The notes under the pieces were generated by a model. The model saw only the letters and a program-made list of their open reading frames with translations. It was not told where the DNA came from and did not search any database. The position numbers and the translations under genes were made by a program. A stretch of DNA of 37,636 nucleotides, from contig SKNW01000041.1 of assembly GCA_007120305.1 (NCBI GenBank), positions 1-37,636 of the forward strand. Direction: 5' to 3'. Each line of letters starts with the position of its first letter. The first letter of the stretch is position 1. The stretch comes from Gemmatimonadota bacterium (GTDB lineage: Bacteria > Gemmatimonadota > Gemmatimonadetes > Longimicrobiales > Gaopeijiaceae). Below are positions 1-37,636 of this stretch, one piece after another.

Positions 1-87
1 GAGGACCGACTCCCCGGCAGGGTCCACAGTGGTGCGTTCTTCGGAGGAGGCGTCGTCAGGGGGCGTCGGATGCGCAGGCTGGGGCAT
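1..87 (-). CDS. Possible N-terminus of an unknown protein, cut by the left window edge
   Basis: On the minus strand an ATG at 85-87 opens a frame that stays open to base 1 (29 residues, MPQPAHPTPPDDASSEERTT and onward). It begins 73 nt beyond the stop of the MFS gene and points the same way, so it could be the next gene of that group. The visible residues are Pro/Asp/Glu-rich and look like a disordered N-terminus; no family can be named. No Shine-Dalgarno sequence is visible. Only 29 codons are seen, so chance is a real alternative. Bases 88-160 hold nothing else I can identify. Confidence 0.35.
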   Translation of the reverse strand, partial: MPQPAHPTPPDDASSEERTTVDPAGESVL

Positions 88-160
88 GATGGGACGTGTG
101 CGGGTGAGAGGAACGTGAGCGAGGTGGTGCGCGAGGTCGGGTCAGGCGTCGAGGACGGAA

Positions 161-1540
161 TCAGGCAGCGCGTCGGCTCCGCACGCGCCCGGGCACGGCG
201 CGCACCAGGACCCGGAGGGCCGCGAGGCCGGCCAGGAGCGCACCGAAGAGGAAGGGGCCCGAAGGACCGAACAGGTCCCAGGCGAGCCCCCCGGCCAGCG
301 GCCCGGCGATCCGGGCCAGCGCGCCCACGCTCTGGCCGATTCCCAGCGAACTTCCCTGAAGTTCGTCGGGAGCGGCCCGGGAGAGAAGGCTCACCAGGCT
401 GGGAAGGGTGCCCCCGAACCCGACGGCGAGGAGCGCCAGCGCGACCAGGAGAAAGGGGACCGAGGGGGCCATGGGAATCAGGAGGAGCCCGGCCACGAAG
501 GGCACGGCCGCCAGTCGCACCAGCCGGTCCTCCCCGATCCGGGGTGCCAGGGTCCGTACAACCCCCCCCTGCATGATGGCGGACACCGTTCCCAGGAAGG
601 CGAAGAGCCAGCCCACTGCCCGCTCGTCGAGCCCGAAGCGTTCGGAGGCGAAGAGGGGGAAGACGGGATGCATGGTGGAGAACGCGGCCGTGAAAAGAAA
701 GGTCAGGAGAAGGACGGTGGTGAACTCCCGGTTCCGAACCACGGCCCGGAGGTCGGTGGTGGGGAGGAGCGCCGCAGCAGGCGTCGGGTCCCCGACGGCG
801 CGGCCCGCTCGGCTCGCCCGGGCCGTCCGATCCGTCCGGTCCGTCCGGTCGACCCCGCCCGTGGGGTGCGTGCCGCCGGTCTCGATGCCGATCTCGGGGT
901 CGCTCCCAGCGCCCTCCTGCCTCCTCCGCGCTTCCCGCTCCTCCCACGTCAGGGACTCCGGGAGGAAGAAGAAGGCGACCAGGGCATTCCCCGCGCAGAG
1001 GGCGGCGGCGGCGAGCCCCGGTGCCGCCGGCGAGATGGGCGCCAGGAGTCCGCCGATGGCCGGCCCGAAGATGAAGCCGAGACCGAAGGCGGCACCGATG
1101 AGTCCCATTCCCCCGGCTCGCCGCTCTGGCGGGGTGATGTCGGCAATGTAGGCCTGGGCCACGGGGACATTGGCTCCGCCCACGCCGGCCATGATCCGGG
1201 AGAGGAGGAGGGCCAGGATGGAGCCGGCGAAGGCGAAGACCAGGTAGGAGACAGCCGAGCCCACGAGACCGACCAGGAGCACGGGGCGACGGCCGAACCG
1301 GTCGGAAAGGCGCCCCCAGACGGGGGCGAAAAGAAGCTGGGCCGCCGAGTAGGAGAGGACCAGAACGCCGATGACGGTTCCGCTGGCGCCGAAACGATCG
1401 GCGTAGAAGGGGAGGAGCGGGAGGATGATCCCGAATCCCACCAGGTCCACGAACACCGTGACGAAGAGGATCGCGAGGCGGGTTCGGACGTCCCGGGGCG
1501 AGGCCCCGCGGGACCCGCCCCGGAATTCCGATGCCGTCAC
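161..1540 (-). CDS. MFS transporter, drug/H+ antiporter-like (TetA/Bmr type)
   Basis: A 459-residue, 12-helix major facilitator protein of the inner membrane. The N-terminal half carries family signatures: the first helix with DLVGFGIILPLLPFYA (about residues 32-47), the loop 2-3 motif GRLSDRFGRRP and helix 5 with GAAFGLGFIFGPAIGGLLAP (motif C of proton antiporters). A hydrophilic linker of about 65 residues (roughly 200-265) joins the two six-helix halves; it is Arg/Asp/Thr-rich and carries a DNA repeat. The start is GTG at 1538-1540, 14 nt downstream of the TatA-like stop, so the genes are probably co-transcribed. The family usually exports drugs or metabolites by proton exchange; the substrate cannot be read from sequence. 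Confidence 0.9.
   Translation of the reverse strand: MTASEFRGGSRGASPRDVRTRLAILFVTVFVDLVGFGIILPLLPFYADRFGASGTVIGVLVLSYSAAQLLFAPVWGRLSDRFGRRPVLLVGLVGSAVSYLVFAFAGSILALLLSRIMAGVGGANVPVAQAYIADITPPERRAGGMGLIGAAFGLGFIFGPAIGGLLAPISPAAPGLAAAALCAGNALVAFFFLPESLTWEEREARRRQEGAGSDPEIGIETGGTHPTGGVDRTDRTDRTARASRAGRAVGDPTPAAALLPTTDLRAVVRNREFTTVLLLTFLFTAAFSTMHPVFPLFASERFGLDERAVGWLFAFLGTVSAIMQGGVVRTLAPRIGEDRLVRLAAVPFVAGLLLIPMAPSVPFLLVALALLAVGFGGTLPSLVSLLSRAAPDELQGSSLGIGQSVGALARIAGPLAGGLAWDLFGPSGPFLFGALLAGLAALRVLVRAVPGRVRSRRAA
825..851. repeat. Three 9-bp tandem repeats in the MFS central linker
   Basis: Plus-strand units GTCCGATCC, GTCCGGTCC and GTCCGGTCG follow each other without a gap. In the MFS protein they encode DRTDRTDRT inside the cytoplasmic linker between the two halves. 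The repeat keeps the reading frame, so length change would alter only the linker. Confidence 0.75.
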
Positions 1541-1554
1541 TCGGGGGGCTCCGC

Positions 1555-1752
1555 TCAGGGGGCTCCGCTTCTCCCGTCGTCGTCCTCGTCCTCGCGGCCG
1601 GGCAGACGATCAGGCTCGCGAATCCCTCCCTTGAAGTTCCGGATCCCCTCCCCCAGCCCCCGTGCGATGAGGGGAATCCGCTTCGCCCCGAACAGGAGGA
1701 GGAGGGCGAGGACGATGAGGACGAGCTCGGGGATGCCGATGCCACCGAACAT
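1555..1752 (-). CDS. tatA: Sec-independent translocase protein TatA/E family
   Basis: A 65-residue protein with the classic TatA layout: a short periplasmic N-terminus, one membrane helix (IGIPELVLIVLALLLLFG, residues 5-22), the hinge GAKRIPLIARGLGEGIRNFKGGI forming the amphipathic helix (about 22-44), and a charged tail (EDEDDDGR). In the twin-arginine pathway TatA oligomers form the conduit for folded proteins. The FGAKRIP hinge is diagnostic of TatA/E rather than TatB. The ATG lies at 1750-1752. It sits between the acyl-CoA dehydrogenase (42 nt upstream) and the MFS gene (14 nt downstream); no tatB or tatC is in the window. The acidic tail is short for TatA, and no internal feature separates TatA from TatE. 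Confidence 0.92.
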   Translation of the reverse strand: MFGGIGIPELVLIVLALLLLFGAKRIPLIARGLGEGIRNFKGGIREPDRLPGREDEDDDGRSGAP

Positions 1753-1794
1753 GGAGGATCTCCGGAAGGAGGAGGGCGGGGAGGGGCGAACCCG

Positions 1795-2964
1795 TCAGCG
1801 AAGCAGCAGCTTGGCGATGGTCTGGAGCTGCATGTTCGTCGTCCCCTCGTAGATTGTGCCGATCTTCGCATCCCGGTAGTACTTCTCCACCGGGTACTCG
1901 CGGGTGAAGCCGTAGCCACCATGAAGGTCGATGGCGGTGGAGGCCACGCGCTGGGCCACCTGGGAAGAAAAGAGCTTGGCCTGGGCGGCCTGCATGAGGA
2001 AGTCCTCGCCTGCATCCTTGAGCCGAGCCGCGTTGTAGACCAGGAGCCGGGCCGCCTCGATCTCGGTGGCCATCTCCGCCAGCTGGAACTGCACGCCCTG
2101 GAACTCCCCGATGGCACGGCCGAACTGCTCCCTCTCCTTGACGTAACGCACGGTGTGGTCGAGTGCGCCCTGGGCCAGCCCCACCATCTGCGCCCCGATG
2201 CCGATCCGACCCTCGTTCAGCGTCTCGATGGCGATCTTGTATCCCTTTCCCACCTCCCCCATCACGGCGGAGGCCGGAACCCGGCAGTTTTCGAAGAGAA
2301 TCTCGGTGGTGGAGGAGGCCCGGATTCCGAGCTTGTCCTCCTTTTTGCCCACGGAGAAGCCCGGCGTGTCCCGGGGGACGAGGAAAGCGGTGATGCCCCG
2401 GTACCCGGCCTCCGGATCCACCGTGGCGAAGACCAGGAAGAGGTTGGCCTCGTTCCCGCTGGTGATCCAGAGCTTGTGGCCGTTCAGCACGTAGTCGTCA
2501 CCGTCCTTCTCCGCCCGACAGGCCAGGGCGAAGGCGTCGGAGCCCGACCCGGCCTCGGAAAGGGCGTAGGCGCCCACCGTGTCGGTGGCCAGCTTCGGGA
2601 ACCACTCGGCCTTCTGGGCCTCGGAGGCCCAGCGCTGAAGGGCGTTGATCACCAGGGTGTTCTGGACGTCCACCAGGACGCCCACCGCCGGGTCGATCCG
2701 GGAGAGCTCCTCCACCACCAGGACCGAGGTGAAGAAGGTGGATCCGGTTCCCCCGAAATTCTCGGGGATCTCGATCCCCATGAGCCCCAGTTCGAAGAGC
2801 TGCTCCACCAGGTCCGCGTCCATCTGCTGCTCCGTGTCCATGGCGTGGACCCGGGGGGCCACTTCGGAGAGGGCGAAGTCGCGAACCGCCTCCTGGAACA
2901 TGGACTCCTCTTCGGAGAGGGTCGTGAGCGCGGGGCGGGTGTCGCCGGACGGAGTGGTGGACAT
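1795..2964 (-). CDS. Acyl-CoA dehydrogenase (short/medium-chain type)
   Basis: A 389-residue FAD enzyme of full family length (about 380-390) that oxidises acyl-CoA to trans-2-enoyl-CoA and passes electrons to ETF. Domains run in the usual order: N-terminal helical domain (1-125), central beta domain with YALSEAGSGSDAFAL and WITSGNEANLFLVFA (about 130-240), and C-terminal helical domain (240-389). The catalytic glutamate is in IYEGTTNMQ near the C-terminus, the position used by short- and medium-chain enzymes. LHGGYGFTREYPVEKYYRDAK is also present. The start is ATG at 2962-2964. Substrate could be butyryl-CoA, branched-chain acyl-CoA or another short acyl-CoA; no beta-oxidation partner is adjacent to decide. 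Confidence 0.95.
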   Translation of the reverse strand: MSTTPSGDTRPALTTLSEEESMFQEAVRDFALSEVAPRVHAMDTEQQMDADLVEQLFELGLMGIEIPENFGGTGSTFFTSVLVVEELSRIDPAVGVLVDVQNTLVINALQRWASEAQKAEWFPKLATDTVGAYALSEAGSGSDAFALACRAEKDGDDYVLNGHKLWITSGNEANLFLVFATVDPEAGYRGITAFLVPRDTPGFSVGKKEDKLGIRASSTTEILFENCRVPASAVMGEVGKGYKIAIETLNEGRIGIGAQMVGLAQGALDHTVRYVKEREQFGRAIGEFQGVQFQLAEMATEIEAARLLVYNAARLKDAGEDFLMQAAQAKLFSSQVAQRVASTAIDLHGGYGFTREYPVEKYYRDAKIGTIYEGTTNMQLQTIAKLLLR

Positions 2965-3036
2965 GGGAAGCCTCGGAGAGGGAGTTGGGGCGTGCGGGTT
3001 TGCCGCGGCGCGGCCACGGCGCTTCGGAGACCGTTA

Positions 3037-3085
3037 CCCGGGTTCGATCTCCCGGGTTCGAACCCCCGGAACCGGGTCCGGGGGT
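3037..3085. repeat. Direct repeat plus perfect 9-bp inverted repeat in the divergent intergenic region
   Basis: The 311-nt gap between the acyl-CoA dehydrogenase (minus) and gcvH (plus) holds an 11-bp direct repeat CCCGGGTTCGA at 3037-3047 and 3051-3061. It is followed by a perfect inverted repeat ACCCCCGGA (3062-3070) / TCCGGGGGT (3077-3085) with a 6-nt loop. The structure lies about 60 nt upstream of the predicted gcvH -35 box and about 75 nt upstream of the dehydrogenase ATG. It could be an operator or a leader hairpin of the minus-strand transcript. The GGGTTCGA words resemble a tRNA T-arm, but no tRNA can be folded. No glycine riboswitch is visible. Confidence 0.6.
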
Positions 3086-3146
3086 GACAGCCCCTCAATC
3101 TCTCCAAGGATGGGGCGGAAATCCACCCATGGCCCCGATCCACGCC

Positions 3147-3175
3147 TTGACCGGACACCCCCGAAAAACTCTATT
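3147..3175 (+). promoter_or_regulatory. Predicted sigma-70 promoter of gcvH
   Basis: TTGACC at 3147-3152, a 17-nt spacer, then TCTATT at 3170-3175 (4 of 6 matches to the -10 consensus). The expected start is near 3182, giving a leader of roughly 95 nt. The only A/T-rich patch in this GC-rich gap coincides with the -10 end of the motif. Confidence 0.5.
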
Positions 3176-3275
3176 CCTCGCGACCCCGATCCTCATGTTC
3201 ACGGGCGCAGATGCGGGAAGGGCCTCACGGGTCCGTCCTCGCGGCGCCGGCCCCCCACGGACACGGAGAAGCTCC

Positions 3276-3668
3276 ATGGCCCGGATCCCCGACGACCTCT
3301 TCTACACCGAAGAGCACGAGTACCTGAAGGCCACCGACGAGGAGGGCGTCTTCCAGGTAGGCGTCACCGACTACGCCCAGGGAGAACTGGGCGACATCGT
3401 CTTTCTCGAGCTTCCCTCGGCGGGCGACACCTTCAGCCGGATGGACACCTTCGGGACCATCGAGGCCGTGAAGGCGGTGAGCGACCTGTATGCCCCCGTC
3501 ACCGGCGAGATCATCGCGGCGAACGACGCCCTGGACGACGATCCCTCGCTGGTCAACTCCGACCCGTACGGTGCGGGGTGGATGGTACGCATCCGCGTCA
3601 CGGACCCCTCCGAGCTCGACGCGCTCCTCGGGGCCGACGCCTACCGGGAACTGGTCGGCGAAGGCTGA
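3276..3668 (+). CDS. gcvH: Glycine cleavage system H protein
   Basis: A 130-residue lipoyl-carrier protein, normal length for GcvH. It shuttles the aminomethyl group from P protein to T protein on a lipoyl arm in the cytoplasm. The lipoylation site is K66 in TIEAVKAVSDLYAP (usual form ESVKA). FYTEEHEYLK (9-18) and VGVTDYAQGELGDIVFLELP (28-47) are H-protein signatures, and the C-terminal half has the expected LVNSDPYGAGWMVRI. The ATG at 3276 is chosen because family similarity starts there; upstream in-frame codons are not conserved-looking. No strong Shine-Dalgarno is seen. It precedes gcvP by 220 nt, and a LipM-like lipoylation enzyme lies further downstream. Confidence 0.97.
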   Translation: MARIPDDLFYTEEHEYLKATDEEGVFQVGVTDYAQGELGDIVFLELPSAGDTFSRMDTFGTIEAVKAVSDLYAPVTGEIIAANDALDDDPSLVNSDPYGAGWMVRIRVTDPSELDALLGADAYRELVGEG

Positions 3669-3758
3669 CTCTCTCCCGCCTGTTCCGTCCCGCTGCGGAT
3701 GGCCCTGATCCGCCGGCAGGGAACCGGAACGCCCGGCGGTTCGGGGGGTCCCATGCAC

Positions 3759-3788
3759 CTCTGGGGATCTCTGGCCATCTCTGGGCCA
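3759..3788. repeat. Three 10-bp tandem repeats between gcvH and gcvP
   Basis: CTCTGGGGAT, CTCTGGCCAT and CTCTGGGCCA stand head to tail in the 220-nt gap 3669-3888. The second and third units can also form a small TGGCC/GGCCA hairpin. Nothing else in the gap is recognisable: no promoter and no coding frame with a plausible product. Confidence 0.65.
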
Positions 3789-3888
3789 GCGCATCTCCCG
3801 GATCGTCCCGATTTCACTCCTGTGGCCCCCTCTGGCGTGCGTCGAGTCCGGCGTCCTCCGGAGGCGGGCGATTTCCCGAAGGCCCCGC

Positions 3889-6783
3889 ATGACCTCCGAC
3901 GCCCGCTCCCTCCGTCGAACCGATCGCTTCGTTGACCGTCACCTGGGTCCCCGGGGCCACGAGCAGGCGTCCATGCTCGAGCTCCTTGGCCTCGGCTCCA
4001 TGGAGGAGCTCGTGGCGGAATCGGTTCCGGCCTCCATCCGGCTCGGGCGCGATCTCGACCTGGAGCCCGGGGTCTCCGAAACCGTCCTTCTCCAGCGACT
4101 TCGTGAAATCGGGGCCCGGAATCACCGGTTCCGCTCCTACCTGGGAATGGGGTATCACGACACGGTCACGCCTCCGGTCATTCTCCGGAACATCTTCGAG
4201 AATCCGGGCTGGTACACCCAGTACACACCCTACCAGGCCGAAATCGCCCAGGGTCGGCTGGAGGCCCTCCTCAACTTCCAGACCATGGTCATCGACCTGA
4301 CCGGGCTGGAGATCGCCGGGGCGTCGCTCCTTGACGAAGGGACGGCTGCCGCCGAGGCCATGGCGCTCCTCCTGGACGAGGCCAAGGGCGACCGGAACAC
4401 CTTCTTCGTGGATGCGGGGTGTCACCCCCAGACCATCGCGGTGGTGCAGACCCGTGCCCTCCCACTGGGGGTCGAGGTCGTGGTAGGCGAAGCCACGGAG
4501 GCCGCGGTGGCGGATTCGTCTGTCTTCGGAGCGCTCCTGGCCTACCCGGCCACCGACGGCCGGATCACGGACCTGCGCCCCGTCATCGGGGCGGCCAAGT
4601 CGGCCGGGGCGGGTGTGGTGGTCGTGGCCGATCTCCTCGCCCTCACCCACCTCACGCCCCCTGGCGAACTGGGGGCCGACATCGCCGTGGGCAACACCCA
4701 GCGCTTCGGGGTGCCCCTGGGCTTCGGCGGTCCCCACGCGGCCTTCATGGCGGCCCGGGACGCCTACAAGCGCCGCATGCCGGGCCGCATCATCGGGGTC
4801 TCCGTGGATGCGGACGGGAACCGGGCGCTCCGCATGGCGCTCCAGACCCGGGAGCAGCACATTCGCCGGGAGAAGGCGACGTCGAACATCTGCACCGCCC
4901 AGGTGCTCCTGGCCATCATGGCCTCCATGTACGCCGTGTACCACGGCCCCGAAGGCCTCCGAAAGATTGCCCGCCGGGTCCATGACCTGGCCCGCGTGCT
5001 GGCCGAGGGACTGAAGCGCCAGGGGCACCAGGTCCTCTCGGAGCATTACTTCGACACGATCCGGCTTCGCCCCGCCGAGCCCGTGAAGGAGCTCCTGGCC
5101 CGGGCGGAGGAGGCCGCGGTGAACCTCCGGAACTTCGGGGACGGGACCGTGGGGGTGGCGCTGGACGAGGCGGTAACGGCCTCGGATCTCTCCCACATCT
5201 TCCAGATCTTCGGCGGGAAGGACACCTCCCTCCACTGGGACCCCGAAGCCCTCTTCCGCGAAATGGACGATGCCGTGGCTCTGCCGGAGGCGCTGGTGCG
5301 GCGTTCGCCGTACCTGGAGCATCCGGTCTTTCACCGGCATCACTCCGAGACGGAGATGCTCCGGTACATCCATTCGCTGGAGGTGAAGGACCTCTCCCTC
5401 AACACCAGCATGATCCCCCTGGGGTCGTGCACCATGAAGCTCAATGCCACCACCGAGATGATTCCGGTGAGCTGGCCCGAATTCGGACGCATCCATCCGT
5501 TTGCCCCCGCCAACCAGGTCGAGGGGTACCGCCGCATCGTCCAGGACCTGGAGCGGTGGCTCGGCGAGATCTCCGGGCTTCCCGCCGTCTCCCTTCAGCC
5601 CAACTCCGGTGCCCAGGGGGAATACACCGGTCTCCTGGTGATCCGGGCGTGGCACGAGGACCGGGGCGAGGGCCACCGCAACATCTGCCTCATTCCGTCA
5701 TCCGCCCACGGAACCAACCCGGCCTCCGCGGTGATGGCGGGGATGAAGGTGGTGGTGGTGAAGTGCGACGAGGACGGCAACATCGACCTGGCCGACCTGA
5801 CCGAGAAGGCGGACAAGCACCGGGAGGCCCTGGCGGCCCTCATGGTGACGTATCCTTCCACCCATGGCGTCTTCGAGGAGCACATCCGGGAGGTCTGCCA
5901 GGTAATCCACGACCGGGGGGGACAGGTCTACCTGGACGGAGCCAACCTGAATGCCCAGGTGGGGCTCTGCCGGCCGGGGGACTACGGAGCCGACGTCATC
6001 CACATCAACCTTCACAAGACCTTCGCCATCCCCCACGGAGGTGGCGGCCCGGGGATGGGTCCCATCTGCGCGGCCCCGCACCTGGCGCCCTTCCTCCCGG
6101 GTCATCCGGTGGTGGCCACCGGGGGCGAGCGCGCCATCGGGCCCGTGTCCGCTGCGCCCTGGGGGAGCGCCTCCATCCTCCTGATTTCGTGGGCGTACAT
6201 TGCCATGCTGGGTCGGGACGGCGTCCGGCAGGCCACCGAGGTGGCCATCCTGAACGCCAACTACATGGCGAAGCGCCTGGAGGGCCACTTCGATGTCCTC
6301 TTCCGGGGGCGGAATGGTCGGGTGGCCCACGAGTTCATCCTGGACCTCCGCCCCTTCCGGAAGTCCAGCGGGATCACCGAGGAGGACGTGGCCAAGCGTC
6401 TCATGGACTACGGCTACCACGCTCCCACCATGTCCTGGCCGGTGCCTGGAACCATCATGGTGGAGCCCACCGAATCCGAGTCCCTGGCGGAGCTGGACCG
6501 GTTCTGTGATGCCCTCATCTCCATCCGGGCCGAGATCCAGCAGGTGGAGATGGGCCTCATGGACCGGGACGACAATCCGCTGCGAAACGCCCCGCATACC
6601 GCCGCCTCCGTTCTGGTGGAGGACTGGTCGCATCCCTACTCCCGGGAGCAGGCCGCCTTCCCCGCTCCCTGGACCCGGGAGCAGAAGTTCTGGCCTACCG
6701 TCCGCCGGGTGGACAATGCCTACGGCGACCGGAACCTGGTCTGCGCCTGCCCGCCCCTGGAGGCCTACGCCGAGACGGAGTGA
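3889..6783 (+). CDS. gcvP: Glycine dehydrogenase (decarboxylating), P protein, single-chain form
   Basis: A 964-residue PLP enzyme that decarboxylates glycine and loads the aminomethyl group onto lipoyl-GcvH. Its length matches the fused single-chain P protein (about 950), not the split GcvPA/GcvPB pair. The N-terminal half has FVDRHLGP (15-22) and [22 protein letters not shown]; the C-terminal half has [23 protein letters not shown] and the PLP lysine K710 in [18 protein letters not shown]. The C-terminal region [15 protein letters not shown] is standard. ATG at 3889 follows a weak GAAGG. gcvT is not present between gcvH and gcvP or elsewhere in the window, so the T protein must come from another locus. 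Confidence 0.97.
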
Positions 6784-6786
6784 CCC

Positions 6787-6804
6787 GGTCCGCGCAGCCG
6801 GACC
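6787..6804 (+). terminator. Small hairpin just after the gcvP stop
   Basis: GGTCCG (6787-6792) and CGGACC (6799-6804) form a perfect 6-bp stem with a 6-nt loop, starting 3 nt after the gcvP stop. There is no T tract, so it may stabilise or attenuate the transcript rather than end it. Confidence 0.35.
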
Positions 6805-6856
6805 TGCCACTGGACCCGCCGCCGAACCGGCTGCCGGATCTGCCGCCATCCAGCGA

Positions 6857-6895
6857 TCTCACGCATCCCTCTCACGCATCCCTCTCACGCATCCT
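6857..6895. repeat. Three 13-bp tandem repeats upstream of the UPF0173 gene
   Basis: The unit TCTCACGCATCCC is repeated exactly at 6857-6869 and 6870-6882 and with one change at 6883-6895. The array ends 17 nt before the start codon of the UPF0173 gene, in its leader. Confidence 0.85.
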
Positions 6896-6912
6896 TCCCA
6901 CGGAGACGCTCC

Positions 6913-7608
6913 ATGACGAAGCTCACCTGGCACGGCCACTCCACCTTCACCCTGGAGTCGAAGACGGGAACGCGGATCCTCATCGACCCATGGTTCGATG
7001 GAAACCCGGTGGCGGACCGGAGCGCGGCGGAGGTGGAGGGGGTGGAGTGGATCTTCTGTACCCACGGCCACGCCGACCACTTTGCCGACGCCATTCCCCT
7101 GACCAGGCGACTCGGCGCCACCCTGGTCTCGAGCTTCGAGATCATCCAGTTCGCCCAGGGGCAGGGCGTCGAGAAGGTCCATCCCATGGGGGTGGGCGGA
7201 GGGTTCGACTTCCCCTTTGGCCGCGTGAAGATGACGGCGGCCCTGCATGGGGGGGAGGTTCATGGCGACGAATCGGGACGGTGGACCTGCACTCCCGGGG
7301 GGTTCCTCTTCCACCTGGATGGTCTCGGGATCTACCACGCCGGTGACACAGCCCTTCTGACTGACATGCAGCTCCTGAAGGGGCAGGTGGATGTGGCCAT
7401 TCTTCCCATCGGGGACAACTTCACCATGGGACCCGAGGATGCGGTTCGGGCCGTCGAGTTCATCGGCCCGAAGGTGGTGATCCCCATGCACTACGACACC
7501 TTCGACCTGATCCGCCAGGATCCGGAGGCGTTCCGGTCGCGGGTGGGGGATCGGGCCCGGGTGGAGACGCCGAAGCCCGGGGGGACCGTGGAGATTGGCG
7601 ACCTCTGA
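6913..7608 (+). CDS. UPF0173-family metal-dependent hydrolase (metallo-beta-lactamase fold)
   Basis: A 231-residue cytoplasmic protein with the metallo-beta-lactamase fold. The metal motif HGHADH is complete (H51, H53, D55, H56), followed by GIYHAGDTALLTDM (the later Asp ligand) and VVIPMHYDTF (the last His). The N-terminus LTWHGHSTFTL is typical of UPF0173 (E. coli UlaG is a distant relative). The ATG at 6913 gives the family's usual length. The gene ends inside the start of the next gene (14-nt overlap, 7595-7608), which implies translational coupling. Substrate is unknown; members of this family mostly lack an assigned reaction. A link to lipoate or glycine metabolism is suggested only by position. 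Confidence 0.88.
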   Translation: MTKLTWHGHSTFTLESKTGTRILIDPWFDGNPVADRSAAEVEGVEWIFCTHGHADHFADAIPLTRRLGATLVSSFEIIQFAQGQGVEKVHPMGVGGGFDFPFGRVKMTAALHGGEVHGDESGRWTCTPGGFLFHLDGLGIYHAGDTALLTDMQLLKGQVDVAILPIGDNFTMGPEDAVRAVEFIGPKVVIPMHYDTFDLIRQDPEAFRSRVGDRARVETPKPGGTVEIGDL

Positions 7609-8398
7609 TCCGGGGCCGGGGCCCCTTCAGTGGAGGATCCTCCGGGACCCGCCCGCCGGCGCGGCCCGGAACATGGCCGTGGACGAGGCCCTGGCACGGT
7701 GCCGGAGGCCGGGGGAGGCGACCCTTCGCATCTACCGCTGGGCGCGCCCCACCCTGTCGCTGGGCCGAAACCAGCCGGCCCGGGGGCGTTACGATCCCCA
7801 CGCCCTGCGGAGCCTGGGGGTCGACGCGGTTCGGCGTCCCACCGGAGGGCGGGAGGTGCTCCACGACCGGGAACTGACCTACGCCGTCGTGGTCCCGGTG
7901 GCCGGACCGGGGAGCCTCCGAACCGTATACCACCAGGTCAACCGGGCCCTGGTGCAGGCGCTGGCTGCGATGGGCGTTCGGGGAGGGCTGGCTGAGCCCG
8001 GAGAGCGATCTCCCCGCCCCGATGCCGGAGCCTGCTTCGGGGAGCCGGCAGCGGGCGAGGTGATGGCGGCCGGCCGGAAACTCGTGGGGAGCGCCCAGGT
8101 CCGCCTGGGGGCCACCCTCCTCCAGCATGGCTCGCTCCTCCTGGACCGCTCGCCCGTGGGCCTCGAGTCCCTGGCCGCGCCCGGCCACGGAGTCGGCGGG
8201 GACCGGGGGGTTACCCTGCGGGAACTCCTGGGGGCGCCCCTGTCCTTCGACCATGTGGCGTCCACGGTGGAGGCCGCCCTCGCCGGAAGCTTCGGTGGCT
8301 CCTGGACGAGGGCCTCCGGTCTCGATCCCGAGGAGGAGGGCCGGGTCCGGTCCCTGCTCCCGGCCTACCTGGATGCGGATCGCACCTGGGGCCGCTGA
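7595..8398 (+). CDS. lipM: Octanoyltransferase LipM-like / lipoate-protein ligase A family
   Basis: A 267-residue BPL/LplA-fold enzyme. RRPTGGREVLHDRELTY (80-96) is the lipoyl-pocket motif, and GRKLVGSAQVR (160-170) holds the conserved lysine K162. C147 in ACFGEP sits where LipM-type octanoyltransferases carry their catalytic cysteine (CF..P...E), which favours octanoyl transfer from octanoyl-ACP over ATP-dependent lipoate ligation. In Bacillus subtilis LipM octanoylates GcvH; here gcvH lies 4 kb upstream in the same direction. The start is TTG at 7595, overlapping the previous gene; the next in-frame ATG (codon 27) would remove the conserved N-terminal strand. lipA is not in the window. A true LplA is the main alternative. 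Confidence 0.85.
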   Translation: MATSDPGPGPLQWRILRDPPAGAARNMAVDEALARCRRPGEATLRIYRWARPTLSLGRNQPARGRYDPHALRSLGVDAVRRPTGGREVLHDRELTYAVVVPVAGPGSLRTVYHQVNRALVQALAAMGVRGGLAEPGERSPRPDAGACFGEPAAGEVMAAGRKLVGSAQVRLGATLLQHGSLLLDRSPVGLESLAAPGHGVGGDRGVTLRELLGAPLSFDHVASTVEAALAGSFGGSWTRASGLDPEEEGRVRSLLPAYLDADRTWGR

Positions 8399-8503
8399 AG
8401 GCCGGGGGCCATGGCGTTCCCGCCCGTTTGGCAGTATCCATCCGTCTGCCCGTTTCAACGTTACCGAATCGTGGACTCTTCCCGGATTCCGAGAGCGCGC
8501 GCC

Positions 8504-10285
8504 ATGACCATGACCCCGGCCTCCCTTTCTTCGTCCCGCTGGACCCTCCCCCGGCCCCGGGCCCTTTCTCGCCCAGGCTCGGCGGCCTTTCTCGTCCTGC
8601 CCCTGATGGTGGCTGGATGCGGAGATGGAACCTCCGGGGAACGCTCCCTTCGGGGGATGCCGGAGTTCTGTCAGGAAGTCCTCCCCGCGGTGGACGCCTG
8701 GGTGGCCGGGTTTGACCAGCCCACCGGGGAGCGGTACGGGGGCATGGCCGTGGTGGGCGCAATCGGCGAGATCGCCGACGGGATGAATGGCCTCGTCTCG
8801 TCCGACTACTCGGCGAACCAGCACCAGCTCTTCGTGAACCTGATGTCGCTGATCCGCCTGAACACCGACTTCGAACCCGAGCCGTACCTGGCGGAGTCGT
8901 GGGCCTTCAATGACGAGGGTACGGAACTCACGTTCCGCCTCCGGGAGGGGATCCACTGGCACGACGGTACGCCCACCACGGCCCGCGATGTGGCCTTCAC
9001 CTACCGCCGGGCGGTGGACCCGGCCACGGCCTTCCCCAACTCGGCCTTCTGGACCAACTACGACCGGAGCCCCCAGGGGGTCGAGGTGCTGGACGACTAC
9101 ACCGTGCGCTTCCGTCTCCAGCCTCACGCCGAGCCCCTGGACCCGTGGCGCTCCACGCCCATCCTTCCGGAGCACCTGCTCGGCGACGTCCCGCCCTCGG
9201 AGCTCCGGCAGCATCCCTACGGCACCCGGTGCCCCGTGGGGAACGGTCCCTTCGTCTTTGCCGAACACCGCCAGGATGAATCCTGGACCTTCGTCCGGAA
9301 CCCCGGCTTCCCGGAGTCCGTGGGCGGGCCGCCCTACCTGGATCGGTACGTCTACCGGGTGGTGCCGGAGCAGACCACCCTCCTCACCGAGCTTCTCACC
9401 GAGAACCTGGACTACTACGTGGCGCCGGGACCCGACCAGGTGCCCCAGATCCAGGCGGCCGACCGCATCGAGTTCCGGGATTTCGTCTTCCGGCAGTACG
9501 TCTTCGTGGGGTGGAACTCCCGCCGCCCACAGCTGGAGGATGCCCGGGTCCGGCGGGCCCTGACGGTGGGAACCAACCGGGATGAGATCATCGAGGCGCT
9601 GCTGCGAGGCTACGGGACGGTGGCGAACGCCGGAGTCCCCCCCTTCCACTACGCCTACTACGAGGGGATTGCCGACTCCCTCCGGTACGACCCCGCCGAG
9701 GCGAGGCGCCTCCTGGACGAGGCCGGTTGGTCCGAGATCGGCTCCGACGGGATCCGGAGCCGAGCCGACGGTACCCGGATGGAGATTTCCATCAAGTACA
9801 ACCAGGGGAACCAGCAGCGGCAGGACATGGCAGAGATCATGCAGTCCCAGCTCCGGGAGATCGGGGTGGCGGTGCGCCCACAGGTGGTGGAGTGGGCCAC
9901 GCTCCTGAACCAGATCAACTCCGTGGACCAGCGGGATTTCGACGGTGTGGTCATGGGGTGGGTCACCGAGTTCAAGGTGGATGACCGCGACCTCTTCCAC
10001 TCGTCCAAGGTGGACACGCCCTACGGCTGGTCCGGTACCCGGAACCCCCGCCTGGACATGCTTCTGGACACGCTGCAGCTCATCACCGACCGGAGCGAGG
10101 CCCTCCCCCTCTGGCATGAGTACCAGTACGAGATCCTGGCCGAGCAGCCCTACACCTTCCTGTTCTACCCCCAGCGGCTGGCGGGGCTCAACGTCCGCCT
10201 GCGGGACGTGGAACTGGACGTGCGCGGGGAGTGGGTGAACATCCACGAATGGTGGATCCCGGCCGAGGAGCGGGGTCGGCGGTAG
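8504..10285 (+). CDS. Peptide ABC transporter substrate-binding lipoprotein (SBP_bac_5 family)
   Basis: A 593-residue extracytoplasmic binding protein of the DppA/OppA family. The chosen ATG at 8504 starts a basic segment (SSRWTLPRPRALSRP) followed by a hydrophobic stretch and the lipobox VAGC with C39, so it should be a lipoprotein. The body carries YLAESWAFNDEGTELTFRLR and GIHWHDGTPTTARDVAFTYRR, signatures of the family, and KYNQGNQQRQDMAEIMQSQL in the second lobe. An upstream in-frame start at 8411 would spoil the signal peptide. It heads a five-gene set with two permeases and two ATPases. Ligand is probably an oligopeptide, but nickel, glutathione or sugar oligomers are also bound by this family. 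Bases 8399-8503 show no clear promoter. Confidence 0.93.
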   Translation: MTMTPASLSSSRWTLPRPRALSRPGSAAFLVLPLMVAGCGDGTSGERSLRGMPEFCQEVLPAVDAWVAGFDQPTGERYGGMAVVGAIGEIADGMNGLVSSDYSANQHQLFVNLMSLIRLNTDFEPEPYLAESWAFNDEGTELTFRLREGIHWHDGTPTTARDVAFTYRRAVDPATAFPNSAFWTNYDRSPQGVEVLDDYTVRFRLQPHAEPLDPWRSTPILPEHLLGDVPPSELRQHPYGTRCPVGNGPFVFAEHRQDESWTFVRNPGFPESVGGPPYLDRYVYRVVPEQTTLLTELLTENLDYYVAPGPDQVPQIQAADRIEFRDFVFRQYVFVGWNSRRPQLEDARVRRALTVGTNRDEIIEALLRGYGTVANAGVPPFHYAYYEGIADSLRYDPAEARRLLDEAGWSEIGSDGIRSRADGTRMEISIKYNQGNQQRQDMAEIMQSQLREIGVAVRPQVVEWATLLNQINSVDQRDFDGVVMGWVTEFKVDDRDLFHSSKVDTPYGWSGTRNPRLDMLLDTLQLITDRSEALPLWHEYQYEILAEQPYTFLFYPQRLAGLNVRLRDVELDVRGEWVNIHEWWIPAEERGRR

Positions 10286-10304
10286 GGGGTGGGCCCCAGC
10301 CCCC
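10285..10304 (+). other. G/C-rich stem-loop after the binding-protein gene
   Basis: GGGGGT (10285-10290) can pair with the GCCCCC at 10299-10304, with an inner GGG/CCC extension and a bulge. It starts at the last base of the stop codon. Stem-loops at this position in ABC importer operons often protect the binding-protein part of the mRNA; that role is inferred. Confidence 0.4.
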
Positions 10305-10313
10305 GCTCCTGAG

Positions 10314-10341
10314 CCCGCGCCCTCCAACCCGCGCCCTCCAA
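10314..10341. repeat. Two exact 14-bp tandem repeats just before dppB
   Basis: CCCGCGCCCTCCAA occurs at 10314-10327 and again at 10328-10341, ending 7 nt before the permease ATG. The repeat fills the place of a ribosome binding site, and no Shine-Dalgarno sequence is present. Confidence 0.85.
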
Positions 10342-10348
10342 CCCACCC

Positions 10349-11335
10349 ATGGGAAGCTACCTCGTCCGAAGGCTGTTCGGTGCCGTCCCCCTGGTGCTGG
10401 GGATCGCCACCATCGTCTTCTTCGTCCTGAACCTGGCGCCGGGTGATCCGGTCTCCATCTACACCTCGCCCACGGTTTCGCCGGAGGCGCTGGAGCAGAT
10501 GCGGCGCAACATGGGGCTGGATCAGCCCGTCCACGTCCGGTACGTCCGGTGGATGGGTTCCATGATCCAGGGGGACTTCGGCGTCTCCTTTTCCCGGAGC
10601 CAGCCGGTGCTGGACGTGGTCCGGCAGATCCTGCCCAACACCCTGGTTCTTTCGTTTGCGGCCATCACCCTGGCCTTCCTGGGCGGGATCCTCATCGGGA
10701 TCTTCCAGGCGGTCCGCCAGAACTCGGGGGTCGACAGCGTCCTCAGCGTGGTGGCGCTCTTCTTCTACTCCATGCCCTCGTTCTGGCTGGCCCTCATGCT
10801 GATCCTGATCTTCAGCCTGGTGGCCCGAAACGTCTGGGGATGGCCCATCTGGTTCCCGGCGTCGGGAATGACGTCGGTGGAGTACAGCTTCCTGAGCTCC
10901 GGGGAGCAGTTCCGGGACCGCCTCATGCACCTGGTACTTCCCGCCACCTCGCTGGCCCTGGTCCTGGCGGCGGGAATCGCCCGCTACACGCGGGGGAGCA
11001 TGCTGGAGGTGATTCGCCAGGACTACGTCCGGACCGCGCGCGCCAAGGGCCTTCCGGAGCGGACGGTGATCTTCAAGCACGCCCTCCGCAACGCCCTCAT
11101 CCCGGTCGTGACGCTGCTGGGGCTCTACCTTCCCTTCCTCTTCAGCGGCACCGTCTTCATCGAGACCGTCTTTGCCTGGCCGGGGATGGGGAAGCTGGTG
11201 GTGGATGCCATCTTCGCCAGGGACTACCCGGTGGTCATGGCGGGGGCCTTCATCTTTGCCGTCATGGTGGTCATCGGGAACCTGGTGGCCGACGTCCTCT
11301 ACTCGGTCATCGATCCCAGGATTCGCTATGACTGA
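10349..11335 (+). CDS. Peptide ABC transporter permease, DppB/OppB family
   Basis: A 328-residue inner-membrane permease of normal family length. It starts with SYLVRRLFGAVPLVLGIATIVFFVLNLAPGDP, the hallmark first helix and periplasmic motif of DppB. The six helices are followed by the EAA-loop DYVRTARAKGLPERTVIFKHALRNALIPV (about 230-258), which docks on the ATPases, and the end [14 protein letters not shown] is typical. ATG at 10349. Its stop overlaps the start of the second permease by 8 nt (11328-11335). Confidence 0.95.
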   Translation: MGSYLVRRLFGAVPLVLGIATIVFFVLNLAPGDPVSIYTSPTVSPEALEQMRRNMGLDQPVHVRYVRWMGSMIQGDFGVSFSRSQPVLDVVRQILPNTLVLSFAAITLAFLGGILIGIFQAVRQNSGVDSVLSVVALFFYSMPSFWLALMLILIFSLVARNVWGWPIWFPASGMTSVEYSFLSSGEQFRDRLMHLVLPATSLALVLAAGIARYTRGSMLEVIRQDYVRTARAKGLPERTVIFKHALRNALIPVVTLLGLYLPFLFSGTVFIETVFAWPGMGKLVVDAIFARDYPVVMAGAFIFAVMVVIGNLVADVLYSVIDPRIRYD

Positions 11336-12584
11336 GCGCCCGGCGGGCGGCGGCAGCCCAGGGCAGCTCGCTGCGGGGGAGCTGGCCGCAGGAGAGCTGG
11401 CGGGGGCCACCGTGGGGGGCGCGCTACCCGTCTCCGAAGCCGGGGCTTTCGGGGCGGCGAAGCGTGGCCCCCGCCTCCGGGGAGGCGTGGGTCTGGCCTT
11501 CGCTCTTCCCGGCCTCCCGCAGCTTCTGGCCGGGAGGGTGGCCTCCGGCGGGTATGCGCTGTTCCTCTGGCTGGCCCTCCTGGCCCTGGTGGCCGTGCGC
11601 TGGGAGAGGGTGGTGGCGGCGCCCACGGGTCCGCTGGATCACCAGCTCGCTCTCCTGACCCTGGTCGGCGTCCTGGCCGTCGCGTGGAGCTGGGCCGTGC
11701 GCGATGCCCGGAAGGGGTCGGAACCCCTCCCCCTCTCTCGCAGCCAGTGGGGGCTGGCCTCCCGGGCCTTCCGCAAGAACCGGACGGCGGTGGCCGCGCT
11801 CCTCGCCATCGTCTCGCTCTACCTCGTGGCGCTTCTCACCCCCTTCCTGGCCCCCTTCGACCCGGCCTTCCAGGGGGACCTGGTGACCACCCGGCTCCAG
11901 GCACCCTCCGGCGCGCACCCCCTGGGAACCGACCAGTTTGCCCGGGATGTCTTCTCGCGGATCCTCTACGGATCCCGGGTCTCCCTTTCCATCGGGCTCA
12001 TCGCGGTCTCCATCTCCATCACCATCGGCACCCTCCTGGGGGCTGTGGCCGGATTCATCGGAGGAGCGGTGGACTCGGTGATCATGCGCTTCGTGGACAT
12101 GGTGATCTCGTTTCCGCGCCTGATTCTCCTCATCACCATCATCGCCCTCTTCGAGCCCTCCATCTTCCTCATCGTGGCGGTCCTCGGGCTCACCCAGTGG
12201 CCCCAGGTCACGCGAATCGTCCGGGGCGAGGTCCTGAGTCTCCGGGAGCGGGAGTTCGTCCAGGCCGGGAAGGCCCTTGGCTTCTCGCGCCCCCGCATCA
12301 TCCTTCGCCACGTGATCCCCAACGTGCTGGCTCCGGTCATCGTGGCGGCCACCCTGGGGATCGGCGACACGATTGTCCTGGAGGCCGGGCTTTCCTTTCT
12401 GGGGATGGGCGTCCAGCCGCCCACCGCCTCGTGGGGGACCATCGTGGCCGATGGCCGGAACAACCTCCTGGGCGCCTGGTGGATCTCCACCTTCTCCGGG
12501 CTTGCCATTGTCTTCACGGTGGTCTCCTTCAACCTGGCGGGAGACGGGCTCCGGGATGCCCTCGACCCCCGGCAGCGGAGCTGA
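11328..12584 (+). CDS. Peptide ABC transporter permease, DppC/OppC family, with an N-terminal membrane extension
   Basis: A 418-residue permease. The standard DppC protein begins here only at about residue 146 ([16 protein letters not shown]) and continues through [29 protein letters not shown] and the EAA loop [24 protein letters not shown]. Before it lie about 45 Gly/Ala-rich residues with a repeated AAGEL, then two extra membrane helices (about 54-66 plus 74-90, and 107-123) including [10 protein letters not shown], which resembles the PGLGQLYLGR motif of small TM2-like membrane domains. DppC is usually near 300 residues. ATG at 11328 overlaps dppB, which supports this start and therefore the extension. 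The ATPase gene follows 4 nt after the stop. Confidence 0.93.
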
Positions 12585-12588
12585 GGGC

Positions 12589-13617
12589 ATGGCGACAGAC
12601 GAAAACCGAAGCGATGCCCCGCCCCTGCTGGAGGTGGAGAACCTGCGCACCTGGTTCTCGTCGGAGGCGGGAACCGCCCGGGCCGTGGACGGGGTGTCCT
12701 TCCAGGTGCACGCCGGGGAGACCGTGGGGATCGTCGGGGAGTCGGGATGCGGGAAGACTGTCACCTCCCTCTCCGTCATGGGGCTCATTCCCCAGCCCCC
12801 GGGCAGGATCGTGGAGGACTCGTCCATCCGGTTCCGGGGGCGCGAACTGACGACCCTTCCGAAGGCCGAGCTCCGTCGCATCCGCGGAAACGAGATCGCC
12901 ATGATCTTCCAGGAGCCCATGACCTCGCTGAACCCGGTCTACACGGTGGGAGACCAGATCCGGGAGTCCCTTCGCCTGCATCGGACGATGGGGCGGAAGG
13001 AAGCGCGGGCGGCCGGGGTGGCGGCCCTCCATGAGGTGGGGATCCCCGAGGCGGACCAGCGCTTCGACGAGTACCCCCACCAGCTCTCGGGGGGGATGCG
13101 CCAGAGGGTCATGATCGCCATGGCCCTTTCCTGCGAGCCCGATCTCCTCATTGCCGACGAGCCCACCACCGCCCTGGATGTGACCATCCAGGCGCAGATC
13201 CTGGACCTCCTGGCCGATCTCCGGACCCGGCGTGGAATGGCCATGCTCCTCATCACCCACGACCTGGGGGTGGTGGCCGAGGTGTGCGACCGGGTCATCG
13301 TCATGTATGCGGGGCAGGTGGTGGAGACCGGGAGCGTGGAGGACATCTTCCACCGCCCCCGGCATCCCTACACCCGGGGGCTCCTGGCCTCCCTCCCCCG
13401 GCTGGAGGATCCGGGGCGCCGGCTCCAGCCCATCGAAGGCGCGGTGCCGAGCCCGGTGAACTGGCCGACCGCATGCCGGTTCCGGGCCCGCTGCGCCCTG
13501 GCCTGGGAGCGATGCGCCGCCGAGGCTCCCCCGCTTCTTCCGGCGCCCGGGGATTCGGGGCGGAGCAGCCGCTGCTGGCTCGAGGTGGAGCCGGAGCGGG
13601 CCAGGGGGGCTCCGTGA
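12589..13617 (+). CDS. Peptide ABC transporter ATP-binding protein, DppD/OppD family
   Basis: A 342-residue ATPase that powers uptake together with the next gene. Walker A is GESGCGKT (50-57), followed by the Q loop [13 protein letters not shown], signature LSGGMRQRV, Walker [13 protein letters not shown] and switch His in [13 protein letters not shown]. The C-terminal oligopeptide-transporter domain (about 260-342) has [14 protein letters not shown] and cysteines in [14 protein letters not shown], as in family members thought to bind an Fe-S cluster. ATG at 12589 lies 4 nt after the previous stop. Its TGA shares bases with the next gene's GTG (GTGA overlap). Confidence 0.96.
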
Positions 13618-14741
13618 CGGGCGGCGACATGACGGGGGGCGCCCGAGGGGAGGGTGCCCGGGAGGAGGTCGCCCGGACGGAGGGTGTCCGCGCGGAGGGT
13701 GTCCGCGCGGAGGGTGCCTGGGATCCGGGCAGGACTCCCCTTCTTTCGGTGAGGGACCTGACCCGGTACTTCCCGGTCAAGGGAAAGGGGCTTCTCCCCG
13801 GGCGCCGTGCCCAGGTGAAGGCGGTGGACGGGGTCTCCTTCGACCTCCACGCCGGCGAGACCCTGGGGCTCGTGGGGGAATCGGGGTGCGGAAAGTCCAC
13901 GACCGGGCGAGCGATCCTCCGCCTCCTCGAACCCACGTCGGGGGAGATTCACTTCAAGGGGAAGGATGTGCGCGCCATGGGCGAGCGGGAGCTCCGGACG
14001 CTCCGCCGTCAGGCCCAGATCGTCTTCCAGGACCCCTTCTCCTCGCTGAACCCCCGCCTCACGGTGGGGGACATGCTCACCGAGGTGCTCAAGGTCCACG
14101 GACTGCACGGAGATGCTCGGGGGCGCCGGAAGCGGGCCAGGGAGCTCCTGGACCTGGTGGGACTCCTTCCGGAGCACGCCGACCGCTACCCCCACGAGTT
14201 CAGCGGAGGGCAGCGCCAGCGCCTGGGCATTGCCCGGGCTCTCTCCGTCGAGCCGGAGTTCATTGTCTGCGACGAGCCGGTCTCGGCGCTGGACGTCTCG
14301 GTCCAGGCCCAGGTGGTGAACCTCCTGAAGGACCTGCAGGCGGAGCTGGGGCTCACCTACCTCTTCATTGCCCACGATCTGGCCGTGGTGGAGCACGTGA
14401 GCGACCGGGTGGCCGTCATGTACCTGGGCCGCATCGTCGAGATCGGCCCGGCGGCGGTCCTCTACCGGGAACCCCGGCATCCCTACACCCGGGCCCTCCT
14501 GTCGGCGGTGCCCCGGCCTGACCCCGGCCGCCGGGGCGAGACCGGCCGGATCGTGCTGGAAGGCGACGTACCGAGCCCGGTGGATCCCCCGCCGGGTTGC
14601 CCCTTCCACCCCCGGTGCTGGCACCCTGACCGCGATGCCTCCTGCGCCCGGGTTGTTCCGGCGCTCCGGCCGACGCCCGATGGAACGGGGCGCGAGGTGG
14701 CCTGTACCAAGGTGGCCACATCCGGGGGAGCTCACCCTTGA
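13614..14741 (+). CDS. Peptide ABC transporter ATP-binding protein, DppF/OppF family
   Basis: A 375-residue partner ATPase. Walker A GESGCGKS (88-95), Q loop [13 protein letters not shown], signature [15 protein letters not shown], Walker [13 protein letters not shown] and H loop [13 protein letters not shown] are all intact. The C-terminal domain has [12 protein letters not shown] and [13 protein letters not shown] at 13614 is taken as the start because it forms a GTGA overlap with the previous stop; an ATG five codons on (13629) is the alternative. The first 40 residues are a low-complexity run ([14 protein letters not shown]) made by a 15-bp repeat and are not part of the fold. The end of the gene overlaps the next gene's promoter. 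Confidence 0.95.
13681..13710. repeat. Two exact 15-bp tandem repeats near the 5' end of the DppF gene
   Basis: AGGGTGTCCGCGCGG occurs at 13681-13695 and 13696-13710, with a partial third copy after it and decayed copies before it. It encodes the repeated EGVRA of the disordered N-terminus and keeps frame. Confidence 0.85.
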
Positions 14742-14766
14742 CAGCTTGGAACGAGGGTCTCATTAT
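14738..14766 (+). promoter_or_regulatory. Strong predicted sigma-70 promoter of the ExbB-like gene
   Basis: A perfect TTGACA at 14738-14743, a 17-nt spacer and CATTAT at 14761-14766 (4 of 6). The -35 box overlaps the TGA stop of the preceding ATPase gene. Transcription should begin near 14773, giving a leader of about 90 nt. A 6-bp hairpin ACCTTC/GAAGGT (14770-14789) would lie at the very 5' end of the RNA. Confidence 0.7.
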
Positions 14767-14863
14767 GCGACCTTCCAACTCCAGAAGGTTGCCGTCCAGC
14801 CCGAATGAGGCTCCCAAGGCGGCGATTACTCACTGACCTGCAACCCAACGGCGGGAGGTCCTC

Positions 14864-15559
14864 TTGGTCGGTCTCACTCAGCTCTACAGCGCACTCCTTC
14901 AGATCCCAGGGGTGGACGCACCTGATGCGACCTTCGGCGAGCAGATGATGTTCGTCTGGGACGAGATGGGATTCATGCGCTGGCCTCTCGGGTTCTGTCT
15001 CCTCCTGGGAATCATCGTGATCATCTGGAAGTTCTTCGACCTCATGGCGAAGAGCTCCCGGACGAAGAAGATTCTCGGAGAAGTGAACCAGCTCCTGGCG
15101 GAGAAGAAGATCGACCAGGCCATGAAGGTCTGTCAGGAGTCGGACTCTCCCGCCGCCAACATCCTCTTCGCCGGTCTCGAGCGGCGGCATGAGGGGACGG
15201 ACCGGGTCATGAAGGCCATCGAGAACCAGGGCCTTCTGGAGCTCTCCAAGCTGGAGAGCGGACTGGTCGTCCTGGCCACCCTGACCAACATCGCTCCGCT
15301 CCTCGGCTTCCTCGGAACGGTGATCGGAATGATCATCGCCTTCCAGGCCATCGAGGTGGCCGGAGAGGTGGAGGCCACCCTGGTGGCCGGCGGGATCAAG
15401 GTGGCGCTTCTCACCACGGCGGCCGGCCTGGCCATCGCCATCCCGGTGAGCATTGCGCACAACTACTTCGTCTCCCGGATCGACTCCCTCGTCATTGACA
15501 TGGAAGAGTCGGCCCAGAAGATGATCGACACGCTGCACACGGTGAACGCCGCCCGCTGA
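14864..15559 (+). CDS. MotA/TolQ/ExbB proton channel family protein
   Basis: A 231-residue inner-membrane protein with the three-helix TolQ/ExbB plan: helix 1 at about 40-58 (PLGFCLLLGIIVIIWKFFDL), a cytoplasmic helical loop (60-125), helix 2 with IAPLLGFLGTVIGMIIAF (about 142-159) and helix 3 with GGIKVALLTTAAGLAIAIPVS. The helix 2 block is the family signature. In known systems five such subunits surround an ExbD/TolR dimer and turn proton flow into force on the outer membrane. No exbD, tolR or tonB is in the window: the next gene is polA. The start is TTG at 14864, 5 nt after a strong GGGAGGT (14853-14859). Its own promoter and terminator make it a single-gene unit. Confidence 0.9.
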   Translation: MVGLTQLYSALLQIPGVDAPDATFGEQMMFVWDEMGFMRWPLGFCLLLGIIVIIWKFFDLMAKSSRTKKILGEVNQLLAEKKIDQAMKVCQESDSPAANILFAGLERRHEGTDRVMKAIENQGLLELSKLESGLVVLATLTNIAPLLGFLGTVIGMIIAFQAIEVAGEVEATLVAGGIKVALLTTAAGLAIAIPVSIAHNYFVSRIDSLVIDMEESAQKMIDTLHTVNAAR

Positions 15560-15631
15560 GGCAGGCGCGACGACGGGGAGCCTCCTTCGGGTGGTTTTCC
15601 GCCCGTGGCCTCGTTCCCACTGAATTTCCAG

Positions 15632-15660
15632 GGGGCCGTCCCGCTTGTCGGGGCGGCCCC
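15632..15660 (+). terminator. Intrinsic terminator after the ExbB-like gene
   Basis: A 12-bp stem (15632-15643 with 15649-15660, one G:U pair) around a 5-nt loop CTTGT. It is followed by a weak TTGGCGTTT tail. It lies 72 nt after the stop and 65 nt before polA. Confidence 0.65.
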
Positions 15661-15724
15661 TTGGCGTTTCCCCCGTGGCGTTCTCCCGTCCAACTCCGGC
15701 CCACCCGAGATCCCGACGCCTTCC

Positions 15725-18556
<2,832 letters not shown>

Positions 18557-18592
18557 GGGCTGCGTCCACGCGTCCGACCCGGCCATGGGATC

Positions 18593-18640
18593 GCCCCGTT
18601 CGGGGGGGCACCTTTTCGGGACCGTAGCCCCCCGGTCCCG
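18593..18640 (+). other. Two adjacent stem-loops between polA and ssb
   Basis: First, GCCCC (18593-18597) pairs with GGGGC (18605-18609) and is followed by ACCTTTTC, which could be a weak polA terminator. Second, a perfect 8-bp inverted repeat CGGGACCG (18617-18624) / CGGTCCCG (18633-18640) with an 8-nt loop lies 45 nt before the ssb start. The second could act in the ssb leader. Confidence 0.5.
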
Positions 18641-18685
18641 CTCGGGATGGGGGAAGGATCCATCACGAGAGGAAAGGAGGACCCC

Positions 18686-19060
18686 ATGAGTCGGTCGGTG
18701 AACCGTATCTCCCTGCTGGGGCATGTCGGCCGGGACCCCGAAGTGCGCCAGACCCAGAACGGAACCAGGGTCGCGAACATCTCCGTGGCCACGAATCACA
18801 CCGTGGGCGCCGGAGGAGAGTCCCCGAGAGAGCGGACCGAATGGCACCGCGTCACCCTGTGGGGCGGGCTGGCCGCCTTCGCCGAGGAGTACGTTCGGAA
18901 GGGGGACCGGGTGTACCTGACGGGACGGCTCGAGTACGACGCCTACGAACGGGAGGGTGTCACGATCCCCACGGCCGAAATCCATGCCGGCGAACTGGTG
19001 CTCCTCACCCCACGAAAGGGGGTGGATCACGAGGACACGTTCCAGGAGGCAGCCGCCTGA
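18686..19060 (+). CDS. ssb: Single-stranded DNA-binding protein, short form without acidic tip
   Basis: A 124-residue OB-fold protein. It opens with SVNRISLLGHVGRDPEVRQT and has RTEWHRVTLWGGLAAFAEEYVRKGDRVYLTGRL, the core SSB signature, with the aromatic residues used for ssDNA stacking. Typical bacterial SSB is 150-180 residues and ends in a Gly/Pro-rich linker plus an acidic tip (DDDIPF type) that recruits repair proteins. Here the chain stops at about residue 110 of the fold plus HEDTFQEAAA, with no tip. ATG at 18686 follows a perfect AAGGAGG (18674-18680) at 5-nt spacing, the best ribosome site in the window. It is 129 nt after polA and convergent with the sigma gene. Confidence 0.94.
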   Translation: MSRSVNRISLLGHVGRDPEVRQTQNGTRVANISVATNHTVGAGGESPRERTEWHRVTLWGGLAAFAEEYVRKGDRVYLTGRLEYDAYEREGVTIPTAEIHAGELVLLTPRKGVDHEDTFQEAAA

Positions 19061-19188
19061 TCTCTGGCGGCTGACCCGGGGCCGGGGGACTCAGGTCCCG
19101 GAAGTGTCCGTCGGGGGGGAGGGGGTCGGGAAGAAGCAGACCCAGCCCGGAATGCCTGGCCCTCTCTTCCTCGGCGCGTCCACTGGCC

Positions 19189-20049
19189 TCAGTTGCTGCT
19201 CCAGAACGCCGACAGGGAGTCGCCGTGAGGGCTTTCGCGAAGCTTCTCGAAGGCCCGGTTCCGAATCTGCCGAATTCGCTCCCGCGTCACGCCCAGGAGG
19301 GAACCGATCTCCTCGAGCGTACGCTCCTCACCGTCGTCCAGCCCGTAATAGAGGTAGAGGATCTTGCGTTCCCGCTCGGTGAGGTAGTTCTCGAACATGG
19401 ACTCGAGGAAATCCCGCCGCGCGGTGGCCTCGACGCTCTCCTCGATGTCTCCCGTATCCGCCCCGGCGAAGCGCTCGCCGAACGAGGCACTGTCCCGATC
19501 GCTGCGGTCCACGGGTGCGTCCAGCGAGAGCTCGCTGGCGGCGACCCGGCGCAGGGCCCGGACGGTGTCCACCGGCTCGGCCATCTCCTCGGCGATTTCC
19601 TGGTCTGTCGGAGAGCGTCCGAGGGACTGTGTCAGAGCCGTGTCGGTCCGGGCCAGGCGTGCCAGGTTGGAATTCTGGTTGAGGGGGATCCGGACCGAGC
19701 GGGTCTGTTCAGCCAGGGCCTGAAGAACCGTCTGCCGGATCCACCAGACCGCGTAGGAGATGAACTTCACCCCCTTGTCGGGATCGAACTTCTTCACGGC
19801 CTTGAGCAACCCCTCGTTCCCGATGCATACCAGCTCGGCCAGTCCCAGGCCTCGCCCCTGGTACTTCTTCACGTAGGAGATGACGAACCGAAGATTGGCC
19901 GTGACCAGTCGCTCCGCGGCTTCCTTGTCACCGGACCGGGCCCGTCGAGCCAGGGCCCGCTCCTCTTCCGGATCCTGGATCAGGGGGTACTTCTCCACAT
20001 CCTGAAGGTACTGATCGAAGGAGTCCAGACCGCGAGAAGACGAGAACAT
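19189..20049 (-). CDS. Sigma-70 family RNA polymerase sigma factor, RpoD/SigA-like short form
   Basis: A 286-residue group 1/2 sigma factor without region 1.1. Region 1.2 is DSFDQYLQDVEKYPL (9-23), region 2.1 ANLRFVISYVKKYQGRG, region 2.3-2.4 GVKFISYAVWWIRQTVLQALAEQTRSVRIP, region 3 about 125-200, and region 4 ends with the HTH RTLEEIGSLLGVTRERIRQIRNRA. Region 2.2 is odd: AELVCIGNEGLLKAVKKFD (71-89) has CIGN where the family has QEGN. ATG at 20047-20049 is chosen; the longer frame would begin inside the promoter. The leader is about 180 nt. The residues that read the -10 box are kept, so it should use ordinary TATAAT-like promoters, perhaps for a stationary or stress regulon. Confidence 0.95.
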   Translation of the reverse strand: MFSSSRGLDSFDQYLQDVEKYPLIQDPEEERALARRARSGDKEAAERLVTANLRFVISYVKKYQGRGLGLAELVCIGNEGLLKAVKKFDPDKGVKFISYAVWWIRQTVLQALAEQTRSVRIPLNQNSNLARLARTDTALTQSLGRSPTDQEIAEEMAEPVDTVRALRRVAASELSLDAPVDRSDRDSASFGERFAGADTGDIEESVEATARRDFLESMFENYLTERERKILYLYYGLDDGEERTLEEIGSLLGVTRERIRQIRNRAFEKLRESPHGDSLSAFWSSN

Positions 20050-20236
20050 CCGTTCCGCACAGCCTCTCTTGGGGTGGGGAAAAGGGGGGGCGAAGCCGCC
20101 GGAGGGCGCGTGCTCTGCTGGCGAGTACTTCGCCTGCGCGCCCGGGGGAGCGCCGCAGGGGAGGATGGTGAAACGAGGATTCCCTCGCGTCGACCGAAAC
20201 CGCCCCTGAGCAATGTCTGGCTGGAACCAAGAGTGA

Positions 20237-20265
20237 AAGCTACCCACAGATGCTGGACAGGTCAA
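20237..20265 (-). promoter_or_regulatory. Predicted sigma-70 promoter of the minus-strand sigma gene
   Basis: Read on the minus strand: TTGACC (20265-20260), a 17-nt spacer and TAGCTT (20242-20237). It lies between the upstream outer-membrane gene and the sigma gene, leaving a leader of about 180 nt. The leader is G/C-rich and includes a 5-bp hairpin CGAGG/CCTCG. Confidence 0.6.
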
Positions 20266-20320
20266 AGGTTTCCATCGCCTGCCATGTGTGCCGCCCCCGT
20301 CGTCGCCTCTGGATCGCGGT

Positions 20321-22204
20321 TCATCGGCCCGAGGGGACCCGGTTCACCCCGGGAAAACGGGTGGAAACGCCGCTCCTCCGCGCCCGTCCCAGGGACTCGC
20401 TCCGGAAGGTGTCCAGGATCCCTGCCCACTCCCGGGCCTGAAGGATGATCCGGGGGCCGTCCCTGCCGTCCCCCATGGTTTCGTTCGTACCCAGGGGGAA
20501 GGCTACATCGAGGCGTACCACGGAAGCGCTCCCTGCGGGAAAGCCGATCCGGAGTCCGCCTCCCAGCGTGCCCCGCCACCCCGAGGGCTCGGCCCACGGA
20601 GCATCTCCCGCCTCGATTCGACCGACGTCGGTGAAGAGGGTTGCGCCCAGGTCCGCAAGGTCGGGAAACGGAGAAGGGAGGCGAAGGCGATGCTCCGCCG
20701 TCACCACCACGCGTCGCCCCCCCGGAAACCGGGTTTCGGCATATCCGCGCACCCCGTCGGGCCCTCCGAGCAGGAGCTGGAAAGGGGCCTGCGTGTTCCA
20801 CCCTCCCTGCGCCGACACCTTGAGCACCAGCGTCTGGGGGAGAGAGGTGGGGATCTGGCGGTACAGAAAGCCGTGCGCCTCGCCGAGGATATCCCGGGGG
20901 CCGGTGTGCTCTATCTCTTCACCGGGCCCGACGTCGAGGGACCGGCCCCCCTGCCTTCCCTCCAGCGAAAGGTACAGCTGGCCGACCCACGGCCCTGACG
21001 ACACCCCCCCGAAGAGGTCACCCCGAAGAAAGATGTCCCTGGGTCCGGATCCTCCCACGGCGGGACCGAGAGACAGGAGGATCTCCCGTCCCACCGGAAC
21101 GTCCTGGACACCGGTCAGGGCGTCCAGCCCCCGGCGCTCCACGTAGCCGACGCGCCGGACGCCCAGGAGAAGATTCAGGCGGGTCGCCTCCCGGGTCCCA
21201 AGCTGAGTCCTGAGGGGAAGGGCCACCGAGTCGGGAACCGGGGTCCGGTCGTCGAACGCACCGGCGATCACGCCTTCGACCTCGGCGGAGCTCCCCGGGC
21301 GGATCCATTCCCGGGAGAATCCCCCGCCCAGGAGAAAGAAGCGGCCCGAGGTCCCGAAGCGGCGCGCGCCGGTGATCTCCAGGCTTCCCGCCTCCAGGGG
21401 AGCGACCAGCTGCGACCATGGAAGTCCCTCCGGGAGATTCCAGGTGAAGAGATCCTGCCTCGAAGAGGCTCGCTGCCGAAAGGCGAAGGTACCGATCTCC
21501 CCCACGAAGGGATGGAGGATGGCCTGGCTCCATGCGGTCCCCACCCGTGTCCGGCCGCCCGACGTTGAAACGTCCCAGTTGCTCCCCTGAAGGCGCGGGA
21601 TCTCGAAGAGCCCGCCGACCTCCTGGCGCTCATCGACGTCCACGTAGTACCCCCCGAGCGAAATTCCCCGGCCGAGGAAATTCTCCTCCACGAGCGACAC
21701 CCCCCGGAGCTTCATCCCTCCATCGAAGGTGATGTCGCCCGCAACCTTCGTGGTCCATTCGTCGCGGGTCTCCACCACCAGGTGCCGGGAGCCATCCTCC
21801 TGGGGCACCGAAAAGACATCGGCCGAGGCAACGAAGCGAAATTCCCGGAGAATCCGGGCGCTCTCGCGGGTGAGCCCCGGGTCGTAGCAGTCGCCTACCT
21901 CCAGGAGCAGCTCGGCCTCGATGAAGTCCGGACGGGTCCGGACATGAATCCGGTTGGCCAGACGATAGGCCCAGCGGATCCTCGGGTCGTCGGGGAGCGA
22001 GGCCGGATCGAAGACCGAGTGATTGTCGATGAAGATCCGGGAGACGTGCCCCTGCGGACAGACGGCTTGCACCCGGGGGAGGGCCGCAGCGGAGGGGGCC
22101 GAGGGTCCCTGGGCCAGGACCTCTTCCGTCGAGGACGCGGTTCCCAGGACCCCCAGGAGTCCCGCCGTGAGCAGGGCGAGCCTGGAGGAAGAGCGAAGGA
22201 CCAT
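20321..22204 (-). CDS. Omp85/BamA-like outer-membrane protein with one POTRA-like domain
   Basis: A 627-residue protein. The start ATG at 22202-22204 gives a clean signal peptide (VLRSSSRLALLTAGLLGVLG, cleavage near VLAQG). Residues of about 50-160 form a single POTRA-like unit: RIFIDNHSVFD, then LEVGDCYDPGLTRESARILREFRFV and LVVETRDEWTT. The rest has alternating polar/hydrophobic strands of a beta barrel, with GGPDGVRGYAETRFPGGRRVVVTAEHRLRLP resembling the conserved L6/VRGF region of Omp85 (here VRGY). BamA has five POTRA domains, so this is a TamA/surface-antigen-type relative, not BamA. Unusually, about 35 basic residues follow the last likely strand, so the chain does not end in an aromatic residue. 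Role probably export or outer-membrane biogenesis. Confidence 0.8.
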   Translation of the reverse strand: MVLRSSSRLALLTAGLLGVLGTASSTEEVLAQGPSAPSAAALPRVQAVCPQGHVSRIFIDNHSVFDPASLPDDPRIRWAYRLANRIHVRTRPDFIEAELLLEVGDCYDPGLTRESARILREFRFVASADVFSVPQEDGSRHLVVETRDEWTTKVAGDITFDGGMKLRGVSLVEENFLGRGISLGGYYVDVDERQEVGGLFEIPRLQGSNWDVSTSGGRTRVGTAWSQAILHPFVGEIGTFAFRQRASSRQDLFTWNLPEGLPWSQLVAPLEAGSLEITGARRFGTSGRFFLLGGGFSREWIRPGSSAEVEGVIAGAFDDRTPVPDSVALPLRTQLGTREATRLNLLLGVRRVGYVERRGLDALTGVQDVPVGREILLSLGPAVGGSGPRDIFLRGDLFGGVSSGPWVGQLYLSLEGRQGGRSLDVGPGEEIEHTGPRDILGEAHGFLYRQIPTSLPQTLVLKVSAQGGWNTQAPFQLLLGGPDGVRGYAETRFPGGRRVVVTAEHRLRLPSPFPDLADLGATLFTDVGRIEAGDAPWAEPSGWRGTLGGGLRIGFPAGSASVVRLDVAFPLGTNETMGDGRDGPRIILQAREWAGILDTFRSESLGRARRSGVSTRFPGVNRVPSGR

Positions 22205-22261
22205 GGAGGAAGATACACGACCACGGAGCTCCCCGGTCCCCCCGAGGGAGCCTCCCACGAA

Positions 22262-22290
22262 TTGACACCCCGGGGGGGTGGGAATACCCT
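22262..22290 (+). promoter_or_regulatory. Predicted sigma-70 promoter of maeB
   Basis: Perfect TTGACA at 22262-22267, a 17-nt spacer and TACCCT at 22285-22290 (3 of 6, with the key second A and last T). Expected start near 22297, leader about 140 nt. On the other strand TATCTT (22215-22210) stands 5 nt before the ATG of the outer-membrane gene, so the 232-nt gap may hold two divergent promoters. Confidence 0.55.
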
Positions 22291-22436
22291 TCCTGCTCTC
22301 CATATCCGTGCACGTCACCGTGCCCCTGCCAGGCGGGCTGCCTGTCTGCCACGCCGGCTGCCCACGCATCAGGGCAGCATGCGGCAAACATGCCGCCCTG
22401 CATCCCGCATCCTGGCCGCCCCTTCCCGGAGCGTTG

Positions 22437-24704
22437 ATGAGTCGTCACCGACAGGCTGCGCTGGACTACCATTCCGAAGGTCGTCCGGGCAAGATCGAGG
22501 TCATCCCCACCAAGCCCGTCGCCACCCAGAGCGAGCTCTCGCTGGCGTACTCTCCGGGGGTGGCCGAGCCGTGCCTCGCGATCGAGAAGAACCCGGATGA
22601 CGCCTTCAAGTACACCGCGCGGGGGAACCTGGTGGCGGTGGTCTCCAATGGAACGGCCGTGCTGGGACTCGGGAACATCGGGGCGCTGGCCTCGAAGCCG
22701 GTCATGGAGGGCAAGGGCGTTCTCTTCAAGCGGTTTGCCGGGATCGACGTCTTCGACCTCGAGGTCGGAAGCGAGGACCCCGAGGACGTGATCCGCTTCT
22801 GCCAGCTGCTGGAGCCCACGGTGGGCGGCATCAACCTGGAGGACATCCGGTCGCCGGACTGCTTCGTCGTGGAGGAGCGGCTCAAGGCCACCATGCAGAT
22901 TCCGGTCTTCCACGACGACCAGCATGGGACGGCCATCATCGCCGGTGCAGGCCTCCTCAACGCCTTGGCCCTCACCGGAAAGTCCCTGGACCGCATCCGC
23001 GTGGTGTTCAGCGGGGCCGGGGCCTCGGCCCTTTCCACCGCCGAGCACCTCGTGCGGCTGGGTGTTCCTCGGGAGAACATCTACCAGGTGGACCGTGAGG
23101 GTGTCATCTACGCCGGTCGCACGGTGGGGATGAACGAGTACAAGGCCCGGTTCGCCCACGAGACCCCCTACCGCACCCTCGACGAAGTGATCGATGGAGC
23201 CGACGTCTTCGTGGGCCTCTCTGCCAAGGGGGCGGTAAGCGCGGCCCAGATCGCCACCATGGCGCCGAACCCCATCATCTTCGCCCTGGCCAATCCCGAC
23301 CCGGAGATCCTTCCCGAGGAGGTGGCGGCCATCCGGTCGGACGCCATCATGGCCACGGGGAGATCCGATTACCCGAACCAGGTGAACAACGTCCTCGGGT
23401 TTCCTTTCCTCTTCCGGGGAGCGCTCGACGTCCGCGCCCGGGAGATCAACCACGCGATGATGCTGGCGGCCACCCAGGCCCTGGCGGCCCTGGCCCGGAG
23501 CGAGGTGCCGGAATCGGTGGCCACCGCCTACGCGGGCACGAGATTCCAGTTCGGCCCCGAGTACATCATCCCCAAGCCCTTCGACCCGCGGGTCCTCTTC
23601 TACGTGGCCCCGGCGGTGGCGAAGGCGGCCATGGAGTCGGGGGCGGCCCGCATCGAGATCGACCTGGACGAGTACCGCGATCGGCTCATCGCCTCCCTCG
23701 GGCCGGGCCGTGAAGTCATGCGGTTCCTCACGAACCGGGCCCGCCGCAACCCTCCGCGGGTGATCCTGGCCGACGGCCAGAACGACAAGGTGATCCGGGC
23801 CGCGGTGCAGATCCTGGAAGAGGGGGTCGCGATGCCGGTTCTCCTGGGCAAACCCCACAAGATCCATCCACGGGCCGAGGCCCTTGGTCTGGACCTGGCG
23901 GGCGTCGAGATCATCCATCCGACCCTGGAGGATGAGCAGCGGTACGCCTTTGCCGACGAACTGTTCGCGGCGCGGCGACGCAAGGGCCTGACGCTGGCCG
24001 AGGCCCGGTCCGACATGTACAAGCCCATGCACTTCGGGGCCATGATGGTCCGGCGGGGGGAGGCCCAGGCCATGGTGGCCGGCGTGGACTCGAACTACCC
24101 CGAGATCCTCCGACCGGCGCTGGAGATCGTGGGGACGGCCGAGGGCGTGACCAGGGTGGCGGGGCTCTACATGGTGGCGCTCCGGAACCGGGACCCCCTC
24201 TTCTTTGCCGACACCACCGTGAACATCGATCCCACCGCCGAGACGCTGGCAGAGGTGGCACTCCTCTCCGCCGGCTTCGTGCGGGACCTGGGGATCACGC
24301 CCCGGATCGCCATGCTCTCCTTTTCGAACTTCGGCTCGGCGCGCCACCCGGCCGCCTCCAAGGTCCGCCGCGCCGTGGAGCAGGTGAAGGCCCGGGATCC
24401 GGAGCTCATGGTGGATGGAGAAATGCAGGCCGACACGGCGGTCAACCAGCAGATCCTGACCGAAACGTACCCCTTCAGCGACCTGAAGCAGGCGGCCAAC
24501 GTCCTGATCTTCCCGAACCTGGCTTCGGCGAATGTCTCCTACAAACTCCTCGCCCAGCTGGGCGGGGCCGAGGTCATCGGCCCTGTCCTCCTGGGCATGG
24601 CCCGTCCCGTCCACGTGATCCAGCGTGGATCCACCACGCAGGACATCGTGAACCTCGTCACCGTGGCCTCAGTGGACGCACAGCGGGGTTCGCCCCAAAC
24701 TTAA
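22437..24704 (+). CDS. maeB: NADP-dependent malic enzyme with C-terminal phosphotransacetylase-like domain
   Basis: A 755-residue protein, the length of E. coli MaeB (759). Malate is oxidatively decarboxylated to pyruvate with NADP+. The catalytic half (1-420) has LAYSPGVAEPC (Y38), VAVVSNGTAVLGLGNIGALASKPVMEGK, the metal/substrate motif FHDDQHGTA and the nucleotide-binding SGAGASALSTAEHL. The C-terminal half (about 430-755) is a phosphate acetyltransferase-type domain (GMARPVHVIQRGSTTQDIVNL at its end), which in MaeB senses acetyl-CoA and does not catalyse transfer. ATG at 22437 fits the family N-terminus. pckA follows in the same direction after 259 nt. NAD-specific relatives share the layout, so cofactor choice is inferred. 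Confidence 0.96.
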   Translation: MSRHRQAALDYHSEGRPGKIEVIPTKPVATQSELSLAYSPGVAEPCLAIEKNPDDAFKYTARGNLVAVVSNGTAVLGLGNIGALASKPVMEGKGVLFKRFAGIDVFDLEVGSEDPEDVIRFCQLLEPTVGGINLEDIRSPDCFVVEERLKATMQIPVFHDDQHGTAIIAGAGLLNALALTGKSLDRIRVVFSGAGASALSTAEHLVRLGVPRENIYQVDREGVIYAGRTVGMNEYKARFAHETPYRTLDEVIDGADVFVGLSAKGAVSAAQIATMAPNPIIFALANPDPEILPEEVAAIRSDAIMATGRSDYPNQVNNVLGFPFLFRGALDVRAREINHAMMLAATQALAALARSEVPESVATAYAGTRFQFGPEYIIPKPFDPRVLFYVAPAVAKAAMESGAARIEIDLDEYRDRLIASLGPGREVMRFLTNRARRNPPRVILADGQNDKVIRAAVQILEEGVAMPVLLGKPHKIHPRAEALGLDLAGVEIIHPTLEDEQRYAFADELFAARRRKGLTLAEARSDMYKPMHFGAMMVRRGEAQAMVAGVDSNYPEILRPALEIVGTAEGVTRVAGLYMVALRNRDPLFFADTTVNIDPTAETLAEVALLSAGFVRDLGITPRIAMLSFSNFGSARHPAASKVRRAVEQVKARDPELMVDGEMQADTAVNQQILTETYPFSDLKQAANVLIFPNLASANVSYKLLAQLGGAEVIGPVLLGMARPVHVIQRGSTTQDIVNLVTVASVDAQRGSPQT

Positions 24705-24780
24705 GGATTGGCCCCCGGCGAAGGGATCAGGGCGGCGCGGCCTGCAGATACAAGACGTCGTGCCGGAGCCAACATCCCTT

Positions 24781-24858
24781 GAGGTCTCGGAGGTCTCGGG
24801 TCAGGACGGGTCTGGAACGGACCTTGCCCGAGAAAACGGACCTTGCGCGAGAAGACGG
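24781..24858. repeat. Two sets of short tandem repeats upstream of pckA
   Basis: GAGGTCTCG occurs twice (24781-24789, 24790-24798). A 19-bp unit ACGGACCTTGCCCGAGAAA (24817-24835) is followed by a copy with two changes (24836-24854) and a 4-nt start of a third. They occupy the 259-nt gap 24705-24963. The gap shows no convincing promoter or terminator otherwise; an A/T-richer patch ATCATATCT at about 24940-24948 might be a -10 region but lacks a -35 partner. Confidence 0.8.
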
Positions 24859-24963
24859 GGTTCTCGCCCGGCTCGGGAGGGAGCTCCCGGTGCTGGTTCA
24901 CCCATTCGCGGGGCGTGATGATCCGCCTCGACTTCACGATCATATCTCCAGGACGCGAAGCTC

Positions 24964-26586
24964 ATGTCCCAGCAGGTGAAGGACGCGCCGCAGACGGCGA
25001 CCAACGCCCGGAGTCGTTTCGGGCTCGACCGCCACGGATTGTCGCCGTCGAAGACCGAGCACTGGAATCTCTCGCCGGTGCAGCTCTACGAGGAGGCCCT
25101 CCAGCGCGGCGAGGGGCGCATGGCGCACATGGGGGGGTTCGCTGCGGTCACGGTGCCCCATACCGGCCGCTCCCCCAATGACCGCTTCATCGTGCGGGAC
25201 TCGGCCACCGAGGAGACGGTGGACTGGGGTAGCGTGAACGTCCCCCTCTCGTCGGAGCACTACCAGGCCCTGCGGGCCGAGGTGGTGGCGCACCTGAACG
25301 ATCGTGAGCTCTTTGTCCGCGATGCCCGGGCTGGCGAGGACCCGGCGGCCGGGCTCAACGTGCGGGTCATCACCCCGAACGCATGGCACAACCTCTTCGC
25401 CTACAACATGTTTCTCCGCCCCTCGCCCGAGGAGCTGGAGGAGATGGAGCCCGGCTTCACCGTTCTCCATGCCCCGGAAGTGGAGGCGGACCCTGCCCGT
25501 CACGGGACCCGCTCCTCCACCTTCGTGGCCGTGAACTTTTCGGCGCGGGAGGTGCTGATCGGGGGGACGAACTACGCGGGTGAAATCAAGAAGTCCATCT
25601 TCTCGGTCCTGAACTACATGCTGCCGGACCTGGGCATTCTCCCCATGCATTGCTCGGCAAATGTCGGGGAGGAAGGGGATGTGGCCCTCTTCTTCGGGCT
25701 TTCGGGCACCGGAAAGACCACGCTCTCGGCGGACCCGGAGCGCGGTCTCATCGGCGACGACGAGCATGGCTGGGGCCCCGATGGAGTCTTCAACTTCGAA
25801 GGGGGGTGCTATGCCAAGGTCATCAACCTCTCGGCCGAGGCGGAGCCCGAAATCTACAAGGCCACGCAGATGTTCGGGACGATTCTGGAAAACGTCGTCC
25901 TCACGGAGCCCTCGCGGGAGATCGCCTTCGGTGACGGCAACATCACCGAGAACACCCGGGCCTCCTACCCCATCCACTACATCCCGAACGCGATTCTTCC
26001 GGGCCTCGGTGGCCATCCGGAGCACGTGATCTTCCTGACCTGTGACGCCTTCGGGGTGCTGCCTCCCATCGCCCGCCTGAGCCCGGACCAGGCCATGTAC
26101 CACTTCCTCTCGGGGTACACGGCCAAGGTGGCGGGAACGGAGCGGGGGGTCACCGAGCCCAAGGCCGCTTTCTCGGCCTGCTTCGGGGCTCCTTTCCTTC
26201 CCAGGCATCCAGCGGAGTATGCCGACATGCTGGGAAAGAAACTGGACGAGCATGGATCCAGGGTCTGGCTCGTGAACACCGGGTGGTCAGGCGGGGGCTT
26301 CGGCGTTGGCAGCCGGATGAAGATCGCCCACACCCGGGCCATGGTCCGGGCTGCGCTTCTCGGCAAGCTTGACACGGTGGCTACCCAGGAGGACCCCGTT
26401 TTCGGGCTTCACGTCCCCACCGACGTGCCGGGTGTTCCCGGGAATGTCCTCACGCCCCGCAGCACATGGGCGGACGGGGAGGCCTACGATGCGGCGGCCC
26501 GGAAGCTGGCAGGCATGTTCCGGGAGAACTTCCGGAAATACGCCGACCGGGCCCCGGAGCGGATCCGCAAAGCCGGGCCGGCCTGA
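24964..26586 (+). CDS. pckA: Phosphoenolpyruvate carboxykinase (ATP)
   Basis: A 540-residue cytoplasmic enzyme (family about 530-540) that converts oxaloacetate and ATP to PEP, CO2 and ADP, the entry step of gluconeogenesis. The kinase-1a P-loop is LSGTGKTTLSADP (GKTT at 250-253), followed by the metal-binding IGDDEHGW. GRSPNDRFIV near residue 65, NLFAYNMFLRP, ANVGEEGDVALFFG and NTGWSGGGFGVGSRM also match the ATP-type family, not the GTP type. ATG at 24964. Its position after maeB puts two enzymes of the malate/oxaloacetate to pyruvate/PEP node together, useful on organic acids or amino acids. A terminator hairpin follows. Confidence 0.97.
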   Translation: MSQQVKDAPQTATNARSRFGLDRHGLSPSKTEHWNLSPVQLYEEALQRGEGRMAHMGGFAAVTVPHTGRSPNDRFIVRDSATEETVDWGSVNVPLSSEHYQALRAEVVAHLNDRELFVRDARAGEDPAAGLNVRVITPNAWHNLFAYNMFLRPSPEELEEMEPGFTVLHAPEVEADPARHGTRSSTFVAVNFSAREVLIGGTNYAGEIKKSIFSVLNYMLPDLGILPMHCSANVGEEGDVALFFGLSGTGKTTLSADPERGLIGDDEHGWGPDGVFNFEGGCYAKVINLSAEAEPEIYKATQMFGTILENVVLTEPSREIAFGDGNITENTRASYPIHYIPNAILPGLGGHPEHVIFLTCDAFGVLPPIARLSPDQAMYHFLSGYTAKVAGTERGVTEPKAAFSACFGAPFLPRHPAEYADMLGKKLDEHGSRVWLVNTGWSGGGFGVGSRMKIAHTRAMVRAALLGKLDTVATQEDPVFGLHVPTDVPGVPGNVLTPRSTWADGEAYDAAARKLAGMFRENFRKYADRAPERIRKAGPA

Positions 26587-26607
26587 CTCCAACCGATCCA
26601 CCCTGCC

Positions 26608-26642
26608 CCGGGGGGCGTCTCCCGTCGGGAGGCGCCCCCCGG
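26608..26642 (+). terminator. Strong hairpin terminator after pckA
   Basis: A 16-bp stem (26608-26623 with 26627-26642, one G:U) closed by a 3-nt loop GTC, starting 21 nt after the stop. No T tract follows, as is common in GC-rich phyla. Confidence 0.7.
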
Positions 26643-26672
26643 CCGATTCACCCCGGTTCCGAGGCGTCCGTC

Positions 26673-28130
26673 ATGTCCACTCCTCTCTCGACTCGCCGCC
26701 GCGCCCGTCCAGCGCAGGCTCTCCCGGTCCTCGTCCTCCTCCTCCTGGCCCCGGCCGCGGGTCCCGATCGGGTCCCCGGCGTTCCTTCTTCCTCGGGCCT
26801 CCATCTTCACGCCCAGGCTCCGGTCCAGGTTCCGGCCATGCCCCTGGCTCCGGCCCGGTACCATGCCTTCCCCAGCCTCCGCGAGGAGGCCGTGGAGCGG
26901 CAGGCGTGGGTCGAGAAGCGGGTGACCGAGGTCCTCCCCGCGCTCATGGAGGAGTACGGGGTGGAGATGTGGATTCTCTCCATGCGGGAATACGCCGAGG
27001 ATCCGGTCTTCTGGTCCATCACCTCGCCCACGACCTTTGCCGCGCGCCGGCGTTCGATCTACGTCTTCCACCGCACGCCCGACGGTGCCTTTGATCGCCT
27101 GGCGCTGGGGGGGACCGACCAGGGCGGGATCTTCCAGGCCTTCCGCTCCACCCGACCGGCCCCCACGCAGGCCACGGGGGAACTCTGGGGCGACGAGCAG
27201 TGGGCGCTCCTGCGCGAGCTGGTGGAGGACCGGGATCCCGGGAACATCGTGGTGAACATCGACGAGGACTGGGCCTTCTCCGACGGCCTGGGCGCCGGGG
27301 AGTGGGAGGCCATGGAGCGGGCGCTCGGCCCCTACGTGGATCGCATCCAGCGCGAGCCCCGGCTCGCCATGGAGTACATCGGGCATCGCATCCCCGAGAA
27401 GATGCCTCGCTACCGGCAGATCATGGAGACCGTGCACGCCATGATCTCCGAGGCCTTTTCGAATGCCGTCATCACCCCCGGCGTCACCACCACCGACGAC
27501 GTGGTCTGGTGGTTCCGCGACAGGATCCGGGAGCTGGGCTGGACGGCCTGGTTCCAGCCCTCCGTCTCTCTGCAGCGCGCCGGTGACCTTCCCGTCGGGC
27601 CGGGGAGCGGGGTGATCCAGCGGGGGGACGTGCTCTGGACCGATGTGGGTGTGACCGCCTTCGGCCTGGCCACCGACACGCAGCACATGGGGTACGTCCT
27701 CCGGGAGGGAGAGGTCGACGCGCCCGACGGCCTCAAGGCCTGCCTCGCCGGATCCAATCGCCTCCAGGACATTCTGCTGGCCGAAATGGAGCCGGGGCGC
27801 ACCGGCAACGAGATCCTGGCGGCGGCGCTGGCCCGGATGCGGGCAGAGGAAATCAACGGCACCATCTACACCCATCCCATCGGTGACCATGGCCACGGGG
27901 CTGGCCCTCTCATCGGTCGATGGGATGCCCAGGAGGGTGTTCCCGTCCGTGGCGATGCGGTGCTTCGTCCCCTCACCTGGCATTCCATCGAGCTCCAGGC
28001 AACGCTTCCCATCCCCGAGTGGAACGGCAAGCCGCTCCGATGCTCCCAGGAGGAGGAAGCCTACCTGGACGAGGCCGGAGACCGGCACTGGGTCTTTCGG
28101 CGCCAGACCCATTTCCACCTGGTCTGGTAG
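26673..28130 (+). CDS. Exported M24-family metallopeptidase (Xaa-Pro aminopeptidase-like)
   Basis: A 485-residue secreted protein. The ATG at 26673 gives a signal peptide (RRRARPAQALPVLVLLLLAPAA); earlier in-frame starts lie in the pckA terminator. The C-terminal pita-bread domain (about 245-485) holds likely dimetal ligands: D324 in WTDVGV, D335 in LATDTQHMG, H408 in GDHGHGAG, E440 in WHSIELQ, and a last glutamate within QEEEAYL (460-462). The N-terminal 200 residues resemble the creatinase-type prolidase domain. The likely function is periplasmic cleavage of proline-containing peptides, which could feed the peptide ABC transporter, but substrate is unproven. The EVE gene follows 42 nt later. 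Confidence 0.88.
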   Translation: MSTPLSTRRRARPAQALPVLVLLLLAPAAGPDRVPGVPSSSGLHLHAQAPVQVPAMPLAPARYHAFPSLREEAVERQAWVEKRVTEVLPALMEEYGVEMWILSMREYAEDPVFWSITSPTTFAARRRSIYVFHRTPDGAFDRLALGGTDQGGIFQAFRSTRPAPTQATGELWGDEQWALLRELVEDRDPGNIVVNIDEDWAFSDGLGAGEWEAMERALGPYVDRIQREPRLAMEYIGHRIPEKMPRYRQIMETVHAMISEAFSNAVITPGVTTTDDVVWWFRDRIRELGWTAWFQPSVSLQRAGDLPVGPGSGVIQRGDVLWTDVGVTAFGLATDTQHMGYVLREGEVDAPDGLKACLAGSNRLQDILLAEMEPGRTGNEILAAALARMRAEEINGTIYTHPIGDHGHGAGPLIGRWDAQEGVPVRGDAVLRPLTWHSIELQATLPIPEWNGKPLRCSQEEEAYLDEAGDRHWVFRRQTHFHLVW

Positions 28131-28172
28131 TGGATCCCCGCCCCTCTCCGCATCCCCCAACCCGCGAATGAC

Positions 28173-28652
28173 ATGACCGAATCCTCCAACTTCTGGCTCG
28201 TGAAGAGCGAAGAGGACGTCTATCCCATCGAGCAGCTGGAAAGGGATGGCACCACCATGTGGGACGGCATCCGGAACTACGAGGCGCGGAACATCATGCG
28301 CGACAGGATGAAGCCCGGTGACCTGGTCCTCTACTATCACTCGAACGCCAACCCCCCCGGGGTGGCCGGCCTGGCCCGCGTCGCGTCGGCTCCCTACGCG
28401 GACCCGCACCAGTTCGATCCGGAGAGCCGCTACTTCGACGAGAAGGCCACGAAGGAGGAGCCGCGCTGGGTCCTGGTGGACATGGCCTTTGTCGAGACCT
28501 TTCCCCGCTTCGTCCCGCTCGACGAGATCCGGGACACCCCGGAGCTGGAAGAGATGACCCTGCTGAAGCGCATGCGACTCTCGGTCCAGCCGGTGGACCC
28601 GGCCCACTTCGAGGTGGTCTGCGCACTGGGGCGCCGCAAGGACGGCGCGTGA
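28173..28652 (+). CDS. EVE domain-containing protein
   Basis: A 159-residue protein consisting almost entirely of one EVE domain (PUA-like fold, as in human THYN1). NFWLVKSEEDVYPIEQLERDGTTMWDGIRNYEARNIMRDRMKPGDLVLYYHSN carries the typical WLvKsEp, W.GvRNyqArN and GD.vlfYHS blocks. C-terminal WVLVDMAFVETFPRFVPLDEIR is also characteristic. EVE domains bind modified bases in nucleic acids and often occur with restriction or RNA-modification genes. ATG at 28173 is 42 nt after the peptidase stop, so it may be co-transcribed. It is convergent with the UvrC-like nuclease gene (37-nt gap). Confidence 0.94.
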   Translation: MTESSNFWLVKSEEDVYPIEQLERDGTTMWDGIRNYEARNIMRDRMKPGDLVLYYHSNANPPGVAGLARVASAPYADPHQFDPESRYFDEKATKEEPRWVLVDMAFVETFPRFVPLDEIRDTPELEEMTLLKRMRLSVQPVDPAHFEVVCALGRRKDGA

Positions 28653-28689
28653 GCTTGCCTGCCGGGGCTGTCAGCAGAACCCGACGCCC

Positions 28690-29916
28690 TCAGCCCCCAG
28701 CCTCGAGCGCGGCGAGATAGCGGGGAATGGTTGTGGTCCGTGTCTCCTCAAGGGGATGCGACCGAAACCACCGGGTGACGAGGAACAGTTCTTCCCGGGC
28801 CGCGTCGTCGAGCTCGGCCAGGGGAGGGGTCGGCGCACGGAGTGCATCCCGGATCCGGGCGGCCAGCCGGGCCCGGGCGGCGGAGGTGAAGCCGGAGGTG
28901 GCCGGCTCTCCGGCGGGGTCGAAGCTCAGGAGCACCTGGCCCCTGCGGATCAGGTGGTGGCGACGGGTGGACCCCGGGCCGCCTGGCCCGTCGGCGGCTT
29001 CCCCGTCCTCCTTCCCGTCCTCCTCCCCCGTCTCGTAGACGAAGGTGAGCCTCTCGATCCGGCTTCTTGTCTCGGTCATGCGGTCGCGAAGCCGAGCCAG
29101 CCGCTCCATGCGGTCCCGGTATCGGGCGGCGATTTCGAAGGCCTCCCGCCCGGCGGCCTCCCGCATGCGGATCTCGAGAATCGCGAGCGGGGCGTCGCTT
29201 CGACCTTCAAGGAAGGCCACGGCCTCCCGAACCCGCTCCTCGTAGGCCGACTCGGAGCAGCCGGCGGCACAGGGGGCGGGACAGCTTCCCAGCTCGGCGC
29301 GGGCGCATCCCGGGGCCAGCTCCGGCGTCCAGAAACTCATCTGGTCCGCGAAGACCATGGGGGTCGTGCCGGCGCAGTCCCGGAGGCCGACGACGGTTGC
29401 CAGCTCCGCCAGGTCCCGGGGGAGGGAGCGGCGGGCGGGGAAGGGTCCGAAGATGCGCTCCGTCCTCCGCGCCCCGCGTCCGCTGCCTCCGGCTCCTGGC
29501 CGGAGGGTGGCGACCAGGCGGGGGGCGGCTTCGGGCGTCAGCCGGATCCAGGCAAAGCGCCGGTCGCGGCGGTGGACCACGTTGAAGCGGGGCCGGAGTT
29601 CGCGAATCAGCCGAAACTCGCGGAGGAGGGCCTCGAACTCGCTTCCCACGTAGTCCCAGGCCACGTCCCGGGTTACGCGGAGAAGCTCCGCCGACTTCCG
29701 GTCGTCACCCCGGAGCCACGAGAGGAGCCGGGTGCGCACCTGCACCGACTTCCCGACGTACAGGACCTCGCCACGGGGCCCCAGGAAACGGTAGACCCCC
29801 GGGTGGTTTTCGGCCTCGGCCCGCACCCGGGTGGCCCAAGGGGTGCCGTTCCACGCCGGCCCACGGACGACGGGGACGGGATCGGGACCTGCGCCAGGAG
29901 AGGGGGATGGAGACAC
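28690..29916 (-). CDS. GIY-YIG nuclease, UvrC N-terminal/Cho-like, lacking the UvrC C-terminal half
   Basis: About 408 residues. The GIY-YIG domain (38-115) has GVYRF, YVGKS, the Arg-rich VRTRLLSW and the catalytic Glu in SEFEALLRE, then LIRELRPRFNV. Four cysteines (C181, C204, C212, C216) match the UvrC cluster (C..., then GRC..PC), which binds Fe-S in UvrC. Residues 228-275 form a UVR-type UvrB-binding helix pair (FLEGR...AAGREAFEIAARYRDRM). UvrC would continue with an RNase H-like nuclease and HhH domains; here about 110 unrelated residues end the chain. This resembles Cho or the tail of DnaQ-UvrC fusions. The start is uncertain: GTG at 29914-29916 is used; in-frame GTG at 29971-29973 is possible. 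It probably makes a 3' repair incision with UvrB. Confidence 0.85.
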   Translation of the reverse strand: MSPSPSPGAGPDPVPVVRGPAWNGTPWATRVRAEAENHPGVYRFLGPRGEVLYVGKSVQVRTRLLSWLRGDDRKSAELLRVTRDVAWDYVGSEFEALLREFRLIRELRPRFNVVHRRDRRFAWIRLTPEAAPRLVATLRPGAGGSGRGARRTERIFGPFPARRSLPRDLAELATVVGLRDCAGTTPMVFADQMSFWTPELAPGCARAELGSCPAPCAAGCSESAYEERVREAVAFLEGRSDAPLAILEIRMREAAGREAFEIAARYRDRMERLARLRDRMTETRSRIERLTFVYETGEEDGKEDGEAADGPGGPGSTRRHHLIRRGQVLLSFDPAGEPATSGFTSAARARLAARIRDALRAPTPPLAELDDAAREELFLVTRWFRSHPLEETRTTTIPRYLAALEAGG

Positions 29917-30001
29917 GCGTTTCGTGGTTTGTTCGGGTGGCGGGCCTTCAAGGTGTTCTCCCCCCGTCCTCACGGCAAGGGCACCTGGCCCCGCGGCCGC
30001 A

Positions 30002-30030
30002 TTGCCTCGCCCCCGGGTCCGCCGTAGACT
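30002..30030 (+). promoter_or_regulatory. Predicted promoter of the HD gene, placed for a leaderless transcript
   Basis: TTGCCT at 30002-30007, a 17-nt spacer and TAGACT at 30025-30030 (both 4 of 6). The -10 box ends 6 nt before the ATG at 30037, so the expected transcription start falls on the start codon. Confidence 0.55.
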
Positions 30031-30036
30031 CGGTCC

Positions 30037-31374
30037 ATGCACGATACTCCCGCCTTCCGGATCGTCCGGGACCCGCTCTGGAACACCATTCGCCTCGACC
30101 CGGTGGCCGTCCGGCTCGTGGACACGTCGGCGTACCAGCGGCTTCGCTATATCCGGCAGCTGGGCTTTGCCCATCTGGTCTACCCCGGCGCCACCCATAC
30201 CCGGTTCGATCACGCCCTGGGCGTCTATCACCTGGCGGGAACGGCGCTTCGACTCCTCCGGGAAAACGGTCCCCTTCCCCCCGACGCGGAGGCCGGGTCG
30301 GAACTCATCCCCTACGCCGCCCTCCTCCACGACATCGGGCACTACGCCTTTTCCCACGCGCTGGAGGAGCTGGAGTCGGACCAGCTTCCCGGAGACCACG
30401 AGGCCGTGAGTGCCCGGTTTTTCCGCTCTCCGGAACTTGCCGCGGCCCTGGACGCCCTGGGGCCGGGCGCACCGGAGCGGATTCATGCCCTGATCCGCGG
30501 AGGCTCCGAGCACCCCCTCCGGGGCCTGGTCAGTGGGAGCCTCGACCTCGACAAGATGGAGTACCTGCGTCGGGACGCCTGGTTCTGCGGCGTTCCCTAT
30601 GGGCAGGTGGATGTGGACCGGCTTCTCCAGGGGCTGGTCCTCCTCTCCGACCCGGAAACCGGACGGACGGAGGTGGGGGTCCACGAAAAGGCCGTCAGTG
30701 CCATCGAGTCCCTTCTCTTCGCCAAGGTGCAGATGTTCCGGAACGTCTACTGGCATCACGCGGTGCGGGCGGCCACGGCCCTCTACAAGCGGATCGTCGG
30801 CGAGGCGGTTCGGCTCGGAGTGCTGGGACCGGAGGAACTGGTGGGCCCCACCGACGAGGAGCTCCTCTACGAGATCCGCCTTCGGGCCGCCCGCGATGAC
30901 CGGGAGGAGGTGCGCCGCATCTCGGACGCGTGGATTCCGGCCCTCCGGCACCGCCGGCTTCCGAAGCGGGCACTGGAGTTGACGGCCCGCGACCTGGTGG
31001 GCGTGACCCTCCCGGGGTGGGTGAGCGAGGACTCCCCGGAGCGCCGGCAACTGGAGGATCGACTCGCCTCCGACCTGGACCTGGCCCCGGGCGAGGTCCT
31101 CGTGGACTTCCCCGTGAAGAGGAAGATGCTGGACCTGGATCTTCTCATCCGCCGTCCAGGGGGGGTAGTGGAGCGTCTGGGCGAGGGAGGGGTGCCGGGG
31201 CTCATTGATCTGCCCCGCCTTGCCGAGGAGCTCTATCGGACGACGCGGGTCCTTCGCGTCTTTACCCTGGAGCGGCGGGAATTGACGGCGGCGCGGTGGT
31301 TCGAGGTCCTCGGCTCCGTCGGGGTTCCGGATGTCCCGAATGGAGGAACCCGACCCGGAGTCGGGGTACCATGA
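30037..31374 (+). CDS. HD-domain metal-dependent phosphohydrolase (SAMHD1/dGTPase-like)
   Basis: A 445-residue cytoplasmic protein. The first 200 residues carry an HD domain with all ligands: H59 in TRFDHALGV, H98-D99 in LLHDIGHYAFSH and an Asp in SLDLDKMEYLRRD (170-172). FRIVRDPLWNTIRLDPVAVRLVDTSAYQRLRYIRQLGFAHLVYPGATHTRFDH is close to the YdhJ/SAMHD1-type family that cleaves dNTPs to nucleoside and triphosphate. The C-terminal half (250-445) has no motif I recognise. ATG at 30037 is the first start and lies just behind a -10 box, with no Shine-Dalgarno. Divergent from the UvrC-like nuclease gene (120-nt gap). dNTP hydrolysis is inferred from family, not proven. Confidence 0.9.
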   Translation: MHDTPAFRIVRDPLWNTIRLDPVAVRLVDTSAYQRLRYIRQLGFAHLVYPGATHTRFDHALGVYHLAGTALRLLRENGPLPPDAEAGSELIPYAALLHDIGHYAFSHALEELESDQLPGDHEAVSARFFRSPELAAALDALGPGAPERIHALIRGGSEHPLRGLVSGSLDLDKMEYLRRDAWFCGVPYGQVDVDRLLQGLVLLSDPETGRTEVGVHEKAVSAIESLLFAKVQMFRNVYWHHAVRAATALYKRIVGEAVRLGVLGPEELVGPTDEELLYEIRLRAARDDREEVRRISDAWIPALRHRRLPKRALELTARDLVGVTLPGWVSEDSPERRQLEDRLASDLDLAPGEVLVDFPVKRKMLDLDLLIRRPGGVVERLGEGGVPGLIDLPRLAEELYRTTRVLRVFTLERRELTAARWFEVLGSVGVPDVPNGGTRPGVGVP

Positions 31375-31450
31375 ACGGGTCCTGGATCTTTCCGCACCCC
31401 TCTCGTGGGATGCGAGGACGCGCATGGGCACGGTTTCGGACCCGGCGCTC

Positions 31451-31479
31451 TTTACGCCGTAATCAACGGGGCATAGGTT
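31451..31479 (+). promoter_or_regulatory. Predicted sigma-70 promoter of the plus-strand sigma gene
   Basis: TTTACG at 31451-31456, a 17-nt spacer and TAGGTT at 31474-31479, in the most A/T-rich patch of this region. Transcription from about 31486 would give a leader near 325 nt. A 5-bp GATCC/GGATC hairpin with a UUCG-type loop (31491-31504) lies at its 5' end. Confidence 0.5.
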
Positions 31480-31534
31480 CAAGGGCTAAGGATCCTTCGG
31501 GATCGTGGAGGTGTACGGAGACTCCGTCCCTTTC

Positions 31535-31587
31535 GCCTGCCATGGCCAGTTGCCTGCCATGGCCAGCTTGCCTGCCGCGGCCAGCCT
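31535..31587. repeat. Three 17-18-bp tandem repeats in the sigma gene leader
   Basis: The unit GCCTGCCATGGCCAGTT (31535-31551) is followed by a copy with one inserted base (31552-31569) and a diverged copy (from 31570), each centred on the palindrome CCATGG or CCGCGG. The 438-nt gap 31375-31812 also holds the promoter described separately and a Shine-Dalgarno AAGGAG at 31797-31802; no other gene is supported in it. Confidence 0.7.
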
Positions 31588-31812
31588 GCCACAGGGCGGC
31601 CATGCTCTGGCTTCAAGCACGGGTACCATGGGCTCCATGGAACGGACGCAGGCAACGGCTCCCTTACGGGAAGTCGGGCGCGGGGAGTGGCCCGCGAGAG
31701 GAACGCTTCCACAAATCGAATACCCAGTCAGGGGCCCCGCCGGTGTACCGACGGCACCCTTCGTGAAGCCGGTTCAACAGCCCGGCCGGGCACCGCAAGG
31801 AGAATAGACGCA

Positions 31813-32721
31813 ATGGCGACCAGCACGCCGCCGAAGGGTCGAAAGAAGAAGTCCCGCTCGGGGAATCCCCTGAACGGGTTTGACGCGTCCATCGAGGAGC
31901 AGTCCGCTCTCGACCAGTACCTGCGCGACGTGAGTCGCCACGAGCTCATCACCCCTGATCGGGAGAAGGAGCTGGGCGCCCTGGCGCAGGCCGGCGACGA
32001 GGAGGCGGTTCAGGAACTGGCCCGGGCCAACCTGAGGTTCGTGATCTCGGTGGCCAAGAAGTACCAGAACCGGGGTGTTTCCCTCACCGACCTGATCCAG
32101 GAGGGGAATGTCGGCCTCGTGACCGCGGCGAGGAAGTTTGATCCCGAACAGGGGGTCAAGTTCATCTCCTACGCCGTATGGTGGATCCGGCAGGCCATTC
32201 TGGCTGCGCTGGCCAACCACGGCCGCTCGGTCCGCGTGCCCCTCAACCGCGCATCCGACCTGGCCCGTATCTTCCGGGAAAAGGAACGCCTCAAGCAGGA
32301 GCTGGGGCGGGAGCCGAACCCGGAGGAGCTTTCCGCGGCCACCGACCTGACCCCGGAGCTCATCGAGTCGCTTCAGACGCTCAACGCCGCCGAGATTCGC
32401 CTCGACGCCCCCATTGGCGACAGCGAGGATTCGCAGCTGGTGGAGCGTTTCATCAATGAAGAGGCGGCGGAGCCTGAGCAGGATGTGGAGGGGCGCCTCC
32501 TTTCCGAGGCGGTTCGGGGGGCCCTGGACACGCTGGAGCCCCGGGATGCCAAGGTTCTGCGTCTCTACTTTGGTCTCGACGGTGAGCGGGAGCACACGCT
32601 GGAGGAGATCGGAAACATGCTGGGCGTGACCCGCGAACGGATCCGCCAGCTCAGGGACCGGGCGCTTCGCCGTCTTCGCGAAGGCGAGAAGGGCGACGCA
32701 CTGGAGTCCTTCGCCGCGTGA
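31813..32721 (+). CDS. Sigma-70 family RNA polymerase sigma factor, RpoD/SigA-like
   Basis: A 302-residue sigma factor without region 1.1. A basic Gly/Ser-rich N-terminus (1-25) precedes region 1.2 (SALDQYLRDVSRHEL). Region 2 is canonical: ANLRFVISVAKKYQNRG, DLIQEGNVGLVTAARKFD (93-110), GVKFISYAVWWIRQAILAALANHGRSVRVP. Region 3 has REPNPEELSAATDLTPELIESL, and region 4 ends in HTLEEIGNMLGVTRERIRQLRDRALRRLR. ATG at 31813 has AAGGAG 10 nt upstream. It differs from the minus-strand sigma factor at 19189-20049 mostly in region 2.2 and 3. It could be the main housekeeping factor or a second SigA-type protein; a longer RpoD elsewhere would make it group 2. Confidence 0.95.
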   Translation: MATSTPPKGRKKKSRSGNPLNGFDASIEEQSALDQYLRDVSRHELITPDREKELGALAQAGDEEAVQELARANLRFVISVAKKYQNRGVSLTDLIQEGNVGLVTAARKFDPEQGVKFISYAVWWIRQAILAALANHGRSVRVPLNRASDLARIFREKERLKQELGREPNPEELSAATDLTPELIESLQTLNAAEIRLDAPIGDSEDSQLVERFINEEAAEPEQDVEGRLLSEAVRGALDTLEPRDAKVLRLYFGLDGEREHTLEEIGNMLGVTRERIRQLRDRALRRLREGEKGDALESFAA

Positions 32722-32808
32722 TCGTTGCCTCCGCGTGAGCGTGGTGATCGTCGCCTGATCTCCGTGTTCCCTGATCCGATTTGGGTCTCCGGAGGCCGGC
32801 TCGAGCCC

Positions 32809-32849
32809 CGCCCCGGCGGCGCCCCCCACGTGGGGTCGTCGCCGGGGCG
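32809..32849 (+). terminator. Large hairpin between the sigma gene and rsgA
   Basis: A 13-bp outer stem (32809-32821 with 32837-32849, one G:U) encloses an inner CCCC/GGGG hairpin built on CCCCACGTGGGG. It is followed by TTGTCGTTC and then the rsgA ATG. It is placed to terminate the sigma transcript. The upstream gap also has two 12-bp near-copies, TGATCGTTGCCT at 32719 and TGATCGTCGCCT at 32745. Confidence 0.7.
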
Positions 32850-32858
32850 TTGTCGTTC

Positions 32859-33755
32859 ATGAAAGGGACGCTCCTGGCGTCCGTCGGCGGAGTCTACCGT
32901 GTGCTCCTGGACGGCGCCGACCTCCCGGTGGATGCCTCCCTGCGCGGCCGCCTCAAGCAGGAGGTTCGGGGAGGTGAGCGCCTCGTGGCCGGAGACCGTG
33001 TGGATGCGGTTCAGGCCGAGGACGGCGGGTGGACGGTAGAGCACGTGGAGGCCCGGAGCTCCGAGCTTCTGAGGGCCGGCCTCCGGGGGCGAAAGGCGAA
33101 GGTGGTGGCGGCCAACGTGGACCAGGCCGTGGTCGTGGCCTCGGTGCTTCGGCCGGACCTCAGCGAAGAGCTGGTGGACCGGTTTCTCGCCCTGGCCGAG
33201 TTGTCGGACCTTCCGGCCGTGGTGGTGGCGAACAAGGTGGATCTACCCGGGGGTGAGGTCGTGGCCAGGAGCCTCGAAGCCCGCCTCGCCGCCACCGGAT
33301 ACCCGGTGGTCCGGACGAGCATCGTCACCGGGGAGGGAATTCCGGGTCTGGCCGAGCGGCTCCGGGGGCGGACGTCGGTGATCATGGGCCCGTCGGGTGT
33401 CGGGAAGTCTTCCCTCCTCAACGCCGTCTCTCCGGGACTCGAGCTCCGGACCGGCGAGGTCAGCCAGCGGCGGGGCGGGGGCCGTCACACCACGGTGAGT
33501 GCGCGCCTGGTCACCCTGGTGGGCGGGGGATGGGTGGTGGATACCCCGGGGTTCTCCGACGTCACGGCCTGGGACCCGGATCCGGCCGAGCTGGCCCGGG
33601 CCTTCCCCGAGTTCCGGAGCCGGGCCGGCGAGTGCCGCTTTCGCGGGTGCCGACACCTGCACGAACCGGGGTGCGCCGTGAAGGCGGCCGTGGATGCCGG
33701 GGAGGTGGATGCCGGGCGCTACGCCAGCTATTGTCGGATGGGAGTGGCCGAGTAG
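32859..33755 (+). CDS. rsgA: Ribosome small-subunit-dependent GTPase A
   Basis: A 298-residue circularly permuted GTPase that checks late 30S assembly. Order: OB-fold domain (1-70), then G4 NKVD (125-128), G5 near TSIVTGEG, G1 GPSGVGKS (177-184), the switch region RGGGRHTT, G3 DTPG (228-231), and a C-terminal zinc-binding domain CRFRGCRHLHEPGC (ligands C259, C264, H266, C272). The permuted order and zinc knuckle identify RsgA. ATG at 32859 fits the usual N-terminus MKGTLLASVGGVYRV, but no Shine-Dalgarno is present and a hairpin ends 9 nt upstream. Shares a direction with the sigma gene; convergent with the ABC importer. Confidence 0.96.
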   Translation: MKGTLLASVGGVYRVLLDGADLPVDASLRGRLKQEVRGGERLVAGDRVDAVQAEDGGWTVEHVEARSSELLRAGLRGRKAKVVAANVDQAVVVASVLRPDLSEELVDRFLALAELSDLPAVVVANKVDLPGGEVVARSLEARLAATGYPVVRTSIVTGEGIPGLAERLRGRTSVIMGPSGVGKSSLLNAVSPGLELRTGEVSQRRGGGRHTTVSARLVTLVGGGWVVDTPGFSDVTAWDPDPAELARAFPEFRSRAGECRFRGCRHLHEPGCAVKAAVDAGEVDAGRYASYCRMGVAE

Positions 33756-33782
33756 TCCCTCTCACAGGCAGGCGTCGGCCGA

Positions 33783-33800
33783 CCAGGCCGAGTGGCCTGG
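33783..33800. terminator. Bidirectional terminator between rsgA and the ABC ATPase gene
   Basis: A perfect 7-bp inverted repeat CCAGGCC (33783-33789) / GGCCTGG (33794-33800) with loop GAGT stands midway in the 68-nt gap between two convergent genes. A second GGGCC/GGCC pairing follows on its right. Confidence 0.6.
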
Positions 33801-33823
33801 GCCCGTGGGGCCACCCCGCGAGC

Positions 33824-34600
33824 TCAGGAAAGGGGGATCACCCGCGGCGCGCCCGTCCGCTCGTCCACCAGGACCTCCACCGGCCACCCGTAGACGGCTT
33901 CCAGGACCTCTGCCCGAAAGACTTCGGCTGGCGACCCTTCGGCGGCGAGGCGGCCGCATCCCAGCAGGAGAAGCCGGTCGGCAAAGCGGGCCGCCAGGTC
34001 CAGGTGGTGCGTGATGAGCAGGACCGTGATTCCCTGGTCCGCCGAGTGCCTCAGAAGGCGGAGAATCTCCATCTCGTGACGGATGTCCAGGCTTGCCGTC
34101 GGCTCATCGAGAATCAGGGCCCGGGGGTCCTGGGCGAGGGCCCGGGCGATGCGGACCCGCTGATGCTCCCCTCCGGACAGCGTACCCACATCCCGGTCCG
34201 CCATGTGGTCCACGTCGCAGCGGATCATGGCGGCCTCCACCAGTTCCCGGTCCCGGTCCCCGGGTGCCCTCAGGGTTCCCAGGTGGGGGTAGCGCCCCAT
34301 GGCCACCAGCTCCCGTACCCCGATGGGAAATGCCGCGGACTCGTGCTGGGTGACGGCCCCCACCGCCTGGGCCAGGTCCCGTCGCCGCCATGCCTCCAGC
34401 GGGAGACCGTCGATCTCCACCTCTCCCGTTTCCAGCGGCACGGTTCCCAGGAGGGCCCGCATGAGCGTGGACTTGCCGGAGCCGTTGGGTCCCAGCACCG
34501 CGTAGAGCGTGCCGGGCTCCACGTCGAGCGAGACGGCCTCAAGCGACGGGTGCGGGGCACCTGGGTAGCGGACCGTGAGGTTCTTCCCCTGGAGTCTCAT
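33824..34600 (-). CDS. ABC transporter ATP-binding protein, FecE/BtuD family
   Basis: A 258-residue ATPase for import of iron-siderophore, heme or cobalamin. Walker A GPNGSGKS (37-44), Q loop AVTQHESA, signature LSGGEHQRV (141-149), Walker B LILDEPTASLD and switch His in LLITHHLDLA are intact. Length fits the family (about 255). ATG at 34598-34600 overlaps the permease stop (ATGA, 4 nt), a sign of tight coupling. It is the last gene of the operon lipoprotein, binding protein, permease, ATPase. FVAMGRYPHLG-like text (LVAMGRYPHLGTL) near 98-110 is characteristic of the FecE/HmuV/BtuD branch. Confidence 0.95.
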   Translation of the reverse strand: MRLQGKNLTVRYPGAPHPSLEAVSLDVEPGTLYAVLGPNGSGKSTLMRALLGTVPLETGEVEIDGLPLEAWRRRDLAQAVGAVTQHESAAFPIGVRELVAMGRYPHLGTLRAPGDRDRELVEAAMIRCDVDHMADRDVGTLSGGEHQRVRIARALAQDPRALILDEPTASLDIRHEMEILRLLRHSADQGITVLLITHHLDLAARFADRLLLLGCGRLAAEGSPAEVFRAEVLEAVYGWPVEVLVDERTGAPRVIPLS

Positions 34601-35592
34601 GCCCGAAGGCTCCGGCGGAGCAGGAGGAGAAAGAAGGGAACGCCCACGAAGGCGGTGATCACGCCGATGGGGATCTCGGTGGGCGCGAAGACCGTGCGCG
34701 CTCCCAGGTCCGCCAGGACGAGGAAGCCCCCTCCCGCCAGGGCCGAGAGGGGGAGAAGGATCCGGTGGTCCGGACCCACCACGAGACGCACGCCGTGGGG
34801 CACCACGAGCCCGACGAAGCCGATCACTCCGACAAAGGCCACGCCGGCCGCCGCCACCAGGGAGGCAACACCGTAGGCGATCCGCTTCGTGCCCTCCACA
34901 TTGGTGCCCAGGTAGCTCGCGGTATCCTCGCCGATGGCCATCAGGTTGAGAGGCCGGGCGAGCGCCAGCAGAAAGAGGCCGGCAGGTACGGTGTAGGCAG
35001 CCACGATGCCCACGGTCCTCCAGCTGGCCCCCGAGAGGCTCCCCATCATCCACATCACGGCACCCCGGACGGTGGGGGCGTCGGAGAGGGCCAGCACGAG
35101 GGCGATGACCGCGGAAAAAAAGGCCCCGACCACGACCCCCGACAGGAGGAGGACGCGCACGTCCAGCCGTCGGTCGGCGGAGGCGGCCACCCCGAAGACC
35201 AGCGCGATGGCCAGGAGCGCGCCCGCAAAGGCCGCTCCCGGAAGGTACCACGAGGCCGCACCCGCCAGCCCCAGGGCCAGCACACCCACGGCTCCGGCCG
35301 CGGCTCCCCCGGAAATCCCGAGGATGTAGGGCTCGGCCAGGGGGTTTCGGAGCAGGGCCTGGAAGACGGCGCCCGCCAGGGCAAGCCCACCTCCCACCAG
35401 GAGGCCCAGCACCACGCGGGGGAGACGGAGCTCCAGGACGAAGAAGCGGTCCAGGGGGTCGCCCCCACCCAGGAGGATGGAGAGGAACTCCTCTCCGGTG
35501 AAGGCGACGGGGCCAAACCGGACCCCCGCAAAGGCGGCGAGGAGGGCGGCCAGCGCCAGAATGGCGGCGGCCAGCCCCGGGCGTCGGGTCAC
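34597..35592 (-). CDS. ABC transporter permease, FecCD/BtuC family
   Basis: An approximately 331-residue inner-membrane permease with about ten helices. Family blocks are present: LRLPRVVLGLLVGGGLALAGAVFQALLRNPLAEPYILGISGGAAAG (the hallmark RLPR...G..LA..G...Q...RNPLA.P..LG), then LSGVVVGAFFSAV, MWMMGSLSGASW, and FVGVIGFVGLVVPHGVRLVVGPDHR. GTG at 35590-35592 is chosen because it makes a GTGA overlap with the binding-protein stop; an in-frame GTG at 35629-35631 would add a Pro-rich 13-residue stretch and a longer overlap. The ligand is set by the upstream binding protein. Confidence 0.94.
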   Translation of the reverse strand: MTRRPGLAAAILALAALLAAFAGVRFGPVAFTGEEFLSILLGGGDPLDRFFVLELRLPRVVLGLLVGGGLALAGAVFQALLRNPLAEPYILGISGGAAAGAVGVLALGLAGAASWYLPGAAFAGALLAIALVFGVAASADRRLDVRVLLLSGVVVGAFFSAVIALVLALSDAPTVRGAVMWMMGSLSGASWRTVGIVAAYTVPAGLFLLALARPLNLMAIGEDTASYLGTNVEGTKRIAYGVASLVAAAGVAFVGVIGFVGLVVPHGVRLVVGPDHRILLPLSALAGGGFLVLADLGARTVFAPTEIPIGVITAFVGVPFFLLLLRRSLRA

Positions 35593-36599
35593 GGAACCCG
35601 GTCCGGGTGAAGGAGACGGGCCACGGCCCACGCGGTCGCGCCGATGTCCGGACCGGGGATTCCCAGCGAGGCCGGGGCTCGCAGTACTGGCAGACCGCGG
35701 AGCGCTGTGGGCACCCGGGCGCCATCGGTGAGGAGAAGGACATCCGGCCGACGCCGAAGGACCTCCTCCACCGAAATCGGGGCATAGAGGCCGGTGTCGT
35801 CAGCGAAGACATTGTCGCCGCCGGCGATGGCCACCACCTGGCCGATGTAGGTGGTGGGGCTGGCCATCCAGGGTGGATCCCCGCCGAGAAGGATGCCGAC
35901 CTGGGGCCGCTCCCCCCCCGTCACCGCCAGGGCCACCGCCTCCAGCTCTGCGGTGATGCCGCGCACCAGCTCCCCGGCGCTTCCTGGCTTTCGTCCCGGG
36001 CCGGTGGCCTCCCCCGGCCCCCCGGCCCCCGCCGGCCCAACGGCTTCATCCAGGAGATACGCGGCCCGGAGGATGTCCTCGACCTGGTCAAAGCGGAGGG
36101 CCAGGTGGGGGATCCCCGCCTGGTCCAGGCGCCGGGGGGTCTCCGGGTCCGTGGGCCCCTCGAAGCGCACCACCAGGTCGGGACGCAGCGAAAGCATCAC
36201 CTCGAGAGAGGGACCGAGTCCCCCGCCCACCGAGGGGAGTCCGGCGAGGCGCGGATCCGTATCGAACTCCGTGCGTCCCACCAGTCGGTCACCGTGGCCC
36301 AACTCAAGGAGGAGGAGGGTCGCCGAGGGGACCAGGGAAAGGACGCGCTCCGGGGGGTGGGCCAGCGACCAGGTACGCCCGGCATCATCCGTGACCACGC
36401 GCACCGCCGCAGAGGTGGCATCCCGTGCCTCTCCGGTTTCAGTTCCCGCCCCGGGTCCGGCACGCACCCCGGTTTCGGGGCGCACCTCGGTTTCGGGGCG
36501 CTCCCCGATGTCAGCTCGCTCCCCGGGGCTGCACCCTCCCGCGACGAGGAGGCCGAAGAGGAGGAGGCCGTTCCTGCACCATGCGGTGGAACGGGTCAT
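35589..36599 (-). CDS. ABC transporter substrate-binding lipoprotein, BtuF/FepB-like (TroA superfamily)
   Basis: A 336-residue exported binding protein. ATG at 36597-36599 starts a signal peptide (TRSTAWCRNGLLLFGLLVAGGC) with a lipobox ending in GGC, then a 30-residue low-complexity linker (PETEVRPETGVRAGPGAGTE). The fold then follows the BtuF pattern: PERVLSLVPSATLLLLELG, VGRTEFDTDP, SLEVMLSLRPDLVV, a long backbone helix, then PQVGILLGGDPPWMASPTTYIGQVVAIAGGDNVF and ISVEEVLRRRPDVLLL. This is nearest to cobalamin/corrinoid binding proteins, though siderophore binding is possible. Its ATG shares one base with the upstream stop (TGATG). Confidence 0.9.
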   Translation of the reverse strand: MTRSTAWCRNGLLLFGLLVAGGCSPGERADIGERPETEVRPETGVRAGPGAGTETGEARDATSAAVRVVTDDAGRTWSLAHPPERVLSLVPSATLLLLELGHGDRLVGRTEFDTDPRLAGLPSVGGGLGPSLEVMLSLRPDLVVRFEGPTDPETPRRLDQAGIPHLALRFDQVEDILRAAYLLDEAVGPAGAGGPGEATGPGRKPGSAGELVRGITAELEAVALAVTGGERPQVGILLGGDPPWMASPTTYIGQVVAIAGGDNVFADDTGLYAPISVEEVLRRRPDVLLLTDGARVPTALRGLPVLRAPASLGIPGPDIGATAWAVARLLHPDRVP

Positions 36600-37636
36600 C
36601 AGGACCAGGGCCGGGCTGCCCCAGGGGCCGGAGGATCGCCGCAGGGGTCCTGGTACAGGAGGCTCCATCCGTCGGCGTCTTCGCCCACCAGGGCCAGCCA
36701 GCGCTGATCCTCTCCGTAGACATCCAGGAGAAGCTCTGCGGCCCGGTCAGGATTCAACCCCCCCTCGGCCAGGACCCGGGGAAAGGCCTTCCCCTCGCGA
36801 ACCATCTGGTGCCAGATCCAGAGCGGGGTCCATCCCCCGGTGTCCGACGGACGTGCCACCACGAAAAGCCCGTATCCGGAGGGGGGGACCCGGCCCAGCT
36901 CCAGCTCGCCTCCAAACACGTAGGTGGCGGCGAGACCCACCTCCCCACCTGGCAGGGATACTCCCCGCTGGTCCTTGAGGATCTCGGGGATGGAAGGAGG
37001 CCAGGGGACCCCGGCTCGCTGAATGGTGAAGCGAGCCAGGGCCAGGGCCTGGGAGCGAAGTTCCGCCTGTCCTGGGTAGGACGGCCAGTCTCCCGGGTTC
37101 AGCCCGGGGATGCGGTCCAGCCCGTCGTGCCAGCGGTCGGCCTTTCGGATCGCCAGGAAGCGGGTCGACGCCTGGGCGTCGGGGCGGAGTTCCAGGCGTC
37201 CGCTTCCGAGAGGCCTCGCCTGGCAGAAGCGCTCGTCCAGCGCCGCGGTCCCATCGGAGATGAGAGTGCCGGCTCTGCGCCCCCTGTCCAGAAGGACGAA
37301 CTCGGTCTCCGCCTCCCAGCGGCCGAGGGGGAACCGCTCAACCAGGTCCGGGGTCTCGTCCGGGCTGGGGAGCGCGCGAAGTCCGTCTTCCGTCATCTCT
37401 GCAATCGGGAGAAGACTTGCCCGGGTGCCCGTGCCGCTCCGCTCCACGAGGTAGAGGAGCGGCCCGGTCAGGACAGGAAGCAGCGGAACCTCCGTGATGT
37501 CTCCCGACGGGTCCGCGACGACCAGCGCCGAGGGGGGAGGGTCAGGAGACTGGAGGGCGACCTCGACCCCGCCCCACTGCACGTTGTCGCACCCGGGGAG
37601 GGCGGTTAAGATCACGCAAAGAACAGGAAGGAGGGC
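36599..37636 (-). CDS. Uncharacterised lipoprotein leading the BtuF-like operon, 5' end outside the window
   Basis: At least 345 residues. The frame stays open to base 37636, and the visible start ALLPVLCVILTALPGC is the hydrophobic part and lipobox (LPGC) of a lipoprotein signal, so the true start lies to the right. GTG at 37615 is probably internal. The mature part has no motif I recognise; it contains DGTAALDERF, TPLWIWHQMVREGKAFPRVLAEGG and a Trp/Pro-rich C-terminus, and looks like an extracytoplasmic all-beta or mixed domain. It overlaps the binding-protein gene by one base, so it belongs to the importer operon and may assist substrate capture; that is inference. Confidence 0.75.
   Translation of the reverse strand, partial: ALLPVLCVILTALPGCDNVQWGGVEVALQSPDPPPSALVVADPSGDITEVPLLPVLTGPLLYLVERSGTGTRASLLPIAEMTEDGLRALPSPDETPDLVERFPLGRWEAETEFVLLDRGRRAGTLISDGTAALDERFCQARPLGSGRLELRPDAQASTRFLAIRKADRWHDGLDRIPGLNPGDWPSYPGQAELRSQALALARFTIQRAGVPWPPSIPEILKDQRGVSLPGGEVGLAATYVFGGELELGRVPPSGYGLFVVARPSDTGGWTPLWIWHQMVREGKAFPRVLAEGGLNPDRAAELLLDVYGEDQRWLALVGEDADGWSLLYQDPCGDPPAPGAARPWS

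Follow-up and report, generated by a model that had tools for sequence, protein, structure and literature searches.

The acidic residues of region 2.2 (sigma2.2) contact the beta-prime subunit of RNA polymerase, and the ECF43 sigma factors, which are without those residues, are switched on by a phospho-threonine, as described in PMC13147305 and PMC8999054. Anti-sigma binding is reported to hinge on individual residues of region 2 (PMC4383634), and PMC2715106 and PMC10949492 were consulted as well. In the following, the window means the whole stretch of Gemmatimonadota DNA that was analysed, 37,636 nucleotides in length; the sigma factor that it encodes has an altered region 2.2 of its own, and no description of this protein was found in literature searches confined to open-licence papers. 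Like the ECF43 sigmas EcfP and EcfK (PMC13147305, PMC8999054), it has a charge missing from sigma2.2. Unlike those kinase-regulated ECF factors, it has region 3 and acids at residues 72 and 79, which places it outside the ECF43-like charge-gated class, and it carries Cys or Ala rather than Thr at the altered site; Thr and Ser are absent from residues 72-83. From its observed sequence, conservation, tree and co-segregation, the altered helix looks like an old, stable redesign of the polymerase grip, not a random mutation. We consider it probable that this is a working sigma-70 factor with a re-registered core contact, in which Cys or Ala at position 406 (E. coli sigma-70 numbering) belongs to a lineage-wide adjustment of the interface.

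The sigma gene and its class

The window lies on contig 11 of a genome of 103 contigs (75.6% complete); the named relatives that genome_contigs offers for it are MAGs of Gemmatimonadetes and Longimicrobiales. The coding strand of the sigma gene is the minus strand, and the plus-strand frame of the same positions was set aside as meaningless. Orthologues align over residues 1 to 286, and Pfam Sigma70 regions 1.2, 2, 3 and 4 all score above cut-off (62.1, 49.5 and 70.1 bits for regions 2, 3 and 4), which makes the product a member of the sigma-70 family. In having these four regions it resembles the group 1 and group 2 factors RpoD/SigA and RpoS. The best Foldseek matches of its model are SigA and SigmaS chains, and by sequence the top PDB entry is SigA of C. 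difficile (7l7b_F, 1.7e-60). Unlike RpoD and RpoS, it falls far below the equivalog cut-offs (242 against 572 bits for RpoD; 229 against 379 bits for RpoS) and reads ELVCIGNEGL in place of DLIQEGNIGL.

Region 1.1 gave no Pfam match in the protein, which sets it apart from group 1 (primary, RpoD). Bacteroidota-type primary sigmas are likewise not known to have region 1.1, so that its absence alone does not decide against a primary role. Regions 1.2 to 4 without 1.1 fit the group 2 architecture, and the NCBIfam cut-offs for group 3 (SigB/F/G, FliA) were not reached (SigBFG 116.7 against 234 bits; FliA_WhiG 109 against 190 bits). The protein is the third of three short sigmas in its genome. It shares about 40-51% identity, and a region 2.4 of the FISYAVWWIRQ type, with the short RpoD-like sigmas of Bacteroidota and Gemmatimonadota (LINEGN); in the alignment, Y59, V60, G65, I76 and E79 mark its family against other short sigmas. 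With SIG2, the second sigma-70 factor of the same genome, the identity is 48%.

Table 1. Positions in the window of the sigma gene, the residues of its region 2.2 helix and the adjoining or related genes.
Feature	Position	Strand	Basis or count
Sigma-70 family CDS, 286 aa (P0002)	19189..20049	-	Pfam regions, orthologue alignment, ATG at 20049
Helix holding region 2.2, predicted core-binding, codons 70-87	19789..19842	-	AlphaFold2; alignment to E. coli RpoD 401-418
Codon 72 (Glu), sigma-70 D403, acid kept	19834..19836	-	Cys-type E 72/72; Ala-type E 53, D 4 of 57
Codon 75 (Cys), sigma-70 Q406	19825..19827	-	Cys 150, Ala 204 of 354 motif-matching genomes (395 searched)
Codon 76 (Ile), sigma-70 E407	19822..19824	-	Cys-type Ile 71, Val 1 of 72; Ala-type Ile 57/57
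Codon 79 (Glu), sigma-70 I410	19813..19815	-	Glu 71/72 Cys-type, 57/57 Ala-type
ssb-like gene, convergent with sigma gene	18698..19060	+	Neighbour in part of window's own family
Omp85-like outer-membrane protein gene, upstream of sigma gene	20321..22204	-	Pfam Omp85 23.5 against cut-off 24 bits (just below)
Second sigma-70 gene SIG2, canonical LIQEGN	31813..32721	+	Q96 (32098-32100) equivalent of C75

The region 2.2 helix

The preliminary description had pointed to an unusual region 2.2, and this was confirmed: residues 71-89 read AELVCIGNEGLLKAVKKFD, where SIG2 has DLIQEGN. Within the motif ELVCIGNEGL (E72-L-V-C75-I76-G-N-E79-G-L), alignment to E. coli sigma-70 sets E72, C75, I76 and E79 against D403, Q406, E407 and I410. 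The AlphaFold2 model, folded as a single chain and of modest quality overall (mean pLDDT 72.8, pTM 0.42), has an unbroken helix from residue 70 to residue 87, with pLDDT blocks of 78-86. At ideal-helix angles, residues 72, 75, 76, 79 and 83 come to lie at 0, 300, 40, 340 and 20 degrees, all within about 100 degrees. The alignment and the modelled helix, together with the sigma2.2 literature (PMC13147305, PMC8999054), support the earlier placing of the change in the core-contact helix.

The same description took both the Gln and the Glu of this helix to be highly conserved, and this holds for the Glu but not for the Gln. Of 94 non-orthologous sigmas (from Gemmatimonadota, Bacteroidota and others), 93 carry Glu407, and position 406 is variable (N 69, G 13, Q 10, A 1, C 1). 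Thus Glu407 is the norm in this part of the sigma tree and Gln406 is not, which makes the exchange of Glu407 for Ile the striking change. A further change, absent from the earlier account, is E79, which replaces the hydrophobic residue usual at 410 in other sigmas. Across 129 orthologues, residue 76 is Ile in 128 and Val in one, and residue 79 is Glu in 128. Judging from the alignment and the model, the acid looks to have moved one turn along the core-facing side of the helix, from 407 to 410, and not to have been lost; E79 may take over the role of E407. A sigma from Hydrogenothermaceae (L070) reads LIAAGN and is without both Gln406 and Glu407.

An alternative is that the loss of Gln and Glu lowers core affinity, leaving a low-priority sigma that works only when abundant or with a partner. 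We regard this as unlikely. It would agree with the near-invariance of Glu407 in related sigmas and with the reduced core affinity that one substitution in region 2.2 of sigma-32 reportedly causes (Joo et al. 1997); the QE residues are also named as core contacts in PMC13147305. Against a weakened contact stand the acid kept at 72, the acid gained at 79 and the high conservation. E. coli FliA, too, is without Glu at this place, where it reads QAG, so that Glu407 is dispensable in a working sigma; unlike the present protein, FliA keeps Gln406 and a hydrophobic residue at 410. The dependence on a partner that had been suggested earlier is unsupported, as no neighbour gene is common to all clades in the loci of the families compared. 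A working interface is favoured by these same features, E79 being fixed, and we infer that the interface is probably functional.

Fixation and descent across Gemmatimonadota

Matches to the sigma were found in 58 of the 59 nearest genomes, its own included, with the best match per genome 73-100% identical; the 30 best loci read CIGN in 29 cases and CVGN in one. More widely, the DNA pattern ELVx[I/V/M]GNEG is present in 354 of 395 Gemmatimonadota genomes, and x is Cys in 150 and Ala in 204 of them, so that no other residue occurs at this place in the matching genomes. Which of the two is present follows the family: f1, f2, f3 (the window's order), f7 and f9 have Cys, whereas f4, f5 and f6 have Ala. 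The motif is in none of the six f11 genomes. Orthologues were sought in 27 of the 41 motif-negative genomes; six more came to light, each likewise carrying Cys or Ala here, and the pattern had missed them through E72 to Asp, through E79 to Lys or through a cut gene. The other 21, including all six f11 genomes, gave paralogue-level matches only (about 52% identity or less). Locus L168 (G236:C184) holds a diverged second sigma copy, LVSIGNVGL with Ser and one in-frame TAG, perhaps a decaying duplicate, and G020, G159, G004 and G199 match the Cys motif twice, as two gene copies or as assembly duplicates.

The change had been open to dismissal if it were unique to one sequence; the aligned orthologues show it fixed across the phylum sample. 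Sequencing error, drift or a pseudogene therefore has practically no probability: the motif recurs in 354 of 395 genomes, its Cys/Ala split follows family, and internal stops are absent from the orthologues among the matches listed. Codon 75 varies synonymously only, being TGC in 62 and TGT in 12 of 74 distinct Cys-type DNA sequences, and GCN (GCG, GCC, GCT or GCA) in 63 of 63 Ala-type sequences. To judge by these codons, each of the two residues is maintained although silent positions drift. An origin of the motif in viruses was also dropped, as the CIGNEGL pattern had 0 matches in viral_contigs. Strict fixation is not special to Cys75: between residues 45 and 125 of the Cys type, 63 of 81 columns show no variation. 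Among the matches listed, most genomes of the family have an orthologue with 89-95% identity; the corresponding values are 85-92% for SIG2 in its closest rows and at most 79% for the RpoD-like sigma in the rows available, in genome sets that are not matched with those of the orthologue.

The tree comprises 111 rows, 66 of the 130 usable distinct orthologues and 45 of the 94 other sigmas after thinning by identity. All orthologues form one clade apart from the 45 other sigmas (SH-aLRT 99), and in this separate clade the protein differs from the short RpoD-like sigmas. The Ala type is also one clade (SH-aLRT 95), such that a single Cys/Ala change suffices; the outgroup state at 406 is N, Q or G, which fits either direction of that change. 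The window sigma is an ancient third sigma paralogue. It would be a group-2-like factor, either alternative or of a second housekeeping type, that had arisen before the split of the Gemmatimonadota families holding it. One non-orthologous sigma (L160; G214, family f8) has Cys at 406 with Glu407 kept, as LICEGN.

Gene neighbours, SIG2 and the beta-prime clamp

The genes around the sigma gene differ by family. In part of the loci of f1, the window's own family, ssb and polA are convergent and an Omp85-like gene lies upstream. The Ala families (f4-f6) have aroB upstream in nearly all loci of sufficient length, and many also show PduO and glcD; f3 loci have a FabF-like neighbour, and f2 loci one of the CMD family. 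The names ssb, polA, PduO, FabF and glcD are ones that we take from sequence likeness and not from a family scan. In f9, the sigma gene is convergent with genes for VKOR and a DsbA-like thioredoxin in 6 of 6 loci, and a second DsbA-like gene lies upstream in 5 of the 6. In f7, VKOR-DsbA is near the sigma gene in 12 of 14 loci (L222 and L224 are the exceptions), and 6 of the 14 have the cytochrome c maturation genes ccmG and ccmH upstream. In f9 (L207-L212) and most of f7 (L213-L226), the VKOR/DsbA-like genes are convergent with the Cys-type sigma gene and no more than about 2.7 kb from it; in L034 and L035, VKOR-DsbA is about 4 kb away.

Sensitivity to redox through the cysteine had been put forward as a property of this sigma, and as a general property it fails on the Ala found in 204 genomes of three families. 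A narrower proposal would confine the switch to the Cys families, where Cys75, a lone cysteine, would become oxidised or thiolated in free sigma and so gate core binding. We hold this to be quite improbable. In this proposal, the altered charge or bulk of the beta-prime-facing patch would block or restore binding, like the phospho-threonine of ECF43 with other chemistry. In its favour, Ser never occurs at 75 among the motif-matching genomes, though one base turns Cys into Ser, and 67 of 73 distinct Cys-type sequences contain no Cys other than Cys75. For f7 and f9, two of the five Cys families, the thiol-gene neighbours point circumstantially to a thiol link, and EcfP and EcfK are a precedent for a charge-gated sigma2.2 (PMC13147305, PMC8999054). 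These points have to be set against the Ala at the same place and against a fixation that Cys75 has in common with most of region 2. Moreover, disulphide genes adjoin the sigma gene in none of the loci of the window's own family, and VKOR has no match in the window's genome, itself 75.6% complete. The link to the neighbours was noticed in hindsight and may stem from the common descent of f7 and f9.

The preferred reading, a working sigma with a re-registered contact, draws on what the rest of the interface does in the same families. Among 30 genomes searched for SIG2, one of which gave no match (L302, a second SIG2 copy of G022, is not counted apart), all 18 from Cys families have Gln at position 406 and all 11 from Ala families have Gly there. 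Thus both sigmas differ at 406 between the same families; as the two paralogues do so by different letters, this speaks against gene conversion. SIG2, unlike the window sigma, keeps Glu407, but f9 has LIQQGN, with Glu407 replaced by Gln in 5 of 5 (L283, L284, L285, L289 and L292). The third, RpoD-like sigma has Asn in both kinds of family, as read in two loci of f1 and one of f4 only.

The beta-prime clamp of the window's genome is 81% identical to E. coli 241-330, with R275 and R278 kept and R281K, and since this clamp is ordinary, a special beta-prime matched to the odd sigma was rejected. The tip of the clamp reads NNRLKKL-x-(E/D/A)-(M/L) in all 13 genomes examined from Cys families and NNRL-(Q/M/K)-KLI-(Q/S/M)-H in all 7 from Ala families, so that 284-285 are Glu/Asp/Ala then Met/Leu in the former and Q/S/M then His in the latter; the outgroup f11 is Cys-type-like in 4 of 4. 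Within an otherwise nearly invariant helix pair, f4, f5 and f6 (L259-L261, L264-L266, L303) show K280 to Q/M, E284 to Q/S/M and M285 to His. As a DNA pattern, NNRLKKL occurs in 37 of 42 Cys-family genomes, 1 of 72 Ala-family genomes (G147), 5 of 6 from f11 and 0 of 1 from f8. G147 has Ala in this sigma and Gly in SIG2 but keeps K280; therefore, not all interface changes came together.

The co-segregation of Cys/Ala with Gln/Gly rests on one branch and counts as one phylogenetic event. In an unbiased scan over 270 columns, this sigma has 11 clade-diagnostic sites and SIG2 has 4, with one overlap, which gives P = 0.15 for any overlap and 4/270 = 0.015 for a site named beforehand; beta-prime has 3 diagnostic columns in the 44 clamp-helix columns against 2.2 expected (68 of 1342 overall). 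A statistically strong co-evolution was therefore dropped, given the any-overlap P and the clamp enrichment. The same figures agree with a neutral clade marker, in which 406 tolerates change, as N, G, Q, A or C there in the 94 other sigmas would allow, and the Cys/Ala and Gln/Gly switches fell on the same branch by chance, with no connection between them. We find this rather doubtful, because each state is completely fixed with saturated synonymous sites, unlike free tolerance. The co-segregation is suggestive and would fit a lineage-wide tuning of the sigma-core interface, and we infer that residues of the interface may have co-evolved.

We propose the following for a re-registered, working contact. 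The acid at 407 would have given way to Ile and a new acid at 410 would have arisen on the same helical face, with 406 holding a small residue. The window sigma would bind an ordinary beta-prime clamp that the canonical sister sigmas also use. Cys or Ala at 406 would be a lineage-fixed choice following a wider change of the sigma-core interface, seen perhaps in the Gln or Gly of the second sigma and in a beta-prime clamp tip of E/D-M or Q/S/M-H. A bolder version, which we consider very improbable, would combine the re-registered helix with the single interface thiol of five families, such that entry to RNA polymerase is set directly by redox without an anti-sigma factor; Ala in the sister families would lock a constitutive state, with accompanying changes in the second sigma and at the tip of the beta-prime clamp.

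Region 2.2 is often regarded as a fixed handle by which all sigmas grip RNA polymerase. The Gemmatimonadota sigma is a natural, phylum-wide and well-replicated redesign of this handle, beside two canonical sigmas on the same core. The clean Cys/Ala and Gln/Gly contrast between sister families offers a ready test of sigma-core matching and sigma competition.
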